DNA of 64,000 bases from assembly GCF_038432375.1 (NCBI RefSeq), contig NZ_JBCAUS010000006.1, positions 1-64,000 of the forward strand, in the 5' to 3' direction. Shown here in pieces: positions 1-64,000 of this stretch. A model generated the notes under the pieces. The model had not been told where the DNA came from. It searched no databases and saw nothing but the letters and a program-made list of their open reading frames with translations. The DNA comes from Methanococcoides sp. LMO-2 (lineage in GTDB: Archaea; Halobacteriota; Methanosarcinia; Methanosarcinales; Methanosarcinaceae). Made by a program: the position numbers and the translations under genes. Positions within the stretch are counted from its first letter, which is position 1, and the number at the start of each line of letters is the position of its first letter.

Positions 1-784
1 ATCAACCAGAGTTATTTGTTAAAGCACACAAAATTTGGAAGTTAACTAAGAATTGTCGGAAAAGAACTCTATTTAATTAGAGAGTTGTTTTCTATGCACA
101 ATAGTTGGTTATTTCTTTTGATAGATAATATCACTATCAGTCAGAATTAACCGAACTGCCACTTTCAACGTCAGACCGGAAAAGCTCCGGTCTCCACCAA
201 TGATTTTGATTTGGAGGTGATTGAATTCCACGCACGTTGTGCGGGATTCCCTAGATACATGCCATCGTATATATACCTTCCGAATTGGAAGATGCTGACA
301 CATTTTTGGAGAATGTGACAATATACATGATGAATGTACAACGTTTTTCGAACTCACAATCCGACAGTATCAGAATCGACACCTACCGGCTCATTGTGAG
401 CACCCCTACAATATCAGCCTAGTATTTATACGTTGTGTGATAACGTGTGACATGGGTATATAATAGGAGAGATATGAGGCCTAAATTCTTACTCATGAAG
501 TTAACAAGAAGAACACAAAAAATACTTTGCTTTATAAGCGGACACACCGAAAACTGCATTCGAAGTGAAATCCACACAATTTATTGTGCCTCAAGGCACA
601 ATACCCCCACCTGAGGAGCAGGGCAACGAACCAACTAATCGAAAATATAAAATACATCATTCCTTACTATAGACCAGCCAAATAATACAGGTCCTACATA
701 ATATACAAACAAAATGACATGAACGTAGTACCTTAAATAAATTATAATAATTACAATAATCCGCATCAGCAGGATTCGATCAAA
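1..784. other. Intergenic region upstream of hisS with two hairpins
   Basis: I see no convincing gene here. Two perfect hairpins stand out: 173-193 (8-bp stem AGACCGGA/TCCGGTCT, 5-nt loop) and 582-603 (9-bp stem TATTGTGCC, loop TCAA). A 46-codon frame at 474-614 follows an AGGAGA string and a TATA-like GTATATAATA (456-465), but its predicted peptide resembles nothing I know and the TATA box lies too close to the ATG. The region may hold a structured RNA or decayed DNA. Confidence 0.4.
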
Positions 785-2020
785 ATGAAAGTAAGCAAAC
801 CAAGAGGAACAAGGGATTTCCTTCCGGAAGAGACCGCTCGCAGGAGAAATGTAGAGAACATAATGAGGCAGGTAGTCACAAAATGGGGATACAAAGAGAT
901 AATTACGCCCACATTTGAGCATCTGGAACTCTTTACCCTCAAATCAGGAGAGGGCGTGGTAGGCGAACTTTATAACTTCAACGACAAGGGCAACAGGGAG
1001 ATGACACTGCGCCCTGAACTGACCGCACCTGTGATGAGGATGTACGTCAACGAGATGCAGGCAATGTCCCGCCCCCTCAAATTATTCTATTTTGAGAACT
1101 GTTTCCGCTATGAGAGACCACAAAAAGGTCGTTTCAGGGAGTTCTGGCAGTTTGGCGTCGAAGTCATCGGCAGCAACCGTGCAGATGCAGATGCCGAGAT
1201 CATCGCCCTTGCAACCAACATGATAGAAGCCGCAGGGATCAAGGGAGACCTGCACGTAGGCCACCTGGGAATTATCCGCCATATCCTCAAGGATACAGAG
1301 GATGAGCAAAAGAGCAAGATCATGCGCCTTGTCGACAAAAAGGATGACACCGGCCTTGACGACTACTTTGAAGAGATTAACGCGCCTGCTGAACTCAGAA
1401 GAAATCTTCTCGAGCTCATATGCCTCAGCGGCTCAGATGCTATCGCAAAAGCAAGAGAGATCCTAGGCGACATCGAAGAGATCGACAAGTTCGAAGAACT
1501 CCTCACTTTCCTTGATGCATACGGGATCGACTACACCATTGACCTCGGGATTGCAAGAGGCCTGGACTACTACACAGGAATGGTGTTCGAGATCTACGCA
1601 GAAGGTCTCGGTGCGCAAAACCAGGTATGCGGTGGCGGATCATACCAGCTCATATCCCTCTTTGGCGGCGGAGACGTACCATCCACCGGATTCGGAGTTG
1701 GCTTCGACCGCATAATGGAAGTCTGCGAAATACAACCTCCAAAAGAGAACAAGGTCGTAATTGTTGCCACAGACGACACACGCATAGATGCGATCAAAGT
1801 AGCAACAAAGATGCGCAAGGAACTGACCGTGTACGTTGACATCATGAAGCGCAACTTCAAGTCACAGTTATCCTATGCAAACAATACAGAAGCTGACTAC
1901 GCCGTCATCATAGGTAAAAAAGAGATCGAATCCGGCAAACTGACCGTAAAGGACATGCAAAGCGGAGAACAGACTCAGCTGGAACTTGAAGAAGCCATCC
2001 GGATGATCAAAAGCAAATGA
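785..2020 (+). CDS. hisS: Histidyl-tRNA synthetase
   Basis: Class II aminoacyl-tRNA synthetase that charges tRNA-His in the cytoplasm. The 411-aa length is normal for the family. It opens with the family-typical [12 protein letters not shown], has a motif 2 region near residues 105-125 ([18 protein letters not shown]) and the histidine-specific motif [12 protein letters not shown] near 256, followed by the Gly-rich GGGSYQ segment and the motif 3 arginine ([12 protein letters not shown], about 300-312). An anticodon-binding domain closes the protein. The short gap to the next gene (17 nt) suggests co-transcription with the pilin-like genes, which have no obvious functional link. Confidence 0.95.
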
Positions 2021-2037
2021 AAAAATAAGAACACAAT

Positions 2038-2508
2038 ATGTACTCGCTCCTGAAAAACGAAAGGGCAGCTGACTCGCTGCCCTTAAGATTTACCATTACA
2101 TCACTATTGATATTGATGATAATGGCACTTTTTTTCACTGCTATTTCCGACCTGAAGCAAAATGCGGAAGAAGATTCCATACAAACGGAAATAGCTCAGC
2201 TAGTCTCAAACGCTGAGCAGATCTACATACGCGGAGAAGGAAGTCTTATTTATATTCAGGCAGAGATCCCTGAAAATGCAGAAGTGCATCTGGGAAAGAT
2301 TCCAGATGAAGATGAAGTCTGGCCTTCAAATTCAAATAACTACTATATACTAATTGATGGACATCAGAAAATGTTCGAATCAAAGGCAGCATTTTCCAAT
2401 TCCAATATGACCGGACCGTATACTATCGGCCCGGGTCACCACAATTTGAAACTTGAAACCCAAAGAGACAACACGACCGGAATGCTCGTTGTTAAAATAT
2501 CCGAATAA
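2038..2508 (+). CDS. Pilin-like membrane-anchored protein 1
   Basis: 156-aa protein with a short charged N-terminus (KNERAADSLPLR), one hydrophobic helix at about residues 17-37 and a hydrophilic exported domain. This architecture resembles archaeal type IV pilin-like or minor pilin proteins (class III signal followed by a helix), although I cannot place a prepilin peptidase site with confidence. It is the first of four consecutive genes with the same layout and its TAA/ATG overlaps the next gene, so the four probably assemble into one surface structure. Specific function is unknown. Confidence 0.6.
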   Translation: MYSLLKNERAADSLPLRFTITSLLILMIMALFFTAISDLKQNAEEDSIQTEIAQLVSNAEQIYIRGEGSLIYIQAEIPENAEVHLGKIPDEDEVWPSNSNNYYILIDGHQKMFESKAAFSNSNMTGPYTIGPGHHNLKLETQRDNTTGMLVVKISE

Positions 2509-3122
2509 TGAAAAACGAAACACGAAAAACGGAGGATAAGGTAGGATCACTTGTAAGTGACCAATACGGATGGATCGATTTCACACTATCCAAAGCTGCA
2601 CTAATGATAACAAGTATAGTAATACTTGCAGCATTCTACCAGATAGGAGCTGACCTCAGTGACATCCAGGTTCAAAAGCAACTGGATTCAGAATCCATTG
2701 GACTAAAAGCTGCAATCGATGACATTGGCAGTATATCCCCGGATAGCATCAGGCAAAGTTCCACATATGAGTTCAGTAAGGATTTTCCTGCCAATGCATT
2801 CATTTCCGGAGAATACATCCGGTTTGAAACGACCTACCGTGACAAGACCATCCATTCAGTGAAACCCCTCACATTCAGGACACTCACACTTAATGAAAAT
2901 GAAATGAGAAAGTTGCTTTCAAATAATTTCAATGGTCAGACCGGAACTGCTGAAGATCCGATAACCACAGATACAAACACGGCTTTGGAATTAATTTCAT
3001 CTGTTAGCAGGCAGGAACTAATGTTAAATACAGAGAAAATAGTCCATATCGAAAAAACATCCATTTACCTGAAAAACGATCCCGAGGTCAGACAACTTGA
3101 AATTGTCCTTGTTTATCAGTGA
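2508..3122 (+). CDS. Pilin-like membrane-anchored protein 2
   Basis: 204-aa protein. Residues 1-25 are polar, and a hydrophobic helix follows at about 30-48 (DFTLSKAALMITSIVILAAF), then a polar exported domain starting IGADLSDIQVQKQLDSE. The start overlaps the stop of gene 1 (TAATG) and its 3' end overlaps the start of gene 3, so translation is probably coupled. The layout is that of an archaeal pseudopilin. I do not recognise the extracellular domain. Confidence 0.6.
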   Translation: MKNETRKTEDKVGSLVSDQYGWIDFTLSKAALMITSIVILAAFYQIGADLSDIQVQKQLDSESIGLKAAIDDIGSISPDSIRQSSTYEFSKDFPANAFISGEYIRFETTYRDKTIHSVKPLTFRTLTLNENEMRKLLSNNFNGQTGTAEDPITTDTNTALELISSVSRQELMLNTEKIVHIEKTSIYLKNDPEVRQLEIVLVYQ

Positions 3123-3594
3123 CGAGCAAGCGATCCTGGAACCCCACAATGACATCCTTGCCACGGCATTAGTAGTAATTGGATTTGTGGTCTTTGCCGC
3201 AGTCATGTCAAAAGCATACCTCATCCAAGATGAGCAGAGCCATTCCATAGAGAACTATGAAGAAGCATCCCGCATAGCTGAGAGCATCGCCTCATGGGAT
3301 GAACTACAGAGCACACGACCAGACATCATATCGGCCCGGATGCTGGATAAAATATCAGAACCGGCTACCGACACTGAAACACACGAACTTTTCTTTGCGC
3401 GATTTACCCCCAACAACGAGTTCTCAGTCGACATACATACTGACGACGGGAAGTACCACTGGACAGTCCGTAAGAATAAAGCAGAAGCAATCGGGAATGT
3501 AATAGCAGCATCAATACCTGTTACCATTGAGATCAATCCCGCACAGTACACATCAGGAACGATCACCGTCAGGATCTGGAAACGATATATATGA
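3097..3594 (+). CDS. Pilin-like membrane-anchored protein 3
   Basis: Up to 165 aa. The N-terminus EQAILEPHNDILATALVVIGFVVF contains a hydrophobic helix at about residues 22-40, followed by a polar domain with a heptad-like beginning (DEQSHSIENYEEASRIAESI). No ATG is available near the N-terminus; several in-frame TTG codons at 3097, 3103 and 3109 overlap the end of gene 2, so the exact start is uncertain. It belongs to the same probable pilus-like operon. Confidence 0.55.
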   Translation: MKLSLFISDEQAILEPHNDILATALVVIGFVVFAAVMSKAYLIQDEQSHSIENYEEASRIAESIASWDELQSTRPDIISARMLDKISEPATDTETHELFFARFTPNNEFSVDIHTDDGKYHWTVRKNKAEAIGNVIAASIPVTIEINPAQYTSGTITVRIWKRYI

Positions 3595-3607
3595 AGGAAG
3601 CGAGATC

Positions 3608-4780
3608 ATGCAAAAAACGAACTTCACAGAAGATGAGCGTGCATTCTCAACAACAATGGACGCCCTCTTTTTCCTCGTACTCATATCCGTGGCAACCGCC
3701 ATACTTCTGCCTTCCATTACAGCAGACAGGCAGTACGACGCAGCAGCATACACCGCAACACAGGACTTTGACACACACCTGTTAAGCTCATTGCTCAACT
3801 CAAATGTTGACGAATTTGAATATGAGATAGCTCCGCTTGCAATCGCAGGAATAACAACCCTCGAGAACAGCATTGTGAGCGATCCGATTAATACAATGTT
3901 CGCAAGACAGCACAAGCATCGCACATTTGCAGATATGATCGCAGAAGACATGTTACTTACACTTGCCATCGAAGAAGAGGGAAGTTCAAAGTACATCAAC
4001 CCCATTGCACAGGATCACAAAACGCAGACATCCACAGCAATTGCCTCATACCTTGAAAAAAGAACAGCTGGAAGATATGAGTACCATCTCGAAGCAAATT
4101 GGGAACCTGTTGAAGATTACACACTTAAAAGCTATGTTTCAGTGGGAATGAAGCCACCATACGATGCAGTACGCCAGAGTTCACGCATAACATTGCCCCT
4201 AAACCAAAGAACTTCCAGAGATGAGCTAATATTAACAATTGATGATAGCTTGCTCGAAGATCTACACAATTCATCAAACATAACAAAATACACCACATAC
4301 AGCGCTGCATTCAACGATACCATAGAAGAAGCATCCTTAGCCACTGCGAAAACCATTACGGGAATCATCTTCCCGGCAGATTACCTGAGAAGCCTGCTCA
4401 GACAGGACCCATCCCAAAACTCAAAAAACGCATTCATTGGTGCACCGCAGGAAGATCCCACTGACAGCGAAATGATGGTCGCAATGCATATACTGAATTA
4501 CAGTACAGCCCCCTACACCATTTACGGAGAAAATTCCACATCCGGAGAACTGACCAATGGTATGGTAGCGATCATTGAGCAGGATATCATCGAACACAAT
4601 CAGCAGAAGATTGCAGACCACCTGCACAGCGAACTTGATCCCGACATAAACGAAACGATCTCAAAGATGGTGATTTCCACAGAAATCAATACAACAAAGG
4701 AATTAAGAGATTCACAGGTGAATGAAATCTACGGGAAAGTAAACAATTATTATGTTGATGTCACGCTTTCCATATGGTAA
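3608..4780 (+). CDS. Pilin-like membrane-anchored protein 4 (large)
   Basis: 390-aa protein starting at ATG 3608 after AAGGAAGCGAG; a longer reading frame exists upstream but lacks such a site. The N-terminus has the motif DERAFSTTMDALFFLVLISV with a hydrophobic helix at about 18-36, the last and largest member of the four-gene cluster. The exported domain of roughly 350 residues has no motif I recognise. The size difference suggests one large subunit with three smaller pseudopilin-like partners. That is inference from layout only. Confidence 0.6.
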   Translation: MQKTNFTEDERAFSTTMDALFFLVLISVATAILLPSITADRQYDAAAYTATQDFDTHLLSSLLNSNVDEFEYEIAPLAIAGITTLENSIVSDPINTMFARQHKHRTFADMIAEDMLLTLAIEEEGSSKYINPIAQDHKTQTSTAIASYLEKRTAGRYEYHLEANWEPVEDYTLKSYVSVGMKPPYDAVRQSSRITLPLNQRTSRDELILTIDDSLLEDLHNSSNITKYTTYSAAFNDTIEEASLATAKTITGIIFPADYLRSLLRQDPSQNSKNAFIGAPQEDPTDSEMMVAMHILNYSTAPYTIYGENSTSGELTNGMVAIIEQDIIEHNQQKIADHLHSELDPDINETISKMVISTEINTTKELRDSQVNEIYGKVNNYYVDVTLSIW

Positions 4781-4939
4781 GATGAACATAAGCTTTATAT
4801 TAAATGGAACGTGTATGTAGGTCACTTCGCCAAAGTAACGATTCAAGTTAATGTCTCCAATGTTCCTTTAACTTGAGCACAAACTCAAACATAAATATTT
4901 CATATAAATATTCAAATCATAATCATCAGGAGGAATGCT

Positions 4940-5398
4940 ATGGCAAAAATGCATACTCGTAGGAAAGGTAAATCCGGATCAACAAAACCAATCAGGACAG
5001 AAGCACCTGCATGGTCTACAGCAACCACAGAAGAGATCACAAACGTAATCCTCGACATGTGGAAGCTTGGAAACTCAACAAGCGTTATTGGAATGCACCT
5101 CAGGGACAACTACGGCGTACCTGATGTCAAGCTCGCAACAGGAAAGAAGATCACCGATATCTTGAAAGAGAACGACGAAGCTCCAAACGTACCGGAAGAC
5201 CTGTACAACCTTATTGTAAAAGCTATCGGAATGCGCAAGCACCTTGTTGCTAACCACAAGGATGTACACAACAAGAGGGCACTGCAGTCAACCGAGTCAA
5301 AGATCAGAAGGCTCGTAAAATACTACCAGTCCTCAAAGGTACTCCCTGCAGACTGGAAGTACAAGCCAGAAACCGCAGAAATGCTGATCACAAGGTAA
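4940..5398 (+). CDS. rps15: 30S ribosomal protein S15 (uS15, archaeal)
   Basis: Small-subunit ribosomal protein binding 16S rRNA. At 152 aa it has the archaeal/eukaryotic length with the N-terminal extension ([17 protein letters not shown]) ahead of the bacterial-like core. The start ATG follows a strong AGGAGG at 4929-4934. The upstream 160 bp are AT-rich with TATA-like ATATAAATATT near 4904-4914. A hairpin terminator lies just downstream. Confidence 0.95.
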
Positions 5399-5423
5399 GC
5401 AGCCAGTCTGCTTACCAATAATT

Positions 5424-5471
5424 GATGTTCGGTTCTGCCGGACATCAAAACATCTTTTTTACTACTTTTTT
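5424..5471 (+). terminator. Terminator after rps15
   Basis: A 9-bp stem GATGTTCGG/CCGGACATC (one G-U pair, loop TTCTG) at 5424-5446 is followed by two T-runs (5455-5460 and about 5466-5471). It lies 26 nt after the rps15 stop. Confidence 0.7.
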
Positions 5472-5629
5472 GACATTTAATTTACAATCAATTATTTCAT
5501 AAAATTTTAAGCAATTTTGCTTGAACCTTTTAATTAATTCACCCATCCCAAGTACTGACCTAACAGCATAAGAAGCAAGCACGGCTATAAAAGGGAAGAT
5601 ATAAATTCTTAGAATGACCACTAGAACCT

Positions 5630-6847
5630 ATGAAAGCTGTAATTCTGGCTGCAGGGGAAGGTATCCGGTGTCGACCACTCACTGCCACCCGATCAAAGGT
5701 CATGCTTCCTGTTGCAAATAAACCGATACTTGAACATGTCATCGATTCACTTTCAAAGAACGATATAAAAGACATAATACTGGTAGTGGGTTACGAGCGA
5801 GAACGCATAATGAACTACTTTGGTGATGGGATCGACTTCGGAGTAAATATCAAATACGTTCACCAGAAAGCACAGCTTGGAACAGCTCACGCCATAAAGC
5901 AGACAGCAGACCTGATGGAAAAAGAAGATCACGATATTATGGTCCTTAATGGAGATAACGTCATTGAGCCTCAAACAATCAGAAACCTGATAGACAAGCA
6001 TGGTGGCAATGCAACGATCCTTACCACAAAAAAAGAGCACATTTGCGGATATGGTGTTGTTATAGCAAGTGGAAAAAAGGTAACAAAGATCATAGAAAAG
6101 CCGACATCCGAGCTCAGCCACATAATAAACACGGGCATATACATCTTCGACCAGGGCATCTTTGAAAGGATCGAACACACACCAATATCACCACTCGGAG
6201 AATACGCGATCACTGACACCATACAACAAATGATAGATGATGGCATGGAAGTAGATCAGGTTGTTACAAGATCATTATGGAGAGATGCGGTCTTTGCATG
6301 GGATCTCCTTAAAGACAATTCGATGTTCCTTAGCAGATCAGAAGACTACAATATAGAAGGAACCGTTGAAGAGGGAGCTGTTATCCACGGAAATGTCAGC
6401 ATCGGCAACAATACGGTGATCAGATCCGGGTGTTACATTGCAGGCCCTGTAATGATCGGCGACAATTGCGAGATCGCACCAAATGTAGTTATACTGCCAT
6501 CCACAACCATCGGAGATAACGTTTCCATTGGATCATTTACACAGATCCAAAACAGTATAATCATGGATGATACGAGGATACACTCCCATGGATCGATCGC
6601 AAATTCAGTCATTGGAATGAACAATTCAATAGGACCTTATTTTGTTGCTGAGGACAGGGAAAATGTTAAAATCGAGATGGAACAACAGCTCCACATTGCT
6701 GAAAAACTAGGAGCAATCACAGGAGATGACATCACGATCGGTCACCGGGTACTCGTAAAAGCAGGTTCCATAATATCCCACAATTGCAAGATCGAGTCCG
6801 GAAAGACAATCTCCAGAATGTTACCTGAGAATTCCATCGTTGTTTGA
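5630..6847 (+). CDS. Sugar-phosphate nucleotidyltransferase, GlmU-like paralogue A
   Basis: 405-aa two-domain enzyme: an N-terminal Rossmann nucleotidyltransferase (MKAVILAAGEGIRCRPLT, then the K of SKVMLPVANKP) and a C-terminal left-handed beta-helix of hexapeptide repeats from about residue 245. It probably makes an NDP-sugar such as UDP-GlcNAc or dTDP-glucose from the sugar 1-phosphate. Compared with its paralogue at 10019 it lacks the conserved NFGAGT...NLRHD segment of the acetyltransferase end; the corresponding stretch reads NSIGPYFVAEDRENVK, so acetyltransferase activity is doubtful. A TATA-like GCTATAAAAGG precedes it near 5582. First gene of the UDP-GlcNAc operon. Confidence 0.8.
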   Translation: MKAVILAAGEGIRCRPLTATRSKVMLPVANKPILEHVIDSLSKNDIKDIILVVGYERERIMNYFGDGIDFGVNIKYVHQKAQLGTAHAIKQTADLMEKEDHDIMVLNGDNVIEPQTIRNLIDKHGGNATILTTKKEHICGYGVVIASGKKVTKIIEKPTSELSHIINTGIYIFDQGIFERIEHTPISPLGEYAITDTIQQMIDDGMEVDQVVTRSLWRDAVFAWDLLKDNSMFLSRSEDYNIEGTVEEGAVIHGNVSIGNNTVIRSGCYIAGPVMIGDNCEIAPNVVILPSTTIGDNVSIGSFTQIQNSIIMDDTRIHSHGSIANSVIGMNNSIGPYFVAEDRENVKIEMEQQLHIAEKLGAITGDDITIGHRVLVKAGSIISHNCKIESGKTISRMLPENSIVV

Positions 6848-6858
6848 GGGGTACCAGA

Positions 6859-8703
6859 ATGTGTGGCATCATAGGATATGTAGGTGAGCATGGGGCAGCG
6901 CCTATAATAATAGATTGTTTAAAAAAACTCGAGTACAGAGGATATGACTCAGCCGGAATTAGCGTACTTGATGGAAAAATAGATACATACAAGACCGTGG
7001 GGAAAATAAAAGAGCTGGAAAAGATCCTTCCAGAAAACCTCAATGGAAATATAGGCATCGGGCATACACGTTGGGCCACTCATGGTGTTCCGAGCACTGT
7101 GAACTCACATCCCCATAACTCAGGGGACATATCTGTAGTTCACAACGGGATCATCGAAAACTATCTTTCCATCAAAGAAAAACTTCAGAAGGAAGGTTAC
7201 GAATTCCTTTCCGAAACAGATACAGAAGTAATCGCACACCTTTTACACTCCAAACTGTACGGAAGTGTGGATAGCAGTAGCAAGACATCAAGTTTTTTTG
7301 AGGCGCTGTGCAGTACACTCCGAGAAATAGAAGGATCATATGCCATCACCGCCATATGTAGCAGCGAACCTGACCTTATGCTTGCTGCAAGAAAAGATAG
7401 CCCACTGATAATCGGCATCGGAGAGAAGGAATATTACGCAGCATCCGATGTTACAGCGTTCCTCAATCACACAAAAGATGTTATTTTTGTCGATGATCTG
7501 GACCTTGTTACTATCAGACCGAATGGAGTTGAATTCTTTGACATCAACGGAGATGTCCTTGAAAAAGAGAAGACCACAATCGAATGGGACATCGAAGCTG
7601 CGGAAAAAGCAGGATATGAGCACTTCATGCTTAAAGAGATACATGAGCAGGCCACTTCCGTGCATGATACATTTTCAGGCAAGCTGTCCGAACTTGATGG
7701 TTCCGTGAACCTTGATGAACTGGACATATCAAATGAAGAAATAAGGAACATTGAGAGAATAGAGATAATTGCCTGCGGGACATCGTTGAATGCAGGACTT
7801 GTAGGAAAATATCTCTTTGAAAACCTTGCAGGCATACACACTGATGTGGATATTGGGTCAGAGTTCAGATACAGCAATCCGATAATGGACGAGAATGTAC
7901 TTTCAATTGCAATAACACAGTCAGGAGAAACTGCAGATACACTGGCTGCCATAAGAAGTTGCAGATCATATGACTGCAATACGATAGCTATCACAAACGT
8001 GGTCGGTAGCAGTATAACAAGAGATGCAAACAGCGTACTCTATACAAGAGCAGGACCCGAAATCGGAGTGGCTGCAACAAAGACATTTACAGCACAACTC
8101 ATCATGCTATATGTTCTTGCCATCAAATTTGCAAGAGCAAAAGGAATAATGGACATCAATTATGCGAAGGACATGCTTGTGAACCTGAAGCGCATACCCG
8201 GACAGATCCAGAAGATACTGAACCACAGAGAGGAGATCCGCGAATGTGCAGAAATGTTCGCACAAAAAAGGGATTATTTCTTTGTTGGAAGGCACCTTAA
8301 CTACCCTATCGCACTTGAAGGGGCCTTGAAACTTAAGGAAATATCATACATACATGCAGAAGGCTTTGCGGGCGGAGAACTCAAACATGGCCCCCTTGCC
8401 CTGATAGAGGACGGCACCCCAGTTGTAGCTATCGCCACAAAGGGACATGTGTATGAGAAGATCCTGAGCAATATCAAGGAAATAAAAGCAAGGGAAGCAA
8501 GGGTCATCGCTGTTGCCAATATCGATGATACAGAGATCGAAAAATACGTGGACTGGGTATTGCGCGTACCTGCAACAGATGAGTTGCTCTCACCTTTACT
8601 ATCGACTGTGGTGTTACAATTGCTTGCATACTACACGGCTCTTGCAAGAGGATGTTCCATAGACAAACCAAAGAACCTTGCAAAGAGCGTTACGGTGGAA
8701 TGA
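6859..8703 (+). CDS. glmS: Glutamine-fructose-6-phosphate aminotransferase (isomerizing)
   Basis: Makes glucosamine 6-phosphate from fructose 6-phosphate and glutamine, the first step to UDP-GlcNAc. The start is ATG 6859, which places the catalytic Cys second ([15 protein letters not shown]), as needed after Met removal; the frame extends five codons further upstream but that would bury the nucleophile. An N-terminal Ntn glutaminase domain (about 1-215) with GHTRWATHG is followed by two SIS sugar-isomerase domains ([12 protein letters not shown]) and the conserved C-terminus LAKSVTVE. Length 614 aa is typical. It sits 11 nt after paralogue A. Confidence 0.96.
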
Positions 8704-8720
8704 AAATACGGAGTTATGAA

Positions 8721-10022
8721 ATGAAGTTATTCGGATCATCCGGCATAAGAGGCATTACTAACAAAGACGTCACAGTAGATCTTGCGCTGAAGGTCGGACT
8801 TGCTTTGGGAAAGAAAAAAAAGACTGCAGTAATAGGACGCGACCCGCGTATTGCAGGAGAGATGATAGAACATGCAGTCACATCAGGATTGCTGTCATCT
8901 GGTTGTGACGTCGTTCGGGTCGGGATGGTAAGTACACCCACACTGGCCTATGCTTCCAGAAACTATGACTGCGGAGTTATGATAACCGCATCCCACAACC
9001 CTTCAGAGTATGTCGGAATCAAATTGTGGAATCCTGACGGAATGGCATTCGATTCGTCACAGCAGGAAGAGATCGAGGACATCATTGAAATGGAGGATTT
9101 TGAGCCTGTCAAATGGAACGAAATCGGAAATCTTACCGAAGACGGCAATGCGATCCGGCAACATGTGGAGATGATCGTCAAAAGTGTTGAAAGATCATCA
9201 AAGAGAATAGTCATAGACTGTGGGTCCGGTGCCGGAAGTACCATCACCCCATACGTCCTGCGGGAGATCGGGTGCGAGGTCATCACATTGAACTCACAGC
9301 CGGACGGCTATTTCCCTGCCAGAAACCCGGAACCTAACGATGCAAACCTCACGTTGCTCAAAAGGGCAGTGAAGGAATTCGAAGCTGACATCGGCATCGC
9401 ACAGGACGGGGACGCAGACCGGATGATGACGGTGGATGAGAATGGAGAATTTATCACCGGGGATGAGATGCTTGCGATGTTTGCCAGACATGAATGTAAG
9501 AGCGATGCAAAGCTCGTGGTCCCTGTGGATACTTCAATGATGGTGGATGATGCCCTCCCGGATTCAACTGTAATCCGCACAAGAGTAGGCGATGTCTATG
9601 TTGCTGAGGAGATCAAGAGATCCGAAGCCGACTTCGGCGGAGAACCATCTGGAAGCTGGATATTCCCGGAAATATCATACTGCCCGGACGGAATATATGC
9701 ATCTGCAAAGGTCATGGAACTAATTCAGGATAAAAGCCTTTCAGAACTGAAGAACGAGCTACCACACTATCCAACCCGCCGCGGGACTGTAAAGTGTGAT
9801 AATGACAAAAAGAAAGCTGTAATGGAACTTGTCAGTTCTGAACTCGCCACTTCGGGAAATGTTACGGATATCGATGGAATACGCGTGGATATGGAAGAAG
9901 GATGGGTACTTGTAAGGCCTTCCGGAACGGAACCAAAGATACGCATCACTGCCGAAGCAAGGGAAGGTGTGGATAAACTTTACGAGATGGTGGAAAACGT
10001 TGTAAAAAGAGGTGTGGCATGA
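8721..10022 (+). CDS. glmM: Phosphoglucosamine mutase
   Basis: Converts glucosamine 6-phosphate to glucosamine 1-phosphate. The family start [11 protein letters not shown] is at ATG 8721 after CGGAGTT; an alternative ATG at 8700 overlaps the glmS stop. The phosphoserine loop is TASHNPSEY (about residues 90-98), the metal-binding loop is DGDADRM, the sugar-binding loop is GGEPSGSW and the phosphate-binding loop near the C-terminus is [11 protein letters not shown]. All four are intact. It overlaps the next gene by 4 nt. Confidence 0.93.
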
Positions 10023-11209
10023 AAGCCGTAGTCCTTGCAGCCGGGGAAGGTACCCGGATGCGACCATTAACATCAGCAATTCCAAAGGTCATGCTTCCCA
10101 TAGCCAATAAACCCATGCTTGAGCATATCGTAGATGCTGCAACAGAAGCCGGTATTGAAGGATTTGTGTTCATCACAGGCTACCATGAGGAAACCATCAG
10201 GGAACACTTTGGTAGCGGCGAAAAATGGGGCGTTACCATCGATCATGTTCATCAGAATGAGCAACTTGGGACTGCCAATGCTATCGGCTGTGCAAAAGGA
10301 CATGTCGAAGGCAGTTTTATCGTACTCAACGGGGACGTTCTGCTAAGCTCATCCCATATCAGTAAAATGATCGAACGGGAAGAGAATGCAGTCATTACGG
10401 TCAAAAGAGTGGAAAATCCTTCGGATTTCGGTGTTATTGAGACTGAAGGGAACAGAGTCTCAAAGATAATAGAAAAACCTGAGAATCCACCAACAGACCT
10501 TGCAAATGCAGGAATATACCTGTTCAGGGAATCTATTTTTGAGCTTATAGAAAAAACCCCACTATCACCAAGGGGAGAATACGAGATCACGGATACACTC
10601 CAGATGCTCATAGACAGCAGTGATAATGTCGGCTATGAAGTACTTGAAGAGGAATGGATCGACATCGGCAGACCATGGGACCTCCTTGACGCTAATAAAG
10701 TCCTTTTAGAAGGATGGAAACCTGAGATCGCCGGCCTTGTAGAACCCAATGCCACCCTGATAGGCGATGTGAGCGTGGGAGAAGGAACGCTTATACGCAA
10801 TGGCGCGTACATAATCGGACCCGTTGTGATAGGAAAGGATTGTGATATCGGACCAAATTGTTTCATACGTCCATCAACAACTATCGGAAACGAAGTCCAT
10901 ATCGGAAATGCCGTTGAAGTAAAGAACAGCATCATCATGGACGGGACGAAGATCGGACACCTCACATATATAGGAGATAGTATTATAGGACGCAAGTGCA
11001 ATTTCGGTGCCGGAACAAAAGTTGCTAACCTGAGGCATGATGGAAAGAACATCAAGGTGAGCATCAAGGGAAAAAGGACAGATTCCGGGAGACGTAAGCT
11101 TGGTGTTATCATGGGCGACGATGTCCATACAGGCATCAACAGCAGCATAAACGTCGGCACGGTCATGGAAAGTGGGAGTTTTACCGGGCCCGGAGAGGTT
11201 GTCAGGTGA
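10019..11209 (+). CDS. glmU: Bifunctional GlmU-like nucleotidyltransferase/acetyltransferase, paralogue B
   Basis: Predicted to acetylate glucosamine 1-phosphate and uridylylate the product to UDP-GlcNAc, like the archaeal bifunctional enzymes of the ST0452 type. Residues 1-230 form the nucleotidyltransferase ([18 protein letters not shown]), then a left-handed beta-helix. Near residues 327-345 it keeps the acetyltransferase segment [15 protein letters not shown] that paralogue A lacks. ATGA overlap with glmM indicates coupled translation. Together with glmS and glmM this gives a full route from fructose 6-phosphate to UDP-GlcNAc. Confidence 0.85.
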
Positions 11210-11299
11210 TACAGCACACCATCTGCAACCACATTACAAATGCTGTATTACAAATGCCGTATTATTACACCACATTACAATTACACACAGGTGATCTGA

Positions 11300-12613
11300 T
11301 TGATAGAAATGCAGAAAATGGTCGAACTTGCAAAGCAGATAGCCGGGATTATTGATGAATATAAGCATGCAAGAGTGGTCTCACACAATGATGCTGACGG
11401 AATATCCTCTGCAGCCATTATCTGCCAGGCCCTACTCAGGAAAGGGATACCATACCATCTGACGATTGTTGGTCGCCTGGACGACAGCGTTGCTGAAATG
11501 GTGAATGAGACTGCATCAGATGGCGATGTTGTAATATTCTGCGACATGGGAAGCGGTCAACCAGAAATCATCGAGAAGGTCGAAAGGGACACTATCGTGA
11601 TCGACCATCATAAACCTGTGGGAGATTCGCCTGCAAAAGCCATGATCAATCCACACATGGCGGGTATCGACGGAGCAGTACATCTCTGTGCGGCCACCAC
11701 CACATACCTTGTTGCAAAGGGACTGGATGAGAACAACATCGACCTTGCAGGACTGGCCATCGCCGGTGCAGTGGGAGATAAACAGTTATTCGAGACCGCG
11801 AACAAGGTCATACTGGACGAAGCCATTGAAGCCGGAGTAGTATCTGTAAAAAAGGGCTTGAAAGTCGGCAGCGGTGATATTGCTGACATACTGGAGAACA
11901 CACCGGAACCTTATCTTGACATAACCGGCGACCGTGAGAAAATAAATGCTTTTCTGGACATGCTTGACATACATGGCGACATCGATTCACTCAATGCGGA
12001 ACAACTGCAGAAGCTGACTTCTACAATTGCACTGAAGCTTACAAAGAGCGCAAGCCCCGAAGCTATCGATGCTGCCATAGGAGATGTATATGTTCTGAAC
12101 AAAGAGGTTGTCAGGAATGTCTACGACCTCGTAGCCATAATGAACACCTGCGGAAAGCAGGAAGTTCCCGGGCTTGCAGTTGCTCTTTGCATGAAAGATG
12201 ATTCCGCACTGGAAGAAGCAAAGGAGATCACGCTTAAGAGCCAGAAAGCCATCATTGCCGACGTTAAGAAGGCAGAGGAACTGCTCCATATAGGAAAGAG
12301 CATCTACTACCTGAGCGGCAAGGACCTTGAGTCCACAGGAATGATCGCCAGTACGATAATAAGGTATGTCCATCCGGATATGCCCTTTATTGCCGTTAAT
12401 GAGGTGGAAGGAATTATCAAGATCTCCGGAAGGGGCACACGGGAACTGGTCGATAAGGGACTTGACCTTGCCTATGCACTCAGAACTGCCGCATCATCTG
12501 TGGGCGGAAACGGAGGCGGACACAGTATCGCTTCAGGTGCATCCATCCCAATGGGCAAAACGGAAGAATTTATTTCACTTGTGGACGACATTGTCGGAGA
12601 ACAACTGAACTGA
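11300..12613 (+). CDS. DHH-family single-strand nuclease (archaeal RecJ/GAN-like)
   Basis: 437-aa DHH phosphoesterase. Motif I is SHNDADGISSAA (about residues 32-43), motif II is FCDMGSG, and motif III is VIDHHKP with the signature DHH; the C-terminal DHHA1 domain carries GGNGGGHSIASGAS. The archaeal family includes GINS-associated nuclease and RecJ-like exonucleases that act at replication forks or on single-stranded nucleic acid. Start TTG 11300 follows AGGTGA; ATG 11309 is the alternative. Followed directly by pcc1. Confidence 0.85.
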   Translation: MIEMQKMVELAKQIAGIIDEYKHARVVSHNDADGISSAAIICQALLRKGIPYHLTIVGRLDDSVAEMVNETASDGDVVIFCDMGSGQPEIIEKVERDTIVIDHHKPVGDSPAKAMINPHMAGIDGAVHLCAATTTYLVAKGLDENNIDLAGLAIAGAVGDKQLFETANKVILDEAIEAGVVSVKKGLKVGSGDIADILENTPEPYLDITGDREKINAFLDMLDIHGDIDSLNAEQLQKLTSTIALKLTKSASPEAIDAAIGDVYVLNKEVVRNVYDLVAIMNTCGKQEVPGLAVALCMKDDSALEEAKEITLKSQKAIIADVKKAEELLHIGKSIYYLSGKDLESTGMIASTIIRYVHPDMPFIAVNEVEGIIKISGRGTRELVDKGLDLAYALRTAASSVGGNGGGHSIASGASIPMGKTEEFISLVDDIVGEQLN

Positions 12614-12623
12614 TGTGAAAATT

Positions 12624-12869
12624 ATGAAGATATCCACTACTATCGAGTTCAACAGTCCTGATGCACCTGACGTTGCGAAGAAGGTTGCCCTTTCACTAAA
12701 ACCTGATAACCTGACCAACATGGAAACACAGATCGACGAGGAGAAGGCTACCATAACCATCCAAACGGAGAAGATCTCATCCATGATCGCTACAGTAGAT
12801 GACCTGCTCATGAACGCAAAGATAGCAGAAGATATCATAAATGAAGTAGAGGATGAGAATGACCTCTGA
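12624..12869 (+). CDS. pcc1: KEOPS complex subunit Pcc1
   Basis: Small (about 81-84 aa) protein of the Pcc1/CTAG family, the dimerisation subunit of the KEOPS complex that makes t6A37 on tRNA. Recognised by length and the pattern FNSPDAPDVAKKVALSLKPD followed by a basic-poor beta/alpha fold and a C-terminal helix of the DDLLMNAKIAEDII type. ATG 12624 or GTG 12615 are both possible starts. It starts 1-10 nt after the DHH nuclease and overlaps the uracil-DNA glycosylase, an order I believe occurs in related methanogens. Confidence 0.75.
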   Translation: MKISTTIEFNSPDAPDVAKKVALSLKPDNLTNMETQIDEEKATITIQTEKISSMIATVDDLLMNAKIAEDIINEVEDENDL

Positions 12870-13407
12870 ATGGAAAACTCTTGAAGATGTCGAGGAAAAC
12901 ATCTTCGAATGTAAGGCATGCCCTCTTTCTGAAACTGTTATCAATAAAGTGGTCCACAAGGGATCAGACAGTCCAAAGGTACTTTTCATAGGAGAAGCCC
13001 CCGGCAAGAACGAAGATGAAACAGGAGTTCCTTTTTGCGGACGTGCAGGAAAGATACTTGACGAGCTCATCGATTATGCCGAACTTAAGGAAAGTGATTG
13101 GGCAGTCATCAATACCATCAAGTGCAGGCCTCCGAAGAACCGCAACCCAAACAAAACGGAGCTTGAAGCCTGCAAGCCATTCCTGAAAAGGCAGATCGAA
13201 CTGCTTGATCCTAAATTGATAATCCTTCTAGGCAACACTGCAGAAAAGGCCTTCCTTAACGGACAAAAGATGGAATGGGGAGCTGTTGAGGAATTTGAAG
13301 GACGGAATGTGCTTAAGATCTTCCATCCGGCAGCATTGATCTATACAAGATCCCGAACAGAGGACCAGCACCGATTCCTTGATGAGAACAGGTATTTGTT
13401 CTCATGA
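12859..13407 (+). CDS. Uracil-DNA glycosylase, family 4 (Fe-S type)
   Basis: Removes uracil from DNA. Motifs of the family 4 enzymes are present: the first cluster cysteines in CKACPLSE, the active-site GEAPGKNEDETG and PFCGRAGKIL, another cysteine in NTIKCRPPKNRNP, and the C-terminal HPAALIY motif. About 182 aa, a usual length. ATG 12859 is 6 nt after AGAGG (12848-12852); ATG 12853 is too close to it. The gene overlaps pcc1 by 11 nt. Confidence 0.9.
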   Translation: MTSEWKTLEDVEENIFECKACPLSETVINKVVHKGSDSPKVLFIGEAPGKNEDETGVPFCGRAGKILDELIDYAELKESDWAVINTIKCRPPKNRNPNKTELEACKPFLKRQIELLDPKLIILLGNTAEKAFLNGQKMEWGAVEEFEGRNVLKIFHPAALIYTRSRTEDQHRFLDENRYLFS

Positions 13408-13636
13408 ATTTTTAACTTTAATTGTTAGGGCGAATGAATAGAAGACAGAAAGGAAGGACAGGAAGTATTCCTTCAAAATTAATGTCACAAACTCTTTTTG
13501 TTGGAAAATTTATTAAATCTGGAGCCTATTTCATAACTGTTTGCTTTAGCAACAAATGCAATTAATTCGATCATAATCACAAATGAGACGTAAGAGCCAG
13601 TTGACCAATGACGGCCGGTTTCAAGAGGAATAACTT

Positions 13637-15145
13637 ATGGAACTTAAATTCAACCTGAAAGGAGCATTCAAGACAAGCGCCGACCCGAGCGACGCGAAAG
13701 ATGTTATTGCCCAATATATAGCTGAGGCAAATGAGACAACCCTTACAAAGGGAGCACCTGAAGGACAGGGTGCTAAGATCACAGAGTGGAGTGTTGTTGA
13801 CAACAGCATCGAGGTCTCCATAGAATCCGGAAGGTTCGTCAGGGCACACGACGCAATGATCCGCCTCAGGAAACCCCTTGCAGGAAAGCTCGGGAAAGAG
13901 TTCCACATAGGTATTCGCGGCATTGATGTGAAAGAATTCACCATTGAGATGCCTGCAGAAGAGGAACTTGACAACATAAGGATCCCACACGTAACCAACA
14001 TAACTAATGTTGAAGGCGGGATCAAACTTGAGCTTGAGGTCGGTGAGTCAGAACTTGAGAACCGTATTCCTGACAGGATACTGACCCTCATGGAAGAGAA
14101 GGTCAAGGCAAAGGATTACGGCGGTAAGGCAGAACACTGGCAGATACTCTGGGAAAGCGAGAAGAAGGAACACACATTCCATGGCGACCCTACACAGGAG
14201 ATGATGAAGGAAGGCTGGATCAAGCGCGGAGCAAGCCGCGGACAGTGGATCCATGGCCCGCAGTCCACAAGGATGTTCAGGACGTTCGAAAGGATCGTTC
14301 TCGAAGAGCTCCTTGAGCCTCTGGGCTACAGGGAAATGATCTTCCCGAAACTTGTCCCATGGGAAGTATGGCAGAAATCAGGGCACGCAAAGGGCGTATA
14401 TCCTGAGATCTACTACGTCTGCCCTCCAAAGACAAGGGACCCGGAGTACTGGGAAGAAGTTATCGACCACTACAAGGTCACACATGAGGTGCCAACCGAA
14501 CTTATCAAGGAAAAGATCGGAGAACCTATCGGCGGACTTTGCTATGCACAGTGCCCACCATTCTGGATGTACGTTCAGGGAGAAACCATCCCTACCGAGG
14601 ACTTCCCGATAAAGGTGTTCGACAGGTCCGGCACATCACACCGCTATGAGAGTGGCGGCATCCATGGAATGGAACGTGTGGATGAGTTCCACCGTGTAGA
14701 GATCGTCTGGCTCGGTACAAAGGAACAGGTCATTGCAACTGCAAAAGAACTTCATGAGAAGTACATGCACATCTTCAACGAGATCCTTGACCTTGAGTGG
14801 AGAAAGGCATGGGTAACCCCATGGTTCATGGCACAGGAAGGTCTCACAGGACTCTCTGAGCAGGGCGAGGCAGGAACCACCGATTATGAGGCACCACTGC
14901 CTTACAGAGGCGAGGACGGCGAATGGCTCGAGTTCCAGAACGTCAGTATCAACGGTAACAAGTACCCATCCGGATTCAATGTGAAATGCCAGTCAGGAGA
15001 GGAACTCTGGTCAGGCTGTTCCGGCGTGGGACTTGAGCGCTGGGCATCCGCATTCTTCGCACAGAAAGGACTGGACCCGGAAAACTGGCCGGAAGAATTC
15101 AGAAAGAGAGTCGGCAAAGTTCCAGAGGGAATTAATTTCCTCTGA
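13637..15145 (+). CDS. serS: Seryl-tRNA synthetase, methanogen type
   Basis: Charges tRNA-Ser. This is the rare zinc-dependent SerRS confined to methanogens, not the bacterial/eukaryotic form: 502 aa, no long coiled-coil arm, a distinct N-terminal tRNA-binding domain (about 1-165), and a catalytic core with class II motifs and zinc-ligand candidates (Cys in [11 protein letters not shown], Glu, and Cys in [13 protein letters not shown]). The start ATG follows AAGAGGAATAACTT. The gene is a taxonomic marker for methanogens. Confidence 0.95.
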
Positions 15146-15313
15146 TCTTCTTTTTCATCGTACCGATTTCTTTATATATAGACATGAACAGTATTGACCC
15201 GCTATTAATAACCATTCACACGGGAATTATAACGGTCAGAATCACGAACATCAGAATTTAATCCGATCGAGGAATCGATCAAAACAACTATCACAATAAT
15301 AAGGAGGAATTGC

Positions 15314-15979
15314 TTGGCAAAAAAGAGAGTACAAAGGAAGCTGGATAAATGGAAATCAAAAGAGTGGTACAACATCGAGGCACCAAAGTTCATTGGTAGC
15401 AACCACATCGGTGTAACCCCAACCGACGAACCGGAGAACCTGGTAGGTCGTGTAGTGGAGACCACTGTCGGTGAACTCACCAATGATTTCTCAAAGCACA
15501 ACATCAAACTCAAACTTGAGATCGACAACGTAGTCGGTGATGTTGCAAACACAAGGTTCATTGGTCACGAGATCACAACTGACTACCTGCGTTCCATTGT
15601 AAAGCGCCAGACTTCCAGAATTGATACAAATCTCAATGTCAAGACAAAAGATGGTTACAAGATCAGGGTCAAACCTATCTGCTTTACAGTCAAGAGAGCA
15701 AGGACAAGCCAGATCAAGGCTCTTAGAGACGTAATGACCGAAACAGTAGCAAAGCGCGCATCTGAACTCGACTTCGAGCAGTTCGTGGAAGAAGCTATTG
15801 TCGGAAAGCTTTCCGCAAACATCTACAGGAAGGCAAAATCCATCTACCCACTTAGAAGGGTAGAGATCAGAAAGACCGAAGTTCAGGCAATCCCTGCATC
15901 AGCTGTAGCAACTCCAGTAGTTGAAGAAGCACCAGCTGTTGTAGAAGAAGCTGTAGAAGCACCTGCAGCTGAAGAGTGA
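15314..15979 (+). CDS. rps3ae: 30S ribosomal protein S3Ae (eS1)
   Basis: Archaeal/eukaryotic small-subunit protein eS1. 221 aa, starting [20 protein letters not shown]. The start is TTG at 15314, set by AAGGAGG at 15301-15307. The C-terminal tail is rich in Ala, Val and Glu ([18 protein letters not shown]). A TATA-like TTTATATATAG near 15170 and a hairpin terminator downstream bound it as a single transcription unit. Confidence 0.95.
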
Positions 15980-15996
15980 ATCTTTAAAAACTAACT

Positions 15997-16029
15997 GGTG
16001 ACCTCTTGGTCACCATAACATCTTTTTTT
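15997..16029 (+). terminator. Terminator after rps3ae
   Basis: Perfect 7-bp stem GGTGACC/GGTCACC with loop TCTT at 15997-16014, then a run of seven T at 16023-16029. Confidence 0.75.
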
Positions 16030-16189
16030 GAACATATCATTTTCAATTAGCGTTAGCTGGAATTACAGACAACTACAAATTCTGGAGAATTCAGGACCTT
16101 GTATGAATTGTTAATTCCACAAGTCGAAAGCTAAAAACGAAATTGAAAATGTAATAATAAAAAATGCAATTTCGGGAAGCATAAATGTA

Positions 16190-16220
16190 ACTAAAAAAGA
16201 AGTGGCTGGAAAAACCAGCC
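16190..16220 (-). terminator. Terminator after gltX
   Basis: On the minus strand a perfect 6-bp stem GGCTGG/CCAGCC (16204-16220, loop TTTTT) is followed by ACTTCTTTTTT. It lies 43 nt after the gltX stop and faces the rps3ae terminator. Confidence 0.65.
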
Positions 16221-16262
16221 TTGTTGATATTCAATTTCTTTTTGTTTACAGCTATTCTAACA

Positions 16263-17978
16263 TCACTTGTGAGTGAAATAAGCGACAACATCATCCTCAT
16301 CGCTTACAGAATCAATGCGGCAGAAGCCAAACCTTTCGAACTGAACGACATTGTCAAGTTCATCCACGATCTGCTTCTCACCTATTCCGGTAAACTCACC
16401 ATGTGGTGCAAGAACCTTCACATTGATACCATCATCAGGTACCCAGTGAATGATCTTCATCTTCTTTGCTTTGGCATCTTCCATTGAGTCACCAAGACAC
16501 TTACACATGAGAGGATCAACTGATGTGACCTCAATATTGTACAGGTCCTTCAGGCGCAGCATGTCACCAACCTTTACGGATTCAACATCACTGCTGCACA
16601 CTTTCAGCTTTGAGCCCACGTCGATACAGCGGACACCCCGGTTCTCGGTCGGGTGAAGTGAAGGATTCACAGTGCAGCATGCACCATCTTCCAGCTCAAG
16701 ATCCACAGGATCCCAGACAAAGAAATATCTGTTAGCTATAGGATCGATGATCTTCCTGTTCCCTGCATAGAGAGTATCCATACTGATACTTACATCAGTT
16801 TCACCGACGCCCATATCGATCATGAACTTACGGATAGCTTCCGGCCTGATACCACGCCTGCGAAGTGCACGAAGTGTTGGAAGGTGAGGGTCATCCCATC
16901 CGGAATATTCGCCATCCTCTATTGCCTTGCGAAGTCCGCTTGTGCTGAACTTTCCGAACTCATGCATCTTGATACGACCCCAGTGAGTGGTCTTCGGATA
17001 TTCCCAGCCGAGATAATTATAGATATATCCCTGGCGTTTCTCACTGTCCATCAAGTCCTTACCCCTGATAATGTGGGTCATTCCAAGTTCATGGTCCTCG
17101 ATGGCACCTTCGAAATCAAGCAATGGCCAGACCACATATTTGTCATCTATTTCCGGACGTGGGTGTGCTGTCTTGACGATCCTGAAAGCACCAAAGTCAC
17201 GAAGCGCAGGGTCCTTGTGCTTGATATCGGTCTTAATCCTGACAACCGCAGCCTTTTCCTCATAATCGCCGGCAAGCATCTTATCCCAGTGCTCAAGATT
17301 CACCTCAGGACTCTGATTGCGGTGAGGACATGGCTCCTTTGCGTCCTTGAACTTCTTGAAGTCAGCACCATCGCAGAAGCATACATAAGCATGACCCATC
17401 TCAATGAGCTTTCTTGCATAATCATAGTAGACCTCCATCCTGTCTGATGCGATCACGACCTGATCCGGTTTTGCATCAAGCCATGTGCAGTCTTCGATAT
17501 ACCAGTCATATGCTTCCATCATCGGGCGCTTTGTCTGGGGGTCTGTGTCATCGAAGCGGATGATGAACTTGCCACCATACTTTTTCACATACTCGGAGTT
17601 CACAACAATACCGCGTGTGCTTCCCAGTGTGGGAGGACCATTCGGGTTTGGTGCAAAGCGCATGACAACGGTCCCACCCTCTTCGACATCAAGAGGCTTG
17701 AGTCCTTTGTCAGGCTCCTTTTTGGTATTTAGCTCCTCGATAAGCTCCGGAGCGATGGTCTCAAGGCGGGATTGCCATTCTTCAGGGCTTTCCTTTGATA
17801 CCTCGTCAAGGATATGCTGGATCATAGGACCAACGTCCTTTGCAAGAGGACGCAGATGAGGGCATGCGCCCATTACACGGCCCATAACAGCTCCAAGCTG
17901 AGGGGTCTTTCCATATTTTACAGCGTTTTGAAGCGCAAATTTCTCTATAGTTATCTTATCTTCATCACTCAGGGTCAT
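16263..17978 (-). CDS. gltX: Glutamyl-tRNA synthetase, archaeal type
   Basis: Class I synthetase, 571 aa from ATG 17978 (GAGGG 7 nt upstream; an upstream TTG at 17999 lacks a good site). In archaea that lack GlnRS it also charges tRNA-Gln for later amidation. An N-terminal helical extension (about 1-100) precedes the catalytic domain, whose nucleotide-binding loop reads NGPPTLGSTRG in place of a canonical HIGH, and the KMSKS-like loop is FGKFSTSGLRK. The C-terminal beta-barrel anticodon domain resembles GlnRS/archaeal GluRS. Confidence 0.92.
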   Translation of the reverse strand: MTLSDEDKITIEKFALQNAVKYGKTPQLGAVMGRVMGACPHLRPLAKDVGPMIQHILDEVSKESPEEWQSRLETIAPELIEELNTKKEPDKGLKPLDVEEGGTVVMRFAPNPNGPPTLGSTRGIVVNSEYVKKYGGKFIIRFDDTDPQTKRPMMEAYDWYIEDCTWLDAKPDQVVIASDRMEVYYDYARKLIEMGHAYVCFCDGADFKKFKDAKEPCPHRNQSPEVNLEHWDKMLAGDYEEKAAVVRIKTDIKHKDPALRDFGAFRIVKTAHPRPEIDDKYVVWPLLDFEGAIEDHELGMTHIIRGKDLMDSEKRQGYIYNYLGWEYPKTTHWGRIKMHEFGKFSTSGLRKAIEDGEYSGWDDPHLPTLRALRRRGIRPEAIRKFMIDMGVGETDVSISMDTLYAGNRKIIDPIANRYFFVWDPVDLELEDGACCTVNPSLHPTENRGVRCIDVGSKLKVCSSDVESVKVGDMLRLKDLYNIEVTSVDPLMCKCLGDSMEDAKAKKMKIIHWVPDDGINVKVLAPHGEFTGIGEKQIVDELDNVVQFERFGFCRIDSVSDEDDVVAYFTHK

Positions 17979-18031
17979 TTGAATTCCCTCGCAGGACAAA
18001 CAATAAATTATGAATTAAAAACAAATGAATA

Positions 18032-18331
18032 TCAGAGCCTGTCACCCAGATCACTGATGTGGTTCACCTTTTCAAGAATGCTACCAAGATCCTCATTGAA
18101 CTTTTCAACGAACTCTTCTGCCATGTCACCTGCCATTGCGCCATGTGAGGAAGGCTTGATAAGATGTTCCTGTTCCAGCACGCGCAATGAATACCTGACC
18201 TTATGGGTTGGCATTCCGGTCTCTTCGGCCAGCTTCAATATACCGATGGGGCCTTTTTCAATGACCTTCTGGAGAACGATCAGATGTCTTTCAGTAAGTT
18301 CAAGTTCCCTGTTGATCTGGTCAAATAGCAT
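18032..18331 (-). CDS. Small winged-helix transcription regulator
   Basis: 99-aa protein with a helix-turn-helix: ELTERHLIVLQKVIEKGPIG, then LKLAEETGMPTHKVRYSLRV as the recognition region, and a wing (LEQEHLIKPSSHG). The acidic C-terminal helix could dimerise. Its ATG overlaps the stop of the FAH-family gene by 1 nt (TAATG), so it is co-translated with it and may control the same operon. The regulon is unknown. Confidence 0.7.
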   Translation of the reverse strand: MLFDQINRELELTERHLIVLQKVIEKGPIGILKLAEETGMPTHKVRYSLRVLEQEHLIKPSSHGAMAGDMAEEFVEKFNEDLGSILEKVNHISDLGDRL

Positions 18332-19062
18332 TATACTACCTCATTTTTCAATGTGCCTATTCCTTCGATCTTAACTTCAACAACGTCGCCACGTTCCAGT
18401 TCACCTACTCCCGGCGGAGTACCTGTGGCGATCACATCACCGATCTCAAGTGTCATGATACCGGATATGAACTCGATCAGATGAGGAATATCAAATATCA
18501 GATTCGATGTGCTTGAGCTTTGCCTGACCTCGCCGTTCACAAGACTGCTGACATTGACATCAGAAGGATCAAACTCCTCTTTCGGAACAATGAACGGCCC
18601 CATGGGAGCAAATGTGTCAAAGCTCTTGGCGCGAGTCCACTGACCATCCTTTTGCTGCAGGTCACGAGCCGTTACATCATTAAAGCAGGTATAACCTGCA
18701 ATTACATCCATTGCATTCTCTGAACTGATGTTCCTGCACTTCTTTCCGATAACAACAGCAAGCTCAGCCTCATAATCCATTCGCTGGCTCATTGAAGGAT
18801 ATACTATCCGATCGCCCGGACCGATCACGGCAGAGGAAGGTTTCATAAATATAACAGGTTCTGTGGGAATCTCCATATCAAGTTCAATGGCATGGTCAAC
18901 ATAGTTCAGACCAATGCAGATTATCTTTGAAGGAGTTGCAGGTGGAAGTACCGTAAGCTCGGATAGCTCAAAGGTCCTGCCCTCATGATCCATGGAAGTA
19001 ACAAGTTCACCACTTACACTACCATAGAAAATATCATCACCGTGTTTGAATCGACCCATCAT
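18331..19062 (-). CDS. Fumarylacetoacetate hydrolase family protein
   Basis: 243-aa FAH-fold enzyme. The core shows CIGLNYVDHAIE, PVIFMKPSSAVIGPGD, MDYEAELAVVIGKKCRNIS, and the C-terminal GDVIATGTPPGVGELERGD that are hallmarks of the superfamily, with Glu residues in EAELAVVIG expected to bind Mg2+. Archaeal relatives act as acylpyruvate hydrolases or oxaloacetate decarboxylase/isomerase-like enzymes; the substrate here is not determinable. Transcribed with the small regulator downstream. Confidence 0.85.
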   Translation of the reverse strand: MMGRFKHGDDIFYGSVSGELVTSMDHEGRTFELSELTVLPPATPSKIICIGLNYVDHAIELDMEIPTEPVIFMKPSSAVIGPGDRIVYPSMSQRMDYEAELAVVIGKKCRNISSENAMDVIAGYTCFNDVTARDLQQKDGQWTRAKSFDTFAPMGPFIVPKEEFDPSDVNVSSLVNGEVRQSSSTSNLIFDIPHLIEFISGIMTLEIGDVIATGTPPGVGELERGDVVEVKIEGIGTLKNEVV

Positions 19063-19225
19063 AGTTGCACATTCTCTGTTCTGATTGTAGTTAAGAACAG
19101 AATTGTACTATAAATTATTTGTCAAACATTCCCGCCAAGTTGAAAATAAGGAACTAAACGATCAAATTGATCTGGGACCACATACAAAATAAATATATAA
19201 AATATGATAACCAATATTTTATTGG

Positions 19226-19855
19226 ATGAGTACGAAGGGAAACGAATTCGGGACCATATACGGTGGAAAGAACTACGACATTTTTGCAACATTGCTGGGG
19301 TTCGGACATTCCTATTATGAAAAAGCTGCATCGGAGATGCCAATTGAAAAAGGCATGAAAGTACTTGACCTTGGGTGTGGTACAGCTTCCCTTGACATCG
19401 AGATCGAAGAAAAGATGGGCCATACGGGAAAGGTATTCGGAATAGACATCTCAAATAGCCAGCTTGAATATGCCCATTCAAAGACAAAGGAAATGGGAGA
19501 TGAGATCTCGCTTTACAAAGGAACAATGGATGAACTTCCCTTTAAGGATGAAAGCTTTGATATGGTCGTAACAAGTGTCGCCTTCTGTGAAACGAACGCT
19601 GAGGTGAGGAGATCAGCAATAGGGGAAGCCTCCAGGGTACTGGTAAAAGGCGGCCACTTCGCCATCATAGACTGTGCAAAGCCAAGATTTTCACTAACAA
19701 GTGTGATGATGATGCCGTTCTTTATGTTCAAGACCAATGATGATAACTGGAACAATGCATACGTGGGTATCTGCAGGGAGAACTCCATGACACTGGAAAA
19801 GGAAGAATACCTGAAATCATACATCAGGTGCCAGATATTCAAAAAAGAAAAATAA
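19226..19855 (+). CDS. Class I SAM-dependent methyltransferase
   Basis: 209-aa methyltransferase of the UbiE/Methyltransf_11 type. Motif I is VLDLGCGTASLDIE (about residues 48-61), motif II FGIDISNSQLEYAHS, and motif IV region LPFKDESFDMVVTS. The substrate is unknown. It starts ATG 19226 about 20 nt after AT-rich promoter-like DNA (AAATATATAAAATATG near 19190), so the message may have a short leader. It converges with mscS. Confidence 0.8.
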   Translation: MSTKGNEFGTIYGGKNYDIFATLLGFGHSYYEKAASEMPIEKGMKVLDLGCGTASLDIEIEEKMGHTGKVFGIDISNSQLEYAHSKTKEMGDEISLYKGTMDELPFKDESFDMVVTSVAFCETNAEVRRSAIGEASRVLVKGGHFAIIDCAKPRFSLTSVMMMPFFMFKTNDDNWNNAYVGICRENSMTLEKEEYLKSYIRCQIFKKEK

Positions 19856-19862
19856 GAAAGAG

Positions 19863-20774
19863 TCAGAACTCAGGCCCGGGTGCCAGGTCGCGTTCTGCCG
19901 CCTCAAGGTCTTTCTTGTAAACGATGGTTCTGTATGGGAATGGAATCTCCACGCCTTCTGCATCGAAGCTCTTCTTGATAGCCTCTTTCAGCTCACATCC
20001 GGTACCATATGCAACCGAACGGTCACGTACCCAGACATATAGCTTGAGGTTTACAGAGAAGTCGGCAAGTTCCGTGACCAATACGGAAATCTCATCACCC
20101 AGTTTTGTGTGTGGCTGGTAATGTAAAAGATCTTCGTAGCTCATGACCTCAGGATGCTTGCGCGCCTCGTCGATCATGATCCTGCGTGCAAGATCAATAT
20201 CCGAATCATAGCTTATCCCTACCTCAATAGTCCAGTTGACACTTGGATCATCAATAGACCAGTTAATAATAGCTTCATCACTGATGATATGGTTAGGGAT
20301 ATTGAGCCTCCTGTTATCCCATGTCCGTATCTTGGTATAACCCAGTGTGATATCGGTCACACGGCCATATTCCCCATGAATGGTCAGCAGATCGCCAACA
20401 CGGAATGGCCTGAAGGTCGCAAGCGAAATACCTGCAATGATATTGGAAAGAGTGTTCTGAGCAGCCATACCAATAACGATGCCTGCAAATCCTGCCCCTG
20501 CAAAGAGGGCTATGGACAGATCACGAAGGTTTTGATTACTGAAAATGACCACAAGGAAGCCGGAGAAATAGACTACTGCCACTATTATTCGTCGTACAAG
20601 TCCGTAAGTAGTCTCATCGATGTTCATTTTCTTGCTGGCCAAAACAAAATATGCCTTTAGCAGCCGATCTACTAACTTGGCTAACAGAAAGGTCAGTATT
20701 ATGACCAGAAATACAGACAAAATTATCGCAATATCCCCTGAAAGCCAGGAAGGAATCAGACCCAGAATATCCAT
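19863..20774 (-). CDS. mscS: Small-conductance mechanosensitive channel (MscS family)
   Basis: 303-aa channel that opens on membrane tension to relieve hypo-osmotic stress. Three N-terminal hydrophobic helices (about 12-34, 57-78, 84-108), with the third, pore-lining helix rich in Gly and Ala (FAGAGFAGIVIGMAAQNTLSNIIAG), then the beta domain (FRPFRVGDLLTIHGEYGRV) and the alpha/beta cage. The C-terminus extends into a short charged tail (ERDLAPGPEF). A second MscS paralogue is at 57569. Confidence 0.9.
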   Translation of the reverse strand: MDILGLIPSWLSGDIAIILSVFLVIILTFLLAKLVDRLLKAYFVLASKKMNIDETTYGLVRRIIVAVVYFSGFLVVIFSNQNLRDLSIALFAGAGFAGIVIGMAAQNTLSNIIAGISLATFRPFRVGDLLTIHGEYGRVTDITLGYTKIRTWDNRRLNIPNHIISDEAIINWSIDDPSVNWTIEVGISYDSDIDLARRIMIDEARKHPEVMSYEDLLHYQPHTKLGDEISVLVTELADFSVNLKLYVWVRDRSVAYGTGCELKEAIKKSFDAEGVEIPFPYRTIVYKKDLEAAERDLAPGPEF

Positions 20775-20883
20775 AGAACACCATTAGTCACAGGTGATAT
20801 ACATATTTGACTACTGCAAAGTGCCAAAACCAGCTTTACATTGAATTATCGACACCCGGAAACAAGGTCACTTGAAGAGATCT

Positions 20884-21297
20884 TTACATTCTGCCGAGAA
20901 GATAGAAAATGATAAAGAGCACGGTTACACCAAGTATCAGAAAACTGATGGTAAATACTAAAAGCATCCTCTGGACCCTTCTTTCTTCCTCAGTCAGAGG
21001 GCGAAGGTTCTCCTTGTGCTTCTTTTCGAGCACAGAGCCTATTGCACTTCCAAGAGCCAGGCCCATTGCAGGTCCAAGAGCAATACCAAGGCCGATGTTC
21101 TCTGTAGAGATCCCAAGAACAATACCCAGCGGGATACCTAAAAGGATACCAATGGCAATACCCCTTCCAAGCCAGTAGCCTTTGGGATACATCACAGGTC
21201 CCTGACCATCATCGCTTTTCTTTACTCCGATGTTGAGTAGCAGGCCAATAAGTAATGCCAACAAAACAAGGGACCCCAATATGATAGAAAGTACCAT
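20884..21297 (-). CDS. Gly-rich multi-pass membrane protein, unknown
   Basis: 137 aa from ATG 21297; an upstream extension to 21372 is possible but reads poorly and neither start has a clear ribosome site. A hydrophobic helix lies at residues 2-22, a long run of small-residue helices at about 46-88 (GIAIGILLGIPLGIVLGI and similar glycine-zipper repeats), a charged loop (EKKHKENLRPLTEEERR) and a final helix at 110-134. The Gly-zipper helices suggest a packed oligomer. No function recognised. Confidence 0.55.
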   Translation of the reverse strand: MVLSIILGSLVLLALLIGLLLNIGVKKSDDGQGPVMYPKGYWLGRGIAIGILLGIPLGIVLGISTENIGLGIALGPAMGLALGSAIGSVLEKKHKENLRPLTEEERRVQRMLLVFTISFLILGVTVLFIIFYLLGRM

Positions 21298-21493
21298 GGA
21301 TACATGATAAGTTCTACCACATATAAGGATTATACGGGAGGATACAACTACTACCGGGAACTTTCCAGGCACTCATACCAAATATGCCAGTAAAATACAC
21401 TGGAAAATACCATTGAGATATTAGTTATTGTCTAAAAAATATAAGAAAGCGGTCAGAAAAAACGCCTATATAACCCATCTGAACCGTATAAAC

Positions 21494-21829
21494 TCAGATC
21501 TTTACGTAGACCTTACCATCCTCAACTTTAACCTCATAGGCTTTCTGGTCACCACATTTACCTGAAAATGACTCCACAAGGAATCCTGCACCCCTTTTTA
21601 CCTTCCCGGAAGTTACGTCATAGCGGCACCTGTGGACAGGACATATCACAAGGTTGTCCTTCAGCCGCCCTTTGACAAGCTTGCCGCCCATATGATTGCA
21701 TATTGCATCGAGTGCATAGAACTCACCTTTCAAATTGACCACAAGGATCTCATTGTTCCCGGTGGTGAAACTCTTCATCTCTCCTTCAGGCACATCTTCC
21801 ATACTACACAATTCAGTATATTCTGCCAT
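21494..21829 (-). CDS. Rieske [2Fe-2S] ferredoxin-like protein
   Basis: 111-aa soluble Rieske protein. Both cluster-binding boxes are present: CNHMGG (C-x-H, residues about 42-44) and CPVHRCRYD (C-x2-H). It has no membrane anchor or signal, so it is a cytoplasmic electron carrier of the type attached to dioxygenases or nitrite reductase small subunits. Partner oxidoreductase is not evident next to it; its neighbours are methionine sulfoxide reductases, suggesting an oxidative stress role by context. Confidence 0.88.
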   Translation of the reverse strand: MAEYTELCSMEDVPEGEMKSFTTGNNEILVVNLKGEFYALDAICNHMGGKLVKGRLKDNLVICPVHRCRYDVTSGKVKRGAGFLVESFSGKCGDQKAYEVKVEDGKVYVKI

Positions 21830-21929
21830 GATAATTCACCCCATTAAATATTTAGGGCGGTGGTATAAGAACATTCCCGAATAATTGAGATGAAAAGTAT
21901 CTGCACAAAGTACTTATTTTCAAGAGCCA

Positions 21930-22364
21930 ATGATTAATACGTTATTTTCTTTTGGGGGTATTAGCATAATAGAGAAGATCGAAAGATCAGAAGAAGAGTG
22001 GAAAAAGCTACTGACACCTGAGCAGTATGCTATTCTAAGAAAAAAGAGAACAGAGATGCCTTTTACCGGCAAGCTGTTGTCAAATAAGGAAAAAGGAACA
22101 TATAATTGTGCAGCCTGTGGCCAGGTTATATTCGAATCAGACAAGAAGTTCGATTCCCAATCGGGGTGGCCAAGTTTTTACGATGTCATGTCCAGTGATA
22201 GTGTAGAACTTGTAACTGATGACAGCCATTTCATGCACAGGATAGAAGTGATATGTTCCAGTTGCGGAAGCCACCTGGGCCATGTTTTCGATGACGGTCC
22301 AAAACCAACCGGGAAACGTTATTGCATAAATTCCGCTGCAATGCAGTTCGAGGGAGAGGAATAA
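21930..22364 (+). CDS. msrB: Peptide-methionine (R)-S-oxide reductase
   Basis: Repairs methionine R-sulfoxide. 144 aa as read from ATG 21930. Zinc ligands CAAC and CSSC are present, the catalytic Cys is in [11 protein letters not shown], and WPSF binds substrate. The conserved part of the family begins at [18 protein letters not shown]; immediately before it is GGGGGT (21953-21958) followed 7 nt later by ATA (21966), so initiation at ATA is possible and would remove 12 non-conserved residues. The ATG at 21930 has no ribosome site. Pairs with msrA downstream. Confidence 0.9.
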
Positions 22365-22394
22365 ATCAAGCCTTGAAGAAAGATGGTGACTATA

Positions 22395-22856
22395 ATGTTG
22401 GAAAAAGCCACATTTGCAGCCGGATGTTTCTGGGGAGTAGAGGACAACTTCAGCAGGGTAAGTGGAGTAGTATCAACAAAGGTGGGTTACACAGGCGGTT
22501 CAATGGAAAATCCCGGTTACTATGATGTAGCTACCGGAAAGACCGGGCATGCCGAATCCATAGAGATCCTTTTTGACCCGGAGATAGTTTCCTACGATGA
22601 GCTGCTTGAAGTTTTCTGGAGTATACATGATCCTACCACACTGAACAAGCAGGGACCGGACATTGGTACCCAGTACAGGTCTGCAATATTCTATCATGAT
22701 GAGAAACAAAAGGAAGCTGCCCTGAACTCAAAGAAAAAGCAGGAAGAAAGCAAGCAATATGTCAATAGCATCAAGACCGAAATAGTACCGGCTGACATAT
22801 TCTATCCTGCAGAAGAGTATCATCAGAAGTACTTCGAGAAGTTGAGGGGGCGATGA
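22395..22856 (+). CDS. msrA: Peptide-methionine (S)-S-oxide reductase
   Basis: Repairs methionine S-sulfoxide. The catalytic signature GCFWGVE is at residues 10-16 when read from ATG 22395 (GGTGA 5 nt upstream; ATG 22383 adds four residues). Family features [18 protein letters not shown] and [14 protein letters not shown] are intact; length about 153 aa is normal. It is separated by 30 nt from msrB, so both are probably made together. Confidence 0.93.
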
Positions 22857-22874
22857 TCACAAAAGTGATCATCG
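22851..22874 (+). terminator. Hairpin at the msrA stop codon
   Basis: Perfect 10-bp stem CGATGATCAC/GTGATCATCG with loop AAAA that includes the msrA stop. No T-run follows on this strand, so it may stabilise the 3' end rather than terminate by itself. Confidence 0.45.
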
Positions 22875-22915
22875 CAAAAAGACAATGGAGAAAAATGAAA
22901 AGCCTATGAAATAAA

Positions 22916-22939
22916 GGAGTTTCCAAAATGGAACTCTCC
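22916..22939 (-). terminator. Terminator-like hairpin after the array gene copy 1
   Basis: On the minus strand GGAGAGTTCCA and TGGAAACTCC pair with a one-base bulge, followed by TTTATTTC. It lies 7 nt after the stop of the last array gene. Confidence 0.5.
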
Positions 22940-22945
22940 CTTAAT

Positions 22946-23113
22946 TCAAAAGAGGTTGACGTAAGATGAAAGCCTGAGGAAGGCAGTAAATGCGATGGAC
23001 ACTGTAACTGTGGCAATGAATGCAGTGTTGCCATCAATGTTAAGTCCTCCAGTTGTCCATTCAAGAATCCTGTCTTCTTCGTCCATCATGGAACCTTCGT
23101 AGTATGTGTCCAT
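22946..23113 (-). CDS. 55-aa membrane protein, array copy 1
   Basis: Starts ATG 23113 with CGGAGG 9 nt upstream and ends TGA. The sequence begins MDTYYEGSMMDEEDRILEWT, with an acidic N-terminal half and a hydrophobic C-terminal helix at about 30-50 (FIATVTVSIAFTAFLRLS) ending SYVNLF. One transmembrane helix with the acidic end probably cytoplasmic is the simplest reading. It differs from copies 2 and 3 by a single residue (Thr for Ala at position 43). I recognise no family. Small single-helix proteins in tandem copies resemble type I toxin loci in bacteria, but no function is shown. Confidence 0.8.
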   Translation of the reverse strand: MDTYYEGSMMDEEDRILEWTTGGLNIDGNTAFIATVTVSIAFTAFLRLSSYVNLF

Positions 23114-23198
23114 TTATTCTTTCCTCCGAGTTTACTTTTAATGTTAGAGTTAATTTTGTAGATCTGATTTTTGTAGAGTTGATGTTTGGATGTTGTAG

Positions 23199-23253
23199 GA
23201 TTAATTATCACGATTAATCATCAAACATATCTATAACGATTAATCGTTTATAA
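23199..23253 (-). promoter_or_regulatory. Promoter and operators of array copy 1
   Basis: Inverted repeat GATTAAT-N7-ATTAATC at 23199-23219 and the perfect palindrome ACGATTAATCGT at 23236-23247 directly beside a TATA-like TTTATAA (23247-23253). Sites of this spacing suggest cooperative binding of a dimeric repressor over the promoter. Confidence 0.65.
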
Positions 23254-23269
23254 CCCTTTCTGTCGCAAA

Positions 23270-23286
23270 CCTTTGTGAAACAAAGG
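23270..23286. other. Hairpin CCTTTGT-GAA-ACAAAGG, gap 1
   Basis: Perfect 7-bp stem between array units 1 and 2. Read on the minus strand it could end the message of copy 2; read on the plus strand it would sit at the start of a divergent transcript just before an AAAGGAGGT string. Confidence 0.5.
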
Positions 23287-23363
23287 AGGTTATAGGTGAG
23301 CCGGAATGCCCAACGATCCTGAACAAACCAGACCCACCCCAATAGCAGGCAACGATCTATACC

Positions 23364-23531
23364 TCAGAAGAGGTTGACGTAGGATGAAAGCCTGAGGAAA
23401 GCAGCAAATGCGATGGACACTGTAACTGTGGCAATGAATGCAGTGTTGCCATCAATGTTAAGTCCTCCAGTTGTCCATTCAAGAATCCTGTCTTCTTCGT
23501 CCATCATGGAACCTTCGTAGTATGTGTCCAT
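23364..23531 (-). CDS. 55-aa membrane protein, array copy 2
   Basis: Starts ATG 23531 with GGAGG upstream (read as CGGAGGGAAGAATAA then ATG). The protein is identical to copy 3; the two genes differ by one silent change (GAA/GAG). Acidic N-terminal half, hydrophobic helix about 30-50 and conserved end SYVNLF. Its own operator and TATA element lie at 23615-23672, so it is probably transcribed as a separate short message. Confidence 0.8.
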   Translation of the reverse strand: MDTYYEGSMMDEEDRILEWTTGGLNIDGNTAFIATVTVSIAFAAFLRLSSYVNLF

Positions 23532-23614
23532 TTATTCTTCCCTCCGAGTTTACTTTTAATGTTTAGAGTTAATTTTGTAGATCTTATTTTTGTAGAGTTG
23601 ATGTTCGGGTGTTG

Positions 23615-23672
23615 AATGATTAATTGTCACGATTAATCATTGCACACATCTATAATGATTAATCGTTTATAA
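23615..23672 (-). promoter_or_regulatory. Promoter and operators of array copy 2
   Basis: Near-perfect 27-bp palindrome AATGATTAATTGT-C-ACGATTAATCATT (one mismatch) at 23615-23641, a third site ATGATTAATCGT at 23655-23666 and TATA-like TTTATAA at 23666-23672. Confidence 0.7.
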
Positions 23673-23688
23673 GAGTTTCTGTCACAAA

Positions 23689-23705
23689 CCTTTGTGAAAC
23701 AAAGG
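23689..23705. other. Hairpin CCTTTGT-GAA-ACAAAGG, gap 2
   Basis: Same 7-bp hairpin as in gap 1, conserved without change between array units 2 and 3. Confidence 0.5.
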
Positions 23706-23781
23706 AGGTTTTAGGTGAGCCGGAATGCCCAACGATCCTGAACAAACAGACCCACCCCAATAGCAGGCAACGATCTATACC

Positions 23782-23949
23782 TCAGAAGAGGTTGACGTAG
23801 GATGAAAGCCTGAGGAAAGCAGCAAATGCGATGGACACTGTAACTGTGGCAATGAATGCAGTGTTGCCATCAATGTTAAGTCCTCCAGTTGTCCATTCAA
23901 GAATCCTGTCTTCCTCGTCCATCATGGAACCTTCGTAGTATGTGTCCAT
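23782..23949 (-). CDS. 55-aa membrane protein, array copy 3
   Basis: Starts ATG 23949 after CGGAGGGAAGAATAA and stops TGA 23784-23782. The translated protein is the same as copy 2. The silent-only difference to copy 2 together with near-identical flanks shows very recent duplication or gene conversion while the protein is held constant. Topology and unknown function are as for copy 1. Confidence 0.8.
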   Translation of the reverse strand: MDTYYEGSMMDEEDRILEWTTGGLNIDGNTAFIATVTVSIAFAAFLRLSSYVNLF

Positions 23950-24032
23950 TTATTCTTCCCTCCGAGTTTACTTTTAATGTTTAGAGTTAATTTTGTAGAT
24001 CTTATTTTTGTAGAGTTGATGTTTGGGTGTTG

Positions 24033-24090
24033 AATGATTAATTGTCACGATTAATCATTGCACACATCTATAATGATTAATCGTTTATAA
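24033..24090 (-). promoter_or_regulatory. Promoter and operators of array copy 3
   Basis: Palindrome AATGATTAATTGT-C-ACGATTAATCATT at 24033-24059, site ATGATTAATCGT at 24073-24084, and TATA-like TTTATAA at 24084-24090. Confidence 0.7.
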
Positions 24091-24106
24091 GAGTTTCTGT
24101 CACAAA

Positions 24107-24123
24107 CCTTTGTGAAACAAAGG
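24107..24123. other. Hairpin CCTTTGT-GAA-ACAAAGG, gap 3
   Basis: Third identical copy of the 7-bp hairpin, between array units 3 and 4. It is absent upstream of copy 4. Confidence 0.5.
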
Positions 24124-24200
24124 AGGTTTTAGGTGAGCCGGAATGCCCAACGATCCTGAACAAACCAGACCCACCCCAATAACAGGCAACGATCTATACC

Positions 24201-24368
24201 TCAGAAGAGGTTGACGTAGGATGAAAGCCTGAGGAAAGCAGCAAATGCGATGGACACTGCAACTGTGGCAATGAATGCAGTGTTGCCATCAACGTTAAGT
24301 CCTCCAGTTGTCCATTCAAGGATCCTGTCTTCCTCGTCCATCATGGAACCTTCGTAGTATGTGTCCAT
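24201..24368 (-). CDS. 55-aa membrane protein, array copy 4
   Basis: Starts ATG 24368 after CGGAGGGAAGAATAA. It differs from copies 2 and 3 by Ala for Thr at residue 37 within the hydrophobic helix (IATVAVSIA) and by a few silent changes. The leader is about 75 nt shorter than in the other units: the promoter lies only some 90 nt upstream. As the first unit in the direction of transcription it is the most diverged and may be the founder copy. Confidence 0.8.
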   Translation of the reverse strand: MDTYYEGSMMDEEDRILEWTTGGLNVDGNTAFIATVAVSIAFAAFLRLSSYVNLF

Positions 24369-24408
24369 TTATTCTTCCCTCCGATCTTGTGTTCAATGTT
24401 GTTTGGCT

Positions 24409-24466
24409 AATGATTAATTATCACGATTAATCATTGCACATATCTATAATGATTAACCGTTTATAA
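24409..24466 (-). promoter_or_regulatory. Promoter and operators of array copy 4
   Basis: Palindrome AATGATTAATTAT-C-ACGATTAATCATT at 24409-24435, site ATGATTAACCGT at 24449-24460 and TATA-like TTTATAA at 24460-24466. The operator is kept although the leader around it is rearranged, supporting its importance. Confidence 0.65.
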
Positions 24467-24722
24467 GGGTTTCTATCGATCTGCCAATTGAAGAACCAGA
24501 TATATACCTCACAAACCAATTGTATGATGAGATAAACTGCTATAACCGCAGGGAGGCGGGGAAGAAGTGAATAAAAAAGTGCTTGAATACATCAATAAGC
24601 AAAAAAAGAGAAGATAGAAAAGTTGCTGAAAATGATCATGAAAGCATGAAATGATTTATGAATGCCCATCATTGGAAATATAATAGATATGTTTATGTAA
24701 AATATCAATCTAAATTCATACC
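24467..24722. other. Intergenic region right of the array
   Basis: No gene seen. It holds a 13-nt G-rich string GGAGGCGGGGAAG (24552-24564) that recurs at 37582-37594, followed by a possible 16-codon frame from GTG 24568. AT-rich TATA-like DNA near 24675-24700 probably serves the gene at 24723. Confidence 0.35.
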
Positions 24723-25412
24723 ATGGATAAGCTGACCTCTTCTAACAGGACATTCATAGGCCTGATAGTTATGATGTTGCTTGGAAAGGCCACATGGGAA
24801 TATTTTGATGTTAACCATCCCATAGTCCAGCAATGGACCGCCACCTGGTCAGCAATAATTGTTGTAGCCCTCCTGGGAGCTGTTTGCATAAAACTGGCTC
24901 CAAAAGCAGGCTTCCCTGAAATATGGGATCAGAAAATCCCCAACAAACAGAGGATTGTTATCCCGATACTTCTGGGAATAGGATTTTCCATAATTGAGAT
25001 CCTTGTCGGCCTAGTCCTCCAACTGCCGAATATACATGTGCAGTTCCCATTCTCGATCCCCGTCTATGTAAGCGGCGGAATATTCCTTGAGATACTGTAC
25101 CACCTCATCCCGGTGGTCGCTCTTACATGGCTGATATCAACCATTTTGTTGAAGGGAGAAAAACAAAACCAGGTATTCATAGCAGTTGCCGTCCTTGCAA
25201 GCCTGTGGGAACCTGTAATGCAGATAACAGGAATGCAGCAGATGGGAATGCTTACAAGTGCATTCTTTGCTGTGAGTCTATTCATATTCATTTTTGCAGG
25301 CAACCTTGTACCGATCATCCTTTTCAGAAAGTATGGATTCCTTGCACCGGTGATCTGGCGCCTTGCTGACTACAGCATCTGGCATGTGATCTGGCCTTTG
25401 CTCTACTACTGA
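24723..25412 (+). CDS. Multi-pass membrane protein, possibly CPBP-like
   Basis: 229-aa integral membrane protein with about six or seven hydrophobic segments. The pattern EILYHLIPVVALTW in the middle, ASLWEPVMQ and the C-terminal RLADYSIWHVIW recall CPBP-family intramembrane metalloproteases (E, then H-containing helices), but the canonical EExxxR motif is not evident, so enzymatic activity is uncertain. It is divergent from the 55-aa protein array and could be functionally related to it by location only. Confidence 0.5.
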   Translation: MDKLTSSNRTFIGLIVMMLLGKATWEYFDVNHPIVQQWTATWSAIIVVALLGAVCIKLAPKAGFPEIWDQKIPNKQRIVIPILLGIGFSIIEILVGLVLQLPNIHVQFPFSIPVYVSGGIFLEILYHLIPVVALTWLISTILLKGEKQNQVFIAVAVLASLWEPVMQITGMQQMGMLTSAFFAVSLFIFIFAGNLVPIILFRKYGFLAPVIWRLADYSIWHVIWPLLYY

Positions 25413-25492
25413 TCCGGCGATAACAGATACCATCTTACATATCCGCTAACAAAAGAACGATCATATTTTACGAGATTCCAAATTCTACGAAC

Positions 25493-25891
25493 TCAGGAAA
25501 GCATCCTGTTGGCAAGCCAGGGAGATATTGCGGTCACAATGAGCACAAGCATCCAGATGCGCCCCTCAAGGAAATTGTAATCGTGCAACAGGTGTTCCCA
25601 TGAGTGACCTATGACGAAATGCCCGAAGAGGAATTCAAAGGATACCGTAAGCGAAACCCACATCAGTCCGACATAGATGAACTGTACCGGTGTTCCGGAG
25701 ACTCCGGAATATTTAAGGAAAGCATAGGTTACCGCAAAGATCACCGTGCTGAATATGATGGAACTTATCTGATGCGCAAGAAGATCACCTGTGTAAGGCG
25801 CATAGAGACCTCTTAATGTACCATTGATTATTGCGAGAAATACGAACAGCACCCATACCCCAAGGAAATAGAGGTAAAGCCTTGAATACAT
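25493..25891 (-). CDS. Four-helix membrane protein, unknown
   Basis: 132-aa protein with four predicted transmembrane helices (about 6-26, 42-62, 71-93 and 108-127). Conserved-looking polar residues lie between helices 3 and 4 (FGHFVIGHSWEHLLHDYNFLEGR), a His-rich loop that might bind metal. I do not recognise the family. It stands alone and converges with the gene at 24723. Confidence 0.6.
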   Translation of the reverse strand: MYSRLYLYFLGVWVLFVFLAIINGTLRGLYAPYTGDLLAHQISSIIFSTVIFAVTYAFLKYSGVSGTPVQFIYVGLMWVSLTVSFEFLFGHFVIGHSWEHLLHDYNFLEGRIWMLVLIVTAISPWLANRMLS

Positions 25892-25989
25892 AATAATAAA
25901 TTTAGTTACAAAGCATAAAAACTTATTTTAATATTAAAAAAGTAGCCAGCCATTAATCCTTCCATAAAACAAAAAAAGAATGATTAGCA

Positions 25990-26556
25990 TTAGCCAATCA
26001 TCGCATAGATCTTCATCACGAGAGGCATAATTGCAAGTGAGATCTTCGTTCCCATACTCGCATCCTCAGAAGCCTGAATGGTGATAAGACCGTCGTCATA
26101 TGCCTGCCTGAATGTATCTCCCGGAGATTCGGAATCCAGAATTGCATTTGCAGTGTCCTCGTTTGTGGTCACAATGATCGTCTCAGCAAATGGAACACCA
26201 TCCCAGTTGTATTCGGCATCCAGCTCACTCCACCTGCCAAATTCAACAGCAGAAGCATCTGAATCAGTGATCGCTACAATCTTCATCGTAACACCGCTTT
26301 CAGTTACATAAGGACCAGGGCTGAGAGCAACATCAAATTCAGGACCTCCCGTAGTCTCGTCCTCAGCATTGTTCATATAAACAGCAAGAACAACATGCTG
26401 GTCAGCAAGAATTCCTCTCAGCGTCCCGGGAACCTGATCGATCTTCTCATTGTACTCAGGAACTGCAGCATTCATGTCATCAAACAGGTCTGCACTTGCA
26501 GGAATCATGAAAAGCGCAGCCACTAACACCATTGAAATAATTAATTTTAATTTCAT
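25990..26556 (-). CDS. Secreted protein of unknown function
   Basis: 188 aa from ATG 26556. A clear signal peptide (MKLKLIISMVLVAALFMIPASA, cleavage after ASA near residue 22) is followed by an acidic soluble domain with few Lys and a hydrophobic C-terminal segment (LAIMPLVMKIYAMIG) that could be a weak membrane anchor. No cysteine or known motif. Probably an envelope-associated protein of a halotolerant methanogen, judging from its acidic composition. This last point is inference. Confidence 0.65.
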   Translation of the reverse strand: MKLKLIISMVLVAALFMIPASADLFDDMNAAVPEYNEKIDQVPGTLRGILADQHVVLAVYMNNAEDETTGGPEFDVALSPGPYVTESGVTMKIVAITDSDASAVEFGRWSELDAEYNWDGVPFAETIIVTTNEDTANAILDSESPGDTFRQAYDDGLITIQASEDASMGTKISLAIMPLVMKIYAMIG

Positions 26557-26565
26557 GCATAACAC

Positions 26566-27136
26566 CCCAATTTATATTTAGTAAGTTAGAGGATTTTAAG
26601 TTAACCCTTATTTAAAAAATTTTTAAGAGAATGATGAAAACATCTCATGAGTAGTGCAGAAAGAGTAGAATGAAGTCTACAAAAATGGGTTGGAATTTAT
26701 TTATAAATTAGAATTGATTACAAGGAGATAATACTTCCCCAATCATAAAGGAAAGTAAAAGGCAATAAGAAGCTCTAATTAATATTAATAATAATTATAG
26801 ATGCCGAAAAGTAAAGTATACTTGAACTATAACATATATATTAGTTAGATATAATTATATACTGAAACACACAATATAGTGTGTTAGGGTATGACACGGT
26901 TGGGATAGATTAGATGAGTGGGGGCTCATCTCTCCCTTTCTTTTTAATGAATTTTTGATTACGCGAAGCTATCCGGATGATAAAACAGGATAGTATACAT
27001 AATCCCTAATTGTAAAAAATATCATGGATTAATTAATAATATTAATATACAATTCTGTCTCAAAAAATTATAAAAGTTTATATGTTAACAAGTGAATTTT
27101 TTATTAGGCACAAATGCCAAATATGGGGGCTAAATA
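26566..27136. other. AT-rich intergenic region with a candidate small RNA
   Basis: No open reading frame of note. It separates the secreted protein promoter from the fasciclin gene. The only structured part is at 26860-26945 (listed separately). The last 150 bp are very AT-rich and probably carry the fasciclin gene promoter (TATA-like AAAAGTTTATATG near 27070). Confidence 0.5.
26860..26945 (+). ncRNA. Candidate small non-coding RNA
   Basis: Two consecutive perfect hairpins, AACACAC-AATATA-GTGTGTT (26866-26885) and AGATGAG-TGGGGG-CTCATCT (26912-26931), followed by a pyrimidine-rich T-run (26937-26945) and preceded by TATA-like ATATATATTAG and ATATAATTATAT (26833-26860). Promoter, structure and terminator-like end in about 90 nt with no reading frame is the layout of an archaeal sRNA. 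No homologue is known to me. Confidence 0.45.
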
Positions 27137-28258
27137 ATGAAATATAAAAGTACGATATGGTTATTGACATTTTTAGCTGTTATTTTTTCTTTGACAGCAA
27201 CTGCAAGCGCAGGAACTGTAGTAGACATAATCAATGATAGTGAAAACCATACTATTCTTGAAACAGCATTAAGTGATACTGGCTTAACAGTACCTCTCTC
27301 AGCAGAGGATACAAATTTCACAGTATTTGCACCAACGGATGCTGCCTTTGCAGCACTGCCACCAGGGCTCCTTGCTAGTTTATCTGAAGAGGAACTGACA
27401 AACATATTGCTCTATCATGCACTGGACGGAAGAGTCCTGTCAACAGACCTTTCAGATGGAATGACTGCTACAACATTACTGGAAAAGGACGTTCTGGTAA
27501 CAATAGATGGAACTGATGTATTCATCAACAATGCTCAGGTCACTGTTGTTGATATCGAAGCGGACAATGGAGTCGTACATGTGATAGATGCTGTGCTGGT
27601 ACCACCGGCTACTGTTGTAGACATAATCAGCAATAGTCCAAGACATACTACCCTTGAAGCAGCATTGATAGCTGCCAATTTGAATGGAACACTTTCAGGA
27701 CCAGGAAATTTTACAGTATTTGCACCAACTGATGATGCATTTGATGCACTACCGCCAGGGCTCCTTGCTAGTTTATCTGAAGAGGAACTGACAAACATAT
27801 TGCTCTATCATGTGCTGGACGGAAGAGTCCTGTCAACAGACCTTTCAGATGGAATGACTGCAACCACATTACTGGGCAAGAATATCCTGGTAACAATCAA
27901 TGAAGACGGTGTATTCATCAACGATGCTAAAGTCACTGTTGTTGATCTCGAAGCAGACAATGGAGTTGTACATGTGATAGATGCTGTGTTGGTGCCGCCA
28001 AACATTAAAGCTGACATCATAGCTCTCAAATCACAGGTGGATTCCGAAGACCTGAACCGGCCTATCGACAGAGCACTCCAGGCAAAGCTGGATGCAGCGC
28101 TTAAATCAGAATCTAAAGGAAATGAAAAAGCTGCTGCCAATCAGTTAAATGCTTTCATCAACAGTGTGGAGGCTCAGAGTGGAAAAGCCATTGATGAAGT
28201 TGTTGCAGGAGAATGGATCAGCTTAGCTGAAATGATAATCAGCGATCTGGAGAGTTAA
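27137..28258 (+). CDS. Secreted protein with two fasciclin (FAS1) domains
   Basis: 373 aa. Signal peptide at 1-25 (ends TATASA), then two FAS1 adhesion domains at about 28-157 and 158-287. Each has the hallmark FTVFAPTDAAFAALP/FTVFAPTDDAFDALP, LLYHALDGRVLSTDL/LLYHVLDGRVLSTDL and NGVVHVIDAVLVPP. The domains are strongly alike even at DNA level, pointing to an internal duplication. The C-terminal 85 residues are helical and charged (ALKSQVDSEDLNRPIDRALQ onward) with no membrane anchor. Likely a cell-surface adhesion protein. Confidence 0.92.
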   Translation: MKYKSTIWLLTFLAVIFSLTATASAGTVVDIINDSENHTILETALSDTGLTVPLSAEDTNFTVFAPTDAAFAALPPGLLASLSEEELTNILLYHALDGRVLSTDLSDGMTATTLLEKDVLVTIDGTDVFINNAQVTVVDIEADNGVVHVIDAVLVPPATVVDIISNSPRHTTLEAALIAANLNGTLSGPGNFTVFAPTDDAFDALPPGLLASLSEEELTNILLYHVLDGRVLSTDLSDGMTATTLLGKNILVTINEDGVFINDAKVTVVDLEADNGVVHVIDAVLVPPNIKADIIALKSQVDSEDLNRPIDRALQAKLDAALKSESKGNEKAAANQLNAFINSVEAQSGKAIDEVVAGEWISLAEMIISDLES

Positions 28259-28289
28259 GCAATTAGGCACCTCTCCAACTTCTTTTTTT
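28249..28289 (+). terminator. Terminator after the fasciclin gene
   Basis: 6-bp stem GGAGAG/CTCTCC (28249-28254 and 28271-28276) across the stop codon, followed by a run of seven T at 28283-28289. Confidence 0.55.
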
Positions 28290-28378
28290 CTTATATATTG
28301 ATAATTAACATAAAGGATCATGCTGTAGCGGAATCTATGAGAGAATGAAATACCGTATAAAGTTAAATCTCAAAAAAG

Positions 28379-28466
28379 TGGTGCGGGAGGTGCGATTCGA
28401 ACGCACGAACTCCTACGAGACAGGGTCCTAAGCCCTGCGCCTTTGGCCTGGCTGGGCAACCCCCGC
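28379..28466 (-). tRNA. tRNA-Leu (anticodon UAG)
   Basis: Starts GCGGGGGTTGCCCAGCC, anticodon arm CAGGG-CTTAGGA-CCCTG with anticodon TAG, long variable arm of a class II tRNA, T-loop GTTCGAATC and acceptor 3' strand CTCCCGC with discriminator A. CCA is encoded (28381-28379). No intron. Confidence 0.95.
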
Positions 28467-28546
28467 AAAATGAGTAATCTCTAAATATTCGTTTTATATA
28501 TTAATATTGCGCACTTCAGACGTTGTTTTTCATTTCAGGAAATTGA

Positions 28547-29977
28547 TCATAAATCGGTGACCTGACTTGCTGACTTGAACATGAACAATGCAATTTCCCG
28601 TTCCATACTGTGGTCAACTATTGGTTTCGGATAATCCCCAATATCGACATCATTGTCATTTTCGAGTTTATGGATTACAGAAGATTCGATGTCCCGCAGT
28701 TCAGGCACCCATCTTTTTATGTATTCACAATCACTATCGAACTTCTTCTGCTGACGCCAGGGGTTGAATATCCTGAAATATGGCTGTGAATCTGCACCTG
28801 TAGAAGCTGCCCATTGCCAATTCCCATTGTTCACACAGGGATCGTAATCCACCAGTTTACATGCGAAATAGCGCTCACCCCACCTCCAGTCTATGTGCAG
28901 GTCCTTCACAAGGAAGGATGCCACTATCATCCTGACACGATTGTGCATATATCCTGTAGTGTTCAACTCCCTCATACCGGCATCCACAATGGGAAATCCT
29001 GTGTTTCCCGAACACCAGGCCTCGAATAGCTTCCGATCATTGGCCCACTCAAGATCATCGAACTTGCTCTTGAATGCATGCCTGAAGACCTCCGGGAACT
29101 CAAAAGCAAGTTGTGTGAAAAAATCCCGCCAGTACATTTCACTGATTAGTGTATGATCCCTTCCAAGCTCATGTAGAACAGAATAATAGAACTCCCTTAT
29201 GGAGATCGTACCCAGCTTATTGTGTGCAGAAAGGCCGGTAGTACCCCTGATAGAGGGCAGATCACGTTCATGATCGTAGTTTGAGAACTCTGATAGAGAC
29301 TTAAGAATTGACAGGGCATTGCTCCTCCCACCGTGTGTAAACAGATGTTCATTACTCTCAGGAAGCAAGCCTTTCAGAAAATCTACATCTGAAACCCCGT
29401 CAACCTCACCTGCCTCGAGATCTCCGGTGAAAAAAAGGTCAGCAACGTCTTCACTCACACCGGCAAACATTGAAGGAATGGGAACATCCCTTTTCGATGC
29501 CTCTCTGAAGAACTGTGTGAATACCTTGTACGGAGTCCCCTGTTTAGTGCGTACCATCCCGGGCTCAGTGAGCAGGCAGTCGTGGAACTGAAACAGTTCA
29601 ACACCCCGATAGTTGCACAAACTTGAGATTCTCTCATCCCTTTTGAGACTGAAAGGAGTGTAATCACGATTCATGAAGACTGCATTAATCCCACCCTTTT
29701 CCAGAAGGTTACCGATCACATTTTCCGGAAGACCTGAAAAGAGGTACAACCTGCCATCCACAGCTTCCAGTTGCCCCCTGAGGTCGTCAAGTGATTCCAG
29801 AAGGAACTGAAAGGAATTGCTGTTGAAGTTCTTCCTTGCAGGATCGCTCAGGCGCGGGTCGAATATGAAACAAGGAATAACCTCGTCGGACATCTCAAGA
29901 GCTGCGAGAAGAGCAGTGTTGTCATCGACCCGCAGGTCCCTCCTGAAAACAAAGAGAGACCTCTGGAAGCGGGACAT
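28547..29977 (-). CDS. phrB: Deoxyribodipyrimidine photolyase, class I
   Basis: FAD-dependent, light-driven repair of cyclobutane pyrimidine dimers. 476 aa from ATG 29977. The N-terminal antenna-binding domain starts LFVFRRDLRVDDNTALLAAL; the C-terminal FAD domain shows SEMYWRDFF, NTGFPIVDAGMREL, GYMHNRVRMIVASFLVKDL and DYDPCVNNGNWQWAASTG, including the Trp residues of the electron-transfer chain. It overlaps the stop of the SOUL gene by 1 nt (TGATG), so the two are co-expressed. It fits the local group of UV repair genes. Confidence 0.95.
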   Translation of the reverse strand: MSRFQRSLFVFRRDLRVDDNTALLAALEMSDEVIPCFIFDPRLSDPARKNFNSNSFQFLLESLDDLRGQLEAVDGRLYLFSGLPENVIGNLLEKGGINAVFMNRDYTPFSLKRDERISSLCNYRGVELFQFHDCLLTEPGMVRTKQGTPYKVFTQFFREASKRDVPIPSMFAGVSEDVADLFFTGDLEAGEVDGVSDVDFLKGLLPESNEHLFTHGGRSNALSILKSLSEFSNYDHERDLPSIRGTTGLSAHNKLGTISIREFYYSVLHELGRDHTLISEMYWRDFFTQLAFEFPEVFRHAFKSKFDDLEWANDRKLFEAWCSGNTGFPIVDAGMRELNTTGYMHNRVRMIVASFLVKDLHIDWRWGERYFACKLVDYDPCVNNGNWQWAASTGADSQPYFRIFNPWRQQKKFDSDCEYIKRWVPELRDIESSVIHKLENDNDVDIGDYPKPIVDHSMEREIALFMFKSASQVTDL

Positions 29978-30561
29978 CACTCGAGCTCCACTGCAAGTTC
30001 ATTCTTCATCAGCATAGGTGGCACCCACGGGGGATTGTAGCGCATCAGGAAGAACTCGCCTTTAGTATTCAGACCATTCTCCGAGATCTTCCCTTCAAGT
30101 ATTTCCCTGTGAGATTCTATTTTGGAATCTGTGACATAGCCGGAGAATTTGATAGTCACAACCTTTCTTGGAGCTACATCGTGTATCAGCACACCTTCTT
30201 CCAGCGGAGCAGGTGCATTTTTAGAATCATACCCTTCCGGCAGGACGAAGGACATATGCATCACATCCCCCTCCTGCCTTGATATCACAGGAGCGGTCAT
30301 CGCTATCTTTGTATTTTGTTCGTTCTTTCCAAATATGTAACCGGAGAGTATCCTGAAACCGGAGTTAGAACCACCTGCATCTGCAGATATGAAAGTGTTC
30401 TCTTCATACTGTCTTATCTCAACACCATCGCCGAGCTCTTCGATCACTGTATAATTAACCTGTTCAGTACTCATAGATATCCTGACCCCCACCAGGAACC
30501 ATATTGCAACAAGGACCAACAATGTTGCCACTATCACAATTAATGCCCCCTTATTTTCCAT
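29977..30561 (-). CDS. SOUL-family heme-binding protein, membrane-anchored
   Basis: 194 aa. One N-terminal membrane helix (about 5-27) then a SOUL/HBP domain: YTVIEELGDGVEIRQYEENTF, GFRILSGYIFGKNEQNTKIAMTAPV, and the C-terminal RYNPPWVPPMLMKNELAVEL characteristic of the family. SOUL proteins bind heme or porphyrin. Translationally coupled to the photolyase downstream, an arrangement that suggests light or porphyrin-linked stress, but the role is not known. Confidence 0.9.
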   Translation of the reverse strand: MENKGALIVIVATLLVLVAIWFLVGVRISMSTEQVNYTVIEELGDGVEIRQYEENTFISADAGGSNSGFRILSGYIFGKNEQNTKIAMTAPVISRQEGDVMHMSFVLPEGYDSKNAPAPLEEGVLIHDVAPRKVVTIKFSGYVTDSKIESHREILEGKISENGLNTKGEFFLMRYNPPWVPPMLMKNELAVELE

Positions 30562-30631
30562 GATAATATATGGGGGCGAGAAGTTAATAAATCTTTAGAA
30601 TGAGATTAGCAAAATGCTGAAAACTTCCAGA

Positions 30632-31519
30632 TCATGCCAGTCCGAGTTCCTTCATAATGCCAATTGCATTTAATGCACTCTTCTCTTTGTCCTTGATCTC
30701 CAGCATTATATCAAGATCGAATTCCCTGACCTCTTCAAGAAAATCCCGAAAATGACCAATATCCAGAGATGTTGAATGTTTTCCCTTCCTTGCACCGGGC
30801 TGTTGGTTGCTGTAATCGATCATTGGAACACCATCACCCTTACCCCATGTCGAAGCAGCATCACCCATAGCACTGGAAAAACTTTCCCCGTTGTTGAGAC
30901 ATTCATGGTGAAAGCTATCAAAAATAATAGGAATTCCACAGAGATCAGTTATCAGGAGACAATCCCTGAGGCTGTACAGACGATCATCATTCTCAACAAC
31001 AAGCCTCTTCCTAAGTCCCGGATCAAGGCTCTCGTATCTCTCAACAAACCTCTCAACTGCCAGTTCCCGATCCTTGTAGACACCCCCGGCATGTACCTGT
31101 ACTTTCGCAGTATTATCCAGCCCCATAGCATCCAGGAGTTTGCAGTGGTACTCAAGTTCTGCAATGCTTCTCTGAGTAATGCCCTCATCAGGAGAGTTCA
31201 GAAGAATGAACTGGTCCGGATGCATGGATATCCTCATGTCGTTCTCAATTATGAACCGGCCAATCTCCTGCAGCTCAGACCTGAAGTAGCCCACCCAATC
31301 AAAATCACAAATAGGATGGGAAGCAAATGGAACAGTATCAGAACTTAGCCTGAAGAAGAAAAGATCGTTATCCAGATTATATTTCAGTATCTTGTGCATG
31401 CAATCCAGATTGTTAGTTACAGTATCTACCAGCTTATCTTCAGAATAGGAAGCAAGCCTGAACTTCCTGTTGGCAGCACACCCAATGCTCCTGTTAATAC
31501 AGGGATAACCCAATTTCAT
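30632..31519 (-). CDS. uvsE: UV damage endonuclease
   Basis: Nicks DNA 5' of UV photoproducts and other lesions in an alternative excision repair route. 295-aa TIM-barrel of the UVDE family: starts MKLGYPCINRSIGC, with metal-ligand regions RISMHPDQFILLNSP, QVHAGGVYKDRE, VVENDDRLYSLRDCL, IIFDSFHHE and MLEIKDKE. Complete and with a normal length. Lies between the photolyase pair and uvrB in the same orientation. Confidence 0.93.
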   Translation of the reverse strand: MKLGYPCINRSIGCAANRKFRLASYSEDKLVDTVTNNLDCMHKILKYNLDNDLFFFRLSSDTVPFASHPICDFDWVGYFRSELQEIGRFIIENDMRISMHPDQFILLNSPDEGITQRSIAELEYHCKLLDAMGLDNTAKVQVHAGGVYKDRELAVERFVERYESLDPGLRKRLVVENDDRLYSLRDCLLITDLCGIPIIFDSFHHECLNNGESFSSAMGDAASTWGKGDGVPMIDYSNQQPGARKGKHSTSLDIGHFRDFLEEVREFDLDIMLEIKDKEKSALNAIGIMKELGLA

Positions 31520-31668
31520 AGAATGATCACTCCTTAAAGAAAGGCCATAATTGGTTTGAGTCCAGAATGATTTAATTCTTTTGAAAGAGGAAATGACAAA
31601 AATGAAGTGTGAAACGAATCAACAAAGAGTGAACTAAAGGTTGTAGTTATGTTAAAAGAGAAGAAAGA

Positions 31669-31740
31669 TGCGCCGACCGGGATTTGAACCCGGGTTTATG
31701 GCTTGGAAGGCCACAGTCATAGCCACTAGACCATCAGCGC
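31669..31740 (-). tRNA. tRNA-Gly (anticodon UCC)
   Basis: Starts GCGCTGATGGTCTAGTGG, anticodon arm GTGGC-CTTCCAA-GCCAT with anticodon TCC, T-arm CCGGG-TTCAAAT-CCCGG, acceptor 3' strand TCGGCGC and discriminator A. CCA is not encoded. Confidence 0.95.
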
Positions 31741-31853
31741 ACTTGCATCCCCTAACTTGCATTTTTAGAATATAATCCTTTCGCTTAAAATGAGCTACGT
31801 GTCGGAAGTATTGCAACGAATCCAATACGAATCCGGGAACCCATGATAAGCAC

Positions 31854-33836
31854 TTATAAAGAATAGGTACTTCGAAGTTCCTTTATCTCGTCCCGAAGTG
31901 CCGCTGCCCTCTCAAATTCGAGATTTGCAGCCGCAGAATGCATCTCCGCCTCAAGGTCAATTATCATGTCTGCAAGCTCCATATCAGATAGATCCTCGGC
32001 AACCTCAAGGATCTCGGACTTCACTTCCTCATACTCTGCCTCGACAAGTTCCTTCTGCAAGGCCTTCCTGATGGTCTGCGGAATTATATTGTGCTCCCTG
32101 TTATACGCAAGCTGAATCTCACGCCTTCTGTTAGATTCCTTAAGAGCACCAGCCATGGAACCGGTCATGTTGTCGGCATACAGGATAACATATCCTTCAG
32201 AGTTCCTGGAAGCCCTTCCTATGGTCTGTATCAGGGACCTCTCCGAACGCAGGAAACCTTCCTTGTCCGCATCAAGAATAGCAACAAAAGCAACCTCCGG
32301 GATGTCAAGACCTTCCCTCAGGAGGTTGATACCCACAAGTACATCGAACTCACCTTTCCTGAGGTCACGGATGATCTCCGCCCGCATGAGAGTGTCAATA
32401 TCAGAATGCATGTAGCGAACCCGGATGCCCATCTCCAGCAGGTAGTCCGTCAGGTCCTCTGCCATGCGCTTGGTCAGTGTTGTCACAAGAGTACGATAGC
32501 CACGTTCCGTGACCTTATTGACCTCACCGATAAGATCATCGATCTGCCCTTCAACAGGGCGTACGTAGACCTCCGGATCCACAAGACCGGTAGGCCTGAT
32601 GATCTGCTCAACGACAGCACTGCTGATGCCAAGCTCATATTCCGCAGGGGTTGCGGACACATATATCGCCTGGTTTATCAGGCGGTGGAACTCATCATAC
32701 TTCAGAGGACGGTTGTCAAAAGCTGAAGGCAACCTGAAACCGTAATTGATAAGAGATTCCTTCCTGGCGCGATCACCATTGTGCATACCCCGTATCTGAG
32801 GGATGGTCACATGAGACTCATCGATGACCAGCAGGAAATCATCAGGGAAGAACTCAAGCAGGGAAGACGGAGGATCTCCGGGACTCCTACCATCGAAGTG
32901 ACGGGAATAGTTCTCAATACCGCTGCAGTATCCAAGTTCGCGGATCATCTCCATATCAAAGTTGGTCCGCTGCAACAACCGCTGGGCTTCGAGCACCCTG
33001 TTATCCGCCTCAAGCTTTGAGACCTGCTCTTCAAGCTCTTCCTCAATGGAATTGAGTGCCTTCACCATTTCTTCCTGAGGCATGATGAAATGCTTTGCCG
33101 GATAGATGACAATGCTGTTTTCCTCTTTCACAACACCCAGGGTCTTGCCAGTCAACGGATCAAAAGAGGATATTCTGTCGATCTCATCCCCGAACAGTTC
33201 AATGCGTATACCGTGGTTCTCCTGTGCAGGGAACACTTCCACAGTGTCACCCTTGGATCGGAAAGTACCTTTCGCATAATCCATTTCGTTGCGCTCATAC
33301 TGGATGTCGATGAGACTTGCGAACAACTCACTTCTACCGATCTGCTCACCCTGCTTCAACACTACAGACATTTTTCTCCATTCTTCAGGAGAACCGATGT
33401 TGTAAATACTTGAAACACTGGAAACAACAATAACATCCCTGCGCTCTATAAGTGACTTTGTGGCAGAAAGCCTGAGCCTGTCGATCTCCTCGTTCACAGA
33501 GGAATCCTTCTCGATATACGTATCAGTAGTGGGAATATAGGCCTCAGGCTGGTAGTAATCATAATAGCTGACAAAATATTCAACGGCATTATCAGGAAAG
33601 AACTCCCTGAACTCCGAAAACAGCTGGGCTGCAAGCGTCTTGTTGTGAGCGATCACAAGTGTGGGTTTCTGGACCTTCTGTATGACATTGGCTACTGTGA
33701 ATGTCTTACCGGAGCCTGTTACACCCAGCAGGACCTGATGTTTTAACCCTTTATCAAGCCCCTCGACCAGCTTCCGGATAGCTTCCGGCTGGTCACCTTT
33801 TGGTTCATATTCAGATACAAGCTTAAAACTGCCCAT
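31854..33836 (-). CDS. uvrB: Excinuclease ABC subunit B
   Basis: DNA damage verification helicase of bacterial-type nucleotide excision repair; acquired from bacteria in the ancestor of these archaea. 660 aa from ATG 33836. Walker [11 protein letters not shown] (about 38-47), the beta-hairpin region [30 protein letters not shown], helicase motifs [45 protein letters not shown] and QTIGRASRN, then the C-terminal UVR domain ([14 protein letters not shown]). uvrA and uvrC are not in this window. Confidence 0.96.
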
Positions 33837-33942
33837 CAAATTGTGAATATGTCTGTGAACACCTATAAACGTATGTGTGCGGCACTAGAGGCTCATTTCA
33901 CAGAACAACAGGACATAAAAACAGGATCACATATCCACACCA

Positions 33943-34153
33943 TCACCAGAACAGCAAGAACCACATCATAATACTGGCAATCCCTGAAGATGAACCGAAT
34001 GCGATCGGTATCGGGCCTATCATCACAAGACCTCCGAAGTCACTGGATCCGGATGAGGTCATGGCAGTCACTACCATACCTGTAAAAACAAGAAAAAGAA
34101 CCAATGAAGATCAATAGAGAACCAAGTTGAAAGTCATCATTCCCCGATCCCAT
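33943..34153 (-). pseudogene. DUF131/TIGR00304 membrane protein, frameshifted
   Basis: Read from ATG 34153 the frame gives MGSGNDDFQLGSLLIFIGSF and then leaves the family pattern; the +1 frame continues FLVFTGMVVTAMTSSGSSDF and GGLVMIGPIPIAFGSS to a TGA at 33945-33943. Removing one T from the T5 run at 34097-34093 joins both parts into a 69-aa protein with the hallmark MIGPIPI of the archaeal DUF131 family. It is therefore a frameshifted gene, a sequencing error, or a slippage site. No ribosome site is evident before 34153. Confidence 0.65.
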
Positions 34154-34183
34154 AGGAAACAATTCTCACAGAACAATTAAAAG

Positions 34184-35050
34184 TCATACCCTCTGCGTCT
34201 GCCAGACAGGTGCATATCCCTGCGGAGCTGCCTGACCGGCAACATCTTCCATGTCAGCAATATAGATATATTCCCTCTGTGTGCGATTGCCACGACGTTC
34301 CAGAAGGTTCTTGCGATACATGCGGGAGAGATATGTAGAAACTGTGCTTAACTTGATCTCACCATAGACACGCTCATAGTTCTGCTGGATCTGCTGTGAA
34401 GTGGACCATTCACGAGGATGTTCATACTTCAGGAAAAGTTCAAGCCTTTCACTGATAGTTAGTTTTGAATTACTCACCTTGTCGCGAAGTGGTACATTAG
34501 AAACAGTATTGTTGTTAACCTGTGGAACCTGTTGTTGTGTCACAGCTCCCTGAGAAGGAACTGACGGAGCGACCATTCCGGGAGACACCGGCGACTGCTG
34601 CGGTTGTGCAGGCTGTTGATAAACAGCTGGCTGGTTCACCACAGGATTCACACCCGGATTCACTGTTTGCTGATTCACAGGTACATAGTACTGCGGATAC
34701 TGTTGAGTTTGCTGTACAGGCACCTGTACAGACTGATAAATTGGCTGCGCCTGCTGTTGAACTGGCATAACAGGAACAGAACAGTATTGTGGCGGATACT
34801 GTGGTGGCACAACCTGTTGTGGTTGTGAAACAGGACTCCCAGTTGTTGTCGTGGAAGTCGGTTGTAAAAAAGATTGTTGAGCATTTTGCTCAGATCGCAG
34901 GGCTGCGGATGAAGATCCGGTCGAACGAGGTTGCACCTCTTCCAAAGTATCAATAAACTTGATAACCCGTCCTTTTACATTCTCACCAGCAAATTCGATA
35001 CTGGTGTTCTCTTTTCCTTCGTCATCGATTATTTCGAGCCGAATCTTCAT
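34184..35050 (-). CDS. Winged-helix protein with Gln/Pro-rich linker
   Basis: 288 aa from ATG 35050 (AGAGG 8 nt upstream). Residues 1-45 form a small domain (MKIRLEIIDDEGKENTSIEF...VIKFIDTLEE) followed by about 140 residues of low-complexity linker rich in Gln, Pro, Val and Tyr (for example QQAQPIYQSVQVPVQQTQQY). Residues about 190-270 are a winged helix (LTISERLELFLKYEHPREWS, TSQQIQQNYERVYG, STVSTYLSRMYRKNLLERRG). Probably a DNA-binding regulator; the linker could mediate self-association. No family name known to me. Confidence 0.6.
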   Translation of the reverse strand: MKIRLEIIDDEGKENTSIEFAGENVKGRVIKFIDTLEEVQPRSTGSSSAALRSEQNAQQSFLQPTSTTTTGSPVSQPQQVVPPQYPPQYCSVPVMPVQQQAQPIYQSVQVPVQQTQQYPQYYVPVNQQTVNPGVNPVVNQPAVYQQPAQPQQSPVSPGMVAPSVPSQGAVTQQQVPQVNNNTVSNVPLRDKVSNSKLTISERLELFLKYEHPREWSTSQQIQQNYERVYGEIKLSTVSTYLSRMYRKNLLERRGNRTQREYIYIADMEDVAGQAAPQGYAPVWQTQRV

Positions 35051-35682
35051 CTTTTGCGCCTCTGCAGCGGATCCATCCATCCCCTCAGATCGGTGGATTC
35101 ACAAACCATTCATCCCCTCAGATAATGGCTCAGCTTTTATGTGAATACAGCCTCATGCAACTGATATGCTCTTGTATCATACAATTGCTTTGAACTGCAA
35201 TACATCCATTATCCTTAATGATATATAAATGTTTTTATTAAATACATGTCATTATCTGTATTATCTAAAAATAAAGACTTTAAAACACTTATTTTTAGAA
35301 ATAAACAGATAAATAAGCTTAATTTTTTAGCTAAATTTTCAGCCTAAAAACATGAAATACAATGAAAATTGTGTTTCATATGAAATACTCCAGTGGAAGC
35401 AAAGGGGTTTGTTTTCAAATCTATTTTTTTGTAATTATCAAGTAAAAACAAAAATAAAGTGTATCTATATCATAAAATCGGTTAAAATTTGATATTAATG
35501 CACATAATTATAATAAAAGCTCTAATATTGTTTTAAATTAGTTGCAGATACATATTAACGGTGCAATTACAGAAGGATCGACTACCAACAGACCACATAA
35601 TGAGAACAATATAACTGCCGCACGCAAATCATTTGCCGCATTCAGTTGAGTTTATATCACATGATGTTTATAAGGACGAAAC
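35051..35682. other. Long AT-rich intergenic region before pan
   Basis: No gene. Two 13-nt direct repeats CATCCCCTCAGAT (35079-35091 and 35109-35121) lie just upstream of the winged-helix gene; on its strand they read ATCTGAGGGGATG. A strong hairpin ATGAAATACAAT-GAAA-ATTGTGTTTCAT (35352-35379, one G-U pair) and TATA-like ATATATAAATG (35221-35231) are present, so both divergent promoters probably lie here. Confidence 0.45.
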
Positions 35683-36930
35683 ATGACCGACGTAAGTGCA
35701 GGATCATCAACGGGAAATAATGTACCGGATATGAATTCCGACAAAATAACCCACGAGGCAGAAGAAGTTGAAGACATGGACATCCAGTCGATCCTCAACG
35801 AGAACGAGGTCCTGAAGGTCCAGAATGAAACTATGAAGGCAAAGTTACTTGAAGCCAATATGATGGCAAACAAGTACCTTACAGAGATAGACAAACTAAA
35901 AGAGCAGCTGGACCACCTCACCACACCACCACTGTTCATTGCAACTGTTATGGAAGTGGAAGATGACATGGTGCTTCTGCGACAGCATGGCAACAACCAG
36001 GAAGTTATGACAAGGATGCCACCGGGAATGGAAGGCACTGTGGAACCTGGCATGCGCGTGAGCATTAATGCAGCATTTTCAATCATATCCACGATCAGCA
36101 AAGCAGCTGACGTACGCGCCCAAGTCATGGAACTTATCAATTCACCAGGCGTAGACTATGACATGATAGGCGGTCTTGATGAAGTCCTCAAGGAAGTCAT
36201 CGAATCAGTTGAACTGCCACTGACAGAACCGGAACTGTTCGAGAACATAGGAATAGAACCCCCAAGCGGAGTCCTCATGTACGGCAATCCGGGAACAGGA
36301 AAGACACTGATAGCAAAGGCAGTTGCATCAAGGGCAAACGCCACATTCATTCGCATGTCAGGATCAGACCTTGTGCAGAAGTTCATCGGAGAAGGCGCAA
36401 GACTTGTCAAAGATGTATTCCAGCTCGCAAGGGACAAATCCCCATCAATATTGTTCATCGATGAGATAGATGCAGTGGGAGGAATGCGTACCCATGACGG
36501 CACAACAGGATCTGCAGAAGTCAACAGAACAATGTTGCAACTTCTGGCAGAGATGGATGGGTTCGACCCCAGCGGCAATGTAAAGATAATTGCAGCTACC
36601 AACAGGATCGACCTGCTTGACCCCGCACTCCTGAGACCAGGAAGGTTCGACCGTATCATCGAAGTTCCACTCCCTGATGAGAAAGCAAGAGAAGAGATCC
36701 TGAAGATCCACACAAGGAAGATGAACCTTGAAGAAGACCTCGACCTTGCCAGGATCGCAAACATGACCGATGGCCTGAGTGGTGCGGACCTGAACGTAAT
36801 TGTCAAGGAAGCCGGAATGTTCGTCCTCAGAAGAAGAGGCGACAAGATCACCATGAAAGACCTTCTTGATGCGTTCGAAAAGGTAGTATCGGACGAAGAA
36901 GTAAATTCACCGTTTGGAATGTTCGTTTAA
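35683..36930 (+). CDS. pan: Proteasome-activating nucleotidase (PAN)
   Basis: AAA ATPase that unfolds substrates for the 20S proteasome. 415 aa: N-terminal coiled coil (about 35-80), OB domain (about 85-150), AAA module with Walker A GNPGTGKT (201-208; Asn replaces the usual Pro), Walker B ILFIDEID (about 256), Arg fingers in PALLRPGRFDR, and C-terminal helical domain. The extreme C-terminus is MFV, a variant of the HbYX gate-opening motif with Phe for Tyr. The start at ATG 35683 follows AAGGACGAAAC. Confidence 0.9.
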   Translation: MTDVSAGSSTGNNVPDMNSDKITHEAEEVEDMDIQSILNENEVLKVQNETMKAKLLEANMMANKYLTEIDKLKEQLDHLTTPPLFIATVMEVEDDMVLLRQHGNNQEVMTRMPPGMEGTVEPGMRVSINAAFSIISTISKAADVRAQVMELINSPGVDYDMIGGLDEVLKEVIESVELPLTEPELFENIGIEPPSGVLMYGNPGTGKTLIAKAVASRANATFIRMSGSDLVQKFIGEGARLVKDVFQLARDKSPSILFIDEIDAVGGMRTHDGTTGSAEVNRTMLQLLAEMDGFDPSGNVKIIAATNRIDLLDPALLRPGRFDRIIEVPLPDEKAREEILKIHTRKMNLEEDLDLARIANMTDGLSGADLNVIVKEAGMFVLRRRGDKITMKDLLDAFEKVVSDEEVNSPFGMFV

Positions 36931-37016
36931 AGCGAACTTCCAACTACTTTTTTAAACGATAGGTATAAATATAATTGATTGCTTTTAGGGGGTGCTGAAA
37001 AGCACTAAAACCGTGT

Positions 37017-37094
37017 GCTCCGATAGTGTAGCACGGCCAATCATACAGGACTCTCACTCCTGTGACTGGGGTTCGAATCCCCATCGGAGCACCA
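37017..37094 (+). tRNA. tRNA-Glu (anticodon CUC)
   Basis: Starts GCTCCGATAGTGTAGCACGG, anticodon arm CAGGA-CTCTCAC-TCCTG with anticodon CTC, T-loop GTTCGAATC, acceptor 3' strand TCGGAGC, discriminator A and an encoded CCA (37092-37094). A TATA-like GGTATAAATATAA lies at about 36961-36974. Confidence 0.95.
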
Positions 37095-37287
37095 ATTCTT
37101 CTAATATAATCATCTATTTTTGACGTAATTAAAACAATCTAGCTTTGTTTCGGTTTGGACCATTCCTTTGTGAAGGCAATCCACCCAGACATTTACCAGG
37201 CCATCACAATAGCAAAAATCTATTTAACGCACAAGTACGATATTTGCAAAGGAACTTATAGAAATACGGGACCGAAAGAGAGATACA

Positions 37288-37542
37288 ATGGATGAAAAGA
37301 AAGCAAAATACCTGCCTACAGCAGGAACAATGATAGGCGCAATAATTGGATATATTTTAAGACCGGAAGCTCCAGGAATGGGTAAACTGCCATTAGGCAC
37401 AGTCATGACAAGAGGATCAGACCTAGCCGGCGTAGACGAAGCTATAATATCAATAGCACAAGCATCTTTCAATTACGTGGTCATAGGTGCAGTAATCGGA
37501 ACAATAATTGGAATTGCGATCTTCTGGCATATGAGTGATTAA
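37288..37542 (+). CDS. Small two-helix membrane protein
   Basis: 84 aa with two hydrophobic helices, about 9-25 (LPTAGTMIGAIIGYIL) and 60-80 (FNYVVIGAVIGTIIGIAIFW), both with GxxxG-type spacing that favours helix packing. Preceded by AGAGAGATACA. No known family; it is a stand-alone gene after tRNA-Glu. Confidence 0.6.
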   Translation: MDEKKAKYLPTAGTMIGAIIGYILRPEAPGMGKLPLGTVMTRGSDLAGVDEAIISIAQASFNYVVIGAVIGTIIGIAIFWHMSD

Positions 37543-37581
37543 ACGGGCAGATAAGATACAATAAGCCAATTGATACTACGA

Positions 37582-37594
37582 GGAGGCGGGGAAG
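37582..37594 (+). repeat. 13-nt G-rich string shared with 24552-24564
   Basis: GGAGGCGGGGAAG occurs at 24552-24564 and 37582-37594, both intergenic and both followed after two purines by GTGA. Significance unknown. Confidence 0.3.
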
Positions 37595-37709
37595 GGGTGA
37601 CCGCATCCTAGTCGTTATGAGAAAAACCCCAAGAAAATAGACTGCAGTTGTTGAACAAGACAAATCAAGAAGAGGATAAAAACAAACTGAAGTCCCACAA
37701 CAGAAATTG

Positions 37710-37862
37710 TTATTCCTCGTCAACAACCTTCTGATATTGCCGCTCACAGGCATACAAACACGCTGCCAGCCTCTTATCCTTCAGGTCATTCACAGTTTCC
37801 TTTAGCCCTAGCTTTGAACATTCATCATAGACCTTGCAGACATCACAACAATTCATACTCAC
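37710..37862 (-). CDS. Small Cys-rich protein (50 aa)
   Basis: Starts GTG 37862, 7 nt after GGAGG (37874-37870). Sequence opens MSMNCCDVCKVYDECSKLGL and has six cysteines: CC-x2-C near the N-terminus, one at residue 15 and C-x3-C at about 35 and 39 (AACLYACERQ). The spacing suggests a small zinc- or Fe-S-binding domain. Charged helical remainder, no signal peptide. I do not recognise a family. Confidence 0.65.
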   Translation of the reverse strand: MSMNCCDVCKVYDECSKLGLKETVNDLKDKRLAACLYACERQYQKVVDEE

Positions 37863-38068
37863 GACACAACCTCCAGAAACTGACCATTGAACACAATAAG
37901 AAAACAGAACTTAAATTTAACGTTCATAATAGACAGGTCAAGATAAAGAACGAACAAAAAGAAGAACCATTGTATAGAGAGAACTAATATTAATAGTGCC
38001 AAAAGAAGAAAATATACGATGGTTTAGCCTTGACCCCATACTAAACATATGGAGAAAACACCTCACCA

Positions 38069-38245
38069 TCAAAGACTTGAAAGGAATGACACTTTGCTCA
38101 GTGCAAAGACTACGAAAGAACCAACTGCAACATCATGAAGGTTGAAGGGGATCATGCCACCAGGATTGGTGATCACATAAAGCATAAGTGTTGCAATTCC
38201 TGCAAATGCAAAAGCTCCGATAATAACATCTTCCATTTCTACCAT
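38069..38245 (-). CDS. Small membrane protein, unknown
   Basis: 58 aa from ATG 38245 (68 aa if the upstream ATG at 38275 is used; neither has a clear ribosome site). Two hydrophobic segments, VIIGAFAFAGIATLMLYVI and VAVGSFVVFALSKVSFL, joined by a Pro/Gly turn (NPGGMIPFN). Resembles nothing I can name. Confidence 0.45.
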   Translation of the reverse strand: MVEMEDVIIGAFAFAGIATLMLYVITNPGGMIPFNLHDVAVGSFVVFALSKVSFLSSL

Positions 38246-38573
38246 ATTTTCACGCTCAATGAGGGGGTTAAGCATGCGATAGAGGTTGAGAAGTCAACCG
38301 GTATCGTATATACACAAACCGCGACTCGTTTTTCTTAATTGTAAGTGTTTTTTCCTAAAAGATGAGGTAGTATATATAGATTGCCATAGAGCGTGAGGAC
38401 AATACCTTTAAAGACCAAAAAAAAGAAGACCTGAAAGGCAAATGTCACTATCGGGAAAAATACAACAAAAACGGATTGCATCCCTCATATGTGCAGAAAA
38501 TGAGAAGATATGTAAAAAATAAAAAAAGGTTGCAGAAAAAGAAAGAGAAGGCATGATATGACTTGAACCCAGA

Positions 38574-38978
38574 TCAAGCCAGAACATTGGCCTCTCTTGC
38601 TTTTCCCACGGAGTTGTAAAACACAGAATGAACGATATTTCCCAGATCCTCATCCATAAAGGGCTTTGTCAGGTAACCCTGATGCCCTACCAGATCGGCC
38701 CTCTCACGAGTCTCTTTGGACGAGTCCGCAGTAATGAACACTATTGGAATGCTGTATGACTTGCGGATCATCTTAGCAGCATCAATCCCATCGATACCAC
38801 CTTTTAACCTGATATCCATAAGTATCAGACCAGGCTGGATCATCTTTACCATAGAAATGGCATCCTTTCCCCTTGAAGCGATACCTGCTACAGTATAACC
38901 CATTTTCTCAAGCTTCAGTTTGATCATCATACCGACGATCAGTTCATCTTCAACAACGACTATCTTTTTGTTTTTCAT
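38574..38978 (-). CDS. Receiver-domain response regulator (no output domain)
   Basis: 134 aa from ATG 38978. Receiver fold: acidic pair in VVVEDELIVG, phospho-acceptor Asp in LILMDIRLKGGIDG, Thr in VFITADS, Lys in YLTKPFMDED. There is no DNA-binding or enzymatic output, so it acts by protein contact, as many archaeal receivers do. Lies just downstream of a PAS-GAF sensor on the same strand. A paralogue of the same size is at 47430. Confidence 0.88.
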   Translation of the reverse strand: MKNKKIVVVEDELIVGMMIKLKLEKMGYTVAGIASRGKDAISMVKMIQPGLILMDIRLKGGIDGIDAAKMIRKSYSIPIVFITADSSKETRERADLVGHQGYLTKPFMDEDLGNIVHSVFYNSVGKAREANVLA

Positions 38979-39037
38979 ATTAATTATCCGGACCATCCCA
39001 AAAGGACATGTTCTCGTATCCGTTCCCCAAATATCAC

Positions 39038-39934
39038 TTATGCCATACTGTAATGCATACCGTCATTCATCACTGACATGGTCATATTCCTGATCATAAG
39101 ACCTGCAAGGGATTTTATGACCTCAAGACTGTCACGGTCACCCTCAGGGATAATGAATTCCGAAGATGAAGAAGCGATCAGTAATCCCACAAAATGGTGT
39201 TCATGGTGAACCGGAATGATAGCCGTACCCTGCAGACCCTCATCCTGCATAACGGGACCCGTAATGAATGGATAGATCTCCGAATAGTGCTTGTACACAG
39301 GGAAACCCTTCTTCGCAAAGTTCACCTGGCTTGAATCAGCATCAAAATAGGAGACACTGTTCACAAATTCACTTGAAAGTCCCTTATGATTCACAAGTAC
39401 CAGACCCCCGGTAACCTCGTCAACCACATATAGGGCACAGATATCTATTGCATTAAGCTGAGTTGTCAGCTCAAGAAGGACATCCATTGAGTCCTCCAGA
39501 TTAACAGGCCAGCTCAGGTGACTTCCCAGCTCATCCTGAATGAACATAAAATCATCATGTTTTTTCTCATCGTTGATATCAACGATCTTTGCCCTCAGGC
39601 ATTGCATAAGACCATCTTCATCGTAGATGATCTGCGTATTTTCACGTACCCACCTGGCATCACCATCTGCATTCAATATCCTGTATTCCTGTACAAGATC
39701 TTCCCCGGGATTTCCTGAATACTCCCGAAGGACCTTCCTGACCTTCTCAAGGTCAGCAGGATGAATTATATCCTCATAGGACAGGCCATAGACCAGAAAA
39801 TCATCAGGCTCATAACCAAAAGTGGAGACATTATCAGATACGGAGTCCAGTGGCCATCCATATTCTGACCTCCAGACAAATGTCACCTCGGGCATTTCCC
39901 CCTGTTGACCCGGTAAATTTATGATCCCTTGCAT
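39038..39934 (-). CDS. PAS-GAF sensor protein without kinase domain
   Basis: 298 aa. Residues about 10-125 are a PAS_3-type fold (VTFVWRSEYGWPLDSVSDNV, FGYEPDDFL, DIIHPADLEKV, YRILNADGDARWV), very like the PAS of the histidine kinase at 44900. Residues about 140-285 look like a GAF domain (ICALYVVDEVTGGLVLVNHK, GTAIIPVHHEHHFVGLLIAS). No HisKA or ATPase domain follows. It probably senses a small molecule and works with the adjacent receiver or a separate kinase. Confidence 0.75.
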   Translation of the reverse strand: MQGIINLPGQQGEMPEVTFVWRSEYGWPLDSVSDNVSTFGYEPDDFLVYGLSYEDIIHPADLEKVRKVLREYSGNPGEDLVQEYRILNADGDARWVRENTQIIYDEDGLMQCLRAKIVDINDEKKHDDFMFIQDELGSHLSWPVNLEDSMDVLLELTTQLNAIDICALYVVDEVTGGLVLVNHKGLSSEFVNSVSYFDADSSQVNFAKKGFPVYKHYSEIYPFITGPVMQDEGLQGTAIIPVHHEHHFVGLLIASSSSEFIIPEGDRDSLEVIKSLAGLMIRNMTMSVMNDGMHYSMA

Positions 39935-40002
39935 AGCGCCTACCCCGTTATAAATACGAATTGAATATTAAATAAAAGTCCCATGTTTTTAAACCAAAAA
40001 AG

Positions 40003-40029
40003 AAAGGAACCCGATATCCGGGAACCTTT
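40003..40029 (-). terminator. Terminator after the APC permease
   Basis: On the minus strand AAAGG(TT)CCCG-GATAT-CGGG(TT)CCTTT forms a stem with a symmetrical internal loop, followed by CTTTTTTGG. It lies 24 nt past the permease stop. Confidence 0.65.
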
Positions 40030-40052
40030 CAAATAGAGGAGTTGTTTTCCAT

Positions 40053-41552
40053 TTACTTCTTCTCGATACTGGATACCAGACCTACAGCAGCGATCTTATC
40101 AACATGAGCCTCATGCTGTGAATAGAACCACAGTGGTACGTACAGACCAAGTACACAAATTCCGACAATGGTTGAGAACCAGCTGCCTTCAACACTGTTA
40201 AGGTAGATCACACCGACCAGACAAAGAGGAAGGTTGAAGAGACCGAACAACAGTGCAACGTTCTTCCATCCGGTTGGTGCCTTGAATGGCCTGTCGAGTC
40301 CAGCAAGGTCCGGCCTTGATTTTGCCTTTACATATGCGAAGAGACTGATACCGTTAGCACAAACATATCCGATTGCTGATGCAGCAAGGATAGCTGATGG
40401 AGTACCCATTGAGATCAGGATCAGGTTAAAGATACCGATAATGACCATTGCAAGTATTGGAGTACCGTGTGCGTTTGTCTTTGCAAATACTTTTGGAAGA
40501 TTTCCTTCAGTTGCCATTGAGTGCATTGCCCTTGAAGAACCAAGGTATGCAGTCTGGATGATCAATACCATTGCTGCAATGAGCATGACAATAGCGATTG
40601 TTGAACCGACATCACCGAGTGCTGCCTGTGCAAGTGGAAGCATTGGGTCAATTGGTGCAGCGGCAATACCCTCGATACCAAGAACACCTGTAATGGTCAT
40701 CTGTACAAGGACGTAAGCTACCAGACAGATAGCACCACAGGAGAACAATGCCTTTGGCACATCAGAACCCGGGTTCTTGTATTCAGGACCATAGATAGCG
40801 GCAGTTTCCCATGCACAAGCACTCCACTGGGCCATTGCAAAGATACCGAGCAAGATCAATATGTGGTGGAAATCCCATGCCCAGTCTGTTGGCAGCCAGG
40901 TACTTGTGATGTTTGCCATTGCAAAATCACCGGTTGCATAAGGTGCCAGCGTAATAATTGCCATTGGAACAAGTGAGAATGCTGCAAGGATGTAACCTAC
41001 AAGCGCACCACTTGAAAGACCACGGTAGTTTACGAGTATAAGTCCACCGAAGATAACAATACCTGCTGCAAGTGAAAGCTGGTACTGGGTGAAAGATGCT
41101 GCAAGAGCTGGGAAGAGACTGTGGAGATAGAAACCTACAAGAATTGCAAAGATTGCAAGTACAGGGTTCCATGCGAACCAGTAACTCCATGCACTGAATC
41201 CACCAATCAATTTACCCTTGTCATATTTACCTTCATGATTTGGTGACTTGAAAACGTTCTGCGCAAATCCAGGCAGACCGGATGCATTAGGGAAGGTTGT
41301 TGCAAGTTCACCATAAGCGAGGTTCTGCATAAATCCCTGGAAAACAGAGAGACCCCATACAATAATAGCAAATGACCATAGATAACTAGCAAAATAACCA
41401 ATAGATGGCAAGATCAATAAAGGCACACCAATAGCAATAGCCAGTCCCTGTTTCCAATCGATCGATCGTTCGAGTTCACCGGCATCGCAGACCACTTTAG
41501 CACACTGCTCTGCATGCCCCCAGTCTACACCGGATCCTTTTTCTTCAGACAT
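40053..41552 (-). CDS. APC-family permease, probable methylamine transporter
   Basis: 499-aa transporter with about 12 transmembrane helices of the amino acid-polyamine-organocation superfamily. N-terminal cytoplasmic tail, first helix near 35-60 (AIAIGVPLLILPSIGYFASY), and the conserved NPVLAIFAI, LVNYRGLSSG and AMAQWSACAWETAAIYG helices. In Methanosarcinaceae such permeases are encoded beside methylamine methyltransferase genes (mtmP, mttP, mtbP type). It lies 119 nt after mtbB on the same strand, so import of dimethylamine is the likely role; substrate is inferred from context. Confidence 0.85.
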   Translation of the reverse strand: MSEEKGSGVDWGHAEQCAKVVCDAGELERSIDWKQGLAIAIGVPLLILPSIGYFASYLWSFAIIVWGLSVFQGFMQNLAYGELATTFPNASGLPGFAQNVFKSPNHEGKYDKGKLIGGFSAWSYWFAWNPVLAIFAILVGFYLHSLFPALAASFTQYQLSLAAGIVIFGGLILVNYRGLSSGALVGYILAAFSLVPMAIITLAPYATGDFAMANITSTWLPTDWAWDFHHILILLGIFAMAQWSACAWETAAIYGPEYKNPGSDVPKALFSCGAICLVAYVLVQMTITGVLGIEGIAAAPIDPMLPLAQAALGDVGSTIAIVMLIAAMVLIIQTAYLGSSRAMHSMATEGNLPKVFAKTNAHGTPILAMVIIGIFNLILISMGTPSAILAASAIGYVCANGISLFAYVKAKSRPDLAGLDRPFKAPTGWKNVALLFGLFNLPLCLVGVIYLNSVEGSWFSTIVGICVLGLYVPLWFYSQHEAHVDKIAAVGLVSSIEKK

Positions 41553-41671
41553 ATTCCATCACACTCCTTTTTAATAATGTTTGCTTAAATCAGCAATAAA
41601 GATAAAATCGATATGGGTCCGACATCTGCCGTGCCCATATCAACAATAATGTACGATTAAACCAAGAAGGT

Positions 41672-43075
41672 TTAAGCAGTGGTTTCCCTGAACTTGTCAC
41701 AGCTGTTGATGTTGATACCGAGGAGTTTCTCGATGTTCATCTTAGCTGCAATACCCTTTGCACAGCCTGGTACAGAGGTGATTACACCGACGTCGAGTTC
41801 TTCCCTAAGCTCCCTCATGACATACTCATCAGAGAGATCCACGGTTGAAACACCAAGTTTCTTTGCAACATAGTCCTTTGCTTCACCGATTCTCATGTTC
41901 TTGTCGAACTGCATCCTTGCAACAAGGTCACCAGCTGCCCTCATACCGGTCATACCGGATGCCATAATGTGTGAGATTGGCATACCGAGAGGGTCACCGA
42001 CACCGATCTATATACCGTCGACGCCTGCGATCTCGACCATTGCCTTGCTTGCCCTGGTTACTGCATCTATTGGTGGGGTCTCAAGCATTGGGATACCACC
42101 GACACCCATACCCATATCTACGTGACATGGAATAGATGATGCCTCAACAGCTGCCTTCATGAATGTAACTGATCGACCAAGGTTCCATGCGGATGACTTG
42201 CTGGTGTTGGTGTTACATACCGGACCGAAGACGTTTGCTCCTGCCTTTGCTACAAGTGGTGCCTGCTGGTGTGGCCACAGACCTGCAAGTGTTGTACCAT
42301 CGTACTCAAGTTGTCCGTGCATACCGAGAACGAGTTCTCCTGCCATACCTGCTTCAATGTAGATACCAGGGAATTCTTTCCTCAGTGCTTCGATAGCGTT
42401 AAGGGATGCATACATGTCACCGTCACCGGCTGCACCGATGGTATCGAAGTTGACACCGTCGCCACCAACATGCTGGAGTCTCTGCATGATCCAGACCATG
42501 TCACGGATTCCGTGGTCACCAGCTTTCTGGATGGATTCCTGAGCTTCGGAGATCTTGAATGCTTTCATCAGGTCACCAGGGTTCTCGAATGGACCATCTG
42601 GTGTGTAGTACAGACCCATGTTTGGCATTGCACCGTAGAGAAGAGGTACGACCATGTTCTGCTGGCAGACTTCCATTGTCTGCTGTTCCTGTGCGATTAC
42701 TGGCTTGACAGGCTTGAAACTGTAATCGATGTGACCGAGTTCCATTGTATCTGCACCAAATGCACGCTCGTGCATCATTGCACCGGTAAGTCTGCTTGCA
42801 GGGATACCTACACCACTGTTACCCTGGTCACCGTCAATCCTGATAGTACCGATGTCGTGTGTTACAGGAACTTCCATACCAGGCTCAACACCAACGATCC
42901 TGTTAGGGTTGATGATGATCTCAAGCATCTTGTCCATCTGGTCTTCGGTAAGTGCTGGGATGTCACCAAGGTCTGCTGCATCTGCGGAACCTGCCTCGAT
43001 GTCAGCAAGAATATCTTCCTTACTCATGAAGATCCTTGCACCGTCACCCATTCTTAAGAAATATTCTGTTGCCAT
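41672..43075 (-). CDS. mtbB: Dimethylamine methyltransferase MtbB with in-frame UAG (pyrrolysine)
   Basis: Transfers a methyl group from dimethylamine to the corrinoid protein MtbC. The frame runs from ATG 43075 (GGGGTT 6 nt upstream), is crossed by TAG at 42010-42008 as codon 356, and continues to 41672, giving 467 aa, the usual family length. The codon falls in the family context [22 protein letters not shown], where Methanosarcina MtbB carries pyrrolysine. The downstream frame is conserved to the end, so this is decoding and not a broken gene. pylT/pylS are not in this window but must exist. Nineteen nt separate it from mtbC. Confidence 0.97.
42008..42010 (-). other. Pyrrolysine UAG codon of mtbB
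   Basis: In-frame amber codon 356 of mtbB, read as pyrrolysine in this family. Confidence 0.95.
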
Positions 43076-43093
43076 TTTAATAACCCCGTGAAA

Positions 43094-43738
43094 TTAAAGA
43101 AGTAACTCTTTTGCTTTTGCTACTGCTTCACTTGCATTTTCTGCATAGCAGTCTGCACCGATCTTCTTTGCCCATGCATCTGTTGCTGGTGCACCGCCGA
43201 CCATGACCTTGATGTTGTCCCTCATACCGTTCTCCTTGAGGAGCTCGATAACATCTTTCTGACCCTGGAGAGTTGTGGTCATAAGTGCGGAAAGACCTAC
43301 CATGTTAGCGTTTACTTCCTTGCACTTGTCAATGAAGTTCTGGAGTGGCACATCCCTTCCAATATCGTGGACTTCAAAGCCTGCTGCCTGAAGCATTGTT
43401 GAGACAATTGCTTTACCAATGTCGTGAACGTCACCCTCAACGGTACCGTTGACGATAACACCAAGCTTGTCAGATGCGCCTTCGCCGGCTCCAAGTTCGT
43501 CCTGAAGCATGTCTACACCAGCTGTCATTGCATCGGCTGCCATCATAACGTGTGGAAGGAAGAGTTTTCCTCTCTCGAAGAGTACACCAACTTCGTTCAT
43601 ACCTGCTGCAAGACCGTTGTCAATAAGTTCTACTGCTGGAGCCTTGCCCTTTGCCTTCTCCACTGCAGCAATTACGTCATCTTTTTTGCAACTTACTACC
43701 GCATCGGATAGTGTTTTGAATAATTCTTCGTTTGTCGT
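43094..43738 (-). CDS. mtbC: Dimethylamine corrinoid protein MtbC
   Basis: Carries the methyl group on a cobalamin. 214 aa if started at ACG 43738, 7 nt after GGAGG (43750-43746). The first conventional start in frame, GTG 43663, has no ribosome site and would drop 25 residues of the helical cap (TNEELFKTLSDAVVSCKKDD). A B12-binding Rossmann domain follows with DVHDIGK (the His ligand of cobalt) and GLSALMTTT, then GGAPATDAWAKKIGAD. The ACG start is unusual; see findings. First gene of the mtbC-mtbB-permease operon. Confidence 0.93.
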   Translation of the reverse strand, partial: TTNEELFKTLSDAVVSCKKDDVIAAVEKAKGKAPAVELIDNGLAAGMNEVGVLFERGKLFLPHVMMAADAMTAGVDMLQDELGAGEGASDKLGVIVNGTVEGDVHDIGKAIVSTMLQAAGFEVHDIGRDVPLQNFIDKCKEVNANMVGLSALMTTTLQGQKDVIELLKENGMRDNIKVMVGGAPATDAWAKKIGADCYAENASEAVAKAKELLL

Positions 43739-44093
43739 GTTACAACCTCCAATTAATTTGTGGAATATTTACCACGTAATTATGGTCAGGATATGCTCCT
43801 CACCACCATAAGATGAAAAAACAGGATTATATATAGCATAATTTGATTCGGAAGTTCGACAGCTATGGGAGATAGAAAACATAACGAGAAATGACAAGGG
43901 GTGTTGGATATTCCAAAGGCATGAGAATTTCCAAAGGCTTTGGTATATATAGTAAATCGAACGATAAGGAGTAAACAACATCAAGAGACATATTTACAGT
44001 AAATGGCAGAGCGATACCACTGAACCAATTCTGCCAAAAAGAACAACCGAAAGAATCATTAACATTAATACTTGATTTTATAGAGGAGTCTCG
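43739..44093. promoter_or_regulatory. Divergent promoter region between mtbC and its candidate regulator
   Basis: On the minus strand a TATA-like CTATATATAATCC at about 43826-43838 serves mtbC and implies an untranslated leader of about 65-75 nt. On the plus strand ACTTGATTTTATAGAGGAG precedes the regulator gene. No perfect palindromic operator was found by eye. Confidence 0.55.
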
Positions 44094-44882
44094 ATGAAAT
44101 CCTCATTAAGTGATACAATATGGCTTTCTGAAAAAAGGAAAAACCTTCTTTTACTGCTCGTAGAGGGACCAAGGAACATCGACCAGATCAAAACGTCCCT
44201 GAATGTCACATCAAAGGCTATGATGCCACAGATAAAGATACTGAAAGAGCAGGACATGATCATCCAGAATGAAAATGATGATTATGAACTTTCTGATGTC
44301 GGAAAGATAATAGTAATGAACATGAGCCCTTTATTGAAAACTCTCGAAGTAATAGAAGAGAATCGGGAGTACTGGGCGACCCGTGACCTTACAGCAATAC
44401 CGGAACCTCTTGCATACAGGCTGGGAGAGCTGGGCCAATGCATGCACATTGAACCTGATCTTAACCACATGTTCGAACTTCCGGTGGAATTCACAGAGAA
44501 CCTGATAAGGTCAAAGGATGTGAAGATGTTTGCATCATATTTCCACCCACTATATCCGGAACTGTTTTCAGAGATACTTGAAAAAGACATTCGTTTCGAG
44601 CTCATTCTAACAGATTCTGTCCTTGATCGAATGAAGAACGATTGCCTTGACAACCTTCAACTTCTCATGTCATCCGAAAATACACAACTCTATGTGTGTG
44701 ATGATAGCATCAAACTTACCACTGTCTCCGTAACTGAACGTTTTACATATATATCCCTCTTCAACAAGGATGGCAGATACGATCACAGAAAGATAATGAG
44801 CTTTGATGATAGTGCCCGCATCTGGGGCGAGGAGCTATTCTCATACTACCAGGAAAGGTCACGCCTGCTGGAAGACATCTAA
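44094..44882 (+). CDS. Winged-helix methanogenesis regulator (Msr/FilR1 type)
   Basis: 262-aa ArsR-like winged helix (about 1-80: LSEKRKNLLLLLVEGPRNID, VTSKAMMPQIKILKEQDMI) with the C-terminal domain once called DUF1724, typical of the methanogen-specific regulators that control methyltransferase genes. Start ATG follows GAGGAG. It is transcribed away from mtbC and is followed after 17 nt by a histidine kinase and a receiver, so the three genes are probably one operon sensing methylamine supply or redox state. The target is inferred from position. Confidence 0.8.
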   Translation: MKSSLSDTIWLSEKRKNLLLLLVEGPRNIDQIKTSLNVTSKAMMPQIKILKEQDMIIQNENDDYELSDVGKIIVMNMSPLLKTLEVIEENREYWATRDLTAIPEPLAYRLGELGQCMHIEPDLNHMFELPVEFTENLIRSKDVKMFASYFHPLYPELFSEILEKDIRFELILTDSVLDRMKNDCLDNLQLLMSSENTQLYVCDDSIKLTTVSVTERFTYISLFNKDGRYDHRKIMSFDDSARIWGEELFSYYQERSRLLEDI

Positions 44883-44899
44883 AAAAGGAACATTGCAAC

Positions 44900-47419
44900 A
44901 TGGCTTTGAGAAAAATAGAATGGAAAAACGTACCCTTAAGGTCAAAACTTATCCTTTTCATTGTAATAGGTGTCCTGCTGGTACTGGTAACATCAACTGC
45001 TGTGATCATTTCAACTGTTACGAATCAGGAAGTTGACCTGGCCTACGACCAGTCTATAGAGCAGGCCAGGGGTTATGCAAACCATTTCGACATTGATATG
45101 CGGAAGAACCATGCAATAGGACAGACCATAGCAAATTCCCTGGTTGCGTATGAGACCGCCGACAGGGATGAAGTGAACGCCATACTAAAAGAGCTGGCTG
45201 AAAAAAACCCGGACCTGCTCGGAACATACGTTTGCTATGAGCCGAATGCCTTTGATGGAAAAGACATCGCTTTTGTAAATGCACCGGGACACGACTCAAC
45301 CGGGAGGTTTATCCCATACTGGAATCGGATCAACGGGAACCTTCAGCTCGATCCACTGCTGGAATATGATACCTCGGATTATTACCAGCTACCAAAACAA
45401 ACGCGTGAAGACCAGATCATTGACCCTTATTTCTATGAAGGTGTGTTCATAGTCAGTTATGTAACACCCATAATTAAAGACGAAGAGTTCATCGGCATAG
45501 GCGGAGTGGATGTTTCCCTCACATACCTTGATGAAGTGGTAAGCGAGGTCAAAGCATTCGATACAGGTTATGCATTCATGACGGGAAATACAGGTATCCT
45601 GATATCACAACCGGAACAGAAGGACTGGATCGGTTACAAGACACTCTATGACTTCAATGTCCCCGAGATCACTGATATGGCACATGATATCAAGGAAGGA
45701 GAAGGCGGATATATAGATACGATCGACCCAACTACAGGAAAAGAGGTCGTGATGTTCTATGAGCCTATCAAGACAGGAGATTTCTCATTCATACTTGTGG
45801 TCCCAAAAGAGGAAATGCTAGCAGGTGTCGTTGAGCTCCGTAATAACCTCATTGTCATATCCGCAATATCCATCATATTCATGACCGGTCTTGCCGCCAT
45901 TATTGCAGGTTTTGTTACAAGACCGATCAATGAGATCGTAGCAAGCTTTAAAGACGTATCAGATGCAGCAGTAGGAGGGAAGATATATGCCCGTGCTGAC
46001 ACCGATGTGGACATCGATTTCAAGGATATACCTTCGGGTTTGAACGAGATCCTGGATGCTTTCACAAAACCCATGGCCGAGACCATGCGCGTAGCCAACG
46101 GTCTCTCAAAAGGAGAACTTGAAACAAGAATCAACTCCGGCCTTAAAGGTGATTTCAAGGATCTTGGAGACAGCCTAAATATATTTGCTGAAAAGCTCAA
46201 CAGCATTATTGATGAATCAAATTCAGTATTGATGGCTTTCCAGAAAGAGGACTTCACAAGAGAGATACAGATCAAAGGAGAAGGCGACTTCAGGATACTC
46301 ACGGATGGTATCGAAGAAACAAGGCAGGCCCTTTACAAGATAACCAGTGAGCAGAAAAAGGCCAAACAGGACCTGATCAAATATGCAGAAGAGCTTGAAC
46401 ATTCCAACCAGATAAAAGAAGAGATGGAAAGAGTCATAGAAAGCAGTCCTGTCGTAGTATTCAAGTGGAGGGCAGAGAAAGGCTGGCCTATTGAATTCGT
46501 ATCCAAGAACATATCACAGTTTGGCTATTCAATGGAGGATTTTTCATCCGAGAAAGTAAAATATGGAGATATTGTCCACCCCCAGGACCTTTCAAGAGTT
46601 GAAGACGAACTTCAGAGAAGATGTGATGAAGGTTACAATGAATTCAACATAGAATACAGGCTCCTGACTAAAAATGGAAATGCCGTCTGGGTGGATGAAA
46701 GGACATTCATACGCCGTGACGAAGAGAGAAACGTACACTACCTTCAGGGAATCCTTGTGAACATCGATGAAAGAAAACGTGCTGAAGAAGCTCTCATCAA
46801 GATAGAGGATATACGCAAGAAGGAGATCCACCACCGCATTAAGAACAACCTTCAGGTAATATCCACATTATTGTACCTTGAGTCTGATAAATTCAAGGAC
46901 AAGAAGGTAAAGGAAGCATTCAGGGATAGTCAGGACAGGGTCAGGACAATGGCACTGGTCCATGAAAAACTCTACCAGTCAGAGGATATGGAAAGCATTG
47001 ACTTTGCAGATTATTCAAAGAACCTTATCAGCTACCTGTCACAGTCATACGTCGTAGGAAACCGTGATATAGAGATCGTTCTGAACGTTGAGGATATTTT
47101 CCTGAACATGGATACAGCAGTGCCTCTTGGCATCATTATAAACGAACTTGTTTCAAACTCACTAAAGTATGCTTTCAAGGACCATAAGGAGAAGGGAGTC
47201 ATATCCGTGGACATTAAACACACAGGAGATAACTTCACATTAACTGTCTGCGATAACGGATGTGGAATACCTGAAGATATCGACTTCAGAGAGACCGAAT
47301 CCCTTGGCCTCCAGCTTGTGACGAACCTGGTAGAACAGATCGATGGAACGATCACACTTGACAAGCAAAAAGGAACAAAGTTCATAATACAGTTCACAGA
47401 AGAAAAATATGAGATATGA
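44900..47419 (+). CDS. Membrane sensor histidine kinase (Cache-HAMP-PAS-HisKA_2)
   Basis: 839 aa. Transmembrane helix about 15-38; extracellular double-Cache domain about 45-310 (YVCYEPNAFDGKD, GIGGVDVSLTYLDEVV); helix 317-338; HAMP-like segment; PAS about 512-635 (VVVFKWRAEKGWPIEFVS, FGYSMEDFS); HisKA_2 with phospho-acceptor His in IHHRIKNNLQV (about 644); HATPase at about 730-835 (NELVSNSLKYAF, VCDNGCGIPE). The Cache domain would bind a small extracellular ligand. It sits between the regulator and a receiver gene, forming an apparent complete signalling operon. Confidence 0.92.
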   Translation: MALRKIEWKNVPLRSKLILFIVIGVLLVLVTSTAVIISTVTNQEVDLAYDQSIEQARGYANHFDIDMRKNHAIGQTIANSLVAYETADRDEVNAILKELAEKNPDLLGTYVCYEPNAFDGKDIAFVNAPGHDSTGRFIPYWNRINGNLQLDPLLEYDTSDYYQLPKQTREDQIIDPYFYEGVFIVSYVTPIIKDEEFIGIGGVDVSLTYLDEVVSEVKAFDTGYAFMTGNTGILISQPEQKDWIGYKTLYDFNVPEITDMAHDIKEGEGGYIDTIDPTTGKEVVMFYEPIKTGDFSFILVVPKEEMLAGVVELRNNLIVISAISIIFMTGLAAIIAGFVTRPINEIVASFKDVSDAAVGGKIYARADTDVDIDFKDIPSGLNEILDAFTKPMAETMRVANGLSKGELETRINSGLKGDFKDLGDSLNIFAEKLNSIIDESNSVLMAFQKEDFTREIQIKGEGDFRILTDGIEETRQALYKITSEQKKAKQDLIKYAEELEHSNQIKEEMERVIESSPVVVFKWRAEKGWPIEFVSKNISQFGYSMEDFSSEKVKYGDIVHPQDLSRVEDELQRRCDEGYNEFNIEYRLLTKNGNAVWVDERTFIRRDEERNVHYLQGILVNIDERKRAEEALIKIEDIRKKEIHHRIKNNLQVISTLLYLESDKFKDKKVKEAFRDSQDRVRTMALVHEKLYQSEDMESIDFADYSKNLISYLSQSYVVGNRDIEIVLNVEDIFLNMDTAVPLGIIINELVSNSLKYAFKDHKEKGVISVDIKHTGDNFTLTVCDNGCGIPEDIDFRETESLGLQLVTNLVEQIDGTITLDKQKGTKFIIQFTEEKYEI

Positions 47420-47429
47420 GAGGGAATTG

Positions 47430-47834
47430 ATGACTCAAACTAAGATACTGGTCGTAGAAGATGAAAAGATCGTTGCCCTGGGCATCAAGAAGATGCTGAA
47501 GAATATGGGATACCTTGTACCCAGCATCGCATCTTCCGGAAAAGAAGCCATCAGTAAAGCAGAGATCACATTTCCGGATCTCGTTTTGATGGACATCATG
47601 CTAAAAGGTGATATGGATGGTGTCGAAGCCGCTCAACAGATACGAGAGCGTTTCGATGTCCCGGTAGTCTACCTTACGGCATATTCTGATGAAAAGATAC
47701 TGGCCCGGGCTAAAAGGACAAAACCTTATGGTTATATCATAAAGCCTTTCGAGGAAAACAGTCTTCATACCACCATAGAACTTGCACTCCACAATTACAG
47801 AGTGGAAAAAGGACTTGAAGAAACGGAAGAATGA
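47430..47834 (+). CDS. Receiver-domain response regulator (no output domain)
   Basis: 134 aa from ATG 47430 (GAGAGG upstream), 10 nt after the kinase stop. Receiver motifs: VVEDEKIVALG, Asp in LVLMDIMLKGDMDG, Thr in YLTAYSD, Lys in IIKPFEENS. Lacks an output domain, so it presumably contacts another protein, perhaps the winged-helix regulator encoded two genes upstream. Similar in size and motifs to the receiver at 38574. Confidence 0.9.
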   Translation: MTQTKILVVEDEKIVALGIKKMLKNMGYLVPSIASSGKEAISKAEITFPDLVLMDIMLKGDMDGVEAAQQIRERFDVPVVYLTAYSDEKILARAKRTKPYGYIIKPFEENSLHTTIELALHNYRVEKGLEETEE

Positions 47835-47967
47835 TACGACCAGCTATTGGAGAATAATAAAAGAGAGTAAGGCTGACGATCAGTAGACCAGACAATAATA
47901 GTCGATTAGGTAGATCAGGTAGAAAAGGCTAAAAAAGCAGTTATGAAAAATAAACTAAAAGAGAAAA

Positions 47968-47992
47968 GCATCACAACATAAGGTTGCGATGC
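47968..47992 (-). terminator. Terminator of the aIF2gamma-S27ae operon
   Basis: On the minus strand a 10-bp stem GCATCGCAAC/GTTGTGATGC (one G-U pair, 5-nt loop) is followed by TTTTCTCTTTT, 13 nt after the rps27ae stop. Confidence 0.7.
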
Positions 47993-48004
47993 AAAATATC
48001 AAAA

Positions 48005-48154
48005 TTATTTCTTGAACTCAGTGTATCCGCACTTGCCACAGGTAAGTCTGTCCTTGTGGTCTGCGAGGTATACGCCATCGCCACAGCGTGGGCAGAACTG
48101 CCTGAGCCTTTCGAGGGAATCGCCATTTACCTTGTAGTAGTCTTTAACTGCCAT
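48005..48154 (-). CDS. rps27ae: 30S ribosomal protein S27ae (eS31)
   Basis: 49-aa zinc-ribbon ribosomal protein, begins [20 protein letters not shown], with the two pairs CPRCG and CGKCGY that bind zinc. It has the archaeal form without ubiquitin. Five nt after rps24e; last gene of the conserved operon. Confidence 0.95.
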
Positions 48155-48159
48155 TGTAC

Positions 48160-48498
48160 TCACTCACTATCTTCTGCTGCTTCTTCAGCTTCTTCGGATG
48201 CTTCCTCTTCGACTTCAGGCTCTGGAAGTTCGTTCCTTTTAAGGACGTATTCCTTCTCGACTACCTTCATGCGATCTGCATCTTCATAGATCTTTGCGTA
48301 ACCCTCAGCTGCGGACATTCCGTAGCTGTTGTCGAACTTCTGGAGAATAACGAGCTCAAGTGGCACGTTAAGCATTGCAGCCAGCCTGTTCTTTACATCG
48401 ATCCTTGAAGGTGTTGCACCATCGAAGGTCGCAGCGAACTTCACTTCCCTTCTGTTGAGAAGTGCGTTGTTTTTGTCTTCTGTAATATTAATGTCCAT
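48160..48498 (-). CDS. rps24e: 30S ribosomal protein S24e (eS24)
   Basis: 112 aa from ATG 48498 with GGAGG at 48510-48506. Starts [19 protein letters not shown] and has an acidic C-terminal tail ([19 protein letters not shown]). The start overlaps the end of the DUF359 gene by 11 nt. Confidence 0.95.
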
Positions 48499-49069
48499 GT
48501 AATATCCTCCGCACATTATTGAACTGTTCTTTATGATCTTGTTTTTCAAGAATTTTATCAAATAGATCTTTTATTTCTGCTTTTTTGGATTCTGTCATCC
48601 TTACAAGCATTACACCTTTATCAGGCTGGCCATACATTATAACCGACCCGATGGGCGCCATCATCATCGCAGGTAAAGCCGCAAGATCCTCTTCACCATT
48701 TACGAAGATCCGGACATTCCGATCAGACACTAACGCATCCCCGATCACAGATATCAACTCTTCGGTGATCACACCAGCAGGATTATCGACTGTTACTTCA
48801 GCAAAACCCTGATGTTTTGTACCATAGACAACCTGTGAGGATGCCGGTGCCCTTTTCGTCCTGTCATCCACGATCAGTATATCCGGAATGATGTTTGATT
48901 CGAGCAAGTGGAAAGTAGTAACATCACCCACAGATATAAGTTTTGTGGGGTTATCGAGATCCTTCACCGAGCTTCTGACGGCATCACCGCCAACACCCTC
49001 GTACAGGACACCAAAAGGTTTCCGGAAAAGAGGTCGAAGACTCTCCGGCAAAACGATCTCACAAACCAA
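48488..49069 (-). CDS. GTP-dependent dephospho-CoA kinase (DUF359)
   Basis: 193 aa of the DUF359 family, shown in Thermococcus to phosphorylate dephospho-CoA with GTP, the last step of archaeal CoA synthesis. Family signatures: [62 protein letters not shown]. Its placement between rpoE2 and rps24e is conserved in archaea. Confidence 0.9.
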
Positions 49070-49071
49070 GA

Positions 49072-49257
49072 TTAACGCACCTTCAAAGCATACTTATCGG
49101 CAACTGTCACACCGATCATCTCTGCGATCTTGGATCGTTGAGGATCAACAATGATGACAAGTCCGGTCCAGTCGTCGCTCAAGTTGCTTGAACCACATAC
49201 CGGGCAGGTCTGGCCTGTAACCAGCCTGTGACATTCACGACATACCTGTTCTACCAT
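49072..49257 (-). CDS. spt4: Transcription elongation factor Spt4 / RpoE''
   Basis: 61-aa zinc-binding protein, starts MVEQVCRECHRLVTG with a CxxC and CPVCGSSNLS pair. Partner of Spt5 on RNA polymerase. Start at ATG 49257 after CGGAGTG; the frame extends upstream into rpoE1 but without family similarity. Confidence 0.92.
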   Translation of the reverse strand: MVEQVCRECHRLVTGQTCPVCGSSNLSDDWTGLVIIVDPQRSKIAEMIGVTVADKYALKVR

Positions 49258-49274
49258 GATAGATACACTCCGGT

Positions 49275-49844
49275 TCACTCTTTAGATTCTTCAGATTTAG
49301 GCTTGCGTGCCTCTTCGAGCCATTCCAGCCTACCAAGAGCATGCTGACGCATGGTCAGACCGATCTTACTGTCCCTTGGTTCTCTTTCATTGGTGCTCAC
49401 CGCAACGATACGGGCACGTACCTTGTCACCTTCTGAAAGGGTACGTCCACCGGTCTTGCTCAGAAGCCTTCCATTCTTGCCGTCATATGACATGAAGTCA
49501 TCAGTGACCTGACTTACGTGCAACAGGCCGTCCATGGCACCTATGCTGACGAACGCGCCGAACTCAACGGTCTCGACTACCAGTCCCTCAATGACCTCCT
49601 GAAGCTGTGGGATGAATACAATAGCCTCGAAAACCGCATCATAATAGACTGCTCCGTCACCAACAAGGATGTGTCCCTCTCCAACTTCCTCAATATTCGT
49701 GACCGCAACAATTGCACCAAGTGTCTTATCGACCCTGCCCTCAAGTTTTTCCTTGAGTGCGTCCTTTACACTGACTCCTACATCCTCACCTAAAAGGCGG
49801 GGAGCCACACGGACAGTGTCCGCAAGTTTCATCCTTTTATACAT
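49275..49844 (-). CDS. rpoE1: DNA-directed RNA polymerase subunit E' (Rpo7)
   Basis: 189-aa stalk subunit of archaeal RNA polymerase. N-terminal tip domain (MYKRMKLADTVRVAPRLLGE) and C-terminal S1 domain (VVETVEFGAFVSIGAMDGLLH). It is complete and in the conserved operon order after the PIN gene. Confidence 0.95.
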   Translation of the reverse strand: MYKRMKLADTVRVAPRLLGEDVGVSVKDALKEKLEGRVDKTLGAIVAVTNIEEVGEGHILVGDGAVYYDAVFEAIVFIPQLQEVIEGLVVETVEFGAFVSIGAMDGLLHVSQVTDDFMSYDGKNGRLLSKTGGRTLSEGDKVRARIVAVSTNEREPRDSKIGLTMRQHALGRLEWLEEARKPKSEESKE

Positions 49845-49910
49845 ATCTCGATCTCCAATATGCCCTGCATTAATCTAAACTGCCACTATTATTGTAAATA
49901 TGAATGATGA

Positions 49911-50276
49911 TCATACAATATCCAAATGGTTCTTCTGGCGCAAACGTACAACGGTCACATCCACTTCCTTCAGACGTTCTATCAACCCGACATCATTCGT
50001 CAGGACCGCTGCCCCTGTATCAAGAGCAAGCTGGAGAATGACATCATCCGCACTTCCTGTGCGGTCCACAATAGTACATCTGTCAGCCAATGAAAGTGCA
50101 ACCTTTGCCGCTGTTTTGTTCTCACCTCTGTATCTTTTGATCAGAATCCCTATCTCATTTATGACCGCCTGAGGAACGATAAGCTCATCATAGCCCAGAC
50201 GCTTCAGTTCTGAGAAGATATCAACCCTGAACTGAACCGGGATCATCAAACCATTTGTATCTATTATAACCTTCAA
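49911..50276 (-). CDS. PIN-domain nuclease, FCF1/VapC-like
   Basis: 121-aa PIN domain: first Asp in [13 protein letters not shown], acidic residue in [10 protein letters not shown] and NDVGLIERL. The archaeal aIF2gamma operon commonly holds this gene, related to rRNA-processing factor Fcf1/Utp24, so a role in ribosomal RNA maturation is more likely than a toxin. No antitoxin gene is near. Overlaps the aIF2gamma stop by 4 nt (ATGA). Confidence 0.85.
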
Positions 50277-51505
50277 GCCTTAATGACTCCCACGCCTATA
50301 AGTCTCCAGCGTGAGCCGACACGCCTGCTGATAGCAACCATGGAACCAGGCTCTGCACACACCGGCCTCTTGAGCTTTGCCTCTGCGACATCTTCCCTGG
50401 CACTTGTTACAATACCAACAGTAGTAGCAGTTCCAACATTGAGCATCAATGGTTCGCTGGTCTTGATCTTACCGATCTCAATCGGTTCATCATCTGAAAT
50501 ACCTACCACACGCTCAAGAAGCTTCAGCTCCAGAGTAAATGAATCGTGGGTTGGTGGTAATGTGCCCGGTGCACCTGCAACCTGACCTGTCAGAGAATCA
50601 CTCTTTGTGATACTTGGGTCAAGTCCGGTACCCAATGCAAGCAGTCCGCCCGGAGTTGCCTCTTCGACCTTGTCCTTGCCGGCTGCGATCATATTGATAT
50701 TAGTATATATAGGCTCCCAGTGAATGGCATTCTCGCTCTCCACCTTGCGCCCCGGACGGATCTCAAGATCATCGCCTGAATGCAATGCACCTTCTGTAAG
50801 TGTTCCGCCAATAACACCGCCTGCGATCTTGTCGATTGGTGTTCCGGGTTTGTTGATATCAAAGGATCTTGCAATAAGCATATGTGCAGGCTTGTCAAGT
50901 TTCTGCACAGGTGTTGGAATTACCTCGTTCATCGCATCGATAAGCACATCGATGTTGATGTTCTGCTGTGCGGAGATCGGAATGATCGGTGCGTTCTCGG
51001 CAACCGTTCCCTTTACGAACTCCTTGATCTGGTGATAGTGTTCGATGACCTTCTCTTTTGGAACAAGGTCGATCTTGTTCTGGACAATGACGATATTCTC
51101 GATACCGATAATGTTCAGGGCCATAAGGTGCTCTTTTGTCTGTGGCTGCGGGCATTCCTCATTCGCAGCTATCACAAGGATAGCACCATCCATGATAGCA
51201 GCACCTGAAAGCATTGTAGCCATCAGAGTCTCGTGGCCAGGGGAATCCACAAAGGATACGGTCCTGACCTCCTCTGTCTTTTCACCACAGTGCTCACATT
51301 TCTTGGCTACAGTATAACACTGAGGTTCGGGGCAAGTTGGACACTTCCTGAAGGTAGTATCTGCATACCCTAACCTGATAGAAATACCACGCTTCAACTC
51401 TTCACTATGAGTATCGGTCCATACTCCTGATAACGCGCTTACAAGCGTCGTTTTCCCATGATCGACATGACCTACCATGCCAATATTAACACAAGGCTGA
51501 CTCAA
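50273..51505 (-). CDS. eif2g: Translation initiation factor aIF2, gamma subunit
   Basis: 410-aa GTPase that delivers Met-tRNAi. G1 [10 protein letters not shown] (about 11-20), zinc ribbon [21 protein letters not shown]3 [10 protein letters not shown]4 NKIDL, G5 SAQQN, then two beta-barrel domains. First gene of the operon aIF2gamma-PIN-rpoE1-spt4-DUF359-S24e-S27ae. Confidence 0.97.
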
Positions 51506-51716
51506 TTTTTGATTTCCCTCCCTATCGGGCTAAAATAAAAGTGTGATCTAATATAATTACATAAGTTCAACGTAACTACTCTGAAGTTTGTGATACCATG
51601 TCATTCCTAATATATAAGTGATTTCAACCGTTACAATATTCCACCATACTTAATAGTGATGAAAAAAGCCTTGAAAACATCAGATAACAATGTGGAACCG
51701 GTAATAAAAAGAAAAT

Positions 51717-51739
51717 GATGAGTGAAAAGTTCACTCATC
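51717..51739 (-). terminator. Terminator of the exporter operon
   Basis: Perfect 10-bp stem GATGAGTGAA/TTCACTCATC (3-nt loop) overlapping the stop codon, followed on the minus strand by ATTTTCTTTTT. Confidence 0.75.
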
Positions 51740-52870
51740 CTTGCTGCTACCTGAAGCCCTGCTGCGGTATACTAAATAAGCACCGCCCGCAACAACTATG
51801 AGTATCACTGCGCCAATGATGATGCCAGTCATACCGGTACCACTGTCATTTGCAGATGCAGGAAGGACCTCCGTCTTGATCTTCACAGTATCCGAAATCC
51901 TGTCGTGTCCGTCAGTATCCTCGTACTTGATCTCACTGTTCAGTGCATATGCTTTTGCCACTGCGAGGTCGTCTACCTTCAGCCTGAACACTGCAACAGT
52001 GCTCTCACCGGCATCAAGTGTACCAAGGAACGCCTGGTCGTCCGTAGTACTGAAAGGATCTGCAGCACTTATTCTGACAGTAGCATCCTTTGCAGGAAGG
52101 TCACCAACGTTCTCAAAGGTAACATATAACAGACCTTCGGAATCAGGATAAAGTTCACCGGAAACATTAGTGACCTCGAACCTTGCCTCATCCTTCACGA
52201 ATATGTCAAAGGTGGTGTTCTGTGTACCCATATCATACCAGAGTCCGACCTCCATATTAGTAATTCCAAGATCTGTCTCATTGTCACCATTGATCTGTAC
52301 GTTCTTCTGGTATCCGTAATACAGGTCAAGGCGCATTGGGTAGCTTCCCGGTTCCGCGTTATTTGATATCTCGATATTGAAACTGACAGGAGAATCGGTC
52401 TTCTGACCTGTTACGAGGGTTCCTGCTTCCTGAGGACCGGACTTAACTTTAACAGCAGGATCAAGAGGTGTCAGGATCGCAACGATACCGATTGCTGTGG
52501 TCCTCTGGGACTCGTAGGACATCTCAGTACTTTGCAGTTTCTGTTCAAGAGCATCGAGATTGAAGTCATCCTCCTCTGACCTGAAACCAGTGATCAGACC
52601 TTTGTTCATAAGATCAAGGTTCAGCGTGACAGTATCACCGCGTTCGAACTCATTGTCGCCGAGAAGGGTCGCTGTCACATCCGGACCACCAAATACAGTA
52701 TAGTAATTCTCATCAAAATTGAAGAATTCTGGAAGTTCGGCGTTGGCTGCCGTGAACTCGCCATTCGATGGCAGTGTGGAAGATGCATGTACAGGTGCTG
52801 CAAAAAGCAACAGTACAGCAAGTAAGGCCATAACTGGCAAAGCGTATCTGGAATCTGTCATTTTAAACAT
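51731..52870 (-). CDS. Membrane-anchored surface protein (COG1361-type), B
   Basis: 379 aa. Signal peptide about 1-30 (ends PVHASS), extracellular beta-rich domains with CARDB-like features (VTFENVGDLPAKDATVRISA, GTLDAGESTVAVFRLKV), and a C-terminal membrane helix (about 348-368) before a short charged tail. Similar in layout and motifs (GxPDVTATLLG..FERGDTVTLNL) to the protein encoded just upstream, so the two are paralogues. Such proteins often accompany RND exporters in methanogens and may form the outer part of the complex. Confidence 0.75.
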   Translation of the reverse strand: MFKMTDSRYALPVMALLAVLLLFAAPVHASSTLPSNGEFTAANAELPEFFNFDENYYTVFGGPDVTATLLGDNEFERGDTVTLNLDLMNKGLITGFRSEEDDFNLDALEQKLQSTEMSYESQRTTAIGIVAILTPLDPAVKVKSGPQEAGTLVTGQKTDSPVSFNIEISNNAEPGSYPMRLDLYYGYQKNVQINGDNETDLGITNMEVGLWYDMGTQNTTFDIFVKDEARFEVTNVSGELYPDSEGLLYVTFENVGDLPAKDATVRISAADPFSTTDDQAFLGTLDAGESTVAVFRLKVDDLAVAKAYALNSEIKYEDTDGHDRISDTVKIKTEVLPASANDSGTGMTGIIIGAVILIVVAGGAYLVYRSRASGSSKDE

Positions 52871-52918
52871 AATTAGTCCTCTTCATAGTGTTAATTTGAT
52901 AAGTTTTCAATAAAAGTA

Positions 52919-54025
52919 TTACTTTTTTTCATCCTTCCTGCGTATCGTATTGTATCCCATGTAAGCTGCCACCAGAAGTATTCCTGCAAGTGCCAGCGTG
53001 GTGATGCTTATTCCGGCATCCCTTGACTTGAGCGGGACCTCAACAATAATGTTGTCCGAGAACTGGATCTCACCATCCTCATCACAATACTTTATCTCAC
53101 TGTCAATACCGTAATCCTTCTCCACAGCAGAGATCTCTGCAGCAATGTCGAATGATGCAGTCTTGCTATCCCCCGGTGCAATCGTACCAAGGTTCACAAT
53201 TGACCTATCCGAACTAAGCGGTTTCATAACAATTATGCGAGCAAAAGAATCAGTGGCCTCAACCTCACCAACATTTGTGTAAGTAACGTTGACGACACCT
53301 GACTGCCCGGATGTCAGCTCACCCTCTACATCGGACACAACAAACTTTGCACCCGGCTCGATCATAACAGGGATCTGAAGGGTCGTATTCCTTGTCTTGT
53401 AGAAGGTTGTGTGATCAAGATCAGGAATACCCAGTCTCACAGTGCTTCCATCGGTCATCTCCACTTGGCTCTGGAACTCATAATTGACAGGCAATAAGAG
53501 CATGTAAGTGCCAGCCGGTGCATTGTCGGAAATGGTAATGGTAAAGGACATCGGATTGTCCGGCAATACTCCAGGGTACAGGCTGTCAAGTGTCTGGATG
53601 CTCGTGGTCGGATCGACCTCTATATAATCTGTAGTCGATACCATCTCAGCCTTTAAGCCAAATGCAGTGGTCCTCAAGGACTCATATTCGATCTCTTTCA
53701 GGGACTTTGCATGATCACCATTGTTGGTATCAACATCAGTCTTGGCCTTGAAACCATACAATACACCCCTGTTCGAAAGGACAACGCGCAACTGAGCCGT
53801 CTCACCCCTCTCGAACTCAGGTGATCCCAGAACAGATGCATAAATATCGGGTTCACCATAGGCATCATAATAATTGGTAGAGAACTCATAGGTAGGCTGC
53901 AGGTACTCTTTCGCTCCTGCCACTGGAGATGCAGTGACCACGAACAAAGCCGCGATCAGCAGTACAGCCACCATGACCCCTGAATTCACATGTCTGTTTT
54001 TCTGTTTGTTTTTACAGTTAATCAA
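52919..54025 (-). CDS. Membrane-anchored surface protein (COG1361-type), A
   Basis: 368 aa. Signal peptide about 1-37 (VAVLLIAALFVVTASPVAGA), extracellular domain with YGEPDIYASVLGSPEFERGE and VNVTYTNVGEVEATDSFARI, C-terminal helix about 340-360 followed by RRKDEKK. The ATG overlaps the RND exporter stop by 4 nt, so it is made in step with the exporter. Function probably structural or ligand-capturing at the S-layer side. Confidence 0.75.
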   Translation of the reverse strand: MINCKNKQKNRHVNSGVMVAVLLIAALFVVTASPVAGAKEYLQPTYEFSTNYYDAYGEPDIYASVLGSPEFERGETAQLRVVLSNRGVLYGFKAKTDVDTNNGDHAKSLKEIEYESLRTTAFGLKAEMVSTTDYIEVDPTTSIQTLDSLYPGVLPDNPMSFTITISDNAPAGTYMLLLPVNYEFQSQVEMTDGSTVRLGIPDLDHTTFYKTRNTTLQIPVMIEPGAKFVVSDVEGELTSGQSGVVNVTYTNVGEVEATDSFARIIVMKPLSSDRSIVNLGTIAPGDSKTASFDIAAEISAVEKDYGIDSEIKYCDEDGEIQFSDNIIVEVPLKSRDAGISITTLALAGILLVAAYMGYNTIRRKDEKK

Positions 54026-56409
54026 AAGGCATCAGCCTCCGGGTCACTATTATGTTTTGTTAATTCTATCTTTTCTATAATATCATCGAATGATCCGTCA
54101 GGTATTATCTTTTTTGCCTTCCTCCTTTCACGGAAGTTATCGAGCAATACCATCACAGGCGGGAAGATCACAAATGTTGCAAACAGGGCAAGCCCCACAT
54201 CTATTACAGTGATAACACCAAAACTGCTGATGATATTGAAATCAGAAGCTATCAGTGCGCAAAAACCGAACAACGTTGTAAGCCCGGAAGTTATGATCGC
54301 TTTTCCGATCTTAACACCTGCTTCGGTCATTGCTTCTTCAGGAGTTGCACCTTTGCTCTTTTCCTCGAAGTAGCGCTCCATCATAAGTACGGCATACTCT
54401 GAGCCCACACCGAGGATCAGAGCCCCCAGTGTAGCTGTCATGGGAGTGTACTCCATGCCCATCAGATACATCAGTCCTCCGGACCAGCCCACAACCATGA
54501 ACATGGTCACCACCGGAACAAGGGCTTTGAGAAAATCACGGTATATGAGGAGCAAACCGCCGAATACTAGCCCCAGTCCAAGGTATGTCATGAAGACCCG
54601 GCCCGAAGTAAGGGCTCCGATGACCTCAATGAACACAACACTGTTTCCGGTGATCGTAGCGCTCATACCGGGAGGCGGGGCCATCCAGAGCATATCATCC
54701 CTTATAACGTCTGCCAGCAACTCGATACCTTCCATTCCAAGGCTTCCCATGGCATCCCCGATGTTCAGGTTGAGCAACAGCATGTTCTCGCCATACATGA
54801 AACGGTCCTTCTGCTGATCAGGCATCTGTTCATACAGTGACCTTATCTCAGCCTCACTTCCGGGGATCACACCATTGTTCATTGATTTAATGACGCTGGC
54901 CATGCTTTCCGCCCCAAGGACACTGTTCCGGTTGTCCACTTCATGAGCACTGAACTCATCCATCCATTTCAGGGTCTCAGGATCAGCAACATTGTCTGTT
55001 TTAACAATGATGTTCAACTGGTCCTCCCCACCCGTGATATCAGACAGGTGCTTCAGGTCCATCAATGCCGGCAGATCCTGCGGGACAAAGGTCTCCGTAT
55101 CTGTCTGAATAGGGACCTGGGTGTCCGCAGCCAGACCGCCTGCGCAGATAAGAACAGCAATTGATAGTATCATGAAAGGATGATTTATGGTGAAGTGGGT
55201 CGTACGCCCAAGCAACCTATCAAGAATATCCGGCCCGGACTCACCGGAAGTTTTGGATGATGATTTAGAATTGTTCTTACCTTTCAGGGAAAAGCTACCA
55301 AATTTCTCTTTACGTATGGACTGCATGTTGTCAAGTCCATATATCACGGTCACTCCTACGAACAGTGAGGCGAGGAAGCACATCACAATTCCTATGAGAA
55401 GCAGTTTTGCAAAGTCCTGTATCATAGGCACACTTGAGGTCACCAGGGAAAAGAAACCCAGTGCAGTAATGATAAGTGCGATCAATACTGCCGGACCGGT
55501 GTGCTTGATAGTATCCACCACAGCCTCTGCCGGAGTCTCACCACGCTCGAGCTCCTCCTCTATACGGTTGTGGAACTGTATGGCATAATCTATGCCCAAC
55601 CCTATCAATACAGGGAATGCTGCCATTGATACCATGGTCATCGGGATCTCCAGATAGCCCATGGCACCGAAGGTATAGATGATACCCAAAAGTACGATAG
55701 CAAGTGGCATCAATCTCCACCTGACATGGCCAAAAACAAGATACAGAACAATGATCATCAGGATGACTGAAAGTCCGAGAAGGACAGCCATACTGGACAT
55801 CATCGCATTGTTCATGGAGACCATGAATGCCGGATCCCCGGTTACTATTATATTATAATCAGGAGGGAACTCTGCCAGAGATACCGAGGTCTCGACCTCC
55901 CTCAAGATCTCCTGTTTCTGCTCATCGCTTACTGACCCTGCAATCTCAACATAGATAAGTGAATGAGTACCATCAGGCATCAATTCTGCAGGAACATAGT
56001 TGGTAATAAGAGATTCCAGTTCCATCCTGTCCTCAGGAAGTGCGGATTCACCGGTTAAAGCAAAATTGGCATCCCTGACAACTCCTGCAACACTTTGAAC
56101 ACTTACCACACCGGGTAGCGACGAAGACATTTTATCCAGCCGATCCATCGCCTGCAACAAAGCCGGATCGTTTACCTGACCATCCTCCACCATTACAACA
56201 ATGGCTTCCGTACCAAAGATGTTCATATAAAGGTGATCGAAATCCTGATACAATTGTGACGTCTTCTCAACAAATGTTTCAGTCCCCGATTCCATGGAAA
56301 TGTTCTGCGCACCCTGAGCAGAGACAAGGACAAATAATAATGCTACTATAATTATAGGGATAGTGTTGTTCTCAATAAAGATCCCCAGTTTTTCAAATAC
56401 ATTTTTTAT
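54022..56409 (-). CDS. RND superfamily exporter (MMPL/HAE3 type)
   Basis: 795 aa when read from ATA 56409, which lies 8 nt after GAGGAGG (56424-56418). The residues gained (KNVFEKLGIFIENNTIPIII and a membrane helix ending VLVSAQGAQN) are the expected N-terminus and first transmembrane helix of the family; the first ATG in frame (56295) would lack that helix and has no ribosome site. Two repeats of an extracellular loop plus six helices, with SSD-like GLGIDYAIQFHNRI and LGVGSEYAVLMMERYFEEK motifs carrying the proton-relay Asp/Glu. The substrate is unknown, possibly isoprenoid or other lipophilic compounds. Preceded by marR. Confidence 0.88.
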   Translation of the reverse strand: MKNVFEKLGIFIENNTIPIIIVALLFVLVSAQGAQNISMESGTETFVEKTSQLYQDFDHLYMNIFGTEAIVVMVEDGQVNDPALLQAMDRLDKMSSSLPGVVSVQSVAGVVRDANFALTGESALPEDRMELESLITNYVPAELMPDGTHSLIYVEIAGSVSDEQKQEILREVETSVSLAEFPPDYNIIVTGDPAFMVSMNNAMMSSMAVLLGLSVILMIIVLYLVFGHVRWRLMPLAIVLLGIIYTFGAMGYLEIPMTMVSMAAFPVLIGLGIDYAIQFHNRIEEELERGETPAEAVVDTIKHTGPAVLIALIITALGFFSLVTSSVPMIQDFAKLLLIGIVMCFLASLFVGVTVIYGLDNMQSIRKEKFGSFSLKGKNNSKSSSKTSGESGPDILDRLLGRTTHFTINHPFMILSIAVLICAGGLAADTQVPIQTDTETFVPQDLPALMDLKHLSDITGGEDQLNIIVKTDNVADPETLKWMDEFSAHEVDNRNSVLGAESMASVIKSMNNGVIPGSEAEIRSLYEQMPDQQKDRFMYGENMLLLNLNIGDAMGSLGMEGIELLADVIRDDMLWMAPPPGMSATITGNSVVFIEVIGALTSGRVFMTYLGLGLVFGGLLLIYRDFLKALVPVVTMFMVVGWSGGLMYLMGMEYTPMTATLGALILGVGSEYAVLMMERYFEEKSKGATPEEAMTEAGVKIGKAIITSGLTTLFGFCALIASDFNIISSFGVITVIDVGLALFATFVIFPPVMVLLDNFRERRKAKKIIPDGSFDDIIEKIELTKHNSDPEADAF

Positions 56410-56429
56410 GCTGGTAGCCTCCTCGTCCG

Positions 56430-56936
56430 TTATTGTTTATTCTTAGATTCAAGAGAACATTTTTCATCGAGCAGTTCCACCGATCGGTCGTACATATGAC
56501 GATGGAATTCGATCAATAAGATCTCGGCCTCAAGAAGCTTGTCAAGCTTTTCACCATCCACATCATCCATGCACATTTTTACGACCGAAACCATTTTCTT
56601 GAAGACCCTCCCGATCTGTTCAATGCCTTTTTCAGTAACAGATATCAGGACCTTCCTACGATCAGAGGGATCGTCTTTTCGAAAAACAAAACCCTCTTTC
56701 TCAAGGTTATCGATAAGACTTGTAACACTGCTCTTTTTCAGGTCAAGGAACCTGGCAAGTGTAGAAGGCATGATCTCACCTTCCCTCTATATCAGGAGAA
56801 GTGCCCTGTTCATGGTTTTGTGCGCACTTGTACGCCCTTCCTCTTCCAGGCAACATTCCGTCATGTTACCCTCAATTTTTCTTTTGAGATGTTCCATCTC
56901 AAGATGGAGTTTGATGAGTTTCTCGATCTTATCCAA
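56430..56936 (-). CDS. MarR-family regulator with in-frame TAG codon
   Basis: Starts TTG 56936, 6 nt after GGAGG (56947-56943). Frame of 168 codons interrupted by TAG at 56789-56787, codon 50. Upstream part: LDKIEKLIKLHLEMEHLKRK to MNRALLLI; downstream part: REGEIMPSTLARFLDLKKSS, VTSLIDNLEKEGFVFRKDDP and SDRRKVLISVTEKG, the complete MarR winged helix. The codon sits where the family often has Tyr (LLLxYREGE). Since this organism decodes TAG as pyrrolysine in mtbB, a full-length protein could be made. Alternatives: nonsense mutation, or reinitiation at ATG 56771 giving 113 aa. Likely controls the downstream exporter operon. Confidence 0.7.
56787..56789 (-). other. In-frame TAG codon in the MarR gene (candidate pyrrolysine)
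   Basis: Amber codon 50 of the 168-codon MarR frame; reading frame and family similarity continue without shift on both sides. Confidence 0.5.
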
Positions 56937-57568
56937 ATTATACCTCCCGAATCAAGTATTCGGTGTTGAACTTTGATAATTAGATAATCAAATTGTTTGA
57001 TAAACTAATGATTCGATTTTCTAATATTCAAATTTGTATATAAGGCTTGTGCCTTTGTCCACGAGTATCATCATATATTTGGCAGCCTGTCGATATATGC
57101 GCGCCATATAATTCAAAAGAAATTGACAGTTATAAAAGAAAATAATACAGATCGGTTTTAAAAAAACAGTATGCATATCCACAATATTGGTTTAAATGAA
57201 TCAGAATGAATTGAGATAAAAGAGTTGGAGGAGGAGCATCATTAGACACGCCCCCTCGTTTGGAGTCAGCCCCTAAAAGGAGTGATACTATAAAAAGATA
57301 TTTGTCAATGATTATTGACTATATTTAATAGAGCCAATTAATAAAATTAAAATTAGACTAAATTAATATAAATAGTAAAAAATGGATTACATCTTCAAAA
57401 TATAAAACTGCAAACCCATAAAATCTAATAAAGGGCCTATGAGCTAATCCCGGAATAATGTGCAGAAACCCTAGTATCATTCGGTCAGAGAATTTTACAA
57501 TAGTATTATATACCTACCAACGCGAAATAATAATGGGTAGCGTTTCTAAAATAAAGGGAGTTTTACAC
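56937..57568. other. Intergenic region between marR and the second mscS
   Basis: No gene seen. Near marR there is a promoter with operators (listed separately). At 57227-57345 two short strings AGGAGGAGC and AAAGGAG each lead into tiny frames of about a dozen codons without ATG, probably decayed DNA. TATA-like TTATATAC at about 57505-57513 probably belongs to mscS. Confidence 0.4.
56972..57044 (-). promoter_or_regulatory. Promoter and palindromic operators of marR
   Basis: TATA-like CTTATATAC at about 57036-57044. Just downstream in the direction of transcription lies the perfect inverted repeat ATCAAA-TTG-TTTGAT (56987-57001) and a further half-site TTTGAT at 56972-56977. This is the position expected for autorepression by a MarR dimer. 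Confidence 0.5.
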
Positions 57569-58369
57569 ATGTTATCAGACAATCTACCATACATGAATAT
57601 GACATACTTTGACCTGCTATCGGCACTTATAGTCCTCGTTGCAGGTATAATTGTAGCAAAGATCTTAGCAGGTATCTTCAAGAACGGGCTTAAGAAGACG
57701 GAACTGCCTGAACTGGTTGCAGAATTCCTGTCCAGATTCGTCCTGGCACTTCTATACGTTGCAGTCATCCTTGCAACAGTATCAACACTGGGTGCCGACA
57801 TAAGTTCAGTAGTTGTCGGTCTTTCAGCAGTCATCGGTTTAGTACTTGGCTTCGGAATGCAGGACACATTGACGAACATTGCAGCAGGCGTATGGCTTGC
57901 CACACTCAGACCATTCGACAAAGGAGAGTATGTATCGGTTACAGGCTACTCCGGAACTGTAAGTGCTGTCGGATTCATGGCAACAGAACTGCTTACACCG
58001 GACAACAAGATAATCACCATCCCAAACAAGGTAATCTGGGGAAGCGCCATTGAAAATGCTACCAGAATGCCCACAAGAAGAGTTGATGTTAATGTCGGAA
58101 TCAGCTATGACACAAAAGTTGACCAGGCAGTTCAGGTTGCTATGGAACTCATGAAGAATCACTCAATGGTACTTGCGGACCCTGCTCCAGCCGTTGTCAC
58201 AACCGAACTTGCAGATTCATCCGTGAACCTCCAGCTTCGCGCATGGGCAAATACCGCAGATTACTGGGGAGTTAAAGGCGACCTCACCAACGGTATCCTG
58301 AACGCATACAAGGAAGCAGATATAGAGATCCCATTCCCACAACTGGATGTCCACATGGACAAAGAATGA
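57569..58369 (+). CDS. Small mechanosensitive channel (MscS family), paralogue 2
   Basis: 266 aa from ATG 57569 (GGGAG 8 nt upstream); longer frames start at 57458 or 57533. Three N-terminal helices (about 14-34, 48-72, 78-105), pore helix VVVGLSAVIGLVLGFGMQDT, beta domain (TLRPFDKGEYVSVTGYSG) and cage. Shorter than the copy at 19863 and ends soon after the cage (PFPQLDVHMDKE). Followed after 29 nt by the Fe-S genes. Confidence 0.9.
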   Translation: MLSDNLPYMNMTYFDLLSALIVLVAGIIVAKILAGIFKNGLKKTELPELVAEFLSRFVLALLYVAVILATVSTLGADISSVVVGLSAVIGLVLGFGMQDTLTNIAAGVWLATLRPFDKGEYVSVTGYSGTVSAVGFMATELLTPDNKIITIPNKVIWGSAIENATRMPTRRVDVNVGISYDTKVDQAVQVAMELMKNHSMVLADPAPAVVTTELADSSVNLQLRAWANTADYWGVKGDLTNGILNAYKEADIEIPFPQLDVHMDKE

Positions 58370-58398
58370 GATGTTTGGAAGAAAGGGGGTACTAAGAA

Positions 58399-59034
58399 AT
58401 GACAGAGAGCAAACCAAGCATACAGCCATCAGAGAACGGACCAAACCTTGTAAAAGACCTGAAGTATCTGAAGAACTCAAAGGGGGAGACCTTTGAACCA
58501 CAGCCCATGATGGCTCTTTGTCGCTGTGGCCAGTCATCGAACAAACCATTTTGCGATGGTACACATCTGAAAGTAGGCTTTACAGGGGAGAAAGCCGAAG
58601 ACAGGCAACCTGACAGGGTGGACGATTATGTTGGGAAGGATATCACGATCCATGACAACAGGGGAGTCTGTTCTCACAGGGGATACTGCACCGATAATCT
58701 ACCAAACGTCTTCAGGATGAGACAGGAGCCATGGATAGACCCTGACGGAGCCAGTGCAGAAGAGATCATAAGGGTTATCGAAATGTGCCCTTCAGGTGCT
58801 TTAAGCTACACGAAGGATGGAGTGCTGCACAAGGAACTTGACAGGGAGCCGGGAATCACTGTCACAAAGAACGGACCACACGACGTTGTAGGTGGTATCG
58901 AGCTTGATGATCCTGACGGGAACACACCCGAATCCAAAGAACACTACACCCTTTGCAGGTGTGGTGCTTCGAAGAACAAGCCGTTCTGCAGCGGTGAACA
59001 CTGGCATGTCGAGTTCAAGGATGAGAAGAACTGA
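58399..59034 (+). CDS. Iron-sulfur protein with two CDGSH domains and a central Fe-S domain
   Basis: 211 aa. The first CDGSH motif is CRCGQSSNKPFCDGTH (about 41-56) and the second CRCGASKNKPFCSGEH (about 187-202), each binding a [2Fe-2S] cluster with 3 Cys and 1 His. Between them is a divergent 4Fe-4S-like domain (Fer4_19 type: VCSHRGYCTDNLPNVF, EMCPSGALSY). Two CDGSH motifs around a third cluster make a compact three-cluster electron carrier. Lies 18 nt before the rubredoxin-TPP enzyme, a likely redox partner. Confidence 0.9.
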   Translation: MTESKPSIQPSENGPNLVKDLKYLKNSKGETFEPQPMMALCRCGQSSNKPFCDGTHLKVGFTGEKAEDRQPDRVDDYVGKDITIHDNRGVCSHRGYCTDNLPNVFRMRQEPWIDPDGASAEEIIRVIEMCPSGALSYTKDGVLHKELDREPGITVTKNGPHDVVGGIELDDPDGNTPESKEHYTLCRCGASKNKPFCSGEHWHVEFKDEKN

Positions 59035-59058
59035 CCAAAAAGACCACGAGGGATGATA

Positions 59059-60837
59059 TTGGGAAAATACAGATGTTCGGTCTGTAACTGGACATATGAT
59101 GAAGAAGCAGAAGGGCAGGATTTTGATTCCCTGCCCGATAGCTATACCTGTCCTGTCTGTGGTGCACCAAAATCTGCATTTGTTCAGGAAGGCGGCGTAA
59201 AGGAAGAAAAGGGTGTTGAAACCACTGTTGCGGACAAGATAGTCGAACAGCTGGAAGCTTTTGGTGTAAGATACGTCTATGGCATACCAGGAGACTCGAA
59301 CCTACCGCTTATCGATGCCATACGAAGAAGCGATAAGATACGTTTCATCCTCACGAGGCATGAGGAAACAGCTGCCTTTATGGCCTCAGCACATGGGAAG
59401 ATGACCTCCGAACTGGGAGTCTGCATTTCCATTGCAGGCCCGGGATGTACCAACCTGATCACCGGACTCATGGATGCTGCAACCGACAGGAGCAGCGTGC
59501 TTGCCTTTGCGGGCCAGGTTCCGGAAGTATACCTTGGGAGCGAAGCATTTCAGGAGATCGACCAGATAGAACTGTTCAAGCCATTCACCGAGTTCTCAGA
59601 AACCATTGCCAGAGACAATCAGGCATTGAAGCTGCTCACCATGGCAGTAAAGTATGCATACAGGAAACCGGGTGTTTCGGTCCTCAGCACCCCCACGGAC
59701 ATCCTTGCCGAAAAGCTTGGAGAAAAAGTATATTCTCCTGAGAAGAGACTTTTCATTAACAAGACCTCTCCAAAAGAAGAGGATGTACAAAGAGCAGCGG
59801 AACTTATCAACGGTTGCGAAAAGGTGACACTCTTCGCAGGCTGGGGTTCCCGCCACAGCAGAGATCTGCTGCTGGAGATGTCACAAAAGCTGAAAGCACC
59901 AATTGCGACAACATCAAGGGCCAAGGGAGTAATCCACGAGACTGAGCGCTTCAGCGTAGGGGTCCTGGGCTCCATAGGATCAAAGCATGCGGCACAGGCC
60001 ATCAAAAATTCGGACCTAATATTCATAATCGGTTCCGGATTCCGACAGGCCAACCTTGTACCTGCCGGAGTGAAGATCGTCCAGACAGATATCGATCCCA
60101 CAAAGATAGGAAAGACCTTCGACGTGGATGTTGGCATTGTCGGCGATGCGGATCTTGTACTCAAGGCACTGTTGCCTCTGTTAGATGAAAAGGATGCGGA
60201 CCGAGAATTCCTTGAACACATTGACCAGATGAAAGCAAGCCATCGTGAGGAACTCGAATACGAAGCCAATGACCTGTCCATCCCGATAAATCCCGGATAT
60301 GTAGTGCAGGCCATCAAACGTCATGCAGACAAGGATGCAATCATCTGCGTTGATGTGGGCGACCATACCTATTGGTTCTACAAGAAGTTCGTCTGTGAAG
60401 GACAGAGAACGTTCATGTCAGCGAACATCGCCAGTATGGGTTTCGCACTTCCTGCATCCCTTTCAGCAAAGCTGGACTATCCTGACAAACAGGTCATCTG
60501 TGTGACAGGGGACGGTGGATTTGGGATGCTCATGGGAGATTTCACAACAGCTGTCAGGGAAGGACTTGGCATCAATGTCATCGTCTTTAACGACGGCAAG
60601 CTCAAGAACATCAAGAAAGAACAGTTAAGGGACAACTATCCCGAATACGGAGTCAGTTTCCCTAACCCTGATTTCGCAGAATTTGCACGATCTACCGGAG
60701 GGGAAGGCTTCAGGATAGAAGACCCGACACAACTGGACGAAGCATTAGAAAAAGCATTCAATTCAGAAAAAGCAGCACTCATTGACGTGGTCGTTGACCC
60801 CGACAAGACAGCTGCCAGTACAAAGAGGGTGGATTAA
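59059..60837 (+). CDS. Rubredoxin fused to a pyruvate-oxidase-like TPP enzyme
   Basis: About 592 aa; TTG 59059 lies 6 nt after GAGGG, and ATG 59053 abuts it. Residues about 3-45 are a rubredoxin (YRCSVCNWTYDEEAEGQDFD and CPVCGAPKSAF, four Cys for one iron). From about 58 comes a three-domain TPP enzyme of the pyruvate oxidase/acetolactate synthase family: catalytic Glu in LTRHEETAAFMASAHGK, central domain GWGSRHSRDLL, and TPP/Mg site GDGGFGMLMGDFTTAV with NDGKLKNIKKEQ. The closest match seems to be pyruvate oxidase-like enzymes. Rubredoxin could take up electrons from the flavin. The substrate is not proven. Confidence 0.85.
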   Translation: MGKYRCSVCNWTYDEEAEGQDFDSLPDSYTCPVCGAPKSAFVQEGGVKEEKGVETTVADKIVEQLEAFGVRYVYGIPGDSNLPLIDAIRRSDKIRFILTRHEETAAFMASAHGKMTSELGVCISIAGPGCTNLITGLMDAATDRSSVLAFAGQVPEVYLGSEAFQEIDQIELFKPFTEFSETIARDNQALKLLTMAVKYAYRKPGVSVLSTPTDILAEKLGEKVYSPEKRLFINKTSPKEEDVQRAAELINGCEKVTLFAGWGSRHSRDLLLEMSQKLKAPIATTSRAKGVIHETERFSVGVLGSIGSKHAAQAIKNSDLIFIIGSGFRQANLVPAGVKIVQTDIDPTKIGKTFDVDVGIVGDADLVLKALLPLLDEKDADREFLEHIDQMKASHREELEYEANDLSIPINPGYVVQAIKRHADKDAIICVDVGDHTYWFYKKFVCEGQRTFMSANIASMGFALPASLSAKLDYPDKQVICVTGDGGFGMLMGDFTTAVREGLGINVIVFNDGKLKNIKKEQLRDNYPEYGVSFPNPDFAEFARSTGGEGFRIEDPTQLDEALEKAFNSEKAALIDVVVDPDKTAASTKRVD

Positions 60838-61118
60838 GGAGTTACCTCCACACCCTTCCAGAATGCAACATACCCTGTGATCTCTTTTGCAGCCGGTTTT
60901 GGTTCCGGATAATACCAGGCTGCATCTTTATTTACTTCATCACCCACAACGATGTCATAGTAATATCCCAGACCCTTCCATGGGCAGGTCGAACGTGTTT
61001 CCGATTCGCGCAGGTATTCCCTCTGCACCGAGTCAGGTGGGAAGTAAAGATTCCCTTCCACCTCTTTTACTGCATCGCTTTCTGCAAGTATGACTCCATT
61101 CCATTTTGCTACTGCCAT
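60834..61118 (-). CDS. DUF427 family protein
   Basis: 94-aa beta-tent-fold protein of the DUF427 family, recognised by AKWNGVILAESDAVKEVEGN, LYFPPDSVQREYL, STCPWKGLGYYYDI and AAWYYPEPKPAAKEITGYVAF. Biochemical role unknown. Its 3' end overlaps that of the TPP enzyme gene on the other strand by 4 nt. Confidence 0.92.
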   Translation of the reverse strand: MAVAKWNGVILAESDAVKEVEGNLYFPPDSVQREYLRESETRSTCPWKGLGYYYDIVVGDEVNKDAAWYYPEPKPAAKEITGYVAFWKGVEVTP

Positions 61119-61238
61119 TTTATATCCACTCCTGAATAACTGGTAAAAAGAAGTTGTAAAGCATCGTTTATGTGGATTGTGGTCAGATGAAAAGTAGTAA
61201 AAACAATATGATCCCGAAACTGTAAAGGACAGAGAAGA

Positions 61239-61835
61239 TCATTCGATCTCGAAGATGTGAACACCCATATCCTCAAGAATCTGGCCTAATTTGAACAGCG
61301 GCAGACCTACAACATTGAAGAAATCGCCCATGATACTTTCCACAAGTATGGCACCTTTCCCCTGTATTGCAAAGGCACCGGCCTTATCCATCGGTTCCCC
61401 TGACCTGACATAAGATGCGATCTCCTCCACGGACATCTTTTTCATTTTTACATCAGTAATCTCGGAAACCGTTACCTCTGTTTCCAGATCAATATTCAGA
61501 ACTGTCATGCCTGTGATCGCCTGTACGATCTTCCCGCTGACGCTATCAAGCATCTCTTTTGCTTTTTCAGGCGAGTGTGGTTTTCCAAGTACCTGACCTT
61601 CACAGAGGACAACGGTATCAGCAGAGATGATGATACCTGAATCATATTTCCCGACAACATCTCTTGCCTTAAAAAGAGAATGATGGAGGACCAATTCTGT
61701 TGCATCCAACCCGGACTGTGGAGCTTCATCGTATGAACTCACACAAATCTCAAAGTTATCCCCGATAAGCTGCCTTAAAAGCTCCTTCCTGCGCGGGGAA
61801 GCCGATGCAAGAACTATCCTGCACATTCTGATCAT
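61239..61835 (-). CDS. maf: Maf-like nucleoside triphosphate pyrophosphatase
   Basis: 198 aa. Family signature [17 protein letters not shown] (about 5-21), [38 protein letters not shown] and VGLPLF. Maf proteins hydrolyse non-canonical nucleotides such as dTTP/UTP analogues. The ATG overlaps the U32 peptidase stop by 4 nt (ATGA). Confidence 0.9.
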
Positions 61836-64000
61836 ACACCCTTGAAATAATGTCCTCTTGAGAACTTCGTACCCCTTCTGGGACGGAGTTCAGCAGGCTT
61901 GCCGTCAAGTAGTCTCCGGTATGCTGAAGTGATCTCTTTCACATCCCTCTTCCCATAAAGGGACAGGTCGAGACGCATAACATCCACACCAGACATTTTC
62001 AGATGGTCCATCTTATCGCTCATGTCCAGCACTTTGGAATCATAGATCAGCGTCCTTTCATCCGCACGCTTTACAGGATACTCCACGCCTTTTGAGTCCA
62101 CCATGAGCACTTCACTGCCATCAGTAGCTATTTCCTGCTCAAGCAGAGGTTTTAGCAGATCATGCTCGGTGATGAGCATCAGTTCCCTTCCATGAACAAC
62201 TATCTCCAGCTGGTTCTCACTACCACGGCAGGAAATATCATTGCATACATCAGTGATCTCATCAAGGTTCAGTTCGGAAGACATGGTCACACGGAAAGCT
62301 CCGGCTTTGTAGAACTCATCCGCCGTGTAGGAATTAAAAGTGTTGAACTCCTTTTGTACCACGAACGGAATTCCCAGCTGTTTAGCCACTTCAACCTGCC
62401 CCAGAGTGTAGCATGCTATGCGGAAACCGGCGTCCTTTACATTCCCTAACAGAGGCAAAAGCTGCACAAGCTCAGCTTCATGACTTATGCGCGGGAGCAG
62501 GAGAACTATCTCAGCACTTTTCCTTGCAGCCTCCAGTTTCTCTGCATTCTGCTCCGATGTCAGTTCATGGAACTTCCTTACAGGCACATAGACGCAATCA
62601 GCACCCATTTCCACAGCATCGAACAGAGCACCGGAGTTCTTTACTTCCACACTGAGAACAGGAGTTCGCACTATGCTTCCGCATCCGGAATCGCCGCAGA
62701 AGTGCGAGATGTCTGATAATTGAGGATGCTTTTCATCCTTCCTGTATTTTCCAAGAACCTTCTCAAGCAGCCTTTCAGCAGCCGCCCTTCTTGCACCAGT
62801 GAGCACTCCGATAGGAATGAAGATGTTGCCTGTGACCTTCACGTCCACTGTTGATGCTGTAAATGAAGTATCACCCAATTTCTCCATTGCAGATATGATC
62901 TGCTCTTCAGAAGTAGGGGCTTTTTTAGCTTCCTGAACCTCAAAATCATCGACGACATCTACGCGGATCTCACCTGAGCTCATGCTGACCTTTAAATTTT
63001 GACCCACCTCAGCAATCACTTCAATATCCACAGGAAGACCCTGTTCCTTTGTCCTCTGGAGGGTTTCCAGAAGTCTCTGGTCTGTTGTAAGATAGACCTC
63101 ATTGCCTCTGGCGACCGCCTTACCGGTCTTTGAACTGATCTCAAGGATGACCTTGTCACCTTTCTTTGCTGTCTTTATCTCGTTGCCATCCTTATCCAGA
63201 AGTTTGTTGATGGCAGAGCCCAGCACACCGACCTTTGTGTGGATGCCCACACCATCCTTCACCTGTATGTCTTCTTTCAGGGTGATAGTAAGGCTGGTAG
63301 TATACCTGTAAGTGGAAATATCCCTGATTTTCCCAAGAAAAACACCATAACTTGAACTGTATTTGGAATGGACTACATCCCTCTCACCAAGGACGAAGCC
63401 CTTTGTGAAACCACGATAGAACAGCTTTGCAAGGTCAGTTTCAAGCTCCATGACCTTAACCTCATCAAGCTTTTCTTTTTTGCAGATCGCTTCTACTGCA
63501 CGCTTGTAGACACTTGCACTTTCTGTAACGTACTCAGGTTTCTTCATCCTTCCTTCGATCTTCAGGCTTCGAAGACCGGTGCCAACGATCTCGTTAAGTT
63601 CCGAAAGGGTGCACAGTTCAGCACAGCTTATCGGGAACCTGCCCATGCCCTTGACATTTACCTTTCGACCGTTCACAACAAACTCATATGGTCTCCTGCA
63701 TGGTTGTGCACATGCACCACGGTTTGCACTCCTGTCACTCATGAAACTGCTGAAAAGGCATTTCCCGGAATATGAATAGCAAAGTGCCCCATGTACGAAG
63801 ATCTCGATCTCAGTATCAGAATGATCCACTATATCAGTGATCTCACGCACCGTCAGCTCCCTTGAAACGATGACACGGACAGCGCCTTCGTTGGCAACAA
63901 AGTCAACTCCTTCCATGCTGTGGACCGTCATCTGAGTACTTGCATGCAGTGCCAGGTCAGGATAGGTCTCATGAAGGATACGGAGAAGTCCCATGTCCTG
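61832..64000 (-). CDS. U32-family peptidase/tRNA hydroxylation-type protein (partial)
   Basis: At least 722 residues; the 5' end lies beyond the window. Frame is open through 64000 ([20 protein letters not shown]). The U32 signature is present ([32 protein letters not shown]) with conserved cysteines thought to bind an Fe-S cluster in RlhA/TrhP relatives, followed by a collagenase-like C-terminal domain ([19 protein letters not shown]) and a second barrel-like half. Family members modify rRNA or tRNA rather than cleave protein in several cases. Translationally coupled to maf. Confidence 0.9.

Follow-up and report, generated by a model that had tools for sequence, protein, structure and literature searches.

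A MarR-family regulator gene of Methanococcoides with an in-frame TAG codon predicted to be decoded as pyrrolysine

The MarR gene and its operon

The window, a 64,000-nt stretch of the genome of Methanococcoides sp. LMO-2, carries on its reverse strand a gene for a MarR-family regulator, together with its predicted promoter and operator and the genes for a transporter and two secreted proteins (Table 1). The original prediction described a frame with a TTG start, a TAA stop and a lone TAG at codon 50; all of this was confirmed, the TAG being the sole internal stop of the frame (56936-56430), and the Shine-Dalgarno sequence is given here as GGGAGG. GGAG(G/A) followed by a TTG or GTG start is present in 10 of 10 MarR orthologues.

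When the TAG is read through, the product matches the Pfam MarR family (PF01047) at 52.2 bits (cut-off, 24.6), and the match runs across codon 50, in agreement with the proposal that the frame is one continuous MarR protein apart from the TAG. Since the match spans residues 44-96, codon 50 lies inside the DNA-binding domain. An AlphaFold2 model of the read-through product (pLDDT 85.7) has the complete MarR fold, in the family order alpha1-alpha2-(b)-alpha3-alpha4-wing-alpha5-alpha6, with helices at residues 3-33, 38-52, 57-64, 68-80, 102-122 and 128-166 and strands at 84-86 and 98-100. Codon 50 falls near the end of the second modelled helix (38-52). Searched against the PDB, the model matched 305 chains at E <= 0.001, with MarR-type regulators ranking highest.

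The 31-bp inverted repeat was found at the same place, as the best repeat, in 9 of 10 orthologous loci and is weaker in G023. Its outer arms vary in pairs between genomes (ATTAG/CTAAT, GTTAG/CTAAC and ATTCG/CGAAT), a compensatory pattern, and the repeat is kept alike in genomes with and without the TAG. It resembles an autoregulatory MarR operator and is predicted to act as one.

The transporter gene also lies directly 3' of the MarR gene in the orthologous stretches read. No ATG, GTG or TTG occurs among codons 1-47 of its open frame; at the transporter start, the orthologues have a Shine-Dalgarno-like sequence and then ATA, and in the window GGAGG precedes ATA 56409-56407. Based on this arrangement, the transporter likely starts at the ATA, and a start assigned by standard gene callers would leave its first transmembrane helix incomplete. 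Two further conserved genes, each in three species, seem to start at near-cognate codons behind strong Shine-Dalgarno sequences: a corrinoid-protein-like gene 5' of mtbB (reverse strand, near 43770), with an apparent ACG start after GGAGGTTGTAAC, and a thermosome-like gene (G000:C6, near 315630), with an apparent ATC start after GGAGGGCTAAAT.

Table 1. Features of the MarR locus and the mtbB control in the window
Feature	Position	Strand	Remarks
TATA-like box TTATATA(T/G)	57037..57043	-	Kept in 10/10 loci
31-bp inverted repeat ATTAGTTTATCAAAC-A-ATTTGATTATCTAAT, predicted MarR operator	56979..57009	-	Between TATA-like box and start
Shine-Dalgarno GGGAGG	56943..56948	-	6 nt 5' of TTG 56936
MarR-family regulator	56430..56936	-	168 aa with TAG as residue; TTG start; TAA stop 56432-56430
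In-frame TAG, codon 50, predicted pyrrolysine	56787..56789	-	Near C-terminal end of helix alpha-2, winged-helix domain
MMPL/HAE3-family RND transporter	54022..56409	-	TIGR00921, 676.8 bits; PF03176; directly 3' of MarR
Membrane-anchored secreted protein, same apparent operon	52919..54025	-	No family match
Second membrane-anchored secreted protein	51731..52870	-	Weak NEW3-domain match
mtbB, dimethylamine methyltransferase	41672..43075	-	PF09505, E = 2e-252; in-frame TAG 42010-42008

Codon 50 among orthologues and the selection around it

Orthologues of the MarR gene were identified in 10 of 11 Methanococcoides genomes, sampled at one genome per species. The remaining genome, G022, had no match for the gene, which is thus either dispensable or missing from that assembly. 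The proposed alignment of orthologues for TAG or Tyr at codon 50 revealed TAG in 4 of the 10 (the window's own genome, G000, with G024, G025 and G018), sense codons in the others and Tyr in none. G024 is a 90% relative of the window genome, and G018 and G025 are at ∼70%. Two close relatives have TGG (G020) and CGG (G019), and the burtonii/alaskense group has AAG (G017, G023 and G021) or AAA (G016). Among 24 aligned MarR sequences, the site is TAG in four and otherwise W, R, K, A or G, with Ala or Gly in the more distant family homologues. The expectation that MarR proteins commonly have Tyr at this site was therefore not borne out, either in the 24 aligned sequences or in the 10 orthologues. 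Because the identical codon is TAG in four species, a chance origin is excluded, and none of the four TAG-bearing genes has a further stop or a frameshift. We also noted a MarR homologue in a second genus of the family (L115, G037:C17:158700-160200, frame from base 505) whose in-frame TAG sits elsewhere in the gene, around helix alpha-1.

G020, which has TGG, falls among the TAG-bearing species in the tree of the MarR gene, which implies either two gains of TAG or one gain and at least one loss. The codon changes take a minimum of 5 steps, and TAG, AAG and CAG are equally parsimonious as the ancestral codon. The gene trees conflict, with pylS pairing G000 with G019 and MarR pairing G000 with G024, and the MarR gene may therefore have moved between species. 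The transporter tree differs again from both and may include paralogues. Recombination between Methanococcoides species at the MarR-transporter locus (54022-56936 and orthologous loci) is hinted at by these trees.

In pairs of which both members carry the TAG, we used Nei-Gojobori counts to estimate dN/dS separately for the stretch of 49 codons that precedes the TAG and for the stretch that follows it. The ratios were 0.092 before and 0.130 after the TAG for G000-G024 and 0.100 and 0.224 for G018-G025, and when both pairs were pooled, the 49 upstream codons showed a significant excess of synonymous changes (p = 1.7e-6), within a conservation depth limited to one genus and an upstream part of 49 codons. 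Judged from these counts, purifying selection is strong on both sides of the TAG in the TAG-bearing sister pairs. Both members of each pair carry the codon, so the constraint acted while the TAG was present, assuming that their common ancestors had it too. Termination at the TAG would have left one side or the other unconstrained, but both sides are constrained.

Pyrrolysine machinery and the use of TAG

All 11 Methanococcoides genomes encode PylS above the curated cut-off, and a tRNA-Pyl gene (anticodon CTA) lies beside pylS in every one. The original prediction also relied on mtbB; the gene is indeed in the window, with its own in-frame TAG, and serves as a positive control for pyrrolysine decoding in this genome.

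With TAG read as a sense codon, we counted how conserved genes terminate in a 400-kb stretch of the window's contig and in the syntenic 400-kb stretches of G024 and G018. The window's genome yielded 196 TGA and 149 TAA (∼345 genes), G018 yielded 178 TGA, 142 TAA and 0 TAG (∼320, with one more gene cut at the stretch end), and G024 yielded 166 TGA, 142 TAA and 0 TAG (∼308). There were no clear TAG terminators in the three stretches, with pylB as one possible exception. Six apparent TAG endings in the G000 stretch all belonged to short, nongenic frames, and no TAG endings occurred in the G018 and G024 stretches among alignments of >= 70 aa. Were 5% of genes to end in TAG, finding 0 in 345 would have a probability of ∼2e-8. 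The remaining internal TAGs of the 400-kb sample mostly lie 5' of a true start codon or in short nongenes; conserved TAGs well inside genes were found in mtbB, in MarR and in the gene for an FrhB/FdhB-like protein. Over these 400-kb stretches, TAG thus appears to be effectively a sense codon, in which case the MarR regulator would be made at full length with pyrrolysine.

The FrhB/FdhB-like protein, a YHS-ferredoxin Fe-S protein, is encoded on the same contig just past the window (G000:C6:76554-77750, L117). Its TAG lies inside the FrhB_FdhB_C domain (PF04432) and is kept in 6 of 6 species of the window's clade; in the burtonii group the gene has no internal stop. This protein is a stronger candidate for a nonmethyltransferase pyrrolysine protein than MarR. 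In pylB (G000:C6:212027-213292, L065), a TAG at frame codon 379 is kept in three species. It lies near the expected PylB end and is followed by a 42-codon frame that overlaps the apparent pylC. This TAG may be either a rare TAG terminator or the entry to a pyrrolysine-dependent extension of a pyrrolysine biosynthesis enzyme.

Decoding of codon 50 and known systems

We conclude, with a rough probability of 0.87, that the gene encodes an ordinary autoregulating MarR-type repressor of 168 aa whose codon 50 TAG is decoded by tRNA-Pyl, with pyrrolysine as a near-neutral residue. The original proposal of pyrrolysine decoding is strongly supported by the TAG in four species, the selection on both of its sides, the pylS and tRNA-Pyl genes carried by each of the 11 genomes and the near absence of TAG terminators. 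The ribosome would read UAG at codon 50 with Pyl-tRNA as a routine sense codon, producing a full-length repressor with pyrrolysine near the end of helix alpha-2. This repressor would control its own gene and probably the MMPL/RND transporter operon. From the sequences, we infer all three elements: pyrrolysine as residue 50, a functional repressor and the target genes. The site tolerates different residues, and pyrrolysine is therefore most simply seen as near-neutral; most likely it is a tolerated replacement, and the codon 50 TAG appears to result from drift in a genome with a reassigned code.

The TAG could instead act as a sensor, with synthesis of the repressor depending on the charging of tRNA-Pyl and the transporter operon derepressed when pyrrolysine or methylamine metabolism is low. 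The MarR repressor would then be a translational sensor of methylamine metabolism in control of an envelope transporter operon. Retention of the TAG in four species is compatible with such a role, and a bacterium, Acetohalobium arabaticum, has been reported to decode UAG conditionally (Prat et al. 2012, cited in PMC8211752). However, close relatives that share the promoter, the operator and the operon have TGG, CGG, AAG or AAA at the site, TAG apparently has no competing stop function in these genomes, and no RNA structure sets this TAG apart: folding 3' of the codon (PYLIS-like) gave no signal against shuffles in any orthologue (z of -0.4 to +1.2 in the four TAG species). As a general sense codon, TAG would give no selective switch at codon 50. 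We consider a sensor unlikely, and the suggestion that pyrrolysine charging ties the exporter to methylamine growth found no support, given the Trp, Arg or Lys in relatives with the same regulatory layout.

Termination at the TAG and reinitiation at ATG 56771, yielding a truncated protein of 113 aa and perhaps also a short upstream peptide, is very improbable. A weak Shine-Dalgarno-like GGTGAG does precede this ATG, and the truncated frame still scores as MarR (PF01047, 42.6 bits), but its match begins only at profile position 21 of 59. The GGNGAG motif encodes Gly-Glu and occurs in non-TAG relatives too, and the 400-kb sample offers no other clear case of TAG serving as a stop. The 49 upstream codons, which would be left unconstrained, are under purifying selection as amino acids in the TAG-bearing lineages. 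Starting at M56 would moreover drop alpha-1 and alpha-2 of the modelled fold; alpha-1 is part of the dimer interface in MarR proteins. Reinitiation, which had been offered as the alternative to read-through, is thus disfavored. A stop inside a domain is also the usual sign of a pseudogene, but a recent pseudogene or a sequencing error is hardly conceivable here: the same codon is TAG in the genomes of four species, a conservation that already refutes this explanation, the four genes are otherwise intact, dN/dS is low on both sides of the TAG, and the operator and TATA box are conserved.

Read as pyrrolysine, codon 50 would make this MarR protein a clear case of a predicted pyrrolysine protein that is a DNA-binding regulator and not a methylamine methyltransferase. 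The TGG, CGG and AAG codons of its relatives form a natural series that may illustrate how TAG enters ordinary genes after losing its meaning as a stop. Standard annotation of these genomes probably splits such genes into fragments or pseudogenes.

The protein has the same domain and fold as the MarR winged-helix regulators of PF01047, such as ST1710 of Sulfolobus tokodaii, MarR of Escherichia coli and Tm0710. Members of the family bind inverted-repeat operators, usually at their own promoters; the repeat predicted here would be such an operator, and a transporter gene likewise lies downstream. What sets the protein apart is the TAG that encodes a residue close to the end of alpha-2. Among the papers found, none linked MarR to natural pyrrolysine in its title or abstract. 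In 2025, Kivenson and co-workers reportedly described a "Pyl code" of archaea that assigns pyrrolysine to every TAG codon, having tested Methanococcoides burtonii among other organisms. The genomes analyzed here share two features with that code: TAG terminators are nearly absent, and TAG occurs inside ordinary genes.

Known archaeal pyrrolysine proteins are the methylamine methyltransferases MtmB, MtbB and MttB and, in some Methanosarcinales, some transposases and Thg1 (PMC8211752). The MarR gene resembles those of the Methanosarcinaceae in its in-frame TAG, its host with pylS and tRNA-Pyl and its conserved read-through product. In the methylamine methyltransferases, however, pyrrolysine is catalytic and invariant, whereas the MarR position varies, with W, R, K, A or G in homologues; codon 50 thus lacks the invariance of methyltransferase-type pyrrolysine sites. 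The variability of the site is comparable to that of the drift-type pyrrolysine cases discussed in PMC3639795. The same study mentions a TetR-family regulator of Methanosarcina acetivorans whose annotated gene contains an in-frame TAG (PMC3639795). Both proteins are transcription regulators predicted to contain pyrrolysine, but the TetR protein belongs to another family and is annotated in one species only, whereas the TAG in MarR is kept in four species.
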